A DNA stretch of 64,000 bases from Prochlorococcus sp. AG-409-P01 (lineage in GTDB: Bacteria > Cyanobacteriota > Cyanobacteriia > PCC-6307 > Cyanobiaceae): positions 62,001 through 126,000 of the forward strand of contig QCKM01000004.1 in assembly GCA_003215335.1 (NCBI GenBank), given 5' to 3'. The notes below the pieces were generated by a model. It did not search any database, was not told the origin of the DNA, and saw nothing but the letters and a program-made list of their open reading frames with translations. This document shows positions 1 through 64,000 of the stretch, in pieces. Each line of letters starts with the position of its first letter. Position 1 is the first letter of the stretch. A program made the translations under genes and the position numbers.

Positions 1-350
1 ACTCGGGTTCGTTGGAAACTCTTCAAGATATAGGCGGTCCAATATCCATCCTTTCTTGCCTCTTGGTCAGGATGAAATGATGTTATTTTTGTTGTTATCT
101 TTGTCTCTCTTAAATCAACCTCTCCTAGGGGGACTGCTTTTATTTTCATTTCAGGGATCATCACTTCCATTCTTGGATGTGGGTTTTTTATTTCCAACCA
201 TCCGGAAATTACAACACAACTATCTTGGCATTTTACGTCCCAGTCAAAAGAGTCTAATTGAAGTGGTGAAGATGCTCTAAGCTTATATTTTAGTTCAAGT
301 AAGCAGATTAATGAGGCCAGTAGTAGTAATGCAATAAAAATGCTTGACAT
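1..350 (-). CDS. Membrane-anchored conserved hypothetical protein (3' end outside window)
   Basis: An open frame of 116 codons runs from an ATG at 350 off the left edge without a stop. The N-terminus (MSSIFIALLLLASLICLL) is a clear uncleaved signal anchor. After it comes a soluble domain beginning with a Phe-Asp-Trp-Asp-Val-Lys-Cys stretch and containing an Ile-Lys-Asn-Pro-His-Pro segment, with alternating polar and hydrophobic residues that suggest beta strands. The anchor implies a domain facing the periplasm or thylakoid lumen. I do not recognise the family. The plus-strand frame over the same bases is its shadow. Confidence 0.7.
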   Translation of the reverse strand, partial: MSSIFIALLLLASLICLLELKYKLRASSPLQLDSFDWDVKCQDSCVVISGWLEIKNPHPRMEVMIPEMKIKAVPLGEVDLRETKITTKITSFHPDQEARKDGYWTAYILKSFQRTR

Positions 351-442
351 CTGATTTGCTGTAAATGTGCAAGTGTTGATAACGCGAAGCGTCGGTTTTA
401 GGTGAATGTGTTCTCATTGTTATCTATTGAGAATATGCATGG

Positions 443-1000
443 TTAATTTGTCTTCGAACTGTTTTTTCCTTTTGATGGTTCGCTGTTGTACTCATTAAAA
501 CTCTTGATGGTCAAGTTGTAGGAAGGTTCTTCAAGACCTGTGGCTCTACTAATGCTGCTATTTAGCTCTTTCACTGATACTTGGCCCTCTTGGTCTAGTT
601 GGATTGTTCCATTGCCGTCTATGACAACTGTTTGGGGGATGCGACCATGCCAATAATAAGCAGGTTCTCTAGGGTCTTCGCTCGGGTGTCTTTGTATTTC
701 GTCAGTGGTATAGGGCAATATATCGATTTCGGAGCCCCAAACTAGCTTTAAAGCTGAAACTACTGGTGCGAACTGTTTGCTCGTTGCGCTGTCATCAAGA
801 TAGAAGACAATTACACTTGTCCGTTTTCTCTCAAGACTATTGGCAAGAGTTGTTGTAGGAGGTACTAGTGAGCCATTAGCGGCGTAAAGAAAAAAAATGT
901 TTCCGTCGTAGCTATCCGTCTCGCGAGCAGCATTTGCTGGCAAGGCCAACAAAACAATGGCTAAAAAAATGCTTGCGATGTTTTTCATCAGATCGGCCAT
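443..1000 (-). CDS. Secreted thioredoxin-fold protein lacking CXXC (possible PSI accumulation factor)
   Basis: The 185-residue product begins with a signal peptide (MKNIASIFLAIVLLALPANA), so it should act in the thylakoid lumen or periplasm. A thioredoxin-like fold follows: a VIVFYLDD strand near residue 65 and an IPQTVVIDGNG segment near residue 122 that supplies the cis-Pro. Where a redox CXXC motif should sit, the sequence reads DDSATSK, so it is probably not a dithiol oxidoreductase. Cyanobacteria have a protein of this size and layout annotated as a thylakoid photosystem I accumulation factor related to TxlA. I infer that assignment and cannot prove it. The ATG at 988 is an alternative start that trims four residues; an AAAGG precedes the one at 1000. 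Confidence 0.8.
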   Translation of the reverse strand: MADLMKNIASIFLAIVLLALPANAARETDSYDGNIFFLYAANGSLVPPTTTLANSLERKRTSVIVFYLDDSATSKQFAPVVSALKLVWGSEIDILPYTTDEIQRHPSEDPREPAYYWHGRIPQTVVIDGNGTIQLDQEGQVSVKELNSSISRATGLEEPSYNLTIKSFNEYNSEPSKGKNSSKTN

Positions 1001-1063
1001 GGGCCTTTTTTCAATACTTGAAGACTTTATTGTGTGATGTAATTAGATGAATGGGTAGGTCGA

Positions 1064-2698
1064 TTAACTTCTGCCAAGACTTCGACCCATCCCTTGGGCA
1101 ATACCTCTACCAATTAGACCAATAGATCGGCCAACCACTTTTGTTAGTACTACCACCATCAAATCCCCTATGTGTTTGATCAATGCTTGTAACTGAGGTG
1201 CGAGTGCATCTCTGGCCTCTAACAATAATGCGACTTGTTGTTGTAGCCATCCAAGGCTCCTGAGCTCTTCATCGCGAGGTTCGGTGAGCATTAATAGTTT
1301 TATAGAGCCTTTGTGTAATTTATAAAGCAATCTTTTGCTTTCATATAGCTCTATTGGACGCAGAACCAAGTTTCTCCAACGTGTTTGGCTGTTTAATTGG
1401 TTGCGTAAACGTTCAAGTTCTCTTGTGGATATAAGTTTTTCCAATAAAAGATAACGTCTAAGTTCTGGCCATTCGGCGCACGCACCAAGCATCTCAGCAC
1501 TTACAATTTCAGCAGTCCTTACGATCCAGTTGCTTATATGGTTTTCGAGGTGAATTAAGGCTCGAGGGTCATCGGCAGCAAGGAGTTGGGCATTGATTGG
1601 AACAGGTTTGTCTAGAAGTAGTGGATCTATTATTTGATGTGGTTCTGGAAGCTCTTCATCGCCTTCCTCTAACTCTGCAATAGCAAGAAGTTGATCTGTA
1701 ACTGTTTTAAGTTCTCCGTCCTTTGGTATCCGTACATAGTTTCCAATGATTGCCCTGAGAGATTGCTTGCGCAGCTCAGGTTGAATCGCCAGCCAAGTTT
1801 CATAGATATTCTCTTCTGTGTCTTTATTCTTTCTTAGACGTTGAAAGACTTCGTCTAATTGGCTTATAAGTGACAAAAGAAGTTTTGTACGTAGCGGTGT
1901 TGCTAACCCTTCTATAGCCAATAGCTTGCCCGTGGTATTCGTCAACTCACCACCGATTGATTCTTTTAGCCTGTCGCGTATGGCATCCCAAACAGCAACT
2001 GCAGATCGATTTTGAAGTGAGATATTTGTTTCACTTAATTGGGAAGACTTTTGATTTTTTTGTTGTTGACCAATGTTTTTAGTTGGATCAAGAGAGGTGT
2101 TAAGTGGTCCCCACAAATGAACCAAAAGAGATTTTGCACTATTGAGTTCTCTTTTTCGTCCATCCAGGAGAGTTCTAAGAATCAGATTTTCAGGCGGAGG
2201 GTCTAGTAGATCATTGATTGCTTGCAAGTCATTATTGATTTGTTGAAGCCCACTTACTAGCAGCCATTGACCTAAACCAATAGTGGAATAGGGATGAAGC
2301 CCTTTCAAAGAGCTTTGTTCTTGAACGCTTATTACCCTTCCTCCACCAAGGAGTGTCTTTATGGATTCTTTTAGGGTTTTTAGATCGGGAGCCTGCAGTA
2401 GACCTGAACAGTTAAGTTCAAGTAATTCTCTTGAATCAATTCGAAGATTGGCTGGTATAAGAAGCAATAAAGGTGCCGGGAACCAATTTTTCTGGAGATG
2501 GTTTAGCTCAAGTTTTAAGGCACTTATCGATTCAAGACTTTCAACTGACCAAATAACAAGGGAAGGATGTCTATTTAACTGTTCCTTTGATCTAACTACC
2601 ACAAGACCATCTTCGCTATCTGAAAGGCGCTCAGCAAGTGTCTCGCCTAGCAAGTCTGAGGCTAGAAGCAGTATCTGTGTCGATGGGCTTTCAGCCAA
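1064..2698 (-). CDS. DUF3685 / Ycf55-like protein with receiver-like N-terminus
   Basis: A 544-residue protein of the cyanobacterial and red-plastid Ycf55-like family (DUF3685). Residues about 1-125 resemble a response-regulator receiver fold (ILLLASDLLGETLAERL, then LVIWSVES and LLLLIPAN strands), but the usual phospho-acceptor surroundings are not obvious. The long helical C-terminal region is the DUF3685 part and ends with a hydrophobic, Gly-rich tail (DLMVVVLTKVVGRSIGLIG), suggesting membrane contact. Its biochemical role is unknown in any organism I can recall. It is transcribed toward the thioredoxin-fold gene, 63 bases away, and hisA lies upstream on the same strand. Confidence 0.85.
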   Translation of the reverse strand: MAESPSTQILLLASDLLGETLAERLSDSEDGLVVVRSKEQLNRHPSLVIWSVESLESISALKLELNHLQKNWFPAPLLLLIPANLRIDSRELLELNCSGLLQAPDLKTLKESIKTLLGGGRVISVQEQSSLKGLHPYSTIGLGQWLLVSGLQQINNDLQAINDLLDPPPENLILRTLLDGRKRELNSAKSLLVHLWGPLNTSLDPTKNIGQQQKNQKSSQLSETNISLQNRSAVAVWDAIRDRLKESIGGELTNTTGKLLAIEGLATPLRTKLLLSLISQLDEVFQRLRKNKDTEENIYETWLAIQPELRKQSLRAIIGNYVRIPKDGELKTVTDQLLAIAELEEGDEELPEPHQIIDPLLLDKPVPINAQLLAADDPRALIHLENHISNWIVRTAEIVSAEMLGACAEWPELRRYLLLEKLISTRELERLRNQLNSQTRWRNLVLRPIELYESKRLLYKLHKGSIKLLMLTEPRDEELRSLGWLQQQVALLLEARDALAPQLQALIKHIGDLMVVVLTKVVGRSIGLIGRGIAQGMGRSLGRS

Positions 2699-2833
2699 TT
2701 TCCTACCTATCAGATCTTATCTGCCAAGTTACCTATCGTGGGACAAAACTCCACCCCAAAAGGTACTGGATGTTTAAATAAGATTATTTTTAGAGATTAG
2801 TATTGTTGTTGATTAGTGTTAATGACTACAAAA

Positions 2834-3601
2834 TTAAGCAATGAATGGCCCTTTTGGAGCAGAGTCTTGAAGATGATTATTACTCATAACCTTGATAGCT
2901 TCTTGAAGATCTATAGCTCCATCATATAAAGCTCTTCCGATAATTACAGCTTCTAATCCAAATGCTTTTAGGGACTGCAAGGCTATTAGGTCAGCGATGC
3001 AGCAGACTCCTCCTGAGGCAATAACTGGAACATCACTTGCAGTAGCCATTTCTTTTAAAGCAGCAATATTTGGGCCATTCATAGCACCGTCTGTAGATAT
3101 GTCGGTGCTAATGATTGCTGCAATGCCTTCACCATTAAAAGTTCGTGCAAGTTCATTCGCGCTTATGTTGCTTTTTTCAATCCAGCCATGAGTCGCGACT
3201 TTTCCTTCTTTTGCATCAATACCCACGATGATCCTTCCAGGGTTTGAGCGGGCTAGTTCTTTTACCAGGGCTGGGTTTTCGATAGCAATTGTTCCAAGAA
3301 TTACCCTGTCTACGCCGAAACTAAGTAGCTCCTCGGCACGGTCAATTGATCTGACTCCTCCACCTAGTTGGACTGGTATTTCTAGAGACTTTGTAATTGC
3401 TCTTACACTTTTATCGTTGATAGGCTGTCCAGTTTTAGCTCCATCAAGATCAACAAGGTGCAACCGCTTTGCACCTTGTTCTTGCCATTTCAGAGCCTGC
3501 TCGATGGGGTCTTTGTTGAACTGCGTAACTTTTTCGTAATCCCCTTGATGAAGGCGTACGCATTGGCCATCAAGAAGGTCGATAGCAGGGATGATTTGCA
3601 T
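2834..3601 (-). CDS. hisA: Phosphoribosylformimino-5-aminoimidazole carboxamide ribotide isomerase HisA
   Basis: HisA catalyses the Amadori rearrangement of ProFAR to PRFAR, the fourth step of histidine synthesis, in the cytosol. The 255-residue (beta/alpha)8 barrel starts with MQIIPAIDLLDGQCVRL, whose Asp8 is the catalytic base. The second Asp lies in the ISTDISTDGAM segment, and phosphate-binding glycines occur in QLGGGVRS and VIASGGV. An upstream in-frame ATG at 3679 would add 26 residues unlike any HisA, so I chose the ATG at 3601. No other his gene is adjacent, in keeping with scattered his genes in cyanobacteria. Confidence 0.96.
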   Translation of the reverse strand: MQIIPAIDLLDGQCVRLHQGDYEKVTQFNKDPIEQALKWQEQGAKRLHLVDLDGAKTGQPINDKSVRAITKSLEIPVQLGGGVRSIDRAEELLSFGVDRVILGTIAIENPALVKELARSNPGRIIVGIDAKEGKVATHGWIEKSNISANELARTFNGEGIAAIISTDISTDGAMNGPNIAALKEMATASDVPVIASGGVCCIADLIALQSLKAFGLEAVIIGRALYDGAIDLQEAIKVMSNNHLQDSAPKGPFIA

Positions 3602-3696
3602 TGTTTTTACTCTGTTAATAGCATCCTGATTGCAAAGCATTAATACAGCATTTTCATTGGCGCGCTTCAATAGAAGCAATTGATAGCAGTGGAACC

Positions 3697-4617
3697 TTGA
3701 AAATCCTTGTAATGGGGGGCACCCGTTTTGTTGGTAAGGCTTTGGTGCAGATACTCCAAGGCCAAGGCCATAGTCTCACTCTTTTTAACCGTGGGAATAG
3801 ATCTATCCCTGATGGAGTCGAACATTTATTTGGTGATAGGTCTACTGGCGAGGGGCTTAGACAATTACAAGATAGATGTTTTGATGTAATCGTTGATAGT
3901 TCAGGTCGTAGGCTTCAGGACAGCAAGGAAGTTATTGAGAGAACTGGTTTTCCAAAACATAGATTTCTCTATGTGAGCTCGGCTGGTGTATATGCGGAAT
4001 CTGAACAATGGCCTTTGGATGAGAAAAGTCCTATAGATACTGAAAGTCGTCATATTGGCAAGGTTGACACTGAAAATTGGTTAATAAAAGAGAAAATTCC
4101 TTTTACAAGTTTCCGACCTACATATATTTATGGCCCTGGTAATTATAATTCAATTGAAAGATGGTTCTTTGATCGAATACTATTTGATCAGCCTGTTCCT
4201 TTGCCTGGAGATGGAAATACAATCACCCAATTAGGCCATGTAGTTGATCTTGCTGATGCCATGGCTAGAAGCCTTCAAGTTGAGGCCTCAAAAAACAAAA
4301 TTTATAATTGTTCTGGCAACAAAGGTATTACTTTTCTTGGCCTTATTCATCAAGCAGCAATTGCTTGTGGAAAGGATCCAAAACTTGTTGCGACAAAGAA
4401 ATTTGATCCTTCAGTTATTGAATCAAAAGCTCGTAAAGCCTTTCCATTGCGATTAAATCATTTCTTAACTGACACAACTCGAGTTCAACAAGAGTTGGGT
4501 TGGCTCCCCAAAATTGACATTGCGACAGGTTTAGTTGATAGCTTTATTAATGATTATTCCCTTGCCCCCACCATAGAACCTGATTTCACTTTGGATAAGA
4601 ATTTGTTCGGGGCTTGA
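3697..4617 (+). CDS. NAD-dependent epimerase/dehydratase, CSP41 (CP41)-like
   Basis: An extended short-chain dehydrogenase of 306 residues. The Rossmann nucleotide motif GGTRFVG sits at residues 7-13. The rest resembles the chloroplast stem-loop-binding protein CSP41/CP41 family, which binds and cleaves RNA in plastids and is annotated as a sugar-nucleotide epimerase in cyanobacteria. The YAES and TYIYGPGNYN segments match that subgroup. A classical YxxxK pair is not clear, so epimerase activity is doubtful. The start is TTG at 3697, the only start that gives the expected MKILVMGGTRFVG N-terminus. The gene is divergent from hisA (95 bases apart) and its 3' end overlaps pgsA tail-to-tail by 32 bases. 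Confidence 0.88.
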   Translation: MKILVMGGTRFVGKALVQILQGQGHSLTLFNRGNRSIPDGVEHLFGDRSTGEGLRQLQDRCFDVIVDSSGRRLQDSKEVIERTGFPKHRFLYVSSAGVYAESEQWPLDEKSPIDTESRHIGKVDTENWLIKEKIPFTSFRPTYIYGPGNYNSIERWFFDRILFDQPVPLPGDGNTITQLGHVVDLADAMARSLQVEASKNKIYNCSGNKGITFLGLIHQAAIACGKDPKLVATKKFDPSVIESKARKAFPLRLNHFLTDTTRVQQELGWLPKIDIATGLVDSFINDYSLAPTIEPDFTLDKNLFGA

Positions 4618-5143
4618 GATATGTGAATGCTGAGATAATTGCTAATCCTAATGAAGTCCAGAAAAGATATAACCCAAGACCTTGAGCATTATTGGTAAAG
4701 CTGTCCCCCCCCCAGTTGGATGGCCAAAGGAGCAAAAGCATACTTGCAAATTGAAGGGAGGTCTTGACTTTGCCACCAAGAGAGGCTGGACCACCTGATT
4801 GAACTTCAGAACGCCATGAAGAAACTAAGAATTCTCTTGCAATCATTAACCAGACAGACCATATGGGCAGCATATTTATGCTTGCCAACCAGATCATTGG
4901 AGCTGAAAGAAGAAGCTTGTCTGAAAGAGGATCAAAGCGTGCTCCCCATGGAGTACCTCCTCCCGCTTGTCTTGCGAGCCATCCGTCTGCAAGGTCACTT
5001 AAACCCATTATTAGCAATAGGCACCAGGCAAAAGTGAATTTTCCAAAATGAAGGGCAATTACAACTGGTAGGCCAGAAATTGCTCTGGAGAGTGTTAAAG
5101 CATTGGCTAGCTTCTGAAGTCTTTTCTTGCCAATTAAATACAT
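4586..5143 (-). CDS. pgsA: CDP-diacylglycerol-glycerol-3-phosphate 3-phosphatidyltransferase
   Basis: The CDP-alcohol phosphotransferase motif D-G-x2-A-R-x8-G-x3-D-x3-D is complete at residues 53-75 (Asp53, Gly54, Ala57, Arg58, Gly67, Asp71, Asp75). Several hydrophobic helices surround it. The enzyme makes phosphatidylglycerol phosphate, precursor of the only phospholipid of cyanobacterial thylakoids and essential for photosystems. At 185 residues it has normal length. A run of nine cytosines at 4705-4713 (nine G in the coding strand, at Trp-Gly-Gly-Asp) lies in the last third of the gene and would be slippage-prone. The 3' end overlaps the convergent epimerase gene. Confidence 0.93.
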   Translation of the reverse strand: MYLIGKKRLQKLANALTLSRAISGLPVVIALHFGKFTFAWCLLLIMGLSDLADGWLARQAGGGTPWGARFDPLSDKLLLSAPMIWLASINMLPIWSVWLMIAREFLVSSWRSEVQSGGPASLGGKVKTSLQFASMLLLLWPSNWGGDSFTNNAQGLGLYLFWTSLGLAIISAFTYLKPRTNSYPK

Positions 5144-5385
5144 GTGAATTTGAACTGTGACATTTTAAAGTGCTATGCAGTATGGGCTGAATACTCATTT
5201 ATATGCAAGGTTATTTTAAGTAGCTTATGAAAAAATCATTGTTTTATAGATTTTTCAAGTAAGGCCTTATGGATATTAGAGTTATTTATTATAAATGAAT
5301 TTCTAAATAGACTATCTTCTCTATTTACGAAGATATCATTATATTGTAAGATGACTTCTAAGTATACTCTTTATTCTGTTTTCAA

Positions 5386-5469
5386 ATGACAACGCTTCTT
5401 TTGTTTGTTTTAATGGGATCTCTGGCTTCCATGCTTTATATCGTGCAACGAATAGAGAAAAACAAATGA
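5386..5469 (+). CDS. Candidate 27-residue single-span membrane peptide
   Basis: A short frame from ATG at 5386 encodes 27 residues: a hydrophobic stretch (LLLFVLMGSLASMLYIV) ending in charged QRIEKNK. That is the layout of the tiny accessory subunits of photosystems, cytochrome b6f and NDH, whose single helix is capped by a basic stromal end. I do not recognise a specific family. The frame stands alone in a 386-base intergenic space with no good Shine-Dalgarno. The rest of this space (5144-5385 and 5470-5529) is AT-rich with nothing else I can name. Confidence 0.4.
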   Translation: MTTLLLFVLMGSLASMLYIVQRIEKNK

Positions 5470-5529
5470 ATTGTTTATTATTGATAGGATTAATAAAGTA
5501 TTTCAATGTATATAGGGTAGATATTTACC

Positions 5530-6081
5530 CTAAATATATTTCGAGTCAATACCTGTAATCTTGCAGCGCAAGACTGCTAATGCTTCATTAGGAAGACCGA
5601 GAAATATGTTGAGAATATTATTTGTTGTTGGTTCTATATTTGCTACTCCTATAAGTATTACTTCTCCATTTGTATTTAGGCGACTCCCTTTGACTTTATG
5701 AAGATTGCTAGTTATCTTTTCTGTTGAAAGGTTGGTTTTTACAATCAACTCAGGCGCTTTAATTATCTCACCTATTGTAAACTTGAATCTAGCCTCAAAG
5801 GCAAGTGAAAAAGTTCCATTTTTAATATCAAAAGTTCCGCTTAGCATATCCATGCTAATTGAAATCTTTAAGCTAGGAGGTAATGGTAGCCCTAGAAACT
5901 TTGTATTGCGCCAAGTTAGTGAAGGAATTTGAAAGCTATCAGGATCAAAATAAACCCTTTTGACATCTTCTTGATTTGTCTCTTCGACGTGACCTTTCCC
6001 TCCTCCACCAGAAGCGTTATAGCGGAACTTGGGATATGAACCGATAATTAGCGTACAGCCATCTAGACTTTCAAGTTGCAT
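5530..6081 (-). CDS. Conserved hypothetical protein, possibly lipid-binding
   Basis: A 183-residue product with no signal peptide and a beta-rich, evenly hydrophobic pattern. Features include a Gly-rich ASGGGGKGH loop near residue 25 and an LPLPPSLKISI segment. Its layout (predicted strand-rich core, ending in a short Ala-Val-Leu-Arg-Cys strand) resembles DUF1997-type cyanobacterial proteins only loosely, so I give no function. Neighbours are unrelated. Base use is like the surroundings, so a native picocyanobacterial hypothetical is most likely. Confidence 0.72.
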   Translation of the reverse strand: MQLESLDGCTLIIGSYPKFRYNASGGGGKGHVEETNQEDVKRVYFDPDSFQIPSLTWRNTKFLGLPLPPSLKISISMDMLSGTFDIKNGTFSLAFEARFKFTIGEIIKAPELIVKTNLSTEKITSNLHKVKGSRLNTNGEVILIGVANIEPTTNNILNIFLGLPNEALAVLRCKITGIDSKYI

Positions 6082-6487
6082 TTCTGAAATCTATAGTTTG
6101 CTTATAATAATAAATACATTTACATATTTATTGGGTTCTTTTTTTAGAGACTTTAAATCATAATATATGTATATTGTCTCTCATGTTATTGATTGGCAAA
6201 TTAAATATCTTTGTCACTTTCTTTTTTTACATCACTATTAAAATAACTTGATGTGTATTTGTAACTCATGATTTGCCTACAAATAACTTTATGAAGTCTT
6301 GAATTCTTGAGGATTTGTATTGACCCCTGAATCAATGACATCAGTTCTTGCTATAAGCAACTTTGGCCATTACTTGAGTAGACGTAGGGATGGGGACCAA
6401 TGCTTAGGAATATTTGATCTATTTGACTAAGGGCCTTTGGGCTTATAGTCCAAACGTTTAGTCTGTTAGAACTACATATATACACCT
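6082..6487. other. Intergenic region, 406 bases
   Basis: AT-rich and without a convincing gene. A 31-codon frame starting ATG at 6335 (MTSVLAISNFGHYLS...) and ending at 6430 is the only short frame of note; it lacks hydrophobic or family features and may be chance. The last 60 bases should hold the promoter of the PPC-glutaredoxin gene. No RNA gene or terminator hairpin was recognised. Confidence 0.5.
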
Positions 6488-7108
6488 ATGCGCTCTTTGG
6501 CTTTAAAACTTTCGCCAGGCAGCGACCTCCGCTTAAGTATTGAGAAATTAGGAAGAGATCAGCATTCATCAGGTTTTGTACTTGGTGTTGTGGGGAATCT
6601 TTCTCAGGCTTCCTTTCAGTGCCCTGGAAGGAAGGATCCAACAGTTCTAGAAGGAAACCTTGAAATCATTACGTTAAATGGGACCTTTTCTCCCAATGGT
6701 GTGCATCTTCATCTCAGCCTTTCAGATGGGGACTGCCAGGTTTGGGGTGGACATCTTGAACCAGGAACTTTAGTTCTTAAAGGCGCTGATGTCCTTGTTG
6801 GATTGGTCGAAGAGCAACCGCATATAAATAGCCAATTAACCGCACCAGTGCCACAACAAGTTTTGCCTCGTGTAGAGATAGCTGTCATGCCTAAATGTCC
6901 ATGGTCAGCAAGAGCTCTTAGGCTTTTACAGAATCTAGAAATCCCCCATACAGTTAACAGTGTTGATAACGACGAGTCTTTTTATACTTTTAGAGAAAGA
7001 ACTAATTTAGATACTTTTCCTCAGGTATTTGTTGATGGTGACTTGATAGGTGGTTATGAATCATTAGCAGAGCTTCACAAATCGGGTAAATTAATTGAAT
7101 TACGTTAA
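6488..7108 (+). CDS. PPC (DUF296) domain fused to a CPWS glutaredoxin
   Basis: A two-domain protein of 206 residues. Residues 1-110 are a PPC/DUF296 domain, the fold of plant AT-hook proteins and bacterial stand-alone homologues, with the typical GVHLHLSLSDGDCQVWGGHLEPG core whose histidines bind metal in structures. Residues 128-206 are a glutaredoxin: active site CPWS, the FPQVFVDG segment carrying the cis-Pro that contacts glutathione, and a GGYES loop. The second active-site Cys is Ser, so it should act by a monothiol mechanism or as an iron-sulfur carrier. There is no AT-hook. The downstream membrane-protein gene overlaps by 14 bases, suggesting co-expression. Each domain is clear; the combined role is unknown. 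Confidence 0.88.
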   Translation: MRSLALKLSPGSDLRLSIEKLGRDQHSSGFVLGVVGNLSQASFQCPGRKDPTVLEGNLEIITLNGTFSPNGVHLHLSLSDGDCQVWGGHLEPGTLVLKGADVLVGLVEEQPHINSQLTAPVPQQVLPRVEIAVMPKCPWSARALRLLQNLEIPHTVNSVDNDESFYTFRERTNLDTFPQVFVDGDLIGGYESLAELHKSGKLIELR

Positions 7109-7346
7109 TACAGGAAAATCAACTCCCAGTTCGAAAAGCTTTTGGTCTGAAAAACCATGGTGGTGTCAACCATGGACAATAGTTATTACTGGTATTTTGA
7201 TTTTGACAATAAGTTGGTTATTGCTTCATATTTTGTGGCTAACTGCTTTACTCTCACTAGTAATCTTGCTTTGGTGGATTCTTTTTCTTGTGATTGCTCC
7301 AGCTACATATGACCAACAAATAAGCCCTGATAATAATGAAGATTAG
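7095..7346 (+). CDS. Small membrane protein, probably DUF6737 family
   Basis: An 83-residue protein with a conserved aromatic patch (SEKPWWCQPW) just before two adjacent membrane helices rich in Trp, Leu and Ile, and a short acidic tail. The layout matches the cyanobacterial DUF6737 family; the name is from memory. The start is a TTG inside the 3' end of the PPC-glutaredoxin gene, with no later ATG or GTG ahead of the conserved patch. The overlap implies translational coupling. Function unknown. Confidence 0.75.
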   Translation: MNYVNTGKSTPSSKSFWSEKPWWCQPWTIVITGILILTISWLLLHILWLTALLSLVILLWWILFLVIAPATYDQQISPDNNED

Positions 7347-7525
7347 TACTTTATTCTGGACCTTATTTTTTAATCTAAATAAATTGTATGGACGGCTATT
7401 AAAAAGAGTCTAGTTTTGCTACTGATTCAGTTCTATTTCCTCATAGTTGCGATTTCAGTTGGTTTAAAACCTCTAAGGATCTAGTCCGTCCGGTGGCATC
7501 TTCAAACTAAACCAGCTCTTTAAAA

Positions 7526-8416
7526 ATGACTTCTTTTTTAAAAATCAAACCTCTACAACGTGCTGACATCCCAAGGATAACTATGTGGTCCAGAGTTGAA
7601 GGATTTGCTCCCGGGGCAGGAGACGTTGGCATATATCGACATACTGATCGCCAGGGCCTTTGGGTTGGCTGGATAGGTAATCAGCCAATAGGATGCATCG
7701 CTGGTGTTAGATACAACGCCTCATATGGTTTTATTGGTCTTTTTTTGGTCATACCTGAACAACGTGGTCAAGGGTATGGAGTAGAACTTTGGAAGCATGC
7801 TTTAAATCATCTTGAGGACCTTTCTTGTATTGGATTAGAAGCAGCACTTGATCGAATAGATGACTACGCTGGCTGGGGTTTCTCACCTTCATCCTCGACT
7901 ACACGTTGGCAATACATTGGTGACGGAGAGCTACTGGAAGTTGACAATGATTTGGGGACAGATTTAGAAGGCCTGAAATTACTAGAAGGAAAATCTATTC
8001 CCTCTCGAGCAGTTCAGGCATACGATGCCTTGAGAGAGCCAAGTCCTAGACCACACTTCTTATCAGATTGGCTTTATCACCCTGCTGGGAATGTATTAGC
8101 ACTTGTTGATGGAAATGGAAGTTGCCATGGTTTTGGACGGATTCGTCCTTGTCTATTGATTGATGGAGAAGGGTGGAGAATAGGACCTTTATTAGCTGAT
8201 AATCAACAATTGGCAGAACTATTACTTAGGCAACTGGTTAAACGGCATCCTGGAGTAGTCTTATTCGATTCGCCTGGTTCTAATCAATCAGCAGATCCAC
8301 TCCTCAGAAAATTAGGATTTAACCCAGTTTCTCAAACTATGAGGATGTACAGGGGGGAACAACCTCCAATATCTATGAAAGAAGTATATGGATTGGCTTG
8401 TCTTGAACTAGGCTGA
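7526..8416 (+). CDS. GNAT-family N-acetyltransferase with C-terminal second lobe
   Basis: The first half (about residues 5-145) is a GNAT fold; the acetyl-CoA pyrophosphate-binding loop reads EQRGQGYG near residue 79 after the FIGLFLVIP strand. The second half (about 160-290) resembles the extra C-terminal domain (Acetyltransf_18/YitH type) found in some GNAT enzymes. At 296 residues it has the length of this two-domain class. The acceptor substrate cannot be told from sequence. It stands alone, about 180 bases after the small membrane-protein gene. Confidence 0.87.
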   Translation: MTSFLKIKPLQRADIPRITMWSRVEGFAPGAGDVGIYRHTDRQGLWVGWIGNQPIGCIAGVRYNASYGFIGLFLVIPEQRGQGYGVELWKHALNHLEDLSCIGLEAALDRIDDYAGWGFSPSSSTTRWQYIGDGELLEVDNDLGTDLEGLKLLEGKSIPSRAVQAYDALREPSPRPHFLSDWLYHPAGNVLALVDGNGSCHGFGRIRPCLLIDGEGWRIGPLLADNQQLAELLLRQLVKRHPGVVLFDSPGSNQSADPLLRKLGFNPVSQTMRMYRGEQPPISMKEVYGLACLELG

Positions 8417-8518
8417 AACTTTAAGTCCTTCGTTTCTTCATTTTAGTGATAAGCAGCCCTTAACGCGAATTAAGACAAAAGCATTGTTCAATAATGAAAA
8501 CTTTTTGAATGCAGCTTT

Positions 8519-8722
8519 TTAGTTGTTGCGATTTAGTTGATCTCGTAAGAGTTGCTTCTCTGATTGCAGCTCAGTTTCTAGTTGACCTATTAGCTTTGTT
8601 ACCAAGGACTGAAATTCTGGCTGACAACCTCTAAAAGCAGCTTTATGCCGAATGGGCTCGTTGCGTGTTCTTAAGTCTGTAAGCATAAGTTGTAAAGCGT
8701 CTATCCTGGCGTTGTTATCCAT
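8519..8722 (-). CDS. Small conserved hypothetical protein
   Basis: A 67-residue, entirely helical-looking soluble protein with heptad-like hydrophobic spacing (ALQLMLTDL, LVTKLIGQLETEL) and a charged C-terminus ending RDQLNRNN. It begins 36 bases after the stop of the SDR gene upstream on the same strand and may share its transcript. The Cys in FRGCQPEF is the only one. No family recognised; the ATG start and low-complexity-free sequence argue that it is real. Confidence 0.62.
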   Translation of the reverse strand: MDNNARIDALQLMLTDLRTRNEPIRHKAAFRGCQPEFQSLVTKLIGQLETELQSEKQLLRDQLNRNN

Positions 8723-8758
8723 GATTAAATTAAGTTGTATTTATTTTAAGAATAATAC

Positions 8759-9427
8759 CTATACAGTAATTTTTTCCAGGGCTTGTTGCATTGGTATTCT
8801 TGATATTTCTTTAGTACTTGTCACTTCAATGATTCGTCCTGTCGATTTTTTTGTTTTGAGTGCTTCTATGCAGCATTGTGCTAAAAGTCTTCTTGGGATG
8901 TAAGCGTCTTGTTGGACATCAGGTCCTGAATAACGAATACCTTCCAGATTAAGATCTTCTTCTCTTTCGGAAAGACCTCCAGGTCTGATCACTGTCCAAT
9001 CCAATCCACTTTTTTCTAGAAATTGTTCTCCTAGGCGCTTCCATATAAGGATTAGGCCAAAGAGGTTAAGTGGATGAAACCAGCGTCCTGCACATAGAGA
9101 ACTTACAAGAATAATTCTTTTTACACCTTCACGTTTGCAGCTTTCAACTTGTTGACGAACACCAAGTGCATCCACTCTTGCTGGACCAGTTAGATCGGGA
9201 GATGGCCTCGCGCCTGTGGCTATTATTAGTGCATCGCTATCTTTGAGGGCTGAATCAAGAGCATTATTATCAGAAAGTGATAGAACCCTTTGATCACAAT
9301 TGACGAGATTTGATGGCAATACTGAATTTTCTCTCAGTATTAGTCGGACTTGATAGCCAGAAGCTAAAGCTTCTTCCGCTATACGAAAACCTGTTTTCCC
9401 GGATGCCCCGCTGATAGTAACTCTCAT
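8759..9427 (-). CDS. Atypical SDR / NAD(P)H-binding protein (Ycf39/Tic62-like)
   Basis: A 222-residue protein with the atypical SDR nucleotide motif SGASGKTGFRIAEE at residues 6-19, ending in short strands typical of NAD(P)H-binding proteins of the Ycf39, Tic62 and BVR-B group. Segments DALIIATGARP, RIILVSSLCAG and DWTVIRPGGLSE match the cofactor and substrate walls of this group. It lacks a catalytic YxxxK, common for this class, which often serves redox sensing or assembly. Substrate unknown. The 221-base spacer upstream to nth is AT-rich and holds nothing recognisable. Confidence 0.88.
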   Translation of the reverse strand: MRVTISGASGKTGFRIAEEALASGYQVRLILRENSVLPSNLVNCDQRVLSLSDNNALDSALKDSDALIIATGARPSPDLTGPARVDALGVRQQVESCKREGVKRIILVSSLCAGRWFHPLNLFGLILIWKRLGEQFLEKSGLDWTVIRPGGLSEREEDLNLEGIRYSGPDVQQDAYIPRRLLAQCCIEALKTKKSTGRIIEVTSTKEISRIPMQQALEKITV

Positions 9428-9648
9428 ATGCTAGACCTTGCTGAGCTTGCAGAAAAAATATTTTTCCAATTATATATTAAATCAGGTCTGATTCATGTCT
9501 TCAAATCTAAATCTTTGCAAGCACTTTAAATGTCTTCGTTTATTAATGAATTATAGTGGCATCTTTAAATAAATGTATTGGTATAATTAATTATATAATA
9601 ATGATTGACTATTTAATAATATAGTATTTGTGGAGGATAAAATTAAAT

Positions 9649-10302
9649 CTATGGTTTAATCCATCTGACCGGTTTCTTTCGATTAGGATAAAGTAATTTA
9701 CATAGTTCACAATCCCTTCCGTCACATTTACGTGCAGTGCAAAACTCTCTCCCATAGAAGATTATTTGTAAATGAAGCCTATTCCATTCTGATTTTGGGA
9801 AAATACACTTCAAATCCTTTTCTGTTTGAGTAACACTATTCCCATCAGATAATCCCCACCTCTGCGCTAATCGATGGATATGAGTGTCAACAGGAAATGT
9901 AGGAATGCCAAATGCCTGTGCCATAACGACACTAGCGGTTTTATGTCCCACACCTGGTAATGACTCTAAATCCTTGAAATTATTAGGTACTTGGGCAGAG
10001 AATTTATTGGTCAAGATATTTGATAGTTTACTTAGATGCTTTGCCTTCTGTTTTGAAAGTCCAAGTTGTTTTATAAGGCTATAAATCTGTTCTTCTTTTA
10101 GTTGGCTCATGGTTATTGGGTCTGGCGCAACCTTAAACAAAGCAGGGGTCAATTCATTCACTTTCTTGTCAGTTGACTGTGCACTTAGAACAACTGCCAC
10201 CAATAAGGTGAATTCATCTTGATGTTGAAGCGGTATCGGTGGATCGGGATATTTTTGATTAAGAAACTTAAGTATTATCTGTGCACGTTGTTGCTTATTC
10301 AT
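9649..10302 (-). CDS. nth: Endonuclease III (DNA glycosylase/AP lyase) with unusual Cys spacing
   Basis: Base-excision repair enzyme that removes oxidised pyrimidines. The helix-hairpin-helix LPGVGHKTA carries catalytic Lys121, and Asp139 lies in the VDTHIHRLAQRWGL segment. Endonuclease III usually ends in a 4Fe-4S loop with C-x6-C-x2-C-x5-C. Here the cysteines are 188, 193, 198 and 201 (C-x4-C-x4-C-x2-C), so the cluster ligands are either rearranged or partly lost. At 217 residues the length is normal. The TVP38-type gene lies 10 bases upstream on the same strand, so the two are likely co-transcribed. Confidence 0.95.
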   Translation of the reverse strand: MNKQQRAQIILKFLNQKYPDPPIPLQHQDEFTLLVAVVLSAQSTDKKVNELTPALFKVAPDPITMSQLKEEQIYSLIKQLGLSKQKAKHLSKLSNILTNKFSAQVPNNFKDLESLPGVGHKTASVVMAQAFGIPTFPVDTHIHRLAQRWGLSDGNSVTQTEKDLKCIFPKSEWNRLHLQIIFYGREFCTARKCDGRDCELCKLLYPNRKKPVRWIKP

Positions 10303-10312
10303 TTTATAATTT

Positions 10313-10960
10313 TTATGCAGTAAAATGCTTGTTATTTTCTCTTTGTATTAGATATGTAACTAATGCTAACACGAAGACAGCCAAAACAGACAGGACTAGG
10401 AATTGTTTGCCCTTATAAAAAACACCAGCACCTAATGCTACAACTGGAGGATTAGATAGACATATACTTATTATAAGGGAAGGCAGGAATCTAGTCCATC
10501 TGATTTTTGTAAGTCCAATTCCATAACTGACAAAATCAAACAAACCCGTCATTAACAAACCTGTCATCAAGAAAAAATTACGCTCTATTTTTGTGGTGCT
10601 AAATTTCTCAACTTTAAACATGAATTTATCGCTAACAACTTTTTTGACTGCATTACGACCGTATTTTCTTGCGATCAGGAAAGATGTCGAGCAGGCGATA
10701 AGATCCGAGATGCATATTAAAACGATTCCATGTTGAAACCCAAATAAAAATCCTGCCAATAGTGAATATGCTGTACTGGGAAGAATTGGTATAATTACAC
10801 TTGTAAACCTTAAGAAAAATATTCCGATCGGTGCCATTGCGCCGAGCCCGATAATATATAACTTAATTGAATCTATATCATAATAAAGTAAGCAGTAAAT
10901 AATAATAAATAGGACTATTGCTATCCCTATATATTTATACATTTTCGAGAGTCTCATCAA
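10313..10960 (-). CDS. TVP38/TMEM64 (VTT domain) membrane protein
   Basis: A 215-residue integral membrane protein with about six hydrophobic helices. The core reads PILPSTAYSLLAGFLFGFQHG, then an S-F-L-I-A-R-K-YGR loop and a second Gly-rich half, the signature of the SNARE-associated/VTT (DedA-superfamily) proteins. Homologues are thought to move lipids or small solutes or to support membrane homeostasis; the substrate here is unknown. The position 10 bases before nth suggests a shared transcript without implying a shared function. Confidence 0.88.
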   Translation of the reverse strand: MMRLSKMYKYIGIAIVLFIIIYCLLYYDIDSIKLYIIGLGAMAPIGIFFLRFTSVIIPILPSTAYSLLAGFLFGFQHGIVLICISDLIACSTSFLIARKYGRNAVKKVVSDKFMFKVEKFSTTKIERNFFLMTGLLMTGLFDFVSYGIGLTKIRWTRFLPSLIISICLSNPPVVALGAGVFYKGKQFLVLSVLAVFVLALVTYLIQRENNKHFTA

Positions 10961-11153
10961 ATCCAGAAATCTTAGAATAAGAATACTATCTTAACCTCTG
11001 CTTTCTTTAAGTATATAAAATTGGGAAATTAGGTTCATATTACAAATGACTATTTACTCATAACAGCTTTATATTCTTGACTGGCTGACTTCCTTTGAAT
11101 CGCGGAGCTTTTTCTACCTTGACGCGAAGACCTTTTCAAATGCAATATAAGTT

Positions 11154-11174
11154 ACATCCGATAGTGACGGATGT
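11154..11174 (+). repeat. Inverted repeat, possible hairpin or terminator
   Basis: ACATCCG and CGGATGT arms of 7 bases flank a 7-base loop. Ten bases later a T-rich run begins (AATTTAATTTTTTTTT), so a weak Rho-independent terminator for a short plus-strand transcript is possible. The gap between stem and T-run argues against an efficient one. Confidence 0.35.
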
Positions 11175-11317
11175 TACCAATTTAATTTTTTTTTGCGCCT
11201 TGCGCAAGCGAGAATATCTTTGATCTATTAGATGTCTACAGCTGAGGAGGCGTTCATCAAGAACGAGCTCTTAAGGGATCTAGTACTGTCAACTGTTTTA
11301 TTTATTGAATCAATCTA

Positions 11318-11347
11318 ATTTCTATAGAAGTTAAATTGATTTCTATA
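11318..11347 (+). promoter_or_regulatory. Direct repeat ATTTCTATA, 21-base period, before futC
   Basis: The 9-base word ATTTCTATA occurs at 11318-11326 and again at 11339-11347, start to start 21 bases, about two helical turns. It lies 45 bases before the GTG of the iron-type ABC ATPase. Same-face repeats fit a dimeric activator or repressor site. In AT-rich DNA this could also be chance. Confidence 0.3.
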
Positions 11348-11391
11348 TCTAAAGAGATCCAAGAAGGTTTTAAATAAGGTCAACAAGCACC

Positions 11392-12450
11392 GTGCAGCAG
11401 CCCTTTCTTAAAATAGAAAATATTTGGCACAGCTATGGGACTTGGCCTAGGACTCCATGGACGCTTTCTTCAGTTGATTTAAGCCTTCAAAAAGGAGAAC
11501 TTGTTGGATTACTAGGACCATCAGGTTGCGGCAAAACAACACTATTGAGGCTGATCGCTGGTTTTGAGAGGCCAAGCAGGGGAACGATTTTTTTGGATGG
11601 GAATCCAATCGCAAATTCTGTAAATGTTCTTCCTCCTGAGCTTCGCGCGGTTGGAATGGTTTTTCAGGATTATGCACTTTTCCCGCACCTCAACGCTTGG
11701 AGAAATGTCTGTTTCGGACTTCGTCGAGGAGAAGATACATGTCGCGCAGAATGGCTTTTTGAGTTACTTGATCTAGTTCCTTTTCGGCAAAGGTATCCTC
11801 ATGAACTATCTGGAGGACAAAGGCAAAGACTTGCTTTAGCAAGAGCTCTTGCTCCTGGTACATCTCTGGTTCTTTTAGATGAGCCTTTTTCAAATCTTGA
11901 TGTGGAGGTTCGTTTAAGGCTTCGTAGTCAGCTTCCAAGAATTCTTCAAACATGTGGGGCAACTGGCCTATTGGTTACTCATGATCCACAGGAAGCCCTT
12001 GCTATCTGTGATCGTGTTGCAGTTTTGAGGTCTGGAGAGTTGCATCAATGTGCTCCACCTTGCGAACTTGTTGATCAACCTGCCACTCCTTTTGTCGGGA
12101 GATTTGTTTTGCAGAGAAATATCATTCCATTGGATACTTCTGGAGATATTTGGAGTACACCAATTGGATCAATAGAGAGACTAAATGATATTCCGATTAA
12201 TGAGGCATCACAGCTAATGGTGGATGATCAGGTTATCCAGGTTCGCCCTCATCCTTCAGGCGAAGCTTTGATTCAAAGTAGAGAGTTCCAAGGTACCCAC
12301 TGGATTCTTAGTATTTCTATTGGCGATCATGTTTTACGAGTTAGGCAACCATTGGAGGAATTAGTTAATACTGGGGACAGATGCTTCTTGAACTTCAAAC
12401 CAGGTGGCAGTGGGATTATTTTTCCTGGAGCAATTCCATGTACTCTTTAG
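11392..12450 (+). CDS. futC: ABC transporter ATP-binding protein, iron(III) type
   Basis: ATPase subunit of an importer, 352 residues. Walker A is GPSGCGKTT near residue 43, the Q-loop lies in VFQDYALFPHL, the ABC signature is LSGGQRQRLALARAL, Walker B is LVLLDEPFSNLD, and the switch His is in VTHDP. The C-terminal 110 residues form a TOBE-like regulatory domain, as in FbpC/FutC. Closest by layout is FutC, which powers Fe(III) uptake with FutB and FutA1/A2, neither of which is nearby. Ferritin and a Crp-type regulator downstream support an iron role, but spermidine- or sulfate-type ATPases share the fold. The GTG start gives the expected N-terminus. Confidence 0.85.
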   Translation: MQQPFLKIENIWHSYGTWPRTPWTLSSVDLSLQKGELVGLLGPSGCGKTTLLRLIAGFERPSRGTIFLDGNPIANSVNVLPPELRAVGMVFQDYALFPHLNAWRNVCFGLRRGEDTCRAEWLFELLDLVPFRQRYPHELSGGQRQRLALARALAPGTSLVLLDEPFSNLDVEVRLRLRSQLPRILQTCGATGLLVTHDPQEALAICDRVAVLRSGELHQCAPPCELVDQPATPFVGRFVLQRNIIPLDTSGDIWSTPIGSIERLNDIPINEASQLMVDDQVIQVRPHPSGEALIQSREFQGTHWILSISIGDHVLRVRQPLEELVNTGDRCFLNFKPGGSGIIFPGAIPCTL

Positions 12451-12563
12451 TAAGTTATTTATTGACGTCTTTTGTTTAAACTTACATGTAAATCATTTCT
12501 TTGTAGTATTCTTATTTTAAATTTTAAAGTAGCTATATTTAATTACATAAATGGCCGAGTGTT

Positions 12564-12698
12564 TCAGTTTTTGCTGCATTGACACTTCCCACCTTTCCAC
12601 TTGCTGCACTTGCTTTTTTTGCAACGCTTCTTTTTGTTTATACGAGTATCTCTACGACCCATATAAATATCTGTTGATTGTCCAACAGGTTTGACCAT
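12564..12698 (-). CDS. 44-residue Lys/Cys-rich microprotein
   Basis: A 44-residue frame from ATG at 12698 to TGA at 12564. The first half (MVKPVGQSTDIYMGRRDTR) looks like a conserved, ordered N-terminus. The second half is extremely basic, with four cysteines spaced C26-x4-C31-x7-C39-x1-C41 among lysines, ending CQCSKN. That suits binding of metal, an iron-sulfur cluster or nucleic acid. It is encoded opposite to the flanking iron-type ATPase and ferritin genes. I do not recognise the family. The non-random composition and sensible ends argue that it is real; 12451-12563 and 12699-12855 hold nothing else clear. Confidence 0.6.
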   Translation of the reverse strand: MVKPVGQSTDIYMGRRDTRINKKKRCKKSKCSKWKGGKCQCSKN

Positions 12699-12855
12699 GA
12701 TTGGCTATTGAAAGGTTAACTAATGAGATTGATTCGCATTATAGGCTCTTGAATTAGTGGGATTTTACAACTGTTTATTTATGCAATTATCTTGTATCAT
12801 TAGGCACATAGATCCATTTAATTGCAGCTAGACGCATCTACCCCATTTGCTACAA

Positions 12856-12867
12856 CTGATTTATCAG
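12856..12867. promoter_or_regulatory. Small palindrome at the ferritin start
   Basis: CTGAT and ATCAG arms with a two-base spacer sit 9 bases before the ferritin ATG, overlapping where a ribosome site would be. It could be an operator or a weak hairpin affecting translation. The arms are short and chance is a fair explanation. Confidence 0.25.
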
Positions 12868-12876
12868 CATTTTGTC

Positions 12877-13455
12877 ATGACAACCACATCTAGTCTTCCA
12901 GCTATAGGTCTTTCGACAGGCCCTGCAGGTCGGGTAATCGCTCAGCCAATGGAAGCAGGCTTATTGCAGGGGCTCCAGGATCATCTCACTATGGAAAGAA
13001 ATGCCAGTGCTGCTTACTTTGCAATGGCAATTTGGTTTGCCGAGAGGGAGCTAAGAGGTTTTTCAAAGTTTTTCAAAGAGGAGGCTGTCAATGAGCAAGA
13101 ACATGCAGGGAAGTTTGCTGATTACCTTATTGCTCGTGGTCAGACAGTAGTTTTACAAAATATACCTGCGCCCAAACAAAGTTGGAGCTCAGCCGAAGAA
13201 ATCATGGCTGCGTCATTTCAAATGGAAGCAGATGTAACCTCATCACTTCATCAGCTATATGCAATGGCAGAAAGAGCTTCAGATATGCGTACTACAGTCT
13301 TCTTAGATCCAACAATTGACAGTCAAATAGCTTCAGAAGATGAATTTGCCCATTTATTGGGAAGAGTACGTTTTGCTCAAAATCAACCTCCAGCAATGCT
13401 TCTCATTGATGGTGAACTAAGTGATGGAAAACAAAATAGAGGTACTTTGGCTTGA
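12877..13455 (+). CDS. Ferritin (iron storage)
   Basis: Four-helix-bundle ferritin of 192 residues that oxidises Fe(II) and stores it as a ferric core. Ferroxidase ligands are visible: Glu40 and Tyr47 in TMERNASAAYFAMA, Glu73 and His76 in the EEAVNEQEHAG helix. Marine picocyanobacterial ferritins share this layout. The ATG at 12877 gives MTTTSSLPAIG; an earlier frame start at 12847 would add ten unrelated residues. The flanking iron-type ATPase and Crp-like regulator suggest an iron-response block. The Ser/Gly-rich stretch before the bundle (residues 3-20) is a normal disordered lead. Confidence 0.95.
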   Translation: MTTTSSLPAIGLSTGPAGRVIAQPMEAGLLQGLQDHLTMERNASAAYFAMAIWFAERELRGFSKFFKEEAVNEQEHAGKFADYLIARGQTVVLQNIPAPKQSWSSAEEIMAASFQMEADVTSSLHQLYAMAERASDMRTTVFLDPTIDSQIASEDEFAHLLGRVRFAQNQPPAMLLIDGELSDGKQNRGTLA

Positions 13456-13463
13456 TCAATGCC

Positions 13464-13494
13464 AAAGAGTCCCTTTGTTAGTTGTCTCTTTTTA
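13464..13494. terminator. Possible terminator between ferritin and the 98-residue gene
   Basis: AAAGAG at 13464-13469 pairs with CTCTTT at 13486-13491, followed by a short T-rich tail (TTTATT). It lies in the tail-to-tail gap after ferritin. The stem is short and its loop of 16 bases is long, so strength is doubtful. Confidence 0.35.
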
Positions 13495-13791
13495 TTAAGT
13501 TAACTGCTCTAAATTTATTTGTTTTGACAGAGACCTATTAGTTATTTCTATAAGGAATTTTATAGAAAGCTGATCTAGAGACTTGTTTCGTTTCCAGCTG
13601 CTTGCAAGTTGAAGAATTTCTTGACTTCTTTGATTTATAATTTCTAATTCACGATTTTGACGAAGATATAGATCATGGTTATTGCATGTATTTATGGATA
13701 TCAAAAGACTTTGCTTTCGATAGCTGTTTACTGCAATTTCATGGCAAAGGTTACCAATAACACTCTCTGAACTGGTTAGTGTTTTTTGCAT
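13495..13791 (-). CDS. Hypothetical helical protein co-transcribed with crp-like gene
   Basis: A 98-residue soluble protein of predicted helices with two Cys (residues 16 and 36) and many Ser, Asn and Leu. It begins 6 bases after the stop of the Crp-type regulator, which makes a two-gene operon nearly certain. No family recognised. Its place in the iron block makes a regulator partner possible, but nothing in the sequence proves this. Confidence 0.65.
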   Translation of the reverse strand: MQKTLTSSESVIGNLCHEIAVNSYRKQSLLISINTCNNHDLYLRQNRELEIINQRSQEILQLASSWKRNKSLDQLSIKFLIEITNRSLSKQINLEQLT

Positions 13792-13797
13792 TTTTAT

Positions 13798-14391
13798 TCA
13801 GGCTGCTAAGGGTGCAGATTCAATAAAAGTTGGTGAAAGGCGGAGTTTTGGCTCACCTGTAGGTGAATTAAGCAAATCAGCAGTCCGCAATCTTGAGATG
13901 AGGCGTGTTGAAGTAACACGTGTAGAACCAATAAGTTCTCCAATTCGTTCGTGAGTCAAACGAAAAGGGAGGTCGCACCAATCACCACAGCGTCTCCCGA
14001 GCCTGTTTACTAGGAGAGCTAACAGTGCTTGAAGACGTTGTTCTGCACTTCCTAGGTGGCGTATACGAAGTAATTGAAGTGTCCATTCATTAACTGCATC
14101 GAAGCCATGCTCTTCACTTGCCTCTACATCATTAAAGAATTGCAGTGGAGTCAGGGCTTCAACACATACTCCTTCGCTGCAGAGTCGATCAGTACGTAAT
14201 TGGTCGCCAGATTGGAGGAATGCAAGTGTCATCCCCTCGGTTTCTTCACAAGGACAGTAAACACGAGCTATGCCCTCTGTCACTTCTAGGCAACCTTTCC
14301 CTGTACGAGAAGTGGGATCTAAAAGTATTGATTGGCCAGTGGAAAGCCTTACTTTGTCAGAAGACTCATTTGGCATGAAACGGAAATTCAT
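13798..14391 (-). CDS. Crp/Fnr-family transcription regulator
   Basis: A 197-residue regulator. Residues about 10-100 form a shortened and divergent cyclic-nucleotide-type beta-roll, without the conserved Arg-Ser pocket, so cAMP binding is unlikely. Residues about 110-140 make the dimer helix, and 146-176 form a winged helix-turn-helix (LTHERIGELIGSTRVTSTRLISRL) of the Crp class. Four Cys in or near the sensor (CPC at 46-48, Cys71, Cys76) could sense redox or iron; that is inference. A palindrome cluster lies just upstream. It is not NtcA, whose DNA helix differs. The ATG at 14376 is a possible shorter start. Confidence 0.88.
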   Translation of the reverse strand: MNFRFMPNESSDKVRLSTGQSILLDPTSRTGKGCLEVTEGIARVYCPCEETEGMTLAFLQSGDQLRTDRLCSEGVCVEALTPLQFFNDVEASEEHGFDAVNEWTLQLLRIRHLGSAEQRLQALLALLVNRLGRRCGDWCDLPFRLTHERIGELIGSTRVTSTRLISRLRTADLLNSPTGEPKLRLSPTFIESAPLAA

Positions 14392-14826
14392 TTCAATTGA
14401 ATAACGGCTTGTTGAGAAGTCCTCTCAAAATAAACCCATAGAGGCGCTTTTTGCAAGCGATTCTCAATAGCAAATGTGTTGTTGAGAGAAATTGGATAAG
14501 AGTTATACGCATAGGTAGCATTTGATACGATTCAGCCATGTATTTCGGCAGTTCCTGACGAAGCCACTAAATAATCCTGCATGAATTTTGGGTTTTACAG
14601 AGCTCTATAAATAGTCGGATGAATGACTCTCTGGCATGACAGTTAATGTCGTTTAGTCAAGGCATTTGTGTATGCACTGTTGCCTTAGAGACTTCTGAGG
14701 AGCATTTCTGCTAAATGACCAATCTATAAATGTTTTTCCTATTTATATAGGATGAATGTAATTTATTGTGTATAACAACAAATTTGTGTTGTGAGATAAT
14801 TAATTAATGAGCTCTAGTATTATTAG
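14392..14826. other. Divergent intergenic region, 435 bases, crp-like / Prx-like
   Basis: This spacer separates two divergent genes and should hold both promoters. It contains the TTGAGA half-site cluster described separately and one exact GTA-N8-TAC at 14515-14528, the consensus core for NtcA. Such a site is expected by chance about every 4 kb, and no well-spaced -10 is clear. A TATA-rich stretch at 14730-14800 may serve the plus-strand gene. No RNA gene or frame is supported. Confidence 0.45.
14412..14490. promoter_or_regulatory. Cluster of four TTGAGA half-sites before the crp-like gene
   Basis: An inverted pair TTGAGA-N5-TCTCAA occupies 14412-14428, 21 bases upstream of the regulator's ATG. 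A second pair in everted orientation has TTCTCAA at 14461-14467 and TTGAGAGAA at 14482-14490. Crp/Fnr proteins bind palindromes of about this size (FNR uses TTGAT-N4-ATCAA), so autoregulation is a reasonable inference. Confidence 0.5.
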
Positions 14827-15561
14827 TTGACCTTTAATCAATGTCCAAAAGCTTTGCTAGAAAAATTAGAGCAATTTCATTGCTCTGTTCATTCAAGTAA
14901 AGTACTTGCAGTAGTTTTAGGATTGCTGGCAGATTTCGATAGCATTGAATATGTTCAAGAATTAATAAATATATTGCCTAAATTAACTGAAAACCATATC
15001 AAATTAATTGTTATAGGAATTGGAGACGATCTATCTAAAGAAAAGTTTTGTTCCTACACTAAATTGCCTAAAGAATTGATTATTGTAGATAAAGATAGCT
15101 CTTTGCATCAGAGTCTCGAACTTTCAAAGGGACTAGATTTACATATGGGAAGTTGGTTGGATATGCTTTTAATGTGCGCAGGTGTATCTTCTCCAGCTAC
15201 TCTCCCTGAGGTCTTAAGGGGATATTTGGGAGATCGAAATGCATCTAGTCGTATTAAGCCAGATGAGCTAATACGAATTTGGCCTTTCCCAGAATTCAGG
15301 GGTTCACTCTTTTCTTTGGCTGGAGGTGAAAACTATCTACGACCTTTTGAGTTGGCTACTATAAGATTGAAAAATATGATTGAGATAATTGGCAATTGGG
15401 ATTTGTATGTAACTGACCATAAGCTTTTGACTCAGCGTGGAGGAACCTTCCTGATCGATAGTGATTGCAGATTACTATATTCTTATAGACCTAAATCATT
15501 ACTTAGCTATTCACCTACAATGTCAAGACCACTGAGTTTTCTCGAGCCTTGGATCGGTTAG
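14827..15561 (+). CDS. AhpC/TSA-type peroxiredoxin-like protein
   Basis: A 244-residue thioredoxin-fold protein of the cyanobacterial and plastid Prx-like (AhpC/TSA, PRXL2) group. Recognisable segments are LAVVLGLLADFDSIEYVQ, LIVIGIGDD, KFCSYTKLP and WLDMLLMCAGVSSPATLPEVLRGYLGD. At the usual peroxidatic position the sequence is LLADFDS with no Cys, so it is probably not a classical peroxidase; Cys76 and Cys117 may act instead. The start is TTG at 14827; no ATG in frame lies near. It is divergent from the Crp-type gene. Confidence 0.82.
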   Translation: MTFNQCPKALLEKLEQFHCSVHSSKVLAVVLGLLADFDSIEYVQELINILPKLTENHIKLIVIGIGDDLSKEKFCSYTKLPKELIIVDKDSSLHQSLELSKGLDLHMGSWLDMLLMCAGVSSPATLPEVLRGYLGDRNASSRIKPDELIRIWPFPEFRGSLFSLAGGENYLRPFELATIRLKNMIEIIGNWDLYVTDHKLLTQRGGTFLIDSDCRLLYSYRPKSLLSYSPTMSRPLSFLEPWIG

Positions 15562-15688
15562 CTCTTCGAAACTAGTTTTAGTAGATTTAACCTAAGAGGC
15601 TTCATTCAGTTGCTAATCTATTTGGGTTCTGTCTGTTGACAGGTAACATTTGGATGAATTAGTTATTCTGATAAAAAGCATATATATT

Positions 15689-15904
15689 ATGCCGTCTAAC
15701 ATTTGCTCTAGGTGTGGCAGTTCCTCTATCCGGGCCGATAGGGCCTTAGGTGGCCGATTGGTCTGTACTAAATGTGGAACTACTTGTTCTGGAAAAAAAT
15801 CATGGACAAGTCAAAAAAAAATTAGTTCCAATAGAATTTCTAAAAAAGTAATTTACTTATGTTTAGCTTGCTTAACTTTCATCATACTATTAATAGTTGT
15901 TTGA
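15689..15904 (+). CDS. Small zinc-ribbon protein with C-terminal membrane helix
   Basis: The 71-residue product begins MPSNICSRCGSSS and contains two knuckles, CSRC and CTKC, about 17 residues apart, the mark of a zinc ribbon. A basic Ser/Lys-rich linker follows, then a final hydrophobic helix (VIYLCLACLTFIILLIVV). It is therefore tail-anchored with the ribbon in the cytosol. The ATG at 15689 is preferred over the TTG start at 15650, which adds unrelated residues. Function unknown. Confidence 0.75.
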   Translation: MPSNICSRCGSSSIRADRALGGRLVCTKCGTTCSGKKSWTSQKKISSNRISKKVIYLCLACLTFIILLIVV

Positions 15905-15915
15905 TAAGTGATTTT

Positions 15916-16722
15916 TTAGACATCATCAGTCTGTATAGGAATTAGCTGACGATAACCTTTGCTATTTATGATTTTAAGAGGGGTGTCATATAACTTGCTT
16001 AATTTATCTGAAACTAGCATTTCCTGCATTGATCCATCATCACTAACGCTACCTTCATTTATGAATATTACTCTTTCGATTTCATCAACTATTGTCTCTA
16101 CTGAGTGAGTTACAAGTAATAGAGATGTCTGAAAACCACAAAGCTTTCTGATCAAACCTATTAAATTAGCCTTTGCACGTATATCTAGTGAATTTGATGG
16201 TTCATCTAGGATGAGGACTTGTGGATGATGAATGATAGCTCTAGCAACAAGAACTCTTTTCTTTTGACCATCTGAAAGCTCTCCATAGCATTTGCAAGCT
16301 AAATGGGACAATTCAAGTTTTTTAAGCACTTCTTCCGCCTTATGTACATGCGAATTTATAGGCTTCTGTTTAATAGACAAGCCTATAGAGCCATAAAGAC
16401 CTGAAAGCACGAGATTACGTACCTGAGTATTTTTAGAAGTCCTTATGTGAATATCATCAGAGACGATTCCTATTTTTTTTCTTAAAGTTTCCAAATTAAT
16501 TCTTTCATTGCCAAATAATTTCATGTAAGAATTATTTGTTACCAAAGGGTATATCTCTCGACTTATTAATTTGATTAACGCACTTTTTCCGGCACCATTT
16601 GGCCCTAATATTGCTGTATGTTCTCCATGATTAATATTAAAACTGATATTTTTTAGTACTTTTTTGTCATTAATGCATGAACTTATGTTTTTTAGTTCAA
16701 GCCATGCACCATTCCTTTTCAC
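15916..16722 (-). CDS. Orphan ABC transporter ATP-binding protein
   Basis: A 268-residue ABC ATPase. Walker A is GPNGAGKSAL near residue 40, the ABC signature is the variant LSDGQKKRVLVARAI, Walker B is VLILDEPSNSLD, and the switch His is in LLVTHSVE. The LSDGQ form and layout fit ModF/YfmF-like or metal-type ATPases. No permease or binding protein is adjacent; the only partner is a 36-residue membrane peptide 18 bases upstream. Substrate cannot be assigned. AT content is higher than in neighbouring core genes. Confidence 0.87.
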   Translation of the reverse strand: MKRNGAWLELKNISSCINDKKVLKNISFNINHGEHTAILGPNGAGKSALIKLISREIYPLVTNNSYMKLFGNERINLETLRKKIGIVSDDIHIRTSKNTQVRNLVLSGLYGSIGLSIKQKPINSHVHKAEEVLKKLELSHLACKCYGELSDGQKKRVLVARAIIHHPQVLILDEPSNSLDIRAKANLIGLIRKLCGFQTSLLLVTHSVETIVDEIERVIFINEGSVSDDGSMQEMLVSDKLSKLYDTPLKIINSKGYRQLIPIQTDDV

Positions 16723-16740
16723 GAATCTGATTCCATGATA

Positions 16741-16851
16741 TTAACCATTTAACCGCATCATCCAACCAGAATATAATTGCCATGATGTCCATAGAAAAAT
16801 ACCAAGAAATGCCCAATTTAACCAGGCTGGCCTTTGATTATTTTGTTCCAT
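16741..16851 (-). CDS. 36-residue membrane peptide upstream of the ABC ATPase
   Basis: A frame from ATG at 16851 to TAA at 16741 encodes 36 residues, starting MEQNNQRPAWLNWAFLGIF and continuing through one Trp-rich hydrophobic helix to a basic end (MMRLNG). The aromatic-belt composition is typical of a true membrane span. It ends 18 bases before the start of the ABC ATPase on the same strand, so the two are probably one operon. Family unknown. Confidence 0.6.
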   Translation of the reverse strand: MEQNNQRPAWLNWAFLGIFLWTSWQLYSGWMMRLNG

Positions 16852-16918
16852 AGCAATTACTCATTAAAATCTATTAGCATACTAGTTAAGTCTTATTGGT
16901 TTAGATGCTTTTGTTTAT

Positions 16919-18202
16919 TTATAATACTATTAAAAGTATTAATAATGGAATCGGTATTATACGTATAATGCTATTAATTAGAATAGATTTTTCATTGTCT
17001 TTTGCGAGTTTTGGATTCTCTGGTGGGTAAGGCATAGGGAAGTCCATATGCACAGTATTTGTTGTTGAAGTAGTCGGATGGAGCGACCATGGAGAATCAT
17101 TGACAGTTGCTTTTCTATGCCAGTCCCAAAAATACTGAATCATCTTGTCTTCTCCTAGTAGCTTGACGTTGTCCTTTTCTACATAACCCATTTGTTGATT
17201 ATATGTTTGAGTCTTTAAAACCAGATAATCTTCTGAAAAGATTCTGTAGAAGATCCTGTGCTGTAGAGGCTTGAACATAACTAACTTTGCAAGAAATTCA
17301 TTCGTTAGGAATTTTCTGTAGTGCCTAACTATAACTCTGGCTCTGTTTTGGGCTAGTGGTATGTGATCTAGAACTTGTATATATCTTGCAGTTTCTGGGC
17401 TGCCTTTGTATATTAAAACTCTACCTGGTGGAATAAATTTTAAGGTTATAAATTCATCTTTAGAATCACTCTTATGCATATATTTGCTTTCTATATGTCT
17501 AAAATCCTTGGTAATCTTTTGGTCGAAGCTTGTAATTGTTTTTCTGTTGACATTGCTGTCAGGGATAGTATCACCATGAATCCAAAATATATGTAAAATA
17601 TCAAGGTGATTTTCAATTATCCTGGCCCAGTCACATTTAAAGTCAACTGTTACTTCTTCACATTTATATTCATCTATTTTAAACCCGAATGTGTCTGGTA
17701 TGTGATCTACAAGCTTATCTTCTGAGTTCCATTCTCCGAGTTCATCCTTTGCTTTTCCATTATAATAAATATAGATGTATCCATCTCTCTCAACGCATGG
17801 ATATTGTGATAGGTGTATTCTTTTTGCATAATTATTGTAGTTTGAATCTATAATATGTTGACATGTTAATCGATCTAGATTTGTACACTCTCCCTCTGAT
17901 GAGAACCTTCCACCATGATATGGGCAAACCAATTCACCATCTTGTATAGATCCACCCATGAAGGAGGACCCTCTATGTGGGCATAAGTCTTTAATGCATC
18001 GTGCCCTACCTTTATTATCTCGATATAAAATAATAGGCTCATTATACATTGATAAGTTATAAATTTCTTCTTTTTTCAATGAAGAACTGCTGCAAACCGC
18101 ATACCAGCCCAGTAGGCCTGCAGTAAGTAGGCCTTCACTATTCTCAGATGCAGAGTCCGCCAAAGTATCTGATATATCTTCTGTTGTTGCCATTACGCTC
18201 AT
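16919..18202 (-). CDS. Rieske-type oxygenase, PaO/Tic55-like, membrane-tethered
   Basis: A 427-residue Rieske non-haem iron oxygenase. The 2Fe-2S ligands are CPHRG and CPYHG (near residues 74 and 93). The mononuclear iron site is ENHLDILHIFWIHGD near residue 195, giving the Asp and two His of the facial triad. The C-terminal 20 residues are a hydrophobic helix (IPIPLLILLIVL at the end), as in pheophorbide a oxygenase, Tic55 and chlorophyllide a oxygenase relatives. A pigment or lipid substrate in the thylakoid is therefore plausible but unproven. The electron donor is not nearby. Confidence 0.88.
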   Translation of the reverse strand: MSVMATTEDISDTLADSASENSEGLLTAGLLGWYAVCSSSSLKKEEIYNLSMYNEPIILYRDNKGRARCIKDLCPHRGSSFMGGSIQDGELVCPYHGGRFSSEGECTNLDRLTCQHIIDSNYNNYAKRIHLSQYPCVERDGYIYIYYNGKAKDELGEWNSEDKLVDHIPDTFGFKIDEYKCEEVTVDFKCDWARIIENHLDILHIFWIHGDTIPDSNVNRKTITSFDQKITKDFRHIESKYMHKSDSKDEFITLKFIPPGRVLIYKGSPETARYIQVLDHIPLAQNRARVIVRHYRKFLTNEFLAKLVMFKPLQHRIFYRIFSEDYLVLKTQTYNQQMGYVEKDNVKLLGEDKMIQYFWDWHRKATVNDSPWSLHPTTSTTNTVHMDFPMPYPPENPKLAKDNEKSILINSIIRIIPIPLLILLIVL

Positions 18203-18241
18203 AGCTTCTTCTCTGCTTTTTAGAATACGGAGCAGTAGCTC

Positions 18242-18460
18242 ATGACTTTAGCCATTCTATGTCATGACAATAATCAAATTCAGTCAAGACAAAGACCATG
18301 TATAAATTTAGTTGCCTCTCCTATACACCTTGAAACCTTTTCCTTGCAATCATTCTCAAGGAATATTGTAAATTGTTTTAGCTTCTTCCTACTTGCTCTA
18401 TTGTGTGGTATATATCTGGGTCTTATACTATGCCAAGTGCTTCTGGTGCTGACTTGTTGA
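18242..18460 (+). CDS. Doubtful 72-residue frame with a C-terminal membrane helix
   Basis: The frame begins 39 bases from the divergent Rieske gene and ends in a strongly hydrophobic stretch (FFLLALLCGIYLGLILCQVLLVL). The first half is polar with His and Asn. The short divergent spacing leaves little room for promoters and no Shine-Dalgarno is clear. I list it because the hydrophobic end is unusually long, but it may be chance. The rest of the 329-base spacer up to 18531 holds nothing else. Confidence 0.3.
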   Translation: MTLAILCHDNNQIQSRQRPCINLVASPIHLETFSLQSFSRNIVNCFSFFLLALLCGIYLGLILCQVLLVLTC

Positions 18461-18531
18461 TGTGATTAAGTCTCCCCGCTGACTTTGTTTAGTTTTTGCA
18501 AATAAATTGAATGTTTTAGTGGTCTCATTTA

Positions 18532-19272
18532 ATGATAAGTCGCCTGCACGTCCTTCAACATGTTGCGAGGGAAGGGCCTGACTTGTTTGCCGTTGTTGCA
18601 GCCGAACGTGAAGTTGAGGTTTGTGTTACTCGTCTCGACCTAGAGCAGAACCTTCCATTTTTGAAGCCTGGGGATGGCCTTCTTGTATTGGGAGGTCCTA
18701 TGGGAATAGGTGACTTGGATAATCCTCAGTACCCTTGGCTTCGAGATGAAGTCATATTTATTCGGAACGCAATTAATCAGTCAATACCCCTTGTAGGCAT
18801 ATGCCTTGGAGCACAATTAATTGCTTATTCCGCTGGAGGTTCAGTCGAACCACTTTTCAATTCAAAAACTAATTCTTACTTTTCTGAGGTCGGTTGGTCT
18901 CCTATTAATTGTCATAAGGCGGATCAGGTTGATGATGAGATAATCATGAATTATGTTGAATTTCCATTACAAGTATTACATTGGCACTCCGACAGAATTA
19001 TTTTGCCTAAATCTGCAACATTATTGGCCAGTAGCAGTTTATGTAAGGAACAGTTTTTCCGGGTTGGTTCTTATGTCTATGGTTTACAATGTCATATAGA
19101 GGTCGAGCATAATTCATTCTTGCTTTGGGTTCAAGAGGATAAGGAATTTATCACTAAAACTTTTGGAAAAGATGCAACGTCCGTTTTGATTAATCAAGAA
19201 AATAGATTATATAAACCATCGAGGAAAGCTCGTAAAGAACTCATAACTGGATTATTTGAAATATTGTGGTGA
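18532..19272 (+). CDS. Class I glutamine amidotransferase-like protein
   Basis: A 246-residue class I amidotransferase resembling GuaA N-terminal domains. The nucleophile Cys91 lies in VGICLGAQ, and the His188/Glu190 pair lies in LQCHIEVE, so the catalytic triad is complete. GGPMGIGD near residue 54 forms the oxyanion loop. The family covers stand-alone hydrolases acting on glutamine or gamma-glutamyl compounds. No synthetase partner is adjacent, so the acceptor is unknown. Confidence 0.9.
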   Translation: MISRLHVLQHVAREGPDLFAVVAAEREVEVCVTRLDLEQNLPFLKPGDGLLVLGGPMGIGDLDNPQYPWLRDEVIFIRNAINQSIPLVGICLGAQLIAYSAGGSVEPLFNSKTNSYFSEVGWSPINCHKADQVDDEIIMNYVEFPLQVLHWHSDRIILPKSATLLASSSLCKEQFFRVGSYVYGLQCHIEVEHNSFLLWVQEDKEFITKTFGKDATSVLINQENRLYKPSRKARKELITGLFEILW

Positions 19273-19425
19273 TTTGTATATAAATTTTGATCTGACAAGG
19301 CTTTTTTATATGCCCATCAAGTTTGTATTTTTGAGCTCCTTAATTAACCAGAATAGTTATTTTAATAGTGGAGATCTATATATGGCATGATGTGAATAGA
19401 TTTGCAATTAACTTCGTCTAACCAG

Positions 19426-19755
19426 TCAACTTCTTCCAAGCCAAGAAGGAGCTCCACTGAACCACTCGCCAAGATCTTCATCCTCAGGCTGGAATGAAGT
19501 CCCAGGATCAGGCGAACCTAAGTTTAATGAACTTAGCAATTTGTCTATCCCATCTTCTGGTTCTATATTTTGTTGCATACGTCTTGCTGTAAATAACCAC
19601 GAGGCAACTGTTTGATCTTTGTCTGCTTGTTTTCGCAAGAATGCTCGTTCAGAGAATGACACTGGCTGACCTTTAGACATTCGCTGAAGAATTTCTTGAA
19701 CTTTCTGAAGGCCTGTACTCGACAACATAGTTAGTTGCTCTTTAATGGCTTTCAA
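19426..19755 (-). CDS. Conserved hypothetical acidic-tailed protein
   Basis: A 109-residue soluble protein. The first 65 residues are helical and basic (KVQEILQRMSKGQPVSFSE, then LRKQADKDQTVASWLFTARR), and the last 45 are acidic and Pro/Gly-rich, ending in a GEWFSGAPSWLGRS motif that looks conserved. No family recognised. It begins about 295 bases from the divergent pentapeptide gene; that spacer is AT-rich and holds only presumed promoters. Confidence 0.65.
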   Translation of the reverse strand: MKAIKEQLTMLSSTGLQKVQEILQRMSKGQPVSFSERAFLRKQADKDQTVASWLFTARRMQQNIEPEDGIDKLLSSLNLGSPDPGTSFQPEDEDLGEWFSGAPSWLGRS

Positions 19756-20050
19756 CTAAGAAGCTAGTTTCCAGCTGAAAATACTTTTTTATGATACTTA
19801 GAACCTCAGGAAAATCCAGTACCACTATAGCTCTATGAAATATTTGCCAAATAAATACTAACCCACGAGCATTTATCTTTATAGTGATATTGCCTACTGC
19901 TTAACTCTATCCCATAAATACTCTTGCAGATTCACTTTTTATCAAGAAAGTAGTCAGTATCAATACTTTATATATTTCTTTATCGTCTGTATTGTGGAAT
20001 AAGATCAATAAGACAAAAGACTTGAACTTTAATTCCGACCATTTATTAAC

Positions 20051-20533
20051 ATGAAACCCATTCGCGCCTTGATTCTTCTTGCTATAACAACCTTTTTAAT
20101 CTTTACTTTTGATGTTAGATCCACAGGCGCAACAATGGACTATTCTAAGCAAACATTAATTGAGGAGGACTTTTCAGGAAAGGATCTTAGAGGATTGACT
20201 TTTAATCTTGCAAATCTCAAGAAATCGAATTTATCCAATACTAATCTTCAGGGTGCAAGTCTTTTCGGAGCTAAACTTCAGGAGGCAAATTTAAGTGGTG
20301 CAAATCTAAAGGACGCTACGTTAGATTCTGCAGTTTTTGATGATACAGATCTCAGCAATGCCATTCTCGAAGATTCATTTGCTTTTAATACACACTTTGC
20401 AAATGTAAATATCAATGGTGCAGACTTTACAAATGTAATTTTCAGAGATGATGTACTTGATATATTATGTGAATCAGCAAGTGGAGAAAATCCCGTTACA
20501 GGTAGGCTCACCCGAGAGACTTTAGAATGCTGA
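20051..20533 (+). CDS. Secreted pentapeptide-repeat protein
   Basis: A signal peptide (residues 1-28) precedes about nine pentapeptide repeats of the A(D/N)Lxx type, beginning at DLRGLTFNLANLKKSNL and running to ADFTNVIF near residue 140. Such repeats form a right-handed square beta-helix. The C-terminus carries two Cys (in LCESASG and LEC at the end) that may form a disulfide. Cyanobacterial lumenal pentapeptide proteins of this size are common; the role is unknown. A SemiSWEET gene follows after 49 bases on the same strand. Confidence 0.88.
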   Translation: MKPIRALILLAITTFLIFTFDVRSTGATMDYSKQTLIEEDFSGKDLRGLTFNLANLKKSNLSNTNLQGASLFGAKLQEANLSGANLKDATLDSAVFDDTDLSNAILEDSFAFNTHFANVNINGADFTNVIFRDDVLDILCESASGENPVTGRLTRETLEC

Positions 20534-20582
20534 CATTAAACCCAATCTCAAATTTCCAGAAACCAGTGCACTCCTAATTTAT

Positions 20583-20858
20583 ATGAGCACTATTTTCAAT
20601 GTTGATTTTATTGGAACTGTCGCAGGGCTTTTAACCACTGTAGCTTTTTTTCCTCAGGTAATTAAAATTTGGCAGTCAAAGTGTGCCGATGATATCTCTT
20701 ATGAAATGTTTGTTATTTTCTCTATAGGTGTAGCATTATGGGGAGTATATGGATGGGAAATCCATGCCCTTCCAGTTATCGTGACTAATTTAGTCACTCT
20801 TTTCTTGGCAGTGCTTATAATTACTCTAAAGTTTGTTTTTCGTAAAAAGAACTCATAG
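20583..20858 (+). CDS. SemiSWEET-type PQ-loop transporter
   Basis: A 91-residue protein with three membrane helices, the half-size unit of SWEET sugar carriers. The PQ motif sits in TTVAFFPQVIKIWQSK (Pro24-Gln25), and DISYEMFVIFSIGVALWG forms helix 2. SemiSWEETs dimerise to move sugars down their gradient. Substrate for this one is unknown. Basic C-terminal FRKKNS fits a cytosolic end. Confidence 0.92.
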   Translation: MSTIFNVDFIGTVAGLLTTVAFFPQVIKIWQSKCADDISYEMFVIFSIGVALWGVYGWEIHALPVIVTNLVTLFLAVLIITLKFVFRKKNS

Positions 20859-20879
20859 AAGTGTATCTTGTAGTTCTAT

Positions 20880-21335
20880 TTAACTTGACTTCATATTTTT
20901 GGTAAAGAAATCCTCGAATTCGTCAATTCCTTCCTTTCCTCTAAGTCCTAATGGATAGCCACAACTCTCTACGACATTTTCTGAAACCTGTTTAGCTAAT
21001 TCTGAAATTTCGATTGAGTTGATATCCTCTTTGCCAGAGAGTGCTATGTCAAACCAAAGTGATGGATTAAATGCAGGATTAGTATTCTCGTCAATAGTAA
21101 TTGACATTGCACTTTCTGGAGATAAACCTATTCCAATAGCATTACAGAATTTGTTTGAGTAATTTTTAGCTACTTTTAACTTTAGTTTTGGAGAAACCCC
21201 ACCTTGAGATGTTAAATCACTGGCATAAGTTGTGCTTGGATTGAATATCAGCAGTGAAACTAATATTAGCAACATTACTTTTAATCCTGTTCTGATCATC
21301 GGAAGTAGCTTGGACAGACTTTTAATAAAAAGCAT
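20880..21335 (-). CDS. Secreted conserved hypothetical protein
   Basis: A 151-residue protein with an N-terminal export signal ending near YASDL (residue 39). The mature part has two cysteines (NKFCNAIG and ESCGYPLG) that could form one disulfide in the lumen or periplasm. The FNPSLWFDIALSG motif and the GLRGKEGIDEF end look conserved. No function recognised. Its 3' end faces the SemiSWEET gene. Confidence 0.72.
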   Translation of the reverse strand: MLFIKSLSKLLPMIRTGLKVMLLILVSLLIFNPSTTYASDLTSQGGVSPKLKLKVAKNYSNKFCNAIGIGLSPESAMSITIDENTNPAFNPSLWFDIALSGKEDINSIEISELAKQVSENVVESCGYPLGLRGKEGIDEFEDFFTKNMKSS

Positions 21336-21382
21336 TTTCGATTTTGGATAAATTTTAGTTTTGACCTCTTTTTTTCAATGAG

Positions 21383-21467
21383 CGGAGGGGGTGGGATTCG
21401 AACCCACGGATGCTTGCACATCGCTGGTTTTCAAGACCAGAGCCATCAACCACTCGACCACCCCTCC
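21383..21467 (-). tRNA. tRNA-Ser (anticodon UGA)
   Basis: The reverse strand folds into an 85-base type II cloverleaf. The acceptor stem is GGAGGGG with CCCCTCC and a G discriminator, as required for serine identity. The anticodon stem-loop is CTGGT-CTTGAAA-ACCAG, anticodon TGA. A long variable arm (GCGATGTGCAAGCATC) and a GTTCGAATC T-loop follow. CCA is not encoded. No hairpin terminator is evident downstream. Confidence 0.97.
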
Positions 21468-21862
21468 ATTTGACCACCTTTTTGTGGCTAATTGATGTTA
21501 GCAATCAATAGGGATTCATCAGCATTAAGACTTTATTTCCATACACCAGCTTGAGATTCGCCTATTCTTTATTACATTCTGTCCCATTAATTATTATAAT
21601 ATTTACGCAAAAATACTACTGATCTTAATCTACTTTCCTTATCTCCTTTATCTAAATATAAGAGATATCTAGCTTGGGATGCTTTTGTTTACAGGCTTTA
21701 ATGGCCTTAGCATGTCCTTTTGTTGGTTGCGCTGCCTCTGAGCTGCACTTGGAACGGTCTTTTTAGCTTCTTTGTGTATAACTTTTTGCGGATCTAACCC
21801 AATTCATCAAAGCTCAATCAGTTTTGTGCAATAATCTACCTCCTAGATAGCCTCTATTTGCA
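21468..21862. other. Intergenic region, 395 bases
   Basis: Between tRNA-Ser and a small membrane-protein gene. A minus-strand frame at about 21656-21760 reads like coding sequence (DRSKCSSEAAQPTKGHAKAI) but has no start codon, so it may be a gene remnant or chance. A 21-codon plus-strand frame overlaps it. The final 100 bases should carry the promoter of the next gene. Confidence 0.4.
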
Positions 21863-22060
21863 ATGGCTCGCAATTCGGATTCAGGTAACGCACGTCTAAT
21901 GGGTGACATCCCTATGTCAGGAGGCATTGGCGAGAAAGAGCGTATTCGTTACATAGCGCATTTGACCTTTTTTGGTGGCTGTGGCCTTCTGGCTTTTGGC
22001 GTATGGGCCCTGTCTGGCTTCACCAATTCTGTAGGACAAGGTGGTCCTTTCCCTTTCTAG
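21863..22060 (+). CDS. Small single-span membrane protein of unknown family
   Basis: A 65-residue protein: a polar N-terminal half (MARNSDSGNARLMGDIPMSGG), a charged IGEKERIRY turn, one hydrophobic helix (IAHLTFFGGCGLLAFGVWALSGF), and a Gly/Pro tail ending GGPFPF. The design is that of photosynthetic accessory subunits, but I could not match any known Psa, Psb, Pet or Ndh subunit. It has its own strong terminator 24 bases downstream, so it is a single-gene unit and probably well expressed. Confidence 0.75.
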   Translation: MARNSDSGNARLMGDIPMSGGIGEKERIRYIAHLTFFGGCGLLAFGVWALSGFTNSVGQGGPFPF

Positions 22061-22083
22061 TCAAAGTCTTTATTTCGGCAACT

Positions 22084-22116
22084 AAGGTCTTTTGGATATC
22101 TAAAAGACCTTTTTTT
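22084..22116 (+). terminator. Rho-independent terminator
   Basis: A perfect 10-base stem (AAGGTCTTTT with AAAAGACCTT) around an 8-base loop, running directly into a T-run. It follows the small membrane-protein gene by 24 bases on the same strand. Confidence 0.9.
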
Positions 22117-22248
22117 ATGTCTTAAAAATGATGTTTGTTTATTTTGATTTAATATAATGCTTTGAATGAAAATAATTTTTAATAAATTTTCATTTATTAT
22201 ACATTATCTAATGAGAATTGAACTTGCCTGAAAGCAGATTTTAATGCT

Positions 22249-23271
22249 ATGAGAACTATATTTTTTACTTTTGTTTTAGTACTAATAATGCCATCTTTTT
22301 TAAGGGTTTATAGATCACAAAATGTCTTCCATGGCAATAATTCTATTACTAAGAGCACCATGTCAATTGTTGGCAATAAAAGGCTTGCCGATCTTCCTGT
22401 CTTTCCCAATCTTCCAACGATGGCAGATGGCCGCCATTATCCTGTAGTGCCTGAAGACTCTGAAAAAATTGCTCAGCAAATAGTTTTTCTAGAGAAATCT
22501 CTACGTGACCCTTCTATAGATCGATCACTCCTACCTGGTTTTGGACACCAACAGCAAGTTATTTATAGGGTTTTATCAACTAAAACTGTTCTTGCTGATC
22601 AGGTCCTCTCTCTCTTGCCCCCAGAGATTGAAAGAGTCGCTAATCGACACCTTTCAGCTAGGCGTGAGTTTCTGGCTATGAAAGCTGGTCAATCACCTCC
22701 AAAGATGATGCCTGCTTGGCGAATAATTAACCCGGAGCCTTTATCTCGACTTTTGGCTTTTTATCGCAAAGCGGAGGCTTCTACGGGGATTGAGTGGGAA
22801 GTTCTTGCAGCAGTAAATCTGGTTGAATCAGGTATGGGAAGAATTGATGGTGTTTCTGTATCTAATGCAATGGGGCCTATGCAGTTTTTGCCAACTACTT
22901 GGAACGAACCTGGTATAGGAATGGGTGGTGATATCCATGACCCCCATGATTCAATACAAGCTGCAGCCCGCTATTTGGTTAGACGTGGAGGTCTTGATGA
23001 CATAAAAAAAGGTCTTTGGGGCTATAACAACAGCAATTTTTACGTAAAAGCAGTATTGCAATATGCTGACCTTCTAAAGGAAGATCCAAGGTCTTTTGTT
23101 GGTTTATATCATTGGGAAATACACTATAAAGTGAATGAGGGAGATCTTTGGTTGCCTGTTGGCTACAGCCAAAACAGGCAAAAACCTATTTCTTCTTACA
23201 TAAAGGATGTGCCCGCTAGCCTCCCTCCGTCTACTCTTCTCATGTTAAAGAGCAAAACATCGCGTGGCTAA
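22249..23271 (+). CDS. Lytic murein transglycosylase (SLT domain)
   Basis: A 340-residue protein with an N-terminal signal anchor and a C-terminal SLT domain (about 170-280). The catalytic Glu is in AAVNLVESGMG, followed by AMGPMQFLPTTWN and AAARYLVRRGG, and WGYNNSNFYV marks the substrate groove. It cleaves peptidoglycan glycan strands in the periplasm to 1,6-anhydro ends. The next gene overlaps its stop by 8 bases with a GTG start, suggesting translational coupling. Confidence 0.92.
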   Translation: MRTIFFTFVLVLIMPSFLRVYRSQNVFHGNNSITKSTMSIVGNKRLADLPVFPNLPTMADGRHYPVVPEDSEKIAQQIVFLEKSLRDPSIDRSLLPGFGHQQQVIYRVLSTKTVLADQVLSLLPPEIERVANRHLSARREFLAMKAGQSPPKMMPAWRIINPEPLSRLLAFYRKAEASTGIEWEVLAAVNLVESGMGRIDGVSVSNAMGPMQFLPTTWNEPGIGMGGDIHDPHDSIQAAARYLVRRGGLDDIKKGLWGYNNSNFYVKAVLQYADLLKEDPRSFVGLYHWEIHYKVNEGDLWLPVGYSQNRQKPISSYIKDVPASLPPSTLLMLKSKTSRG

Positions 23272-23962
23272 GGAATCCACTCACAGGGCTGATGAGCTTA
23301 AGTCTCTTGGCTGGTCTACTGATGATGTAGCTCGTTATGCAGAGCTATGGGATTACCGTCAGAGGTGGGGGGCAATAAACTTAGAAAGAGAAGACCGTCT
23401 TTTTCTAAAGAAGGCAGAGGCTGCCTTGCCAGTTATTACTACTGGCAAAGTCTCTGTTAAAAAGCCAATCAGCGAAAAGTCTTATTACCGAAGACTGTCC
23501 TTTTATCTCGAGGAGATGAATAAACTGGAGTCTACTGAAGGTCTAAAAGATGGAGTTCGCGGAGCATGGCCAATACTTTTAGAAGAGGAAATACGTGCTC
23601 TTGACTACTACCAACCTGTTCTAGGCCTTCCTGACACAATTAAGGCTAAAGCTCTTGAGCCTTTTCGAGAAGGGCTTGCTTCTACTGCGTGTGACCTTGC
23701 CCAAAAAGAAGGCAAGGTTTTGCTTTTTGACTTTGAAGCTCCTTTGGAAGTACTCCGAAAGACGGAGACTACAAGTTGGCGTCCTTTAAGAGAATTTGAT
23801 TCCGGTGTTGATCAGTCTTATCCTGTACTTAATAAAAAAACAGCGGGTGAATTTAGAGATACTGTTCGATCAGAAATTTGCACATTAATTAAAGAGCTAA
23901 TGCCTTCCTTGGCTTCAAAAGAGATGGCTGTACCACCTCGAGATTGGAGTCCGAATGAATGA
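23264..23962 (+). CDS. Conserved hypothetical protein coupled to the transglycosylase
   Basis: A 232-residue soluble protein with no signal or membrane span. It is rich in Glu, Lys and Leu with long helices and several Trp (LGWSTDDVARYAELWDYRQRWG near the start; WSPNE at the end). I do not recognise the family. The GTG start overlaps the preceding SLT gene by 8 bases, which makes co-translation likely and hints at a linked role, though nothing in the sequence points to cell-wall binding. 23963-24152 holds no further gene. Confidence 0.75.
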   Translation: MAKESTHRADELKSLGWSTDDVARYAELWDYRQRWGAINLEREDRLFLKKAEAALPVITTGKVSVKKPISEKSYYRRLSFYLEEMNKLESTEGLKDGVRGAWPILLEEEIRALDYYQPVLGLPDTIKAKALEPFREGLASTACDLAQKEGKVLLFDFEAPLEVLRKTETTSWRPLREFDSGVDQSYPVLNKKTAGEFRDTVRSEICTLIKELMPSLASKEMAVPPRDWSPNE

Positions 23963-24152
23963 CACACCTTCAAAATGCTTCTAATGGTTTCTGAGTGCTT
24001 TTCAATTAAGTCCATTATAATTGAATCAAAAACATAACCACTAAACCTTCTGTTATCATGGATGTATTTCATATATGCAAAAGATATTCAATATATCCAA
24101 AGAGATATTATAAAAATCTTTTTTGTTTGCTAGTTGATTACAGGAGGATTTT

Positions 24153-25049
24153 ATGGCGTTAATTCTTCCCCCTAGTTATCACAAGATTGCAGAGTTAGAG
24201 AAGAATCACATTTCATGGATTCAACCTGAACTTGCCGAGAGGCAGGACATAAGACCTTTAAGAATAGGCATTTTAAATATTATGCCTTTAGGAAAGCAGT
24301 ATGAATTTAACTTGCTGCACCCTCTTGGGTTATCACCTTTGCAAATAGAACCAATTTGGATCAGGCTAAAGTCACATCAATACAAAACATGGGATCTAGA
24401 ACATTTAGATGCTCTATATGTCTGGTGGGAGGATGCTATGTCACCTAAACCTTTGGATGGCCTAATTATTACTGGAGCACCTGTAGAACACATGCCATTC
24501 GAAGAGGTTAATTATTGGCGGGAATTTATTGAATTAGTCGATGAAGCGCGTATAGGCTGTGCTAGTACTCTTGGGCTATGTTGGGCAGGCTTTGCACTTG
24601 CTTATTTGGCCGGTGTCGATAAACAAAATTTCAACAATAAATTGTTTGGCGTGTTTCCAATGCGGAGGTTAATCCCAGGGCATGCTCTCATGGGTACTCA
24701 AGATGATCATTTTGTGTGTCCACAAAGTCGTCATGCGGGATTGCCGGATGGACAAATGGAGGCTGCACAACGGCAGGGGAAACTTCGTCTTCTTGCCCAT
24801 GGCGAAAAGGTTGGATATACCATCTTTGAAACAACTGATCAAAGACAATTGATGCACCTTGGCCACCCTGAATACAATGCTGGCAGGCTAGTGTCTGAGA
24901 TGGAAAGAGATAAGGCTAGAGGAGATGTGTTACCACCAGAAAATTTTAATCCAGATAGTCCACATACTTTGTGGAGGTCTCATCGGAATTTATTATTTCA
25001 ACAGTGGTTATGGTTCTGTTATCAAAGGATAAGCTTGGAGAATAGTTGA
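24153..25049 (+). CDS. metA: Homoserine O-acyltransferase (MetA type)
   Basis: First committed enzyme of methionine synthesis, transferring a succinyl or acetyl group to homoserine. The nucleophile Cys143 is in TLGLCWAGFA and the His238-Glu240 pair in HLGHPEYNAG, the MetA triad. At 298 residues the length is right. A strong AGGAGG at 24142-24147, five bases before the ATG, sets the start. Acetyl versus succinyl specificity cannot be told safely from annotation alone. No sulfhydrylase gene is adjacent in this window. Confidence 0.93.
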   Translation: MALILPPSYHKIAELEKNHISWIQPELAERQDIRPLRIGILNIMPLGKQYEFNLLHPLGLSPLQIEPIWIRLKSHQYKTWDLEHLDALYVWWEDAMSPKPLDGLIITGAPVEHMPFEEVNYWREFIELVDEARIGCASTLGLCWAGFALAYLAGVDKQNFNNKLFGVFPMRRLIPGHALMGTQDDHFVCPQSRHAGLPDGQMEAAQRQGKLRLLAHGEKVGYTIFETTDQRQLMHLGHPEYNAGRLVSEMERDKARGDVLPPENFNPDSPHTLWRSHRNLLFQQWLWFCYQRISLENS

Positions 25050-25074
25050 TAATAAAGTGGATACTTTAATGAAG

Positions 25075-26769
25075 TCAGCCATTCGCATCATGTTCATTCT
25101 GATTTGAAAGTAGTTTTAGTAAATCTTTTGTAAGGTGAGTGAGATTGATTCTTTCATCTATTGCAATAGAAAATCTTTGCTCTTCAATAGTTAATAATTC
25201 CTGCCAATGTTTTTGTAAATTTCTAATATTGTTATCAGCTTCTGACGGATCAAATTGTTCTGAAGCTCTTTGGCTGATCCTTTCTTCTGCAGTAGAATCA
25301 GAGCACCTGCAATCTATAATTGCATAAGGAACCATCAATTTTTTTGAGATTTTTTTCATTATAGCTCTCTCTTCTTCTCTAAGGAATGTTGCATCTAGAA
25401 TTATAGTATGGCCATTTTTTATACATATTTCTGCAATAGATGGCAACCATCTCTTAAATAAATAGTTGGTGACTTCTATGTTGTAAGGGTCATCTTTAAA
25501 ACGACTTAATGATCTTTTCCCTTGAAGGAATACCAGTGAGTATCCTTCGCATAGAATAGGTAGGAAACCCAAAAGCCTTTTCCTTTCAATGTCTGACCTT
25601 ACTCTTATTGCATTGAGTTTTCTGCACAGTAAATTGCTTATATAGGACTTTCCGCTGCCACTTAGTCCATGCATTAAAATTAAACCATTAGACTTTTCGT
25701 TATTAATATTATTTGCATGCGCGAGATAAGAATCTATTTCTTTATTTATTAATATTATTTCATTTTTGCTTTTTTCATGTCCAAGCTCTTTGATAATCTG
25801 ACTTAATTTTAGTCCAGATACTTTGGCTCTGACTAAGGATCTATATGCTGAATACCACTGCATTTGATCTAATGCAAAGTAATCCCCTGTGATTTCTAGC
25901 CACTTGTTTAATAATGTGATTTTATTTTTTTTGCCTGAATTAACTTCTAAATCTATAGCAAGAAATGCAATCTCACTTATAGGATCGATCCATCTTAACT
26001 CTGGCTTGAAATCAATGGCATCAAAGACCACTAACCTATTCATTTTATTTAGATAAATGTTGCCTGTATGTAAGTCTCCATGACATTCTCTTATGGCGTG
26101 ACAGTTTATTCTTTCTTTGAATTTCTTATATATATGCTTTTTATTTGCATCTTTTATTTCTATTTGAAGTTTTAAATTTTTGCTTTGGTTTTTATCTAAT
26201 GGTAATTCGCTTAGTGCAGCAATGTTTTTTTCTACTGGACGAATTATGTTATTAAACAATTCTAATTTATTCATTTTAACTGCCTGTTCGGTACTGAGGT
26301 GAAACTTGGCTACATCAATTGCAAGCCTAATTATTGATTCGGTATTTGACCTGCCTAGTCTTAATTGATTTTTTAGTAAACTTGAAGCAGGAAATTGATT
26401 CATTTTTATAGCTATATCTATAGAGTCTTCTATTCCACTCTTAAGTTCTCTAACAGAAGTGTCTTCAACTTTAGGATTGTTTACCGAACCTGTGATCCTT
26501 GATATGCCTATATAAAGTTCTGAAGCAAGTCTTCTGTTAAGTCTAATTTCTTCATTGCAGAATTTAATACGTTGATCAATATCTTTAGCTTTTACATAGT
26601 CTAGATTTATCGCTTTTTTTATTTTGTATGCATATTTACCAGTAAGAACAATCCATGAAATATGCGTTTCAATCAATTCTATCTTATTAACTTCATGAGG
26701 GTATGCATTTTTTTTCATCAGAGACTTTATCAATGACTCTTGTGTGTTATCGATGTTTGCTCCTCCCAA
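25075..26769 (-). CDS. APH-like kinase domain fused to a P-loop kinase (AAA_33)
   Basis: A 564-residue two-domain protein. The N-terminal two thirds resemble aminoglycoside-phosphotransferase folds: the catalytic loop ECHGDLHTGNIYLN lies near residue 228 and the metal-binding Asp in VVFDAIDF follows. The C-terminal third is a P-loop kinase of the AAA_33 type with Walker A LMHGLSGSGKSY and an RVRSDIERKRLLGF segment. Many bacteria have this fused family, annotated as bifunctional aminoglycoside phosphotransferase/ATP-binding protein; the natural substrate is unknown and drug resistance is unlikely. It is divergent from the AlkB gene, 83 bases away. Confidence 0.87.
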   Translation of the reverse strand: MGGANIDNTQESLIKSLMKKNAYPHEVNKIELIETHISWIVLTGKYAYKIKKAINLDYVKAKDIDQRIKFCNEEIRLNRRLASELYIGISRITGSVNNPKVEDTSVRELKSGIEDSIDIAIKMNQFPASSLLKNQLRLGRSNTESIIRLAIDVAKFHLSTEQAVKMNKLELFNNIIRPVEKNIAALSELPLDKNQSKNLKLQIEIKDANKKHIYKKFKERINCHAIRECHGDLHTGNIYLNKMNRLVVFDAIDFKPELRWIDPISEIAFLAIDLEVNSGKKNKITLLNKWLEITGDYFALDQMQWYSAYRSLVRAKVSGLKLSQIIKELGHEKSKNEIILINKEIDSYLAHANNINNEKSNGLILMHGLSGSGKSYISNLLCRKLNAIRVRSDIERKRLLGFLPILCEGYSLVFLQGKRSLSRFKDDPYNIEVTNYLFKRWLPSIAEICIKNGHTIILDATFLREEERAIMKKISKKLMVPYAIIDCRCSDSTAEERISQRASEQFDPSEADNNIRNLQKHWQELLTIEEQRFSIAIDERINLTHLTKDLLKLLSNQNEHDANG

Positions 26770-26852
26770 AAAGATAGAGAACCTACAGTCTGATAGTAAG
26801 TTTTACTATATCCAACTAAAGAATAGCCTCTAGTTGCCTTATATGAGTAATA

Positions 26853-27440
26853 TTGAATATATCTATGGACAGGCTTGAATTGTCTCAGTTGCCCTTTACT
26901 TATATAGCAGCTTGGATCGACAAATCTTCAGCTTTAACCTGGAAGGACCAAATTAATAATTCCGTTTTTTGGCAACAGCCAACCATAAACCTTTTCGGGA
27001 AAACACACAATATACCCAGGATGACTTCCTTTTTGGCTGACATTGATATTACATATACTTATAGTGGTGTAAGTCATCATTCGGAAGGTTGGCCATCTTG
27101 GTTTCTTCCATTATTAGAACAAATAAATACTTCTTGTAATCAAAACTTCAACGGATGCCTCCTAAACCTCTATCGCAGTGGCTTAGATCGTATGGGCTGG
27201 CATTCGGATAATGAACCTGAAATAGATCAGACTATGCCTATTGCCTCACTTTCTTTGGGTGCCTCAAGAGACTTATGCTTTAAACATCGGTTTGAGCCAT
27301 GCCGATATAATTTGCGTTTAAATGCTGGTGATTTATTGATAATGCACCCTGGATGCCAAGAAAAATGGCTTCATTGCTTACCAATTAGAAAAAATGTCTC
27401 AGAATCAAGAATAAACCTTACGTTTAGAAGGTTTATTTGA
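26853..27440 (+). CDS. AlkB-family Fe(II)/2-oxoglutarate dioxygenase
   Basis: A 195-residue dioxygenase that repairs alkylated bases by oxidative demethylation. Iron ligands are His117 and Asp119 (WHSDNE) and His174 (HCLP); the 2-oxoglutarate pair is Arg186 and Arg192 in SRINLTFRR. The LLNLYRSGLDRMGWHSDNEPE stretch (residues 103-123) is the family hallmark. It resembles the ALKBH2/3-like bacterial group more than E. coli AlkB. A 10-base inverted repeat begins at its stop codon. Confidence 0.93.
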   Translation: MNISMDRLELSQLPFTYIAAWIDKSSALTWKDQINNSVFWQQPTINLFGKTHNIPRMTSFLADIDITYTYSGVSHHSEGWPSWFLPLLEQINTSCNQNFNGCLLNLYRSGLDRMGWHSDNEPEIDQTMPIASLSLGASRDLCFKHRFEPCRYNLRLNAGDLLIMHPGCQEKWLHCLPIRKNVSESRINLTFRRFI

Positions 27441-27492
27441 ATATCATTTTTGTCTCATTATCAAATTAGTTAAGCAATTTTTAAATGATATT
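27440..27492. repeat. Perfect 10-base inverted repeat after the alkB-like gene
   Basis: AATATCATTT at 27440-27449 and AAATGATATT at 27483-27492 can pair across a 33-base loop. It starts on the last base of the stop codon. The A+T-only-plus-one stem is weak, so it may be a poor terminator, a protein site or chance. Confidence 0.35.
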
Positions 27493-27573
27493 ATTTGATC
27501 TTAATTTATACTTCTAATATAAAACCTAAAAGATATCCTTCATGGCAAGATATTTGTCTAAATTTAAATCAAC

Positions 27574-27852
27574 CTAGGTTTCACCTTCAGGAGGCTTGGG
27601 GGCAGATGACTTTGCTTTGGCTTCCGCTTCCGCTTTGGCTTTAGCTTTAGCTTCTGCCTCGGCCTGCATTTGGGCTTCTTTCAGCCTTTGAGCTTCCGCT
27701 TCGGCTTTGGCTTTGGCTTCTGCTTGCTCTCTTGCTGCTTTCTCAGCGAGATATCCCTTTACAGTGATGTTGTCAAAAGTTTTAAGTAGGCCAATAACAA
27801 TGGGTACGTGAACAAGTCCACCAATAACCACTGTGAGAGAGTTGTAGGCCAT
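27574..27852 (-). CDS. Membrane-anchored Ala/Glu/Lys-rich protein
   Basis: The 92-residue product begins MAYNSLTVVIGGLVHVPIVIGLLK, one membrane helix, then continues as about 45 residues made almost only of Ala, Glu, Lys and Gln (AREQAEAKAKAEAEAQ and so on) and a Pro-rich end (KPPEGET). A clear AGGAG six bases before the ATG at 27852 fixes the start; an upstream frame start at 27945 is not needed. The repeat should form a long single alpha-helix or coiled coil projecting from the membrane. Function unknown. Confidence 0.7.
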   Translation of the reverse strand: MAYNSLTVVIGGLVHVPIVIGLLKTFDNITVKGYLAEKAAREQAEAKAKAEAEAQRLKEAQMQAEAEAKAKAKAEAEAKAKSSAPKPPEGET

Positions 27853-28051
27853 TCTCCTATTTAGCTGTATAAACTGACTATACATTGAAAATCTAGTGAT
27901 AACGCCGCCGCTTGTTTTTGTGTTCTTATTTCTTAGAGACTGCACAGATCTCAGTATGATCGTTACACCTAAACTCGTGAGAAGTCAGTAATGCTTTGGG
28001 TTTAGGGAATTTCCTTATCCCCTGCACAAATTTTTATACCTGTTTTTTGGG

Positions 28052-28792
28052 TTACATCATTTGGTTGAGGAAGCGACGGCTTCTCTCATTTTGCGCATGA
28101 GAAAAAAAGTCTTCTGGCGCTGAGATCTCCACAATTTTTCCTTCGTCCATGAACACAACCTTGTCGGCGACTTCTCTTGCAAAACCTATCTCGTGAGTTA
28201 CTACAACCATTGTCATCCCATTATTTGCAAGTTGCTTCATTGCATCAAGGACTTCTTTGACTCGCTCAGGATCTAGTGCACTTGTTGGCTCATCAAACAG
28301 TATTAATTCTGGTTCCATAGCTAATGCCCTTGCAATAGCAACTCGTTGTTGCTCTCCTCCGCTTAGTTGACTGGGGAATTTCATTGCGTGTTCAGCAATC
28401 CCCATCTGAGCTAATAATTGAAAAGCTTTTGATGCCACCTCTTCTTTATTTCGCTTCTGAACTTTGATTGGAGCAATCGTAATGTTATCTATGATTGATA
28501 AGTGCGGAAATAGATTGAATTGCTGAAACACCATGCCTACACGTCTTCGTATACGCATGACTTTTCTTTCGTCATGATATGAATCTAATTCAACCCCTAG
28601 GACTTCAATTATTCCTTCGTCGATTGATTCAAGACCATTAAAAGTCCTTATAAGTGTACTCTTTCCTGAACCAGAAGGTCCCATTATAACAGTAACTTCT
28701 CCCTTACCCACTTCTAAGGATACTTCGTCAAGAGCTTTTTTCCCTCCCTGAAAGGTCTTGACTACACCCTTTGCTTTAATTACTGATTTCAT
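28052..28792 (-). CDS. Polar amino-acid ABC transporter, ATP-binding protein
   Basis: A 246-residue GlnQ/AapP/BgtA-type ATPase that powers uptake of amino acids. Walker A is GPSGSGKST near residue 38, the Q-loop [10 protein letters not shown], signature [15 protein letters not shown], Walker [15 protein letters not shown], and switch His in VVTHEIGFA. Its start overlaps the end of the downstream-named permease gene by 17 bases, and the four transporter genes share one strand in the order binding protein, permease, permease, ATPase. Confidence 0.95.
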
Positions 28793-29822
28793 TTGATTTA
28801 ATTGTTAAGATGTTCGGATCTAGTTCTTGTTCTAGACGTCTAGCTAATAAGGCCATAGAAGTACAGATTAGCCAATAAACTGCTGCAATCCAAACATATA
28901 CTTCAAGGTACCTTCCCATGAAATTCGGATTAGCTAATAAACTTCTGCTAATTCCTAGAAGCTCGACTAATCCAAGTATTGCCATTAAGCTTGTATTCTG
29001 AAGTAAACCTATAGCTTGATTCGTGAGGGCTGGTATTGCAGTTCTAAGAGCTTGTGGCAGCATTATTAAAATTGCAATTTGTTTGGGATTAAGCCCGAGT
29101 GCCTCCGCAGCTTCTACTTGTGTTTTAGGAATTGCTTGTAGTCCTCCTCTAACATCTTCAGCTACATAAGCCGCTGCAAATACGGCAAATGCCAGAATTG
29201 CTCTAACTACTCGATTAATATCAAATTCGACAGGAAGAAAAAGTGGAATTAATAGTTGCCCAAAAAATAGAATTGCAATCAAAGGTACTGATCTCATTGA
29301 ATCTATATATATACCGCAGCTATATTTGATTATTGCTAGTTTACTTCGTCGACCTAATGCAAGAAGTATTCCAAGAGGCATAGCTATAAAGGCACTTGAT
29401 AAAGCAAGTATTAATGTCAAGGCAAGGCCTCCCCATTTGTGTGAGGCTACTGGGATCAAGCCAGGTCCTCCAGCCATAAGAACTAAACCAGAAGGAAGCA
29501 TTAATATCCATATCCAGGGGAGAGATTTTTGAAGTATTCCTTTTCGACGCCAAGTCAATGTGATTATTGTAAGAGTTGAAAGTGAAAGCATCCAAATCAT
29601 TGGCCTCCACTTCTGATCAGCTGGATAACTTCCTATTGCATAGAGATCTAGATTGTCTGATACTACATTCCAGTTTGCTTCGAGAATAAACCATGAGACA
29701 ATTAATGTTGCCACCCAGAGGATTAGCAACATTAAAAACATGGTCACGATAAAATCAACTGGCTTATTTCTTATCCAGCGCTTTAAGGAAAAGAGGTTTA
29801 AGTTTTTTTTGATAAATTTCAT
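28776..29822 (-). CDS. Polar amino-acid ABC transporter, permease (AapM/NatH-like)
   Basis: A 348-residue His/Glu/Gln/Arg-type permease with about eight membrane helices. The ATPase-coupling EAA loop reads [24 protein letters not shown], and [13 protein letters not shown] precedes it. The extra N-terminal 100 residues, including a large loop, are typical of AapM-type subunits that pair with AapQ. It lies 52 bases from the other permease gene and overlaps the ATPase gene. Confidence 0.93.
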
Positions 29823-29874
29823 GATTTGATTGATGGTTGGATTGACTAATGCTTAACTCTTAATCTCTTTTACG

Positions 29875-30765
29875 TTATTTAATCCTCATGACAAGTTTAT
29901 TTAATATATTCATACTGCCAGTTATTAATAAGTTTAGTACTAGAAAGCTTGCTAATAATATTATGAAACCTTCTATCGCTCTTCCTGTTTGAGTTATTGT
30001 AGTATCACTAACTGCATAAATATCAGCATAGCCGACTGCAATAGCAAGGGTGCTGTTCTTTGCTAAATTAAGATATTGACTTGTAAGTCCAGGGATTATT
30101 GCTGGTAATGATTGAGGTATTATTATATGTATTAGTCCTAGCCTTTCATTAAGACCAAGGCTTCTAAATGATTCCCATTGACCACGGTTTACTGAATTTA
30201 AACCCCCTCTAACAACTTCTGCAATTGAGGCCCCTGTAAAAATAGTAAGGCCAATTAGTAAGGCACAAAACTCTACACTAATATTCACTCCTGCTATTCG
30301 AAGGCTTTGATTGGATAGAGAGAGTAATTTCCCGATTGGTTCAAGTGGTGTGTTTGGAAGACTTAAGAAAGCGACAAAATACCAAAAGAACAATTGCAAT
30401 AATAATGGAATTTGCCTTATCAAAGCAACATAGAGACTTGAGATACTTTTGACTAATAAGTTGCTACTACTTCGAGCAGTTCCAGCAATAATTCCTAATA
30501 ATGTTGCAAGTATAAGGCTAAATAGTATTACTTTAAGACTATTTATCCAGCCAATAAATAATGCCCATGCATAAGTATCTGAGGGTTTATAGGGTAGAGA
30601 GGTCTCTGCGAGGGCAAAGCCTGCTGGCCTCATTAGCCATTTAAAGTTTATTCCAATACCAGTGCGAATAAGGTTGACTATTAAATTATTAAAGAGAACT
30701 CCTAATATACAAGATATGATAAAGGCTATTATTAGTTGATATAAGAACGATTTTGGGATTCTCAT
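29875..30765 (-). CDS. Polar amino-acid ABC transporter, permease (AapQ/NatG-like)
   Basis: A 296-residue permease of the same HisM family, the second half of the channel. The coupling loop is QWESFRSLGLNERLGLIHIIIPQSL after IAEVVRGGLNSV. About six to eight hydrophobic helices are visible. It lies 6 bases after the binding-protein gene, so the operon is tight. In Anabaena and rhizobia, such two-permease sets take up a broad range of polar amino acids. Confidence 0.93.
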   Translation of the reverse strand: MRIPKSFLYQLIIAFIISCILGVLFNNLIVNLIRTGIGINFKWLMRPAGFALAETSLPYKPSDTYAWALFIGWINSLKVILFSLILATLLGIIAGTARSSSNLLVKSISSLYVALIRQIPLLLQLFFWYFVAFLSLPNTPLEPIGKLLSLSNQSLRIAGVNISVEFCALLIGLTIFTGASIAEVVRGGLNSVNRGQWESFRSLGLNERLGLIHIIIPQSLPAIIPGLTSQYLNLAKNSTLAIAVGYADIYAVSDTTITQTGRAIEGFIILLASFLVLNLLITGSMNILNKLVMRIK

Positions 30766-30771
30766 CGCTTT

Positions 30772-31824
30772 TTATTTAAATGGTGGTGATATTAATAACC
30801 CACCATTTAAATATGAATTATTTTGACCTCTAGGTATATGTACATTGCTGTTTGGCCCTAGATGACGCTCGTATATCTCGGCATAGTTTCCTGTACTTCT
30901 TATTATTCTAACTACAAAATCATTTGGCAGGCCTAGCTTTTGGCCTATCTCACCATCAACACCTAGAAATCTTCGTAAGGAAGAAAGATTTTGATTTGTC
31001 TTGGCTTCATTCAATTTTTCATAAATATTGTTTTGATTTATGCCTAACTCTTCAGCTCTAAACAGGGCAAATATTACCCAGCGCATAGCATCACTTAATC
31101 TTTGGTCTCCTCCTATGGAGGCTGGTGCCAATGGCTCTTTGCTTATGGTTTTATTTAGTATTAAATGTTCATTTGGATTTGAGAATGAAGAGCGCGCAGC
31201 TGCAAGTTGCGACTTGTCTGATGTCATTGCTTTACAACGACCTTGTAAATAGCCTGCGATTACTTGATTTAAATCTTGATATTTTATTGGTCTATAAGCC
31301 ATGCCAAGCCGTTGGAACTCATCATTGAGATTTTGTTCTGTCGTTGTTCCTGAACCCACACATATATCACTATTCTTCAATTGATTTATTTTTTCTATTC
31401 TACTTTGTTTCTTAACCATAAAACCTTGGCCATCATGAAAAACTATTGGAGCAAAAGTTAAACCATTACCTTGATAAGCATCTCTGCTCAAATTAAATGT
31501 GGTATTTCGTGATAGGAGATCAATTTCCCCTGTCTTTAGTGCAGTAAATCTTTCAGGAGCTGTTAGTGGACGATATTGGACTTTTGTTGGGTCTCCAATA
31601 AATGCAGCCGCCATTGCTTTGCAAATGTCAACGTCAAGACCTTTGTATTGACCATCACCATCTAGAAAACTAAAGCCAGGAATTTTTCCACTTACCCCAC
31701 ATCTTAATACCCCTCGATTTTTGATTACATCCAGTCTTGAGTTTTTACTTGCCGTGTCTATGGTTGCGCAGCCGGCCAGTAGAACTGACAGGCTTATTAG
31801 GCCGTAGATCAAACGTTTAGTCAT
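30772..31824 (-). CDS. Polar amino-acid ABC transporter, binding lipoprotein (AapJ/NatF-like)
   Basis: A 350-residue periplasmic binding protein, family 3. It starts with a lipoprotein signal whose lipobox is LLAGC (Cys near residue 19). The fold begins at VIKNRGVLRCGVSGKIPGFSFL, with GLDVDICKAMAAAFI and YRPLTAPERFTALKTGEIDLLSRNTT as ligand-site landmarks. It is the first gene of the transporter operon. Low-light picocyanobacteria often keep such amino-acid uptake. No obvious NtcA site lies in the 117 bases upstream. Confidence 0.93.
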   Translation of the reverse strand: MTKRLIYGLISLSVLLAGCATIDTASKNSRLDVIKNRGVLRCGVSGKIPGFSFLDGDGQYKGLDVDICKAMAAAFIGDPTKVQYRPLTAPERFTALKTGEIDLLSRNTTFNLSRDAYQGNGLTFAPIVFHDGQGFMVKKQSRIEKINQLKNSDICVGSGTTTEQNLNDEFQRLGMAYRPIKYQDLNQVIAGYLQGRCKAMTSDKSQLAAARSSFSNPNEHLILNKTISKEPLAPASIGGDQRLSDAMRWVIFALFRAEELGINQNNIYEKLNEAKTNQNLSSLRRFLGVDGEIGQKLGLPNDFVVRIIRSTGNYAEIYERHLGPNSNVHIPRGQNNSYLNGGLLISPPFK

Positions 31825-31941
31825 CGGACAAATAATTAAACCAACTTCAGTCTCCCAGATCTTTTTGCAATTATCTAGTAAGTTTTGGAACTAGTTATTT
31901 TATCTTTTTTTGCTTTAAAGCGGGCAATAATTTATTTCTGT

Positions 31942-33519
31942 CTATATATGCGATTGTTCTTGAGACCCCATTCTTTCAAAGAGGTCAAGACTTACTTCAT
32001 TCAATCCAACTATTTCAACACTAGACCCGCCACTACTTAATTTTCGTATTATTTGATTGAGGGCTGCTACTCCGCTTTGATCCCAAATATGGGCCTTAGA
32101 CATATCAATAATTATCCTGGCAGGGTGATCATGTGCGTCAAAACCTTCTAGGAAATATATTTTACTTACAAAAAATAACTGCCCAGTCACTTCATATCTA
32201 ATTTCCTCTGGGCTTATTCTTGTTAAAGTCACATTAATTACTTTAGCAACTTTTCTGCTGAATAATATGCCTGCAAGGGCCACGCCTGCCAATACACCTA
32301 ATGCGAGGTTATGAGGTGTAGTTAACATTGTTACTGAGAATGTCATCAGCATTACGGCTGAATCACTTTTAGGTATTTTCGAAAAGTTTTTAAGCGAGTT
32401 TGTGTCAGCAGTACTTATTGCAATAGTAATCATTACTGCTACTAATGCAGCCATAGGTACTTTTTCAAGCCATGGTCGACAGAGCAGAATCATAGCTAAA
32501 AGTGTTACTCCTGATGAAAAAGTTGACAATCTTGTACGACCTCCATTTTCTGTATTCATAACAGACTGTCCCACTAGTGCACATCCGGCCATGCCACCAA
32601 AAAGAGAGGAAATTATGTTTGCAATTCCTTGACCTCTAGCTTCAACATTCTTGTTTGAATTTGTATCAGTTATGTCATCGACTATATCTTGAGTTAGGAA
32701 TGTCTCCATAAGTCCGACCACAGAGATTGCTAATGCAGTTGGTAATACAATTCCAAATGTTTCTAGATTAAATGGAACCTTGCCTTGGGTAATTGAGCCA
32801 AATGGTATGCCAAAACTTGGAAGTCCTGATGGTAGCTGCCCTAAATCCTTTATGGTGGGTATATCAAGATTAAATATTATCGTTACAAACGTTATGGCTA
32901 GGATCGCTACTAGTTGGGACGGGATTAACTTAGTTATTTTAGGTAAACCATAAATTATTAATAACCCTATTAAAACTAGCAACCAAACAATTGGGATCTG
33001 CCCACCTGTAGGAAGTATATGTTTTGCACTTTCTAATGTAACTTCTTCTCCATAGTGAAAATTTACACCTAACTGAGGTAATTGCGCTTGGAGTATTAAT
33101 AATGCTAGTGCATTTACGAAACCACTAAGAACTCCTATTGGTACAAAACGCATTTGATATGCGAGTCGTAAGTACCCCCAAATAATCTGAAAAACCCCAG
33201 TTAGTATTCCGGCGGCTAATAGGTACGAAATTCCTAGCCCATCTCCACGGGAATTTCCTGTGGCAACTAGACCTGTCATCAGAAGAGCTGTTGACCCTGT
33301 CGCAGAGGTGATCATTGCTGTTCGACCACCAACAAATGCAATGGTTATTGAAAGGACAAAAGCACCAAAGAGTCCTACTTGGGGATCAACTCCAGCGATG
33401 CCTGAAAATGCGATCGCTTCTGGAATCATGGCAAATGCAACCACAAGCCCTGATAGCAATTCTTTTCTAGGCTTCGTAAACCAATTGTTGAAGCTTGACT
33501 TTGTCGAGGTTGTGATCAT
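31942..33519 (-). CDS. SulP-family anion transporter with STAS domain
   Basis: A 525-residue transporter with about 12 membrane helices and a C-terminal STAS domain (about 435-520). The SulP motif is in [31 protein letters not shown] at the start. Cyanobacterial SulP proteins include the bicarbonate carrier BicA and sulfate or uncharacterised carriers; the sequence alone does not separate these. The STAS part reads [15 protein letters not shown] and ends normally. It lies downstream of the FAD oxidoreductase gene, 31 bases apart on the same strand. Confidence 0.92.
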
Positions 33520-33550
33520 CGTTAATGTTTTTTCGACTGTGATTTAGAGA

Positions 33551-34849
33551 TCAAAGTGATGGCAGGAGTCCATTTGGATCTACCTCTGATTTAAGCCTCT
33601 GTAGGCCTGGAAGCCAATCATTAAAGGCAGCTTGAATCTCGCGTTTATGCCAAGGTAGATGTTGATGCATTTGGGCAAGATGTGTGCCAGGACAATAAGG
33701 CTCTAATTTGTCCCATACATTTAGTAACCAATCAAGGCTTTCATCTCTTATGGTTTTGTTGTTTGCTGGCCATGCCGCTGTTATCCATGGCTTCCACATT
33801 GCTTGCCGGTGAATGAAAGAGCTGTAATCAATTTTCATATTGTTTGAAATCCCGCCTAGTTGTTGTGCTGCTATATAACATCTATCATTTGGTCTTTGGT
33901 TGATTAGAGTTTCAATAAGTTTAATTATCTCGTAGGTTAGTTCTTTCCATGGTGGCCCTACCAATCCAACGACTTCTTCGTGATAACGGATTGAAGAAGG
34001 TTTGAACTGCATGGTTTTTCTTAGATTAGGTAGTTTTTTTAAGCTAGACACTTTAAAAACCTCACTTTGACAATCGCTTGAGCTTGTAGAAATGAATTTT
34101 TGATAGGCAACTTCAACTTCTTTATTATGGTCAAGACCAATTCCATATGCATTTATTTCATTTCCCCATATCCAGCTTAGGCTTACATCATTAGGCCATT
34201 CTTCTGCTTGATAAATTAGATTTGCTAATTCTTTTGCCGGAAGAATTGATTTTAATATATTTAATTTTCTAAGTGGTTGTGTTAGTAGTTTTAAGTTGGT
34301 GATTATTGCTAGAAATGGAGCTGCTCCACATAAACCTCTCCAGATCAATTGCTCTTCATTTGTATTATCTCTATTGGGCTTTGATATTACAAACCTTTGA
34401 CCTTTACCCCATATGCCACTTATCTCTACTATTTGATCAATCGCTAGACCTTGACTTCTACTAAGGGGACTTATTCCACCTGTGAGGATGTAGCCGAGCC
34501 CAATAGAACCTGAAAGACCTATTGGAAAGCTTCTGCCATATTTAGAGAGCTCATCTAGGAGGCCATTCATTTTAATCCCGGGACCTAGACTCACCTGCTT
34601 TGATTTTTCTTGAAATTTAATTATTTTGTGGTTTGACCTTAAATCTAGTGTCCAATGTCCATTGGAGGCACATCTGCTTGTAGTCCCGCCGCTACAAACC
34701 AATAATGGTTTTGGACTTATTTGATCAGATCGGAGTAGTCCTAATAGATCTTCATCAATATCGTCAAGGACTCCTGCTGGCGTGGAGTCCTCAGCGATTG
34801 AATTTGGTACGTGAATATTTTTTTTAATGGTGGCTTTTCTCAAAATCAA
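33551..34849 (-). CDS. FAD-linked oxidoreductase (PCMH-type)
   Basis: A 432-residue flavoprotein. The N-terminal 180 residues form the PCMH-type FAD-binding domain: LLVCSGGTTSRCASN near residue 50, SLGPGIKMNGLLDELSKYG and FPIGLSGSIGLGYILTGGISPLSR follow as in glycolate oxidase-like and BBE-type enzymes. The classical flavin-attaching His is not evident. The C-terminal half varies as substrate domain. Substrate unknown. It is divergent from the sirohydrochlorin-chelatase gene, 74 bases away. Confidence 0.87.
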   Translation of the reverse strand: MILRKATIKKNIHVPNSIAEDSTPAGVLDDIDEDLLGLLRSDQISPKPLLVCSGGTTSRCASNGHWTLDLRSNHKIIKFQEKSKQVSLGPGIKMNGLLDELSKYGRSFPIGLSGSIGLGYILTGGISPLSRSQGLAIDQIVEISGIWGKGQRFVISKPNRDNTNEEQLIWRGLCGAAPFLAIITNLKLLTQPLRKLNILKSILPAKELANLIYQAEEWPNDVSLSWIWGNEINAYGIGLDHNKEVEVAYQKFISTSSSDCQSEVFKVSSLKKLPNLRKTMQFKPSSIRYHEEVVGLVGPPWKELTYEIIKLIETLINQRPNDRCYIAAQQLGGISNNMKIDYSSFIHRQAMWKPWITAAWPANNKTIRDESLDWLLNVWDKLEPYCPGTHLAQMHQHLPWHKREIQAAFNDWLPGLQRLKSEVDPNGLLPSL

Positions 34850-34923
34850 CTAGCAGGTTACGAGATTGAATTTGTTGAGTAATTGCGGTTTAGATATAAG
34901 GTCTTCATAAGCGCCTTTGTTTT

Positions 34924-35988
34924 GTGGAAACTCTGCTTTTAGATGACCAACAACATCGTATTGGCATTTTGATATGTGGCCATGGCAGTCGAAATCGGCT
35001 CGCGGTAGACGAATTTGCTGAATTAGTTAAAGACCTTGAAAGCAGATTGCCTGAGAATCCCGTTGAGTATGGGTATCTTGAATTTGCCCAGCCAACTCTT
35101 ACAAAGGCACTTGAGCGCTTAGAGAAGCGGGCGGCTAATAGAATTCTTGCCATTCCTGCAATGCTTTTTGCGGCTGGGCACACCAAAAATGATATTCCAT
35201 CTGTTTTAAACAATTATTCCTCTAAAAAAAGTCTAACTATTGACTTTGGAAGAGAGCTAGGTATCGATCGTCAGATGATAGCTGCTGCAGGGGCGAGGAT
35301 TAAAGAGACCTTGAATAATAGCTCGGATCTTCTTCCTTCTGAGACTTTATTGGTTGTTGTTGGTCGTGGCTCATCAGACCCAGATGCAAATTCAAATGTT
35401 GCAAAGCTCACAAGGATGCTTGTCGAAGCTTTCGGTTTTGGCTGGGGCGAAACTCTTTATTCGGGAGTCACGTTCCCTTTAGTCGAGCCTGGATTAAGCC
35501 ATTTAGTAAAACTTGGGTTCAAGCGTATTGTTATCCTCCCTTATTTTTTGTTTTCTGGTGTTTTAGTAAGTCGCATTCGCCAACATGCGTTAAGAGTCGC
35601 TCAAAGAAATCCACAAATAGAGTTTTTGTTCTCTTCTCATCTCGGAAATCATCCTCTTGTTGTAAATACTTTTCTTGACCGGATACGGGAGGTGGTACAT
35701 GGAAATGTTTCGATGAATTGTGCTTTGTGTATATACAGAGATCAGATCCTGGGCTTTGAGGCTGATGTTGGGTTGGTTCAGGAAAGTCATCACCATCATG
35801 TTGAAGGCCTTACCGAGAGTTGCAATCTTTGCGAAAAGGAGTGCACAGGTGCATGTGAACCGAATGGTGCGTTAATTCCTCTTAAAAGCAAGGATCATTC
35901 TCACAGTCATTCTCATAACCATCATGAGTACCCTCATTCAGATCATCCATTGGGACCAAAAACTCTTAGAGAACTTTCCGACACTTAA
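34924..35988 (+). CDS. Sirohydrochlorin chelatase (CbiX/SirB type) with metal-rich tail
   Basis: Inserts metal into sirohydrochlorin for sirohaem or cobalamin. Two CbiX-like halves are visible, the first at residues 10-125 (ICGHGSRN, catalytic His; PAMLFAAGHTKND, second His) and the second at 140-255 (VVGRGSSDPDAN; LPYFLFSGVLV). The last 90 residues are a tail with repeated cysteines (CALC, CNLCEKECTGAC) and a His-rich stretch (HSHSHSHNHHEY), fit to bind an Fe-S cluster, iron, cobalt or nickel. Fe or Co cannot be separated. The start is GTG. Confidence 0.9.
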   Translation: METLLLDDQQHRIGILICGHGSRNRLAVDEFAELVKDLESRLPENPVEYGYLEFAQPTLTKALERLEKRAANRILAIPAMLFAAGHTKNDIPSVLNNYSSKKSLTIDFGRELGIDRQMIAAAGARIKETLNNSSDLLPSETLLVVVGRGSSDPDANSNVAKLTRMLVEAFGFGWGETLYSGVTFPLVEPGLSHLVKLGFKRIVILPYFLFSGVLVSRIRQHALRVAQRNPQIEFLFSSHLGNHPLVVNTFLDRIREVVHGNVSMNCALCIYRDQILGFEADVGLVQESHHHHVEGLTESCNLCEKECTGACEPNGALIPLKSKDHSHSHSHNHHEYPHSDHPLGPKTLRELSDT

Positions 35989-36062
35989 ACCTTAAGAAAA
36001 CTAGTCGATTTTTTAGGCTCACCCGTCTCTTTCTCGCGCGAGTTTTATGAGACTTATGCACA

Positions 36063-36340
36063 TTAGTCTTGCTGATCAATTTCTGGCGAATGCTTTTTGC
36101 AGACTTTTTCCACATATTCTTGATGGTTTTCCACTGCTCTTACTGCAAAAACTTCATCTTCTCTGGAATCCTGTGGGTTTCGAGGATGTAGCTATTTGTT
36201 CTTGACAGTATGCCTTTTTCTTTTTCGTAAGGAGCATGTTTAATCATGGGATTTTGAAAACGACTGCAATCACATGAGTCTTGATCGGTCTCGCTAGCTT
36301 CTCGAAACGCAATTATACTTTTGACTTCAAGCCTATTCAT
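36063..36340 (-). pseudogene. Possible small gene broken by a frameshift
   Basis: From an ATG at 36340 a 66-residue frame (MNRLEVKSIIAFREA...) ends at 36140. In another minus frame, bases 36191 to 36063 encode 42 residues (RNPQDSREDEVFAVRAVE, then NHQEYVEKVCKKHSPEID) with a coding-like composition but no usable start. Joining the two near 36190 would give one protein of about 90 residues. That may be a frameshift, a sequencing error, or chance. The rest of the 394-base spacer (35989-36382) holds nothing clear. Confidence 0.35.
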
Positions 36341-36382
36341 GTGGCTTCCTTATCTGGAAGAACCACTATTTGAGACAGCTGC

Positions 36383-36646
36383 ATGGATAGGAATCATCTT
36401 GAACGATGCGTTGAGATCACTTCAGGCGAACTTGATAGCGTTGCTTCTGCCTATGTGAGCCTTGAGACAGAAATACCTGAAGTCCTCTACAACGGTATGA
36501 AGGAATTTATTTGTGAGAATCCAACCTGGGACCAATATCGTGTCATGAGCTCTGCTTTAGCTAATTTCCTTTTTCAAAACGGATGTGGAGACAGGGCTGT
36601 TACAGAGAGATATCTCGACGATCTTTTTAGTCGTTCTGAGGTCTAA
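36383..36646 (+). CDS. DUF2811 family protein
   Basis: An 87-residue cyanobacterial protein. The core VSLETEIPEVLYNGMKEFICENPTWDQYR, then SALANFLFQNG, matches DUF2811, a short helical family limited to cyanobacteria and without known function. The last 20 bases overlap the end of the convergent GMC oxidoreductase gene. Confidence 0.88.
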   Translation: MDRNHLERCVEITSGELDSVASAYVSLETEIPEVLYNGMKEFICENPTWDQYRVMSSALANFLFQNGCGDRAVTERYLDDLFSRSEV

Positions 36647-38282
36647 TTGCTCCCAGGCAAGCCCTTCTTGTTATTGCCATCATTGTCAAGGTTGGGCTTT
36701 GCCAAGAAGATGTTGGCCAACAAGCTCCATCGACTACTAGAACGTTTTTACACCTCCATAGTCTGTTCCAGTTGTCGACCACACTTGATTCTTCATTAGT
36801 ACCCATTGGTGCTCCTCCAACTTCATGGATGTAATAGCCCGGAGGAGGGGGAGAGTCTTGTAGTGCAATAGCTTTATTGACCAATGGTTCAATAAATGGC
36901 ATTTTTATAAGTTCTTTTAGCGGTTCTATACTTCCACCGGCAGCTAAAACTATTTGATTAATTGTTTTATTCATATGCTCTGCCATCAATAACTCGTTAT
37001 CTCCCCATTTACATTCAATGTGGGGAATTGGTATTCCCCACTTGTCTGACTTATTCAATAAAGAAACATTATTATTGGGGTTAGGAAGAACTTCTCCATG
37101 ACCAATTAAGAATCCAGTTACACTATTTTGCTTACGTTTTAGAAGCCTAGGGGGTTCAAATCGGTCTATACCTCCCCATAGACCATAGTTTCTAATGAAT
37201 TTATTTTTAGAAGGATATTTTGAAGGACTAAACAAGGGAATTAGGAAACTACCGGCTCCAGATAAAACATTTTTTTCATGACTATTTGTTGTTAAATATT
37301 CACGGTGATTTAATGGCAAGGAAAAGAACCTACAGGTCGATATATGGTCCATAAGATTCTTTCCAAGAGTACCCGAAGGTTCAATGAAGCCTTTTGATCT
37401 AAAAGTTGATTCAGAGTTTAATAACAACTTTAAGCTCTGAATAGTAGAGCCACATAAGACAACTAGCTTTGCATTTAGTTCGATTCTGCTTCCGTCTTTT
37501 TTATTTATTGCAACTATTCCACTTGCCTGCTCACTTTTAGAGTCAATCAATAGATGTTCTGCAATATGATCACTTAGTAATTCAACTTTATCTGTTTTCA
37601 ATGCAACTTTAAGAGTACTTCCAACGCTGCTAGATCTAGGCCATTTCATACCTTTGACTTGTGAATAAGGTCCAAATCCACGAGATTGAATTACTGGAAA
37701 GTCATATTTATTTCTAACTATATTTGCGAAAGCTTCTTCACTTGGAGTTAAAGGTAGTGGTTCAATAAAAACTCCATCTGGCAAATGATCTAAACCATCA
37801 CAGTTACCATGAATTTTTAACCTGTCTTCTAATGCTGAGTAATGAGGATCAAGATCTGCATAATTGATGGGCCATTCTGGACCGTAGAAATCTTTTCTAG
37901 CAGCTTTCAGATCATGATTTGAAAGACGTAAGGTTATTCCTCCCCAAGTAAGACTTCTTCCTCCTACTTGATTTCCTTGTGTCCAGAGGAATGGAGAATC
38001 TTCTGGATACGTATATTGATTTTCTCTCTCATTAGCGTATAAGAGTGGATTTGCCTTCCAGTATCCAGGGTGCTGAGCTTGCTTTAGCTTTTCACCCGAT
38101 AGTAAGCCTTGAATTCGATTGAATGTATTTGCAGGTTCAGAACCAACTGCCTGACTCACAGATAAGTTACTGCCAGCCTCTATTACCAATACTCTTATAC
38201 CAGCTTCAGCTAGAGTCATGGCGGCAACACCTCCAGTTGCCCCTGAGCCGATAACAATAACCTCGTATGGACGTAGGCTCAT
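36627..38282 (-). CDS. GMC-family FAD oxidoreductase
   Basis: A 551-residue flavoenzyme. The ADP-binding motif VIGSGATGGVAAMTLAEAG lies at residues 10-28. GGRSLTWGGITLRLS near 113-127 and the C-terminal HEVGGAPMGTNEESSVVDNWNRLW block with the catalytic His are typical of glucose-methanol-choline oxidoreductases. The final block reads NVLVVDGACWPTSSWQSPTLTMMAITRRA. The substrate (sugar, sterol-like or alcohol) is unknown. There is no signal peptide. The 236 bases before DUF4956 (38283-38518) are AT-rich and empty. Confidence 0.9.
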   Translation of the reverse strand: MSLRPYEVIVIGSGATGGVAAMTLAEAGIRVLVIEAGSNLSVSQAVGSEPANTFNRIQGLLSGEKLKQAQHPGYWKANPLLYANERENQYTYPEDSPFLWTQGNQVGGRSLTWGGITLRLSNHDLKAARKDFYGPEWPINYADLDPHYSALEDRLKIHGNCDGLDHLPDGVFIEPLPLTPSEEAFANIVRNKYDFPVIQSRGFGPYSQVKGMKWPRSSSVGSTLKVALKTDKVELLSDHIAEHLLIDSKSEQASGIVAINKKDGSRIELNAKLVVLCGSTIQSLKLLLNSESTFRSKGFIEPSGTLGKNLMDHISTCRFFSLPLNHREYLTTNSHEKNVLSGAGSFLIPLFSPSKYPSKNKFIRNYGLWGGIDRFEPPRLLKRKQNSVTGFLIGHGEVLPNPNNNVSLLNKSDKWGIPIPHIECKWGDNELLMAEHMNKTINQIVLAAGGSIEPLKELIKMPFIEPLVNKAIALQDSPPPPGYYIHEVGGAPMGTNEESSVVDNWNRLWRCKNVLVVDGACWPTSSWQSPTLTMMAITRRACLGAIRPQND

Positions 38283-38518
38283 TTACTTCAAGATCAAGGA
38301 ATCTGAATGCTTACAACCTAACCAAACATACTACTTTGTTGATAGCAACACTTATTTGTATTCCAGTACCTTAGAAAAAGTCAATATTCATAAAAAATCT
38401 AGTACATATTCATGAATGATTAAATCAAAAGAATAGGCAACTTATTTTTACAACCAGATTTATAGGATTATTATCTGTTTGATCTAGTGAGATGATTGAA
38501 TAATAATCAGAACTTTTT

Positions 38519-39052
38519 TTATAGTATTTTGCTGAGTTCAATAATATTGGTTTCTCTTGGAAGGGTTAGGGCTATAGTATCAATACTCTCTGCATTTAAT
38601 AACTCGCCTTTATCAATGTTTCTTGCACTTCTTTTGTATATGTAATATATTGAGCAATAACCAACTATCGCTATAAGTAGTGTAAATAAATATTGTGATG
38701 CACCTATTGATATCCCTACGCATATAGATAATAATAAATATGCTAAATTATAAGGTTCTTTTACTGCGGTTCTGAATCTAACAATTGATAATGCACCTAC
38801 TAATCCTAGAGAAAGTGCGATTGATGTTTTCACTATAGCAATAATGGCTGCTACACTTATTGTAAGTAGTAGTATCGAATTTCCAAATGATACCTTTGAT
38901 GAGAATGTTAGAGAATATTTATAGTATATATATCTTAGAAATAGGCCAGCTATTAGAGCCAGTCCAATGATGATTATACTATCCGATAATGATAATTGAG
39001 TTGATGTATTAGCTATGCTATCTATCGCATAATTTACAGATTTATCATTCAT
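38519..39052 (-). CDS. DUF4956 membrane protein
   Basis: A 177-residue protein with about four membrane helices. The marker segment LGLVGALSIVRFRTAVKEPYNLAYL fits DUF4956, whose members often neighbour polyphosphate polymerase (VTC4-like) or CotH-type genes. Here none is adjacent. The C-terminal 40 residues are soluble. The gene is very AT-rich with many AUA codons, like the next two genes, and unlike most of the window. Confidence 0.8.
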   Translation of the reverse strand: MNDKSVNYAIDSIANTSTQLSLSDSIIIIGLALIAGLFLRYIYYKYSLTFSSKVSFGNSILLLTISVAAIIAIVKTSIALSLGLVGALSIVRFRTAVKEPYNLAYLLLSICVGISIGASQYLFTLLIAIVGYCSIYYIYKRSARNIDKGELLNAESIDTIALTLPRETNIIELSKIL

Positions 39053-39131
39053 GAGTTTGTATGAACTATTTATTGATTATACCAACCACTGGACAGATTC
39101 ATTAAAATATAAATATAAGTTCGCAACTTAT

Positions 39132-41030
39132 CTAAATTATTCCATTCTCTGATAGAAGTCTTTTTAAATCAGGATATAAGTATTCTGCCCCTCTCTTATT
39201 GAGATGATTGGCATCCCAATAAATATATTGATCATTTTTTATTGGCTTACAATAATATTCTTTTTCCGAGCAAAGTTTCGTGAATGCATCAAATACATAT
39301 ACATTGTTGTGAAATTTTGCTAATTGATCATAATATTCATTTATGTGACTAACTTCTCCCAGTATGGTCGACCTTTTTACTGGTGAACAATTCTTCATGC
39401 TCACATAAGCTGGCCTAAACCATTCTTTGTGACATAAGGCATATGTTCCTTGTCGGAAATACGGTGTTTCATTGACTATTACTAAGTTTACTCCCAGAGA
39501 TTTTGCGTATTCAATTACTTTGTCAAATATTTCTTTGTCTCTCTCACTAAGATGGAATCTTCCAGTTGTATTTGCAGACAAACTAATAAATATAATATCC
39601 CCAACTTTTAGTACATTAGTATAACTATTTAAAACAGGAATCAAATACTCATATCTTGGTGGACTAGGCTTGTTGAATTTTGTGCCACTATATCTGTCAT
39701 GTATATATAGCGTAGCTTTCTTTTCCTCTTCCAGTTTCTTCAAAAGTGGCAGGTAATGCGTGGCATGACTATCTCCTAGCATTAATACTGTCTTGCCACT
39801 CTGCTTTTTATTACTTATGTAAAATCCTTTACTTGGGTGGCCTTGAACTCCAAAATTCCTTGTTTGTCCTGCATATAATTTTGAGTTATTTAATCCAAGT
39901 ATTATTGATATTGATGTAAGTATTGATATTATACCTATATAAATATTGATAATGCTATTTTTAAACCATTTATTAGCTCTAAGTGGATTCTCTACAAATT
40001 TATAAGATACACAAGATATCCCTATTAATAGAAATATTTGTAATGGTAGTGTCCATATACTTATACCTATCGTCCACAGACTTAGTGAAATTATTGGCCA
40101 ATGCCAAAGATATAGTGAATATGATAGCTTTCCAACCTTTCCTATTGTCTTCTCTGTAAGTACTGTGAAAGCAGTTGTGTTCTTTTTTAAGCAGATAAGT
40201 AATAAACAAGTTAATACAACAGTTAATATATTCGATATTTGCATGTAGTTATTTGGTATATACATCATTAAGAGCAGGCTAACCAAAAGTACATTGCTAT
40301 TTATCTTTTCGAAGTACGAAGTTAGCTTGTTATTTCTGTAATATAAATAGGTTAATACCCCTGCTCCTATTTCCCAAAATCTACTAGGCATTAGGTAGTA
40401 ACTAGCTATAGGATCTTTGTTTGCCAAGTACATATACAGTATTAAAGAGACGCTCGACAAAGTCATAAATAATGTTTTTAATCTGTTCGTGTTTATTTCT
40501 TTGTTTAAGTTGTTTGCACCTCCCCAAAACCAAAATAACAATGGAAACAGGAGATAGAATTGCTCTTCTACTGCTAAAGACCAGGTATGTGTAAAGGGAT
40601 TAAGTGCTGACGATTGGCTAAAGTAATCTAGTTCTCTTAAATACATAAATATATTTGAGAGACCAATTAGTGAGGATATTCCCGCCCCAATCTGCACTTT
40701 GGGCTCTGGTATAAATAAACAAGTTAATATACTCGTGACGATAGCAAATAGAATAAAGGCAGGGAATAACCTTTTTATTCTTCGTTCGTAAAAGCTAGTT
40801 ATTAAGTCCTTAAGTTGTTTATTTTTTCTTCTGTATAATGATGCTGTGATTACATAGCCTGACAAAACAAAGAATATGTCTACTCCTAGGTATCCACTTT
40901 TAATAATGCTTTCATTGAAATGATTTAGTATTACGCATATTACTGCTATAGCTCGTAGACCATCTATTTCCTGTCTATACTCAATCTCTTCTCTAGACTC
41001 AAATTTTCTTTGCTTCTCAGGATTTCTCAT
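39132..41030 (-). CDS. Acyltransferase-3 fused to SGNH hydrolase (OafA/YrhL-like)
   Basis: A 632-residue protein that probably O-acetylates a surface glycan. The N-terminal membrane half (about 1-370) is an acyltransferase-3 domain: IDGLRAIAVICVILNHF, SGYLGVDIFFVLSGYVI and HTWSLAVEEQFYLLFP. The C-terminal half is an SGNH hydrolase: VLMLGDSHATHYLPLL and the YWDANHLNKRGAEYL Asp-His block. An upstream in-frame start at 41087 would overlap the next gene by 35 bases; I prefer the ATG at 41030 (MRNPEKQRKF). The base composition is unusually AT-rich. Confidence 0.9.
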   Translation of the reverse strand: MRNPEKQRKFESREEIEYRQEIDGLRAIAVICVILNHFNESIIKSGYLGVDIFFVLSGYVITASLYRRKNKQLKDLITSFYERRIKRLFPAFILFAIVTSILTCLFIPEPKVQIGAGISSLIGLSNIFMYLRELDYFSQSSALNPFTHTWSLAVEEQFYLLFPLLFWFWGGANNLNKEINTNRLKTLFMTLSSVSLILYMYLANKDPIASYYLMPSRFWEIGAGVLTYLYYRNNKLTSYFEKINSNVLLVSLLLMMYIPNNYMQISNILTVVLTCLLLICLKKNTTAFTVLTEKTIGKVGKLSYSLYLWHWPIISLSLWTIGISIWTLPLQIFLLIGISCVSYKFVENPLRANKWFKNSIINIYIGIISILTSISIILGLNNSKLYAGQTRNFGVQGHPSKGFYISNKKQSGKTVLMLGDSHATHYLPLLKKLEEEKKATLYIHDRYSGTKFNKPSPPRYEYLIPVLNSYTNVLKVGDIIFISLSANTTGRFHLSERDKEIFDKVIEYAKSLGVNLVIVNETPYFRQGTYALCHKEWFRPAYVSMKNCSPVKRSTILGEVSHINEYYDQLAKFHNNVYVFDAFTKLCSEKEYYCKPIKNDQYIYWDANHLNKRGAEYLYPDLKRLLSENGII

Positions 41031-41052
41031 TTCGTCTTCTTTATGTTTTGTT

Positions 41053-41412
41053 TTAAAGCCACATATATAATATATATGTAACCACAAAGACTATTAACAT
41101 TTGCTGATTCTTGAAAAATGTTAACGAATTGTGAATCAAAAGCCAGTCCTGGCTTATCCAATTTGACAATATTATTAATACAGTTATTTGCAGTAGAATT
41201 TCTAATTTTCTTTCAATCTGTTGGTACTTGATTATTCTGCATGTTATGACTATCCCCCATATGTGAACTATCAATATAGCAACTATGTTCAATTTTAAGT
41301 CATGAATTAAGTCCCCTGTTCTTAAGTACAGACCATAAGCACTATTTAGTAACCACATCCAAGCAAATAGTTTCTCTAATTGTTTGCTCCAAGCTCTTCT
41401 TGTTTTATGCAT
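41053..41412 (-). CDS. Hypothetical membrane protein in the AT-rich island
   Basis: A 119-residue protein with a basic start (MHKTRRAWSKQLEKL) and about four hydrophobic stretches rich in Ile, Leu and Trp. No family recognised; layout recalls short integral proteins accompanying glycan-modifying acyltransferases. It lies 22 bases upstream of the acyltransferase gene, so one transcript is likely. Confidence 0.62.
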   Translation of the reverse strand: MHKTRRAWSKQLEKLFAWMWLLNSAYGLYLRTGDLIHDLKLNIVAILIVHIWGIVITCRIIKYQQIERKLEILLQITVLIILSNWISQDWLLIHNSLTFFKNQQMLIVFVVTYILYMWL

Positions 41413-41628
41413 TTTCTATATTGTCTACTTCATATACTTTACCTCCCTTTTTTCCTTTTGACCCAGCCAAATAATCCCTCTTCATTTACTCTGCATTGAT
41501 TTAATTTAATTCCTAAAAATCTTATATCAATTAATTGGTTTTAGTGACTTAATGCTTTCTATCCTTTGCGTTTACAAGTTTTGATGGCCTTTGCAAGCAA
41601 GTTAAAAATTTGTTCAATTTTTGCCATT

Positions 41629-41650
41629 AAAAAAGCCCGACGTGGCGGGC
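41629..41650 (-). terminator. Rho-independent terminator of the initiator tRNA gene
   Basis: On the minus strand GCCCG and CGGGC pair around a six-base loop and lead into six T. It begins 8 bases past the tRNA 3' end. Confidence 0.85.
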
Positions 41651-41657
41651 CCTTATT

Positions 41658-41734
<77 letters not shown>

Positions 41735-41781
41735 ATCTGCTCACTAAGCATACAGCTTGGTGAGTATTCCTAGGTGTCTTA

Positions 41782-42759
41782 TTAGCTTTCCTGAAACCTT
41801 AAGGCCCCTTTTACCTCAAGCTGAACTCCTGGACCTACTAGCAGTATTTGTTCTTCTAGTTCTTGTAGGCCTACAGGTGTCATCCAATCAAGTTGACGCA
41901 ACAAGTGGATAGCTACTGCTTGCTTTGCTCGTCTGGCGCCATCTTCGACCTTAATAGCAATACCTATACCTTCCCCTAATCTACTTATGCATTGGATGCC
42001 TTCTGCACCACCTTTGCTTACTAATTGACCGTGAGCTCTGTTCATTAACTCAGTATCAAAGCGCCCTTCTCCTGCAACCAAGTTTGGATAGGCAATCATT
42101 GCTCTGCTTATTTGCTCTAATTCAGCTTGTTTTGATGCTCCTAGATGCGCATAAAGCAATGCCATCTGTTCTAGTTGAAGGCATAGCGTTGGCGCACCGC
42201 AATCATCTCTTGCTGCAATTAATTCAGCTGATGGTATCGACAGAAATTCTCCAACTAGTCGAAGAATCTCGAGTTGTAATGGATGATCACCTCTTAGATA
42301 AGTATCTAACGGCCACCCCATTTTTTTACATGTTGCAAGAAATGCAGCATGTTTGCCAGAACAATTATTTTCTAATGGGCTTTTAGCATGCTTTGGTAAT
42401 GGGCATTGGAGCTTATTTACTTCAATCTCAGCATTCCACAATATTCTAAATACTTCCCGTGCATGCAAAGATGTGCCTGCATGAGATCCACATGAGATGG
42501 CTAAACCTCTTTCACCTGAATTCATTTTTTCTGCAGCACCACTACTTATAAATGGAATAACTTGGAATGGTTTTAGCGCAGATCTTATGAATGTTTCTAG
42601 GTTTGCTGCTCCTGCCCTCATAAGAACTCTTCCCTTTATATCGCACACGACAGCATGAACACAGTGAGTTGACTCAACAGTAGAACCACGTTTTAGGGCC
42701 ACCTCAAGTGGCGGAGTATTTGATCTTTGGGAATTGTTGATGGGACCTGATAAATTCAT
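41782..42759 (-). CDS. L-asparaginase of the AnsA/ReAII (PF06089) type
   Basis: A 325-residue enzyme that hydrolyses asparagine to aspartate and ammonia. Its family differs from classical L-asparaginases and shows Ser- and Lys-centred catalysis; motifs AISCGSHAGTSLHAREV near 88 and NNCSGKHAAFLATCKKMGW near 131 match, as does RDDCGAPTLCLQL. Length is right. It may help recycle nitrogen. Next gene on the same strand is CGLD27, 24 bases or fewer away depending on start. Confidence 0.88.
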   Translation of the reverse strand: MNLSGPINNSQRSNTPPLEVALKRGSTVESTHCVHAVVCDIKGRVLMRAGAANLETFIRSALKPFQVIPFISSGAAEKMNSGERGLAISCGSHAGTSLHAREVFRILWNAEIEVNKLQCPLPKHAKSPLENNCSGKHAAFLATCKKMGWPLDTYLRGDHPLQLEILRLVGEFLSIPSAELIAARDDCGAPTLCLQLEQMALLYAHLGASKQAELEQISRAMIAYPNLVAGEGRFDTELMNRAHGQLVSKGGAEGIQCISRLGEGIGIAIKVEDGARRAKQAVAIHLLRQLDWMTPVGLQELEEQILLVGPGVQLEVKGALRFQES

Positions 42760-42764
42760 GTTTT

Positions 42765-43283
42765 CTATTTTAAGCCTTTTAAGAACATATCTAAAAAAAT
42801 TCCTAAAAGAGATCCGCCAACTATTAGATAAATTGTTATAAGAAGACTATTCTGCAATTTTCTTAATAATGGGATGACTTCGTTTTCTGCTATTAACAAG
42901 TCTTGTTTTCTCCAGGTTAATGGCTTTTCCCAAATCTGCCCGTCATACCAACCAGTTTCTTCGTATATAATTTGCTCCGAGACTAGCCTTTTGAAAATGT
43001 ATCCCCATGCAAGACGATTTCGAATAATTATAAAAAGAGGTGTTGAAAGACTAGATACAATAACTGTTATTAGCAATATTAATGGTTGATTTCTTAGCTG
43101 CCAGCTTCCATTGGCTATTAGTAGACTAATAGGTAGAGAAAATAACCAGCTTTTAAAGAGTTTATCTTCATAATTATTATTTGGATCTATTGGCCAGGAG
43201 AAGAGCCATGATTTAGAGAGTTCGCGAAACTCTTCTAATGGAATTTGTTCTTTAGGAATTGGACAAATTTTGTCTTCAGGCAT
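42765..43283 (-). CDS. CGLD27 family (DUF1230) membrane protein
   Basis: A 172-residue protein of the green-lineage CGLD27 family, found in cyanobacteria and chloroplasts and suspected to act in photosynthesis or iron homeostasis. The start MPEDKICPIPKEQIPLEEF is the family signature, and two paired hydrophobic helices lie near 50-90 with a third at the C-terminus. The ATG at 43283 lies right after the rsfS stop and suits the family better than 43337, which would overlap rsfS. Confidence 0.87.
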   Translation of the reverse strand: MPEDKICPIPKEQIPLEEFRELSKSWLFSWPIDPNNNYEDKLFKSWLFSLPISLLIANGSWQLRNQPLILLITVIVSSLSTPLFIIIRNRLAWGYIFKRLVSEQIIYEETGWYDGQIWEKPLTWRKQDLLIAENEVIPLLRKLQNSLLITIYLIVGGSLLGIFLDMFLKGLK

Positions 43284-43284
43284 T

Positions 43285-43656
43285 CTAATTGTTAGCAAAT
43301 GTTCCTTGTTTGCTATTGAATTTTCTGCTTTCCCCATGGCTCCAAAATGCTTCTATATCATAGAAACTTCTTTCGTTTGGTTGGAGAATATGAACTATGA
43401 GTTCTCCGTAATCTAGAAGTGCCCACTTGCCTTCATTGACGCCTTCTTTTCTAAGAGGCAATCTTTGTGCTTGCTCCTCAAGTTTATCTTCAACTGATTT
43501 TGCTATTGCACGCACTTGTACATCAGAGAGTCCTCCAGCTATAACCATCCAATCAGCAAGACTTGAAACCTCGTCGACACGTATTAGTTGGATATCTTTT
43601 GCTTTTCTGTCCTCACATGCTTCTGATGCTAATACTGCTAGACATTCACTATCCAT
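43285..43656 (-). CDS. rsfS: Ribosome silencing factor RsfS
   Basis: A 123-residue RsfS/Iojap protein that binds L14 of the large ribosomal subunit and blocks subunit joining when nutrients are scarce. The core ADWMVIAGGLSDVQVRAIAKSVEDKL, then WALLDYGELIVHILQPNERSFYDIEAFW, is a full match. The ATG at 43656 with GAGAA upstream is preferred over 43662. It overlaps the DUF3318 gene by 8 bases and abuts CGLD27, so the three genes are probably one operon. Confidence 0.93.
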   Translation of the reverse strand: MDSECLAVLASEACEDRKAKDIQLIRVDEVSSLADWMVIAGGLSDVQVRAIAKSVEDKLEEQAQRLPLRKEGVNEGKWALLDYGELIVHILQPNERSFYDIEAFWSHGESRKFNSKQGTFANN

Positions 43657-44284
43657 AAACATTCTCGCTGGTTACTGATTGACGAGAACCCATTTGCTCT
43701 GCCATTTCTGCTCTAGCTTTGCTTGCACTCTTCCTTAGGGCTTCTAGACGGTCCTCGTAGAAACTACGTTGTTTCTTTTTGCGAGTCTGATCAACCAACT
43801 CCTTCAAGGCTCCTCCAAGGCTCTTGTAGGCATTTGGAACGCTGTATCCGAAGCGACAAGCAAGATCTATTGCCCTCTCATCAGCTGAAATTGCATCTTG
43901 AAGACGCTTCTCTGAATTGTTTTTTAAGTACAACCTGTAGCCAGCGAATCCCGAGAGGCCTAGTGCCATCAACAGCAAGAGACCGTCTTGTACCCACAGC
44001 TCTCCTATTGCTCCACCGAGGCCAATGGCTAGTGCAGCCATCTCCCAGCCATCTCTAGGGATCGTGTCATTTTGTATGCGGCCGACTTCGTGCCAGAAGA
44101 GCAAATTTCGATGATCAATTGCAAGGTTGTCCCATGGTTCGAGATCGATTTGAATTTCAACCTCGTCACGGCCAATCTCTTCAAGGGTGATTAGAGGTGG
44201 GTCAACTGCTGCAGCTGACTCAACAAACACCCAGCTTTGATTTTCTGGCGGAAGCAACCCCTTCAGGCGTAGGAGCTCGCTCAT
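43649..44284 (-). CDS. DUF3318 family membrane protein
   Basis: A 211-residue protein of the cyanobacterial DUF3318 family. A soluble N-terminal section with WVFVESAAAVDPPLITLEEIG is followed by LLFWHEVGRIQND, a helix pair (LGGAIGELWVQDGLLLLMALGLSGFAGYRLYL) and a basic C-terminal coiled region. The HEVGR motif recalls HExxH-like metal sites but lacks the second His, so no protease role is claimed. The ATG at 44284 has an upstream AGGAG; a TTG 24 bases earlier is less likely. Confidence 0.85.
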   Translation of the reverse strand: MSELLRLKGLLPPENQSWVFVESAAAVDPPLITLEEIGRDEVEIQIDLEPWDNLAIDHRNLLFWHEVGRIQNDTIPRDGWEMAALAIGLGGAIGELWVQDGLLLLMALGLSGFAGYRLYLKNNSEKRLQDAISADERAIDLACRFGYSVPNAYKSLGGALKELVDQTRKKKQRSFYEDRLEALRKSASKARAEMAEQMGSRQSVTSENVYG

Positions 44285-44403
44285 AGGTTCATCTTCTCCT
44301 GATACCAAATTAGCGATTTCATGAGTGTGGGTTGTGTATCTCTTGTTCAGTATTTATTCTTCCGCATGGGAAGCTAGTCGTATTTGCAAGAGCAATCAAC
44401 CCT

Positions 44404-47400
44404 ATGCCCAGGCGGACCGATATTCGTCGCATTCTGTTGCTTGGGTCTGGTCCAATAGTTATTGGACAAGCCTGTGAGTTTGATTATTCAGGGACCCAAG
44501 CTTGTAAAGCATTGAGGGACGAGGGGTTTGAAGTTGTTTTGGTCAATTCGAACCCTGCTTCGATAATGACTGATCCTGAGATGGCGGATCGAACATATAT
44601 TGAGCCGCTCACTTCTGAAGTTGTTACCAAGGTCATTGAATTCGAAAAGCCAGACGCCCTATTGCCAACTATGGGTGGCCAGACAGCCTTGAATTTGGCT
44701 GTGAAGTTGGCAGAGGAAGGCATTCTTGAGCGTTATGGGGTCGACTTGATTGGGGCAGATCTGTCAGCGATACGTAAGGCAGAAGATCGTGAATTGTTCA
44801 AGCTTGCGATGGAAGAGATTGGTGTGAATGTTTGCCCTTCAGGGATAGCTTCAACTTTGGAAGAGGCTGAGTTGGTTGGTAATGAAATAAATAGTTTTCC
44901 TAGAATTATTAGACCAGCTTTTACTTTAGGTGGCAGTGGTGGTGGTATTGCATATAACCCTGAGGAATATCTTTCTATTTGTAAGAGTGGACTTGAAGCA
45001 AGCCCTGTATCTCAAATTTTGGTTGAAAAATCTCTTTTAGGATGGAAAGAATATGAGTTAGAAGTAATGCGAGATTTGGCAGATAATGTTGTTATTGTCT
45101 GCAGTATAGAAAACTTTGATGCAATGGGAGTCCACACGGGAGACTCTATTACTGTCGCTCCTTCGCAGACGCTTACAGACCGAGAATATCAAAGACTTCG
45201 TGATATGGCCATATCAATCATTCGAGAGATTGGTGTCGAAACAGGAGGAAGTAATATTCAATTTGCAATAAATCCTGAAGATGGAGAAGTTGTTGTTATT
45301 GAAATGAATCCCCGTGTAAGCAGATCCTCAGCATTGGCAAGCAAAGCAACAGGATTTCCAATAGCTAAGATTGCAGCAAGGCTTGCCGTTGGATATACAT
45401 TAGATGAAATAGTTAATGATATTACTGCTAAAACCCCAGCATGTTTTGAGCCAACTATTGATTATGTGGTTACCAAAATACCACGATTTGCTTTTGAGAA
45501 ATTCAAAGGAAGTCCTCCCGTTTTGACTACTGCTATGAAATCAGTCGGTGAAGCTATGGCTATAGGCCGCTGTTTTGAGGAGTCATTTCAAAAGGCTATT
45601 AGATCCTTGGAGGTTGGATACTCTGGCTGGGGCTGTGACAGGACTGAACCAAAATATACTAATGTTCAAATTGAACGGCTTCTTAGAATACCTTCGCCAG
45701 AAAGGGTGATTGCTTTACGATCTGCATTTTTAACTGGATTTAGTGATCAAAAAATATATTCTATAAGTAACATAGATCCTTGGTTTATATCTAAACTTAG
45801 GAAATTAATAGACTTCGAAAATGCACATCTCTTAGGTAAAAAGCTTGATGAGATTGATTCGGATACCTTTTTAAGTATTAAGCAATTAGGTTATTCCGAT
45901 GCTCAAATAGCTTGGGCAACAAAAACCAATGAACTCAGTGTTCGCTATAAGAGGATAAGTTTAGGTGTCTTACCTGTTTATAAGACCGTAGATACATGCG
46001 CAGCAGAGTTTTCTTCTGGCACACCTTATTATTACTCTACATATGAACGTCCTTTGTTTAAGTTGAATGATGATGGTAATTATTTTCCGCTACCTCCCCA
46101 GAGCGAACAAACTCCTGAATCCAAACCCAAGGTAATGATATTAGGTGGAGGACCAAATAGAATTGGTCAAGGAATCGAGTTTGATTATTGTTGCTGTCAC
46201 GCCTCATATGCATCTCAAGAAAAAGGTTTTGCAACCATAATGCTTAATAGTAATCCAGAAACTGTTTCAACTGATTATGATACTAGTGACCGACTCTATT
46301 TTGAGCCGCTAACATTAGAGGATGTTCTAAATGTAATTGAAGTTGAGAAACCTGATGGCGTAATTGTTCAGTTTGGTGGGCAAACTCCATTGAAATTGGC
46401 TATGCCATTACTGAGCTGGATGAATACTGATCATGGAAAGAAGATTGGATCATCCATATGGGGGACATCGCCTAATTCAATTGATCAGGCTGAAGATAGA
46501 GAGCAGTTCGAATTGATACTTAGAGAGTTAAATATTCGACAGCCATCTAATGGCATTGCTAGAAGTGAGTCTCAGGCTAAAGCTATAGCAAAACGCATTG
46601 GATATCCTGTAGTTGTTAGGCCTTCTTATGTACTTGGTGGTAGAGCAATGGAGGTTGTTTTTGATGAAAGTGAACTTATTATGTATATGTCTGAGGCATT
46701 TAAAGTTGAACCAGACCATCCTGTTCTAATCGACCAATTTTTAGAAAATGCAATAGAGGTTGATGTAGATGCACTTTGCGATTGTGAAGGGGATGTTGTT
46801 ATTGGAGGTTTGATGGAGCATATCGAACCTGCAGGTATTCATTCAGGTGATTCAGCTTGTTGTTTGCCTACTGTTTCTTTAGGCCAACATTCTCTTTCTA
46901 TAATTAGAGAGTGGACTAAGTTATTGGCTCTAAAGCTTGATGTAAAAGGTTTAATTAATCTGCAATTTGCAGTTCAGAGAAATGACGAGGGCGAAGAGAA
47001 TGTTTATATCATTGAAGCAAATCCTCGAGCTTCTAGAACTGTTCCCTTTGTGGCAAAAGCAACAGGAGTGCCTTTAGCACGATTGGCTACACGAATTATG
47101 GCTGGAGAGACATTGGCTCAGAATGGTTTAAATAAAGAACCTATCCCTCCTCTTCAAGCTATCAAAGAGGCGGTCCTCCCGTTCCGACGTTTTCCTGGAG
47201 CAGATAGTGTTTTAGGCCCAGAGATGAGATCGACTGGAGAGGTAATGGGATCAGCTTCAAAATTTGGAATGGCTTATGCCAAGTCAGAGTTGGCTGCAGG
47301 AGATGGCTTGCCTACCTCTGGGACTGTATTTCTTTCTACACATGATAGGGATAAGAAAGGCCTGATTCCTATAGCAATTCGCTTAGTGAATTTGGGTTTT

Positions 47401-47712
47401 GAACTAATTGCAACAACTGGCACAGCCAACACTCTTGAAGCCGCTGGTTTAAAGGTTAAGTCAGTTCTGAAGGTCCATGAAGGTCGCCCAAATATTGAGG
47501 ATCTAATTCGATCTGGTCAGATTCAATTAGTAATAAATACTCCTATTGGACGTCAAGCGGCACATGATGACAAATATCTCCGTAGAGCAGCGCTTGATTA
47601 TTCGGTGACAACTCTTACAACTTTGGCTGGAGCTAGAGCTGCTGTTGAGGGTATCGCAGCTCTTCAGTCTCAAAATCTTTCGGTTGCAGCTCTTCAGGAT
47701 ATTCATAGTTGA
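44404..47712 (+). CDS. carB: Carbamoyl-phosphate synthase large subunit
   Basis: CarB, 1,102 residues, makes carbamoyl phosphate for arginine and pyrimidine synthesis, with CarA (not in this window) supplying ammonia. Two ATP-grasp halves are clear: the first opens [20 protein letters not shown] and the second repeats as [19 protein letters not shown] near residue 577. [25 protein letters not shown], and [17 protein letters not shown] mark the sites. The last 140 residues are the MGS-like allosteric domain. The ATG at 44404 gives the family N-terminus; an upstream frame start at 44332 adds an unrelated leader. Confidence 0.97.
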
Positions 47713-47755
47713 ATAGTATTAGGGTGCATACAATCATTGAATTAAAATTTCAACA

Positions 47756-48448
47756 GTGATTGCTAGTAATTCATCTATTGATTTGTCTCGAGGTAGTGAC
47801 TGTAGAGAGGCATTCAAGGCTGCCTATCAGAATCGGTATACATGGGAGCCCACATTCCCTGGTTATATCGGAACCTGCATCTTTGAGCAGCCAGGCACAC
47901 TAATCAAAGGTAACTTTGAAGTTGGTTCTGATTTGAAAGCTAAAGTCATAGGTGTTGATGATGAAATTATAGAAAAGTCGATTTCATCTCAACTTTGGGA
48001 AGTAGCTATCCACAGAGTTAGAAGAAGTTTTGAAAAAGTTCATGGTGAAAATACTTTTGCTGTTGGTGATATAGATGAAGATGGTATTGAAGTTATTGTT
48101 GGGGGTAAAAATAAAGGTGATAGATATAGAATTAAGGATGATGTAGTGACAATGGTTTATAGACATATCCATGGCAGTTTGATTTCTATTTTTACAACAG
48201 GTATTACTAATACAGCCCATGGATACTTGAGCCACACTTATACAAGTCAATACCTTGATCCAACTACTTCAGTCCCAGTTTCTGCTTTAAAACAGTTCAC
48301 GGATACGTTTAACCCTTTATATAAAGATGGACCCTGGGTCCTAGCAGAAAGAGTTGTTAAAACAGATCCTCATAATCAAAATCAGCCATCAACCCAATCG
48401 TTTAAGTTCCTGGATATGAAGTTGCCGGCAATTAACGTTGCCACCTGA
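47756..48448 (+). CDS. DUF3386 family protein
   Basis: A 230-residue cyanobacterial protein. Segments REAFKAAYQNRYTWEPTFPGYIG, VHRxRRSFEKVHG-like AIHRVRRSFEKVHG and the final LAERVV block fit DUF3386, a beta-rich family of unknown role in cyanobacteria and plants. The GTG at 47756 is chosen because no ATG lies near. It follows carB by 43 bases on the same strand. Confidence 0.85.
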   Translation: MIASNSSIDLSRGSDCREAFKAAYQNRYTWEPTFPGYIGTCIFEQPGTLIKGNFEVGSDLKAKVIGVDDEIIEKSISSQLWEVAIHRVRRSFEKVHGENTFAVGDIDEDGIEVIVGGKNKGDRYRIKDDVVTMVYRHIHGSLISIFTTGITNTAHGYLSHTYTSQYLDPTTSVPVSALKQFTDTFNPLYKDGPWVLAERVVKTDPHNQNQPSTQSFKFLDMKLPAINVAT

Positions 48449-48492
48449 GGAACCTTGTGACAACATCTCTCACAGCCTGCAACAAAATTTAA

Positions 48493-49896
48493 GTGCTTTC
48501 ATTACCCAACACGTTTTACCCCGTGCAGTGGTTCGCTCAGACACCATCACTTTTTGAATCTTTTGTTGAGGCTGTAAATACTCCCTTAAATAATTTTGCT
48601 TGGGGTTGGCCAACCGTCATTTTAATAGCCCTTACTGGTTTGGTTTTGATGATTGGCCTTGGGTTTATGCCTTTAGTTCGATTGCCATATGGATTACGGA
48701 TGCTGTTCCAACCTGAGAAACGGTTAGCAAATGACGGCGAGATAAGTCCTTTTCAAGCCCTTATGACGTCGCTTTCGGCAACTATTGGTACAGGAAATAT
48801 TGCTGGTGTTGCAGCCGCAATTGCAGTGGGTGGACCTGGCGCGGTTTTCTGGATGTGGCTAATAGCAATATTTGGAATCGCTACTAAATATTCGGAAACT
48901 GTTCTTGCTGTTCATTTCAGAGAGGTTGATTCCATTGGGAATCATGTTGGTGGTCCAATGTATTACATACGTAATGGTCTTGGATCTCGATGGGCCTGGC
49001 TTGGAGGAGTGTTTGCTCTTTTCGGAATGCTTGCAGCATTCGGTATTGGTAATGGTGTTCAATGTTTTGAAGTCTCAAGCGCTTTATTGACCATTGGCAT
49101 ACCAAGGCTGGTCACTGGCACTATTCTCGCTTTGCTTGTATTCGGTGTAACCATTGGTGGGATAACAAGGATTGCAAAGGCTGCATCTGCAATTGTTCCT
49201 GTTATGGCTGTTTTTTATGTTGCAGCCTGTCTTCTGATAATTATCAGCAATATTTCCGAAGTCCCTAGTGCCTTCTCAACTATTTTTTCAAATGCTTTTT
49301 CAGGAAAAGCAGCTGCTGGAGGGACAATGGCTCAAGTTGTATTAATGGGCTTTAAGCGCGGAATATTTTCTAATGAAGCTGGCTTGGGAAGTGCGCCAAT
49401 AGCTCACGCTGCTGCAAACACTAATGATCCTGTTCGCCAAGGCACTATTGCCATGTTGGGCACCTTCATTGACACGATCGTGATTTGTACTATGACCGCC
49501 TTAGTAATTATCACAACTGGCGCTTATCAAGGTGGTCAATCAGGTGCTGACCTTTCAATAGCTGCTTTTAATAGTGGATTAAGTGGAACTGGTTGGATAG
49601 TTACAGCTGGACTTGTTGTTTTTGCATTTACGACAGTACTTGGTTGGAGCTTTTATGGAGAACGGTGTACAGAATTCCTTTTCGGAGTTAAAGCAATCCT
49701 CCCATTCAGACTGGTTTGGGTGACTGTTGTTGTTATCGGTTCAGTGGTCGGTAACCGCGGAATAGTTTGGGCTGTCGCAGACACCCTTAATGGACTCATG
49801 GCTATACCTAATTTAATTGCTCTTCTTTTACTCTCAGGAACAGTATTTAAACTTTCTCGCCAATACGACTTCTCTTCTCAAAGTCAAAGGCCTTAA
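48493..49896 (+). CDS. Sodium:alanine/glycine symporter (AgcS family)
   Basis: A 467-residue AgcS transporter with about eleven membrane helices. The family signature GTGNIAGVAAAIAVGGPGAVFWMW lies near residue 97, and FKRGIFSNEAGLGSAPIAHAAANT near 291, both of which build the sodium and substrate sites. It takes up alanine or glycine with sodium. The GTG start follows DUF3386 by 44 bases. Together with the amino-acid ABC system it shows capacity for amino-acid uptake. Confidence 0.93.
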   Translation: MLSLPNTFYPVQWFAQTPSLFESFVEAVNTPLNNFAWGWPTVILIALTGLVLMIGLGFMPLVRLPYGLRMLFQPEKRLANDGEISPFQALMTSLSATIGTGNIAGVAAAIAVGGPGAVFWMWLIAIFGIATKYSETVLAVHFREVDSIGNHVGGPMYYIRNGLGSRWAWLGGVFALFGMLAAFGIGNGVQCFEVSSALLTIGIPRLVTGTILALLVFGVTIGGITRIAKAASAIVPVMAVFYVAACLLIIISNISEVPSAFSTIFSNAFSGKAAAGGTMAQVVLMGFKRGIFSNEAGLGSAPIAHAAANTNDPVRQGTIAMLGTFIDTIVICTMTALVIITTGAYQGGQSGADLSIAAFNSGLSGTGWIVTAGLVVFAFTTVLGWSFYGERCTEFLFGVKAILPFRLVWVTVVVIGSVVGNRGIVWAVADTLNGLMAIPNLIALLLLSGTVFKLSRQYDFSSQSQRP

Positions 49897-49904
49897 GTAA
49901 TTTC

Positions 49905-50132
49905 CTACTCAATTGGAGTCACTGACTTGAGTTTTTCATTTAATTGCATGGCTAGTGTCTTACGACCTACTGCAAGGACTTTTAAGGTGTCCTCATGCAT
50001 TCTTAATTGGGCATCAGCAACTTGCATGCCTCTGACTAATTCTTTTAGGTCATCTGGCAGAGCATTGAGGTCATAGCGCTTGCCCTCGAAAGTCAGAATA
50101 GGGTCTAGTTTTTTCCCTGTTGGGTCATTCAT
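49905..50132 (-). CDS. Small protein, DUF6447-like
   Basis: A 75-residue protein beginning MNDPTGKKLDPILTFEGKRY, with a DLNALPDDLKELVRGMQVAD helix and a final helical tail (MQLNEKLKSV). The layout of a short beta hairpin and two helices matches DUF6447. The ATG at 50132 is favoured over 50186, which adds a Lys/Asn-rich lead. Function unknown; it converges on the symporter gene. Confidence 0.72.
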   Translation of the reverse strand: MNDPTGKKLDPILTFEGKRYDLNALPDDLKELVRGMQVADAQLRMHEDTLKVLAVGRKTLAMQLNEKLKSVTPIE

Positions 50133-50241
50133 AGTTAGATCAATAGAAAGTTTTTTGCAGTTAAAGTTTGAGATCTTGTGATTCAATTTGGGAGATTAAT
50201 TCAAGACTCTTACCCAAACGAAGTATCTGAACCTCTCAGTT

Positions 50242-51981
50242 TCACGATAAATCCCTAATGATCTGCCTTTCACAGAACTCTCTATAACGACCTCCCCTTT
50301 TCATAAGTTCGTCATGAGTGCCTAAATCACAAACGCATCCTTTTTCTATGACAACTATTTGATCTGCCTCTTGAACTGTTGCTAGACGATGTGCAATTAC
50401 TAATACAGTTCGCCCTTTCATTGCTTGGCGGAGACCAACTTTTACTGCTTCTTCCGCTTCTGCATCTAATGCACTTGTTGCTTCGTCTAGTAAAAGTATT
50501 GCCGGATTACCAAGCACAGCCCTTGCTATAGCAAGCCTCTGCAATTGGCCTCCAGACAGATTGCTACCCCTTTCTTCAAGGTGTGTTGCGTAGCCATCGG
50601 GTAATGCAATTATGAAATCATGAGCATTGGCAAGCTTTGCGGCTCGTATTATTTCTTCTTGAGTGGCTGAACGTCCAAACCGAATTGAATCAGAAATTGA
50701 TCCAGAGAAAATAATACTCTGCTGTGGCACCAATGCAATTTGTCTACGCAATTGTTTACTACGTATAGAGTTGATTTCAATTCCATCTATTAATATTTCA
50801 CCTGTTTGAGGGCTATTGAAACGTAGTAATAGTGAAAATAATGTGCTTTTGCCTGCTCCAGAGGGGCCAACTAGAGCAACTACTTGACCGATAGTTGCTG
50901 TGAGACAGAAATCTTTTAATACTGGTTTTCCTTGTTCATACCAAAAATTAACATTACTAATGTTCAAATCACCTTTTATAGCTGTAACTTCTATAGACCT
51001 ATTTAAATCTATAGGTTCAAGTGGTTCTCGCTCAATTCTTCTTAGCCTTCTTAAGGAAGCTTGCCCTTGCTGGAATTCGTTAAAGTTTGTAGTTAGGTGG
51101 CTTATTGGGTCTATGAGCATTAGTAATGCGGCTACATAGCTGCTAAAACCTTGTCCATCTAGCCCGCCACTTTGAATTCTAATTGCGCCTATCGTAAGGA
51201 TAGTGAGTATCCCTGCAGCTTCAATAAAGCCTACAACTGGATGCTGCAATGAAAGCAATTTGAGGGTCCTAAACCTTGCTTGCCTATGTAAATCTATTTC
51301 CCTATCAAAACGCTTTTGAAGCCATTCTTCTGCTGCAAAAGCTCTTACTAAACTTATGCCGTTTATAGCTTCTCCTAAAAGACTTGCTAAGTCGCTAACT
51401 TGCTTCTGACTCTTTTCTGCTGTATTCATTACTCTGGCTCCGAATTGGCTGACTAAGATTGCTATCAAAGGTGCAAGCATTAATGTTGCAAGAGATAATT
51501 CCCAATCCAACCAGAGCATATAGCTGAAAACAGCTATTAACTGCAGCAAACAAGGTGTAGTGTCTTGAATTGTTTTATAAATAACTTCCCCAACTCGGTC
51601 CGCATCTTCTGTTAACCGATATGTTAGGTCTCCTGATGAAAGCTTCTCAATGGCTCCTAATTCGATTCTTTGCAGCTTTTGGAATAACTCTCTTCGAAGA
51701 TTTTGACTTATATATAGTGCTGGCCCAGCAAATAGAATATCTTGTCCAAACTGCGCGATTTTTTGCAATAGAAAAATAATTAGTGCTAAAGAAATAACTT
51801 TAATTACTAGTGATAATTCTCCTGCGCCTATTGCAGGGATCAGTTGTCCAGCAAGCCATGCAAGTATGGGCCAGCATCCGACATAGATGATCATGCAGGT
51901 ACTTCCCCATATGAGGGGGCGTACGTGAGGTTTTAATTGAGGTAGCAGTCTTCGAAAGCCTGCTTCTGATTCTGAAAACAT
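50242..51981 (-). CDS. ABC exporter, fused permease and ATPase (MsbA-like)
   Basis: A 579-residue half-transporter. Six membrane helices span about 20-310. The ATPase half has Walker A GPSGAGKST near 373, Q-loop VPQQSIIFSGSIS, signature LSGGQLQRLAIARAV, Walker B ILLLDEATSALD and the switch His in VIAHRLA. Dimers export lipids, peptides or drugs; the cargo is unknown. It is divergent from the S4 gene, 43 bases away, so shared promoter DNA is short. Confidence 0.94.
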   Translation of the reverse strand: MFSESEAGFRRLLPQLKPHVRPLIWGSTCMIIYVGCWPILAWLAGQLIPAIGAGELSLVIKVISLALIIFLLQKIAQFGQDILFAGPALYISQNLRRELFQKLQRIELGAIEKLSSGDLTYRLTEDADRVGEVIYKTIQDTTPCLLQLIAVFSYMLWLDWELSLATLMLAPLIAILVSQFGARVMNTAEKSQKQVSDLASLLGEAINGISLVRAFAAEEWLQKRFDREIDLHRQARFRTLKLLSLQHPVVGFIEAAGILTILTIGAIRIQSGGLDGQGFSSYVAALLMLIDPISHLTTNFNEFQQGQASLRRLRRIEREPLEPIDLNRSIEVTAIKGDLNISNVNFWYEQGKPVLKDFCLTATIGQVVALVGPSGAGKSTLFSLLLRFNSPQTGEILIDGIEINSIRSKQLRRQIALVPQQSIIFSGSISDSIRFGRSATQEEIIRAAKLANAHDFIIALPDGYATHLEERGSNLSGGQLQRLAIARAVLGNPAILLLDEATSALDAEAEEAVKVGLRQAMKGRTVLVIAHRLATVQEADQIVVIEKGCVCDLGTHDELMKRGGRYREFCERQIIRDLS

Positions 51982-52024
51982 CGCGTCACACTATCAAGCT
52001 TGATGGACTGGCTTTTTTAAAATC

Positions 52025-52222
52025 ATGAAGCTTGATCAATTCCTTAAATGGCAGGGCTGGGTGGCGACCGGCGGCGAGGCAAAACACCTTATAAAATCAG
52101 GCGAGGTGATGGTAAACGGTTCTGTTGAAACTAGACGCGGAAGAAAATTAAACCCTACTGACATAGTTCGTTTTGGCGATGAGGAGGGCTGCATCTCTAG
52201 GATTAGAAGTTATGGGCCATAA
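52025..52222 (+). CDS. Small S4-domain RNA-binding protein (YbcJ/YaaA-like)
   Basis: A 65-residue protein that is one S4 fold: MKLDQFLKWQGWVATGGEAK, then IKSGEVMVNGSVETRRGRKL. S4 domains bind structured RNA, often rRNA. Small free versions like E. coli YbcJ are of this size. It precedes tpiA by 32 bases on the same strand and may share its transcript. Confidence 0.88.
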   Translation: MKLDQFLKWQGWVATGGEAKHLIKSGEVMVNGSVETRRGRKLNPTDIVRFGDEEGCISRIRSYGP

Positions 52223-52254
52223 GTTGTCCAATGCTTAGTTAAGAGGAGTAACCC

Positions 52255-52986
52255 GTGCGTAAACCTGTTATTGCAGGAAATTGGAAGATGCACATGACTT
52301 GTGCTGAGGCACGGTCTTACATGGCAACCTTTCTCCCGTTAATTGAAAACACTTCTGACGACCGACATTTAGTTATTGCACCTCCATTCACTGCCATCTC
52401 AACTGTTGCAGAGATTGTTCGAAATACTTCTCTTGAGATATCTAGTCAGAACGTCCACTGGGAGGATCAGGGGGCATATACAGCAGAAGTATCCCCAACT
52501 ATGCTTCTTGAGCATAAAGTCCGATACGCAATAGTTGGACACAGTGAACCTCGCAAATATTTCAGCGAAAGTGATGAGCAAATTAATAGAAGGGCTATTT
52601 CCGCTCAGAGACATGGTCTTATTCCAATAGTTTGCGTTGGTGAGACCGATGAACAAAGAGAGAGGGGAGAAGCTGAGCGTGTAATTAGACGTCAGGTTGA
52701 GCAAGGATTAGAAGGCACTTCTTGTGAGAATCTTGTAGTTGCCTATGAACCGATATGGGCAATAGGTACTGGAAAGACTTGCGCGGCAACAGAAGCTAAT
52801 CGAATCTGTGGCTTGATCCGTAGTTGGGTTGGTTCTTCAAACTTGATAATTCAATATGGAGGGTCTGTTAAACCAGCAAACATAGATGAGTTGATGGCCA
52901 TGAGTGATATTGATGGTGTACTTGTAGGAGGTGCTTCATTAGACCCAGATAGTTTTGCTCGAATTGCCAACTACAACATCATTTGA
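52255..52986 (+). CDS. tpiA: Triosephosphate isomerase
   Basis: Interconverts dihydroxyacetone phosphate and glyceraldehyde 3-phosphate in the Calvin cycle and glycolysis. Catalytic residues are Lys11 (AGNWKMH), His96 (VGHSEPR, usually GHSERR) and Glu165 ([12 protein letters not shown]). Length 243 is normal for cyanobacteria. An AGAGGAG at 52242-52248 sets the GTG start at 52255. The last 32 bases overlap folP in another frame. Confidence 0.97.
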
Positions 52987-53806
52987 AGGCCCTTTCGGAA
53001 TTGATTTGGGGCAAACGACAGCTGTAATGGGCGTAATTAATATCACGCCTGATTCATTTAGTGATGGGGGAGCTTTTCTTGATCCTCAAAATGCTTTGCT
53101 AAGAGCTGATTCTTATTTACATGAAGGGGCTGAAGTTATTGACTTGGGTGCCCAAAGTACTCGTCCTGGAGCTGAAGAAGTTGGTGTTGAGGAGGAATTG
53201 AGCCGATTGATACCTGTGTTGAAAGCGATACGCTCGAAACATCCAAATGTATTGATTTCAGTTGATACTTTTTGGGCAGAAGTTGCTGAAAAAAGTCTCG
53301 AAGAAGGCGCAAGTTGGATTAATGATGTAAGTGGTGGAACAAAGGATCCTGCGATGCTTGGCGTTGTTGCGGCTAGAAATTGCCCTTTTGTACTTATGCA
53401 TAGCCGTGGAAACAGTCATACTATGGATCGACTTGCTACTTATAAAGATGTAGTGGAAGAAGTTCGCATGGAACTTTTATCGCGAACTGAAAGTGCATAT
53501 GCTGCTGGTATTAATCTAGAAAAGTTAATTTGGGACCCTGGATTAGGTTTTGCGAAGAATAATGTTCAAAATATTGTTCTACTTAGAAACCTTGAGAGGT
53601 TATCTTCAGATGGGTTTCCTCTTTTAGTTGGACCATCGCGGAAACGTTTTATTGGAGCTGTTCTTGATGAGCCCAATCCAAATAAGCGCATTATGGGAAC
53701 AGCTGCAGTTGTATGTAGGTGCGTTCAGGCAGGAGTTGCAATTGTACGTGTACATGATGTATCTGAAACAATTCAGACTGTGCGAATGGCATCAGCTATC
53801 TGGTAA
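52955..53806 (+). CDS. folP: Dihydropteroate synthase
   Basis: Joins p-aminobenzoate to hydroxymethyl-dihydropterin pyrophosphate in folate synthesis. [18 protein letters not shown] near residue 24, [37 protein letters not shown] and [11 protein letters not shown] are the standard sites. TTG at 52955 overlaps tpiA by 32 bases; a TTG at 52964 is an alternative and no ATG lies upstream of the conserved core. Translational coupling with tpiA is likely. Confidence 0.95.
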
Positions 53807-53824
53807 ATCCAAAAAGGTTTATAT

Positions 53825-56800
53825 TTATTTCGAAGTTGAATCTTTGATTGATGGATCTATTCCTTCAATTCTGTCTTCTACTTCTTGATAGAGATCTTGA
53901 AGTTGTTTGATATTTTCTTCTGAAGTTTCCCAGTATCCACGTCCATTTACTTCTAAAAGTGTTCCTACAATTCGTCTGAAACTGTGAGGATTTAATTCCA
54001 TTAAACGTTTACGCATTTCAGGGTCATTTATAAATGTCTCGTTTGATTCTTCATATACAAAGTTGTCAACCTGTCCGCTTGTTGCACTCCATCCAAGTGT
54101 GTAGTTGAGACGATTTGACACTTCACGAACACCCTCATAACCAGAATTGAGCATGCCTTCATACCATTTTGGATTAAGTAATTTTGTTCTTGAATCCAAC
54201 CTAATTGTTTCACTTAGAGATCTAACTTGTGCATTCGCAGTAGTTGTATCAGCTATATAGCTACTTGGTGCTTTGCCATCTTCTCTGAGGTTTTTAATTA
54301 GATTTGTTGGGTCAGAATCAAAATAGTGGCTTACATCTGTTAGGGAAATTTCAGAGGAGTCTAGATTCTGGAAAGTCACGTCAGCAGTTTTTAAAACAGA
54401 TTCAAAAACTTCTCTTTTTTGATTCATTTCGCCTGGGTTGTCTGCATTAAATGCAAAGGTTTTTCTGGAGAGGTACATTTCTTGCAGTTCATTTTCCTCT
54501 TCCCATGTGGAGTTCTCAACTGCAAGATTTACATTTGAACTATAACTTCCACTTGAGTTAGAGAATACTCTACAAGCAGCTTCTCTAATAGATGATCCTT
54601 GAGCTTTTGATTGTTCAAGAGCGTGTTTTCTTACAAAGTTCTCTTCTAAAGGTTCATCTGCCTCTGCAGCCATTTTTACACCTTGATCGATAAGTGCCAT
54701 TTGATTTATAAATAAATCACGGAACACACCTGAGCAATTCACAACAACATCAATTCTTGGTCTTCCAAGCTCTTCTAGAGGTATTAGTTCCAATTTGTTT
54801 ACACGGCCAACTGAGTCTGGTTTTGGTCTAACACCTATGAACCATAGGATTTGTGCTAATGATTCACCATAGGTTTTTATATTGTCGGTACCCCATAAAA
54901 CGCAAGCGATTGTTTCCGGCCAACCTCCCTGCTCTTGCTTTTGTCTTTCTATCAACTTGTCCACAACACCTTTAGCTGCTGCTACGGCTGCTGTTGTTGG
55001 AATTGATTGTGGATCTAATGCATGGATGTTTTTACCACTTGGCAATACGCCAGGGTTTCTTATTGGATCTCCACCAGGACCAGGTATTACGTAATTCCCA
55101 TCGAGAGCATTTAGAAGACTCTCCATTTCTTTATCTGCACAAATCTGAGTCAGGCAGAAATTTAAGTAATCAAAAAGCTTATCTAATTCAATTTGGTCAA
55201 TGGCTTTAAATCCATTCCTTGCACAGGCTTTATTCCATGGTGAAGTTGAATCAAAACCTAACCGCTTAAAAAGATCATTTGCCATGCCTATTAAGTTTCT
55301 CTTCATACTTACACGACCTTCTTTATCGGTCAGCTCATTCACCATTGAGCTAATAGCCATTCGACATGTTTCGGTTATGTTTCGATTTAGCTCAACATCT
55401 TTAAGTAGACCTTCATCATTTCCTTTATAAATATCTTCGATATTTCTATCAATTGATTCTGCGAGAAGACCTGGAAGAGAGCGAAGCCCATCTTCTTCTC
55501 TTTCCAAAGCTGCGATGCTTACAAGGGTTGCTATTGCCTCTTCTGCAGTTGGCGGTTTCCCGATTGTATGAAGTCCACAAGGAAGTAAGCGACTTTCTAT
55601 CTCCATTAATTGGCTATAAACGGCTCCAACTACTGCATCTCGTTTTTCTAGATCTAATGAGGATGCATCATCACTTGGAAGGGTTACATCTTGATCAAGG
55701 TTGCATTTTTTAGCTGTTTCAACTATTGCATTTACGATTTGAATACCTCTACCACTTTCTCGTAGTTGTTGATAGGAACCTACTAATTCTCCTAGTTCTT
55801 TAAGTCCCTTATAGAGACCTGCATTTTCCGCAGGAGGTGTTAGATAACTAATTGTAGATGCATAGCCTCTCCTCTTTGCAATTGTTGCTTCAGAGGGGTT
55901 ATTTGCTGCATAGTAATAGAGATTTGGAAGTCCACCAATTAAAGAATCTGGATAACAAGTTTCACTCATGCCCATTTGTTTTCCAGGCATAAATTCGAGT
56001 GAACCATGAGTACCAAAATGCAATACTGCATCTGCTTTCCATACCTTTTCTAGGTAGGTGTAGTAAGCAGCAAAACCATGATGAGGGCTTGCACTTCTAG
56101 AGTAGAGAAGCCTCATTGGATCTCCTTCATATCCAAATGTTGGTTGAACACCAACAAAAACATTTCCAAAATGTCGACCATAAATAAGTAGGTTTTGTCC
56201 ATCACTGTTTAAATTTCCAGGTGGTTTACCCCAGTTCTCTTCTAGACGTTCGCAATAAGGAGTTAATGACTGGTACTCTTTGACGCTCATTCGATGAGCA
56301 ATTGAAAGTTCTGGTGCTCCTTGAAGTGCTTCAGGGTCATTTATAAGTGCTTCCATTAATGCTTTTGCATCTCTTGGCATGTCTTTTATGACATAGCCCT
56401 GTCCTTTCATCTCTTGAAGTACTCGGTGAATTGAACCAAAAACGTCCAGATATGCTGCTGTTCCAACATTGCCTTTGTCAGGCGGAAAACTAAAGACTGT
56501 TATTGCAAGTTTTTTCTCGGATCTTGGCTTGATTCTCAATGAGGACCAGCGAATAGCCCTTTCTGCAATTGCATCAACTCTGTCTTGAAGAGTATGAGCT
56601 TTACCAGTCGCATCATCTCTACCTGATAGCACTATTGGCTCTATTGCTCCATCTAGTTCTGGAATTGCAATTTGTAGAGCTACTTGGACTGGGTGCAGTC
56701 CAAGATCACTCCCTTCCCATTCTTGTGTGGTTTGAAAAACCAAAGGGAGGGCGACCATATATGGGCGATTAAGTCTTTTTAAAGATTCGATTGCTTTTGG

Positions 56801-57859
56801 GTGGTCTTGTCTGGCTGGCCCACCAACAAGAGCAAATCCAGTAAGAGATACGACCCCATCAACAAGTGGTTCATCTTGATTGAGGGGGTCGAAAAAGAAT
56901 TCATTTACTGGTTTAGAAAAATCGAGCCCTCCACAGAAGATTGGAATAACGCGAGCACCTCTGAATTCCAATTCTTGAATAACAGCCACATAATGTGCTT
57001 CGTCACCAGTAACAATGTGACTTCGCTGAAGTACTAGACCAATTATTGGGCCTTTGCGAGCTAAATCATTGAGATCTTCTCTGCTTTTTGTCCAGTTGAG
57101 GTATTCCTTAATATCCTCGAACATGTTTGGAGCCAATGGATGCCAGATTCCTAAATCCGGAAATACTTCAGGTTCCGCAACTTTTATTTCTGGTCGTATT
57201 TGTCCTTCTTTTGCTGGAAAAACATATTTATCAGCAAGCATTAAAAGAAAATTGCGCAGATTTTCTGGAGTTCCTCCTAGCCAATATTGAAAGCTAAGCA
57301 TGAAACTTCGGGCATCTTGTGCTTTGTCAACAGGCAGGTATTTGAGAACTGTTGGAAGAGTGTTTAGCAGTTTGAGCATTGCGTCTTGGAAACCTGCTCC
57401 TCCAGACTCTTTGCGTTTTTTCATGAAACCAGCTATGACACTTTTGCTTTGGCCTAGCTGAGCCATAGAAAAGGTCCCAAGTTTGTTTAGTCGCATCACT
57501 TCCGGCATGGAAGGGAAAACAACAGCAGCTTTAAGCCGATCTCTATGGGGGGATACTGCCTCTACAACTTTCTGAGCAAGATCTTCTATAAAAATTAAGG
57601 ACGCAATGAATACATCTGCCTCAGAGACATCTTTCTGGAAATCACTGTAATTATCAGAATCACGTAACTCTTCTATTAGATAGCCACTCAGTTCAATTCC
57701 TAATGCCCCCTTCTGCGCATTAAGTGCATTGGCAGCTTGAGTCAAGGCATTTTGGTATTGAGGCTCCAGAACTACGTACACAACTTTCATAACCGCCTCA
57801 TGGCAGTTACTATCTGCAGGCAATACTCTGCGATTGGCGGAGCGAACCTGCGTAAACAT
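53825..57859 (-). CDS. chlH: Magnesium chelatase subunit H
   Basis: ChlH, 1,344 residues, binds protoporphyrin IX and, with ChlI and ChlD, inserts Mg2+ in the first committed step of chlorophyll synthesis. The start [30 protein letters not shown], the [22 protein letters not shown] block near residue 615 and [18 protein letters not shown] are family hallmarks. Length matches ChlH. Its 118-base spacer with dapB is divergent. The 3' end faces folP with 18 bases between. Confidence 0.97.
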
Positions 57860-57977
57860 AGCTTTTCCTGATTATTCTGCGAAGCCTACGAGCGTATGGG
57901 GTCTTTCTGTGAGCCTTTGCCTTTTGGTGTTACATGCGTAGTCTTGATTTTTAAATTGGTCAAAACATTTTTTACAT

Positions 57978-58829
57978 ATGTCATTAGCTGATCCAAGCCC
58001 AATTTCCGTTGTTGTAGCAGGCGCCTTAGGCCGAATGGGTGCAGAGGTCGTTCGAGCAATTGACAATAGTGACCATATGAAACTTGTTGCGGCACTTGAT
58101 ACAGAACCTGATAAAGAAGGCGTCGATATCGGATTGGAATTGGGCTTGGGTGAATTGAATATTCCTTTGTCTTCAGATTTTGAAGGCTGCTTATGTTCTG
58201 CAAGTCAATCAGTTCGCGACTTGGGAACTGGAATGGGAGCTGTACTAGTTGACTTCACTCATCCCTCAGTTGTTTATGAGCACACGCGCGCTTCTATTGC
58301 ATACGGTGTTCATCCTGTTATTGGGACTACAGGATTAACACCAGAACAATTATTTGAACTCAAGGAATTTGCTGAGAAAGCCTCTATTGGAACTGCTGTA
58401 ATTCCAAATTTTTCAATCGGAATGGTTTTGCTTCAGCAGGCCGCTGCAGCTGCTGCACGTTTTTATGACCATGCTGAGTTGACTGAGCTCCATCACAACC
58501 GCAAGGCTGATGCACCTAGTGGGACCTGTATTAAGACAGCAGAGTTAATAGAAGAAATAGGTAAGAATTTTAATCATTCTGAAGTCGAAGAGCATGAATC
58601 TCTCCCTGGATGTAGAGGTGGAATTCGTCCCAGCGGGCTTAGGCTCCATTCAGTTCGCCTGCCAGGGTTAGTTGCGCATCAGGAGGTGATTTTTGGAGCG
58701 CCAGGTGAGTCTTATACCCTTAGACATGACACAGTGGATCGATCTTCTTACATGCCAGGAGTTCTCTTGGCAGTTCGGAAGGTTAGAAAGCTTCCTGGTC
58801 TTGTATATGGACTTGAAAAATTACTTTGA
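57978..58829 (+). CDS. dapB: 4-hydroxy-tetrahydrodipicolinate reductase
   Basis: Reduces hydroxytetrahydrodipicolinate in lysine and peptidoglycan-precursor synthesis. The NAD(P) motif [15 protein letters not shown] is at residues 13-27. [23 protein letters not shown] and [20 protein letters not shown] carry the catalytic His and Lys and substrate residues. Length 283 is typical for cyanobacteria. A hypothetical membrane protein gene follows after 15 bases on the same strand. Confidence 0.97.
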
Positions 58830-58844
58830 TAGTTTCAACTAAGT

Positions 58845-59501
58845 ATGCTAATTCCACTTCGCCCAGGAGAACTTCAAAGGCTTATTCCAGCTGTTGCCAC
58901 TGGTAATCAGTTTGGAGCTGCATTGGGGGATCCTCAAAAGATTTTGCAGAGGGTCATGATTTCCTCTATTGGAGGCGTTATTACTCTTCTTATCAGCCAG
59001 AACCAAGTTGCTAGTAGGTGGTATTCAATTTGGTTGGTTATTGGTGTAGTTTTTCTTCTATATATTCTTTGGGGTCCAATAATAGAAGCTGGTCAAAAGA
59101 ATTCACAACTTCGTAGATATCCAATGACTGCTATTTTTGATGGTCAGATTTCTGATATTTTTACTAGAGAAAAAATTGAAAATAGACATGAGCAGGCAGA
59201 TAAACTTGGCAAGCTTGAGTTGGTTGAAAATAGACGCACATGGCTATTCTTGGAGTTAGAGGATGAAGATGGTTATTTAGGACAATTGTGCTTCCCGATG
59301 GATAAGAATCATCAAATCTTAAAAAGAGGACAAAGAATATTGTGTTTAGTATTTAGTGAAAGAAAAGATTTTTCGACTATTGATGCATTAAGTGATGCTT
59401 GGCTTCCTTCGCAAAGAATCTGGGTAGGTGAGTATCCCTATTTGCTAAGACCAGCCTTCCAGGAGCTTTGTCAGATGAGATTATTTGGAAATCAATATTA
59501 A
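58845..59501 (+). CDS. Conserved cyanobacterial membrane protein of unknown function
   Basis: A 218-residue protein with two adjacent membrane helices near 40-85 (ISSIGGVITLLISQ and YSIWLVIGVVFLLYILWGPII), then a cytosolic or stromal domain of about 130 residues with beta strands (MTAIFDGQISDIF, WLFLELEDEDGYLGQLCFP). I recall homologues beside dapB in other picocyanobacteria but no function. The 15-base gap to dapB implies one operon. Confidence 0.78.
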   Translation: MLIPLRPGELQRLIPAVATGNQFGAALGDPQKILQRVMISSIGGVITLLISQNQVASRWYSIWLVIGVVFLLYILWGPIIEAGQKNSQLRRYPMTAIFDGQISDIFTREKIENRHEQADKLGKLELVENRRTWLFLELEDEDGYLGQLCFPMDKNHQILKRGQRILCLVFSERKDFSTIDALSDAWLPSQRIWVGEYPYLLRPAFQELCQMRLFGNQY

Positions 59502-59699
59502 ACTATTGCCACTATTATTTTAATGTTGAAATATCAGCTTCAAATGGATAAATATCAATTTATCATGCTACATTCAAATCTTCTTTTGAATGGCTGTACA
59601 TATAATCAATTATGAGATATATATGCTATTTTAATATTATCAGCTTTGTTTTTCTATGAACAGCTTTGATAGTTCTATTTTAATTATATTTTTGCTTCT

Positions 59700-60839
59700 A
59701 TGGTAGTTCGAGCAAAAATTCTTGGTGCTGGTCCAACCGGATCAATGCTTGCAATTGCATTTGCAAGTGTTGGTACAAGCGTGAGTATTTATGACCCATT
59801 TAATGAGAAGCAACTGTTATCTAGGTCAAGAGCATATGCAATTACACATTCTTCTCGAAGACTACTACAAAGATTGAATCTATGGCAATCATTAGAAGGA
59901 AAACTAATTCCTTTTTCTAAGTTGTCAATCCAAGACAGAGAGACTTCTTCCATTGTTACTTTTAATACCTCAGACCTCTCAAGAAATAACCGTCAATCGG
60001 ATCACATAGGTTGGATATTAGATCATACTTCATTGATGGAAGTATTATTTTCTAAATTAAATACGCTTGCAAATGTAGAAGTTAAATTCGAATCTGATTC
60101 AGATTTAAGTAGTTCCAAGTTTGATATGGTCTTTGCAGCAGACGGTCCAACATCCCCTTCTAGAGAATCGCTAGGCATTAAGTCTTGGATGTTTAAGTAT
60201 AATCAAGGATGTTTAACAGCCAAAGTCATATTAAGGGGAGTTGACTCAGGAACTGCATATGAATTATTTCGTGCTGAGGGACCATTGGCTATTTTGCCAA
60301 TGGGTGGAGAGGTTTTTCAAATAGTTTGGAGTGCCCCTTATGACAAATGCCTCGAAAGAGCAAGTTTTGAATCATCTAGATTTCTTGACGCCCTCTCAAG
60401 TGTTTTGCCAGATAGGTTTGAACCTGATTTGCTTGTAGACAATCCAACTGCTTTTCCTTTAAAAATAGCTTTTGCGAATAGCTTCTACCGTGGCAATGTT
60501 CTTCTAGTAGGCGAGAGTTGCCATAGTTGTCACCCTGTCGGAGGTCAAGGCCTCAATCTTTGTTGGAGAGATGTAAGTTGCTTGATGTTTTTAATGCAAA
60601 AGGTAAATACAGGTTGTTTGGCTATAACAAAACTTTCTAAGCAATATAGAGGCCATAGATTTAATGATCTAATAGCAGTAGGAATCCTTACCGATTTAGT
60701 TGTCCGCCTATTTTCTAATCGTTCTTTTATTCTTTTGCTAATTCGTACCCCTATGATGTCAATTTTATCTAAGTCCTCTTTATTAAGAAAGTTACTTTTA
60801 AAAACAATGACTGATGGCCCTATATCGTTGTTCAAATAA
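59700..60839 (+). CDS. UbiH-like FAD-dependent monooxygenase
   Basis: A 379-residue class A flavoprotein hydroxylase. The FAD motif ILGAGPTGSMLAIAFASVG is at residues 7-25, followed by SRSRAYAITHSSRRLL, typical of UbiH, UbiF and VisC relatives. The second FAD site, normally GDAAHxxHPxxGQGLN, reads GESCHSCHPVGGQGLN. In cyanobacteria such enzymes are candidates for plastoquinone-ring or other quinone hydroxylation; this is inference. The 198-base spacer upstream is AT-rich. Confidence 0.88.
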   Translation: MVVRAKILGAGPTGSMLAIAFASVGTSVSIYDPFNEKQLLSRSRAYAITHSSRRLLQRLNLWQSLEGKLIPFSKLSIQDRETSSIVTFNTSDLSRNNRQSDHIGWILDHTSLMEVLFSKLNTLANVEVKFESDSDLSSSKFDMVFAADGPTSPSRESLGIKSWMFKYNQGCLTAKVILRGVDSGTAYELFRAEGPLAILPMGGEVFQIVWSAPYDKCLERASFESSRFLDALSSVLPDRFEPDLLVDNPTAFPLKIAFANSFYRGNVLLVGESCHSCHPVGGQGLNLCWRDVSCLMFLMQKVNTGCLAITKLSKQYRGHRFNDLIAVGILTDLVVRLFSNRSFILLLIRTPMMSILSKSSLLRKLLLKTMTDGPISLFK

Positions 60840-60872
60840 AATGTCAGAATAAATTAAAATAAACTTTATATA

Positions 60873-61079
60873 GTGGTAATTACCAGCCATTCGCAGCCAA
60901 AACCACCTGCCCAACTTCTCTCCTACCTCCAGCAGAGAGTTGGGCTTAGTGACCAGGCTCTTGAACTAGGAATCAGGCAAGCAAATCTTGAGCAAGCTCC
61001 TCTACCTATTGTCCTTTGGAGTTTTGGATTGATTAGTGTTTCTCAATTTGATGAATTACTAAACTGGGACGATAAGTAA
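60873..61079 (+). CDS. DUF2949 family protein
   Basis: A 68-residue cyanobacterial protein. The QLLSYLQQRVGLSDQALELGIR helix pair and LPIVLWSFGLISVSQFDELLNW end are the DUF2949 signature. GTG is the start. It lies 33 bases after the monooxygenase gene on the same strand. Function unknown. Confidence 0.82.
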   Translation: MVITSHSQPKPPAQLLSYLQQRVGLSDQALELGIRQANLEQAPLPIVLWSFGLISVSQFDELLNWDDK

Positions 61080-61118
61080 TTCATTTCTAATCCTAGTCAC
61101 TAATTAACTTCTATTAAT

Positions 61119-61409
61119 TCATCTCATGGCTTTTACTAGAACATATCTCTGTTTCCTATAGTTTTTATTATCGCTATCTTTGTCATTAAATCTAAATAAT
61201 ATCTCCCTGCTCCAACTATACTCCATTAGAGACCTTTGAAAATTCACTTGACCCTTCCTGTATAAATACCAGTTTGTGAGTATGCATTGATCTAAGTACA
61301 TGCTTTTTAGATATAAGACTCTTGTCTGTTTCTGGATATTTGTGCCTTTATTAGTGACTTGATCCACCAAGCCTGCCATTATCTCAACAATGAAGAATGC
61401 AAACCCCAA
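61119..61409 (-). CDS. Doubtful 96-residue hypothetical
   Basis: An open frame in a 372-base spacer between two plus-strand genes. The protein begins MGFAFFIVEIMAGLV and continues with a basic, Tyr/Asn/Lys-rich body (LYLKSMYLDQCILTNWYLY, RQRYVLVK). The composition is like an AT-rich Prochlorococcus hypothetical, but no Shine-Dalgarno, family or operon partner supports it. The rest of the spacer holds nothing else. Confidence 0.35.
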   Translation of the reverse strand: MGFAFFIVEIMAGLVDQVTNKGTNIQKQTRVLYLKSMYLDQCILTNWYLYRKGQVNFQRSLMEYSWSREILFRFNDKDSDNKNYRKQRYVLVKAMR

Positions 61410-61451
61410 GAAAATGCTTAGGCTCTTTAGCTACAGAGCTTCAAACAAGTT

Positions 61452-61994
61452 ATGGATATGACCCAAGCATCTAAAACTAAGCGAGCAATCTTGGGAAGAA
61501 GAGCCTGTGAGAGGCTCGACCTTTTATTGCTTGTTATAGAAGCTCTGGATTTAAATAGTTCCGAGGCGATGCTTTTTACTTCTCATAAATTAGGTTTTCA
61601 GGCTCTGTTTCCAAACAGGGTCGAATTATGGAAAAGACGTTGTTACAACCCTCTTAGGAAAACCACTAGAAGAGGAAATCTCAGTGAAGTTGATGCTGAA
61701 GCTCTAATAAAACTTCTTTGTTCGATGGCAGATCGCTTGTATCCAGTACTTCGACAACTATTGTCTAAAAAGGAGCCCAAGGCTCTTAATGATGAACGTT
61801 GGAATCTTTTCGGAACCAGGTTAAATGAACTGATTCAAGAAAGAATGAATCTTCGTAGAGGAGCAGTACAGAGGCTCTTGTCCAAAGAGGATATGAATTC
61901 CTTTCATTATGAGTTGATTTTTACTCTTGCACTAGCTGCAGGACCTGGAGGTGTCGATCGTTTGAGAGCCTCTCTTCTTGACCCTTTCTCTTGA
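61452..61994 (+). CDS. DUF3038 family protein
   Basis: A 180-residue cyanobacterial protein, helical, with RACERLDLLLLVIEALDLN and an end rich in Leu, Ala and Gly (LALAAGPGGVDRLRASLLD). It matches DUF3038, which is nearly always followed by DUF4335, as here. The two genes nearly touch, and a shared role is likely though unknown. Confidence 0.87.
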   Translation: MDMTQASKTKRAILGRRACERLDLLLLVIEALDLNSSEAMLFTSHKLGFQALFPNRVELWKRRCYNPLRKTTRRGNLSEVDAEALIKLLCSMADRLYPVLRQLLSKKEPKALNDERWNLFGTRLNELIQERMNLRRGAVQRLLSKEDMNSFHYELIFTLALAAGPGGVDRLRASLLDPFS

Positions 61995-62006
61995 TTGGTG
62001 GAAATA

Positions 62007-62612
62007 ATGTTGAAACTTTCATTTCGTTATGATCAAACATCAGCCCGTCTTGAAGTTGATGGTCTTCCAGATATTTCATTGGGACACTCAGAAGAAACTA
62101 TTGGAATTATTTCGAGTTGGACACTTCAATTAGTTGGTTCTCCTGAATTATCTGGAAAGAGAGTTCATCTTGAATCAATGATGGCTGCCGTTTTGCCTTA
62201 TGCACGACATCGCCTCTCAGGTGTAAAGCGTGCTTTTGGTGATGAACATCAACCAGTATCTATTTCCCCCAATGAATCTGGTCATAAACTTCTGCTAAGA
62301 AGTAGTCAAAAGGGTGTTAAACCTTTGACGGTTCATCTTGATGATGCCGAATTGACTGATCTTGTTAGATGCTTGGATGCATTGCGATTAGACATTCGAG
62401 TCAAAGTCTCCTGGCAAATTCCTTCATATAGACCACTTCACCATAAAGACATCGCTGATCGAGTTCCTTTTGCTAGGCGCTTTACAGCCGCTCTGATTGG
62501 AATATCAGCATTTGTCTCTGTCGCTGCCATTGGGCTTCTGATACCTATTCCTGAAGGTTCCGACCTGTCTCCTATAGAGGCTCGATTGACTATGCCGACA
62601 CGCAAACTATGA
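62007..62612 (+). CDS. DUF4335 family protein
   Basis: A 201-residue cyanobacterial protein. The N-terminal domain (YDQTSARLEVDGLPDISLGH, then LQLVGSPELSGKRVHLESMM) is beta-rich, and a single membrane helix lies at about 165-182 (LIGISAFVSVAAIGLLIPI), so it is tail-anchored near the C-terminus. It pairs with DUF3038. I favour the ATG at 62007; in-frame TTG and GTG at 61995 and 61998 would add up to four residues. Confidence 0.86.
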   Translation: MLKLSFRYDQTSARLEVDGLPDISLGHSEETIGIISSWTLQLVGSPELSGKRVHLESMMAAVLPYARHRLSGVKRAFGDEHQPVSISPNESGHKLLLRSSQKGVKPLTVHLDDAELTDLVRCLDALRLDIRVKVSWQIPSYRPLHHKDIADRVPFARRFTAALIGISAFVSVAAIGLLIPIPEGSDLSPIEARLTMPTRKL

Positions 62613-62821
62613 TCTTGTTTGTTGACTACTCTTTCGATTAGGTCACAATTGAGAAGCCATCTAAACATCATTCGGAAATGCTCCCCTCATGGGACAAGAT
62701 TGGTCCAATCTTCAAAAACCATAACCCCTACGAAGTAACTTTGTTTCTTAATCTGAATGAATCTTGCCACCAATCCTAAACAATTCGCTGTAAAAATATC
62801 TTTTTCTTTTCTATTTAAACT

Positions 62822-63217
62822 ATGACTACTAATGGTTCTCAAAATAATAGAGTTTCACAACGCAATGTTTTTCGTCGACGCACATCTAGGTCTCACCCTA
62901 TTTGGCGGTTATTAGTTGAATCAATAGTCTTATTATCTGCTGGAAGTGGCATATTGTATTTTCTTAATTTATTGCCAGAAAAGTTCGATGGAGTGGTTTT
63001 TTTACGCCAAGGAATCTCTGATTTGATCGAAGGCACAATGCAGCTTCTTAATGCCTTTATAAATCTTGGTTCACTTATTTTAATTGGACTATTGGTTTTA
63101 TTAGGATTGTTACTTCTATTAGGAGGCGTTTGGCGATTTATTAGATTTATCACGAAGCTTTTACACAAGATCTTAAAGTCGCCAAGCACCAGAAACAATA
63201 AAAGCTTAAGTGATTGA
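62822..63217 (+). CDS. Hypothetical membrane protein
   Basis: A 131-residue protein: a basic N-terminus (QRNVFRRRTSRSHPIWRLL), a first helix (SIVLLSAGSGILYFLNLLP), an amphipathic middle, a strongly hydrophobic second helix (LGSLILIGLLVLLGLLLLLGG) and a basic C-terminus. No family recognised. The DCC-type oxidoreductase gene follows after 15 bases, suggesting one transcript. Confidence 0.7.
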   Translation: MTTNGSQNNRVSQRNVFRRRTSRSHPIWRLLVESIVLLSAGSGILYFLNLLPEKFDGVVFLRQGISDLIEGTMQLLNAFINLGSLILIGLLVLLGLLLLLGGVWRFIRFITKLLHKILKSPSTRNNKSLSD

Positions 63218-63232
63218 TTAATAATAAGTGAC

Positions 63233-63658
63233 ATGCATTCAATAACTTCACTAATTGACGACAAGAATAAGCGACCTGTTTTTATCTATGATGGTGGTTG
63301 TCCATTTTGTAAATACTTTGCCGAGCTTAGTGAATTAAGAAGCGGTATACCATCTTTAATTATTATTGATGGAAGAGCTAATTCTGAGATTCGAGGCAAT
63401 TTGTTATCACGAGGATTTAATTTAAAAGATGGAGCAATTCTTATGATAGGTGATGATATATTTTATGGATCTAATGCAGTTCATTGGCTTTGTTCAAGGA
63501 TGGATCCTTCAGATCGCCTTTTAGCTCTCATTTCAAAAATCTTTTCAGTTCGCAGTCGCTCATACAATCTTTACCCTTTTCTATTGTTTGCTCGCAAAGT
63601 AGCTCTTTCATTCAAAGGCCTTGATGTTGACCCTGACCTTGACACTACAAATGATTAA
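63233..63658 (+). CDS. DCC-family thiol-disulfide oxidoreductase (DUF393)
   Basis: A 141-residue protein with a thioredoxin-like fold. The family motif YDGGCPFCKYFAEL lies at 19-32, with the redox pair Cys23 and Cys26. FYGSNAVHWLCSRM and a basic LLFARKVALSF end fit the DCC/DUF393 group, which carries out thiol-disulfide exchange with unknown partners. No signal peptide, so it is likely cytosolic or membrane-associated through its neighbour. Confidence 0.9.
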   Translation: MHSITSLIDDKNKRPVFIYDGGCPFCKYFAELSELRSGIPSLIIIDGRANSEIRGNLLSRGFNLKDGAILMIGDDIFYGSNAVHWLCSRMDPSDRLLALISKIFSVRSRSYNLYPFLLFARKVALSFKGLDVDPDLDTTND

Positions 63659-63884
63659 TTTACATTAGCTTTCTTTTTTCATCCTTATTCGAGAAGCCTT
63701 TTAAATTTGTCGCCTTAAATATTTTTAGCTATATATTATTTTGCTTTTAAGGCAGTTTGTCCATTTAGAAACCAGTCCTTTTGTGCCTTTCACTGAAGGT
63801 CGAGAATCTTATGTTGCCATTTCAGCTTTCAGCACAACCAATTACTCAAGGTAAGGGGGGGGGCGACTTCTCCCCTGGCGCTAT

Positions 63885-63909
63885 ATTCTCTAAGCTATCT
63901 AAAGAGAAT
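63885..63909. repeat. Inverted repeat ATTCTCT / AGAGAAT
   Basis: Seven-base arms at 63885-63891 and 63903-63909 around an 11-base loop. It ends two bases before an ATG at 63912, so it could be a protein site or a leader hairpin. Confidence 0.35.
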
Positions 63910-63911
63910 CT

Positions 63912-64000
63912 ATGTGGCATCTTTACAGAATCCCAAATGCTGCTACTATCCTTTTAGCTGGGTTTGTGCGATGCCCAAGACGCGCAGTCTTGAGAAGGAC
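63912..64000 (+). CDS. Possible start of a gene running off the window
   Basis: From ATG at 63912 a frame stays open for 29 codons to the edge (MWHLYRIPNAATILLAGFV, then CPRRAVLRR). Length is too short to judge and no Shine-Dalgarno is clear. It may be real or chance. Confidence 0.25.
   Translation, partial: MWHLYRIPNAATILLAGFVRCPRRAVLRR

Follow-up and report, generated by a model that had tools for sequence, protein, structure and literature searches.

A conserved Lys/Cys-rich microprotein of picocyanobacteria with a predicted Fur-family operator, a possible helper of SynFtn-type ferritin

Iron supply limits Prochlorococcus and Synechococcus in large parts of the ocean, and a small frame set among iron genes in these organisms raises the question of whether it encodes a protein and, if so, what that protein does there. 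The window analysed here is a stretch of 64,000 nucleotides from Prochlorococcus sp. AG-409-P01, in which the original prediction placed a 44-residue frame between an iron-type ABC ATPase and a ferritin. This frame is indeed present, on the minus strand, which the original prediction had left unstated, with 44 codons running from ATG to TGA and the translation MVKPVGQSTDIYMGRRDTRINKKKRCKKSKCSKWKGGKCQCSKN, and its surroundings are as follows.

11392 to 12450, plus strand: FutC/PotA-like ferric-type ABC transporter ATPase, convergent with the microprotein gene
12564 to 12698, minus strand: gene of the 44-aa Lys/Cys-rich microprotein, with a conserved C-terminal CX4CX7CXC block containing W and GG
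12724 to 12738 (19-mer 12722 to 12740), entered without strand: predicted Fur-family operator core of 7-1-7 form, TGAGATTGATTCGCA, from a palindrome search of microprotein promoters
12877 to 13455, plus strand: SynFtn-type non-heme ferritin (Pfam PF00210, E 4.9e-33), divergent from the microprotein gene
13495 to 13791, minus strand: 98-aa conserved hypothetical protein between the ferritin and CRP-family genes, with relatives in 31 of the 60 sampled loci
13798 to 14391, minus strand: CRP/FNR-family transcription regulator, the nearest conserved same-strand neighbour of the microprotein gene
14450 to 14468, minus strand: second predicted Fur-family operator, ATTGAGAATCGCTTGCAAA, lying about 77 nt before the CRP-family gene

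The start codons of the microprotein and ferritin genes lie about 180 nt apart. The ferritin is a relative of SynFtn of Synechococcus CC9311, and its nearest solved structures are 182-residue ferritins of the 7pf9/5ouw type (E 2.6e-61). A simple promoter/terminator scan at the locus gave signals no higher than those of shuffled sequence. Further along the plus strand, at 15650-15904, lies a gene for an 84-aa protein with a zinc ribbon (CSRCG...CTKCG) followed by a transmembrane stretch, whose family occupies the same position in 27 of the 60 loci.

Judged by comparison across genomes, the frame is a real protein-coding gene of a lineage-specific (alpha-cyanobacterial) family. A tblastn search with the 44 residues found open-frame relatives in 62 of 99 related genomes, spread over dozens of genera, most of those in the family, and with E values down to 1e-11 outside its own genome, and a profile built from 28 relatives found the microprotein in 281 of 400 Cyanobiaceae genomes, including 205 of the 251 assemblies that are at least 90% complete. 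Named matches include Prochlorococcus AG-409 single cells, Synechococcus and Cyanobium strains, and a Microcystis elabens record. In other cyanobacterial families the profile search found essentially none, and outside Cyanobiaceae it gave only a marginal partial match (E 0.009). Both the frame and its cysteines, whose conservation in related strains the original prediction had proposed as a check, are kept in the tblastn and profile searches, and the four cysteines are invariant in the 28 relatives.

The pattern of substitution points the same way. In 120 distinct ORFs the start, the stop and the length of the open frame are kept, and third codon positions drift while the amino acids of the tail stay fixed, with almost no amino-acid change in the tail as opposed to 24-56% synonymous change within groups. 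Because these ORFs had been picked by a Cys/Trp/Gly pattern, the tail was recounted with the pattern-fixed residues removed, which gave pN of 0.000-0.027 versus pS of 0.27-0.49 within groups, and pN/pS of 0.008 in one group of close relatives with 40 residues, which is probably high-light Prochlorococcus, 0.000 in a group of Cyanobium type and 0.055 in a third group; the sequence pairs are non-independent, and the direction of the result is unmistakable. On these counts the C-terminal tail is under very strong purifying selection. Over the whole gene dN/dS is 0.07-0.30, while the N-terminal half evolves fast (0.18-0.6). That the frame might be no protein at all, lying by chance over a conserved RNA or DNA element, is suggested by its small size and its overlap with the intergenic region; this explanation is contradicted by the codon pattern (third-position variation, fixed amino acids, length-conserving frames, and conserved start and stop), an Rfam search around the locus gave no match, and we regard it as extremely improbable.

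The dense basic tail with four Cys described in the original prediction is readily seen, since K+R number 15 as opposed to 2 for D+E, the predicted pI is 10.3, and CQC stands near the end of the protein. The structured-looking start claimed alongside it holds only as a weak M-x-x-x-(I/L)-G motif; the rest of the N-terminus is variable, and conservation sits in the tail. In the 120 ORFs, where Cys spacing was itself a selection criterion, the tail consensus is KKKxCKxxKCSxWKGGxCxC (CX4CX7CXC), and in the 28 relatives, which were found without a Cys pattern, M1, C26, K27, C31, W34, K35, G36, C39 and C41 are invariant. The AlphaFold model (mean pLDDT 70) has a floppy N-terminus and a tail predicted with confidence as a small turn-hairpin-turn (pLDDT about 87 at residues 31-40), for which Foldseek found no fold match. 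As the basic block of 20 residues is cytosolic and holds four invariant Cys, the simplest reading is that the tail would hold one metal ion or Fe-S cluster in a small knuckle.

Several identities were searched for and rejected. Pfam, NCBIfam and PHROGs gave no family match for the window protein or its relatives, and the PDB gave none by profile. The microprotein family is thus conserved in picocyanobacteria and contained in no family library searched here. No sign of a phage-borne gene emerged, as no relative was found in phage records (tblastn with the 23-residue tail) or in viral contigs (profile). A prochlorosin-like RiPP precursor was set aside because conservation is concentrated in the C-terminus and the conserved neighbours include no modification enzyme, and an exported disulfide peptide because the sequence has no hydrophobic signal segment. 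A literature search on guessed locus tags of the corresponding MED4 region found no paper.

The neighbourhood was compared in 60 genomic regions, mostly one per genus. A CRP-family, ferritin or FutA/B/C gene lies within 5 kb of the microprotein gene in 57 of the 60 genomes, and none of these in 3; counted singly, 49 have a CRP-family gene at this distance, 47 a ferritin, 35 the FutC-like ATPase, 16 FutA and 13 FutB. More than a dozen gene orders occur, among them CRP > < ferritin - microprotein > < FutC, the same order with FutB-FutA replacing FutC, CRP > microprotein directly without ferritin, and microprotein > < another ferritin. The last is illustrated by two loci without the ferritin orthologue (L091 and L141), where the gene immediately downstream encodes a different ferritin, of the FtnA type. 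In some genomes the CRP-family gene and the microprotein gene apparently form one operon. The persistence of these neighbours through rearrangement favours a functional link over simple inherited order. Several Cyanobium-like genomes, in which the microprotein gene adjoins FutB and not ferritin, count against a role as a ferritin helper.

The four invariant Cys, placed within 20 residues in the reducing cytosol, would also suit a cytosolic metal buffer or chaperone for Fe2+, Zn2+ or Cu+ that either passes the ion on or shields it, or that modulates Fur or the CRP-family regulator, with no contact with ferritin, and the metal-gene neighbours, which in some genomes include znuA and a CobW-type GTPase, are in keeping with such a protein. 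Its basic charge and invariant W-K-G-G, however, exceed the needs of a thiol buffer, and we consider this role decidedly unlikely. Bacterial metallothioneins (PF02069) have about 9-10 Cys, and the microprotein has no PF02069 match. While the cyanobacterial metallothionein BmtA/SmtA is likewise a small Cys protein and serves metal homeostasis, the microprotein differs from it in having only four Cys, in being Lys-rich with an invariant Trp, and in its iron-gene as opposed to zinc-gene context.

Ferritin also tends to occur in the same genomes as the microprotein. Among 400 genomes, 251 have both the microprotein and the SynFtn-type ferritin and 108 have neither, with 30 and 11 discordant (phi 0.77), as opposed to phi 0.53 for the microprotein and the CRP-family gene; these figures are inflated by shared ancestry among the genomes, by the loss of adjacent genes as a block and by incomplete assemblies. 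Within CRP-positive genomes the association of microprotein and ferritin remains at phi 0.67, and 43 of the 53 CRP-positive genomes without the microprotein also have no ferritin. By these gene counts, the microprotein tracks ferritin better than it tracks the CRP-family gene. The two co-occur although they are far apart in some groups (90 kb versus 950 kb in G158). Some genomes have the microprotein or the ferritin without the other, which counts against the ferritin-helper reading.

Evidence on regulation comes from a de novo palindrome search of the 180 nt before the start codons, which returned AaTGAGAaTcAtTCTCAtT with a score of 449 versus 253 for shuffled sequence. The window copy, TGCGAATCAATCTCA on the minus strand at 12724-12738, lies about 25-40 nt before the ATG of the microprotein gene and about 137 nt before that of ferritin. 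The strict pattern of this box has four matches in the 1.78-Mb genome, the window copy included, versus one for the reversed pattern, and the other three are not at obvious iron-gene promoters. A matrix trained on microprotein promoters found the box in 42 of 49 CRP-family gene promoters, all outside its training set, as opposed to 0 of 126 promoters from five control genes in the neighbourhood, and on this evidence the microprotein and the CRP-family gene share a predicted Fur-family operator. A box of their own is present before 35 of the 60 microprotein genes (median distance 40 nt, interquartile range 38.5-43.5), and in the 30 boxed genes with an adjacent divergent ferritin it is some 120 nt away from the ferritin start; a further 7 of the 60 have no box of their own and lie 20-120 nt behind a boxed CRP-family gene. 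The remaining 18 have neither, which counts against control of the family by this operator, and in GC-rich genomes the uncertainty of start codons may conceal some boxes.

The odd-centred 7-1-7 form is typical of Fur-family sites, as opposed to CRP/FNR sites, which are even-centred, and autoregulation by the CRP-family protein was rejected on this ground. In these genomes, znuA promoters contain a comparable palindrome, also odd-centred, AATGAtAAtcaTTaTCATT, that agrees with the published Zur consensus (PMC9337993), and some copies of the microprotein gene adjoin znuA, as would be expected of a zinc- or peroxide-stress protein controlled by Zur or PerR that sits near iron genes through inherited order. 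The microprotein box differs from that of znuA (TGAG/TGCGAAT as opposed to TGAAAAT/TGATAAC) and is common to the CRP-family gene, and the iron neighbours survive many rearrangements, so that a Zur- or PerR-controlled protein of this kind appears improbable. Since the znuA box is related but different, Fur is the preferred regulator over Zur or PerR, on motif form only.

Neither FutA nor flavodoxin promoters have this Fur-family box, which counts against the favoured ferritin-helper reading with its Fur-family control. The microprotein family also hints at a two-tier iron circuit, where the CRP-family regulator and the microprotein would both answer to a Fur-family repressor, with the futA and flavodoxin promoters free of the box. 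The CRP-family gene may act as an IdiB-like second-tier iron regulator. In CRP-family promoters (14450-14468 in the window; L092, L099, L120 and L129), there are often two possible Fur-family boxes, at about -77 and -37, one of them nearly invariant (ATTGAGAATCGCTTGCAAA). Several FutA/IdiA promoters without a Fur-family box (L252-L271) share a weak motif around GTGACATTTGTTAC/ATTTGTTACA, possibly the site of another regulator.

The iron role envisaged in the original prediction gains support from the iron neighbours kept through many rearrangements, the upstream Fur-family operator and the co-occurrence with ferritin. We tentatively favour, at less than even likelihood, the reading that the microprotein is a metal-binding, basic helper of SynFtn-type ferritin that is under Fur-family control and acts in iron shortage, with a logic like that of Bfd and a different sequence. 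In this mechanism, a Fur-family repressor, most likely Fur, would shut the gene when Fe2+ is plentiful, so that the protein would be made in iron shortage; the strongly basic tail would dock on an acidic partner, for which the ferritin shell is the likeliest candidate; and the protein would help to withdraw or hand on stored iron, as Bfd does for bacterioferritin. A basic, iron-repressed Cys4 protein that co-occurs with one ferritin would be best explained as such an iron-release helper.

The Cys motif of Bfd is CXC-X31-34-CX2C. Bfd carries a [2Fe-2S] cluster, has high co-occurrence with Bfr, and bfd is lowered when fur rises (PMC12363616). Like Bfd, the microprotein is small, has four Cys and a gene often near or co-occurring with a ferritin-family gene (47 of 60 loci within 5 kb; phi 0.77 in 400 genomes), and would follow an iron-repressed logic. 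Unlike Bfd, it has only 44 aa with CX4CX7CXC in a basic tail of 20 residues, its partner would be a heme-free SynFtn-type ferritin, and Fe-S binding is only predicted. Its identification as a Bfd was rejected on profile and Cys spacing, as the window protein has no Pfam match to Fer2_BFD at E<=1 and the 28 relatives give chance matches only.

The strongest rival of the ferritin-helper reading is an Fbp-like iron-sparing effector, also repressed by Fur, in which a Zn-knuckle tail would bind RNA (together with an iron-stress sRNA or the degradosome) and lower synthesis of iron-rich proteins. Precedent is provided by FbpA, FbpB and FbpC of B. subtilis, small basic proteins regulated by Fur for which a role as RNA chaperones has been suggested (PMC7430163); the microprotein resembles them in being very small and basic under a Fur-family operator, and its Lys-rich Cys4 tail with an invariant Trp could suit nucleic-acid binding. 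It differs from them in its Cys4 tail, its ferritin linkage and its phylum. Pfam and NCBIfam, which may hold no Fbp models, give it no match, and none of the families in the searched libraries is related to it in sequence. Ferritin predicts the microprotein better than the CRP-family gene does, which an RNA helper would not need, and we hold such an effector to be rather unlikely. Certain ferritin transcripts of CC9311-like type increase when iron is low, a result that its authors had not expected (PMC9723758) and that fits either reading.

The ferritin-helper reading extends to a bolder claim, that the microprotein is the first dedicated partner of heme-free SynFtn-type ferritin, a new Cys4 knuckle that would pull iron from the store in Prochlorococcus and Synechococcus and that shares one operator with a CRP-family iron regulator, which we judge doubtful. 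The accessible portions of the SynFtn literature name no small protein partner. The family offers a testable small gene for iron recovery from ferritin in picocyanobacteria, one that is nearly universal in the clade and has both an operator and a partner predicted for it.

Additional copies of the motif occur elsewhere. Several genomes of genus g18 score two copies of the microprotein, and some Prochlorococcus-like genomes have a stripped-down paralogue of 28 aa, MPDKKKKKKCKKKKCSNWKGGKCICYGQ, away from iron genes (L302:1621-1704 and L304:4122-4205). In Prochlorococcus AG-402-N21, a copy of the motif lies directly 3' of three pcb (IsiA-like antenna) genes (L082:4001-4075).
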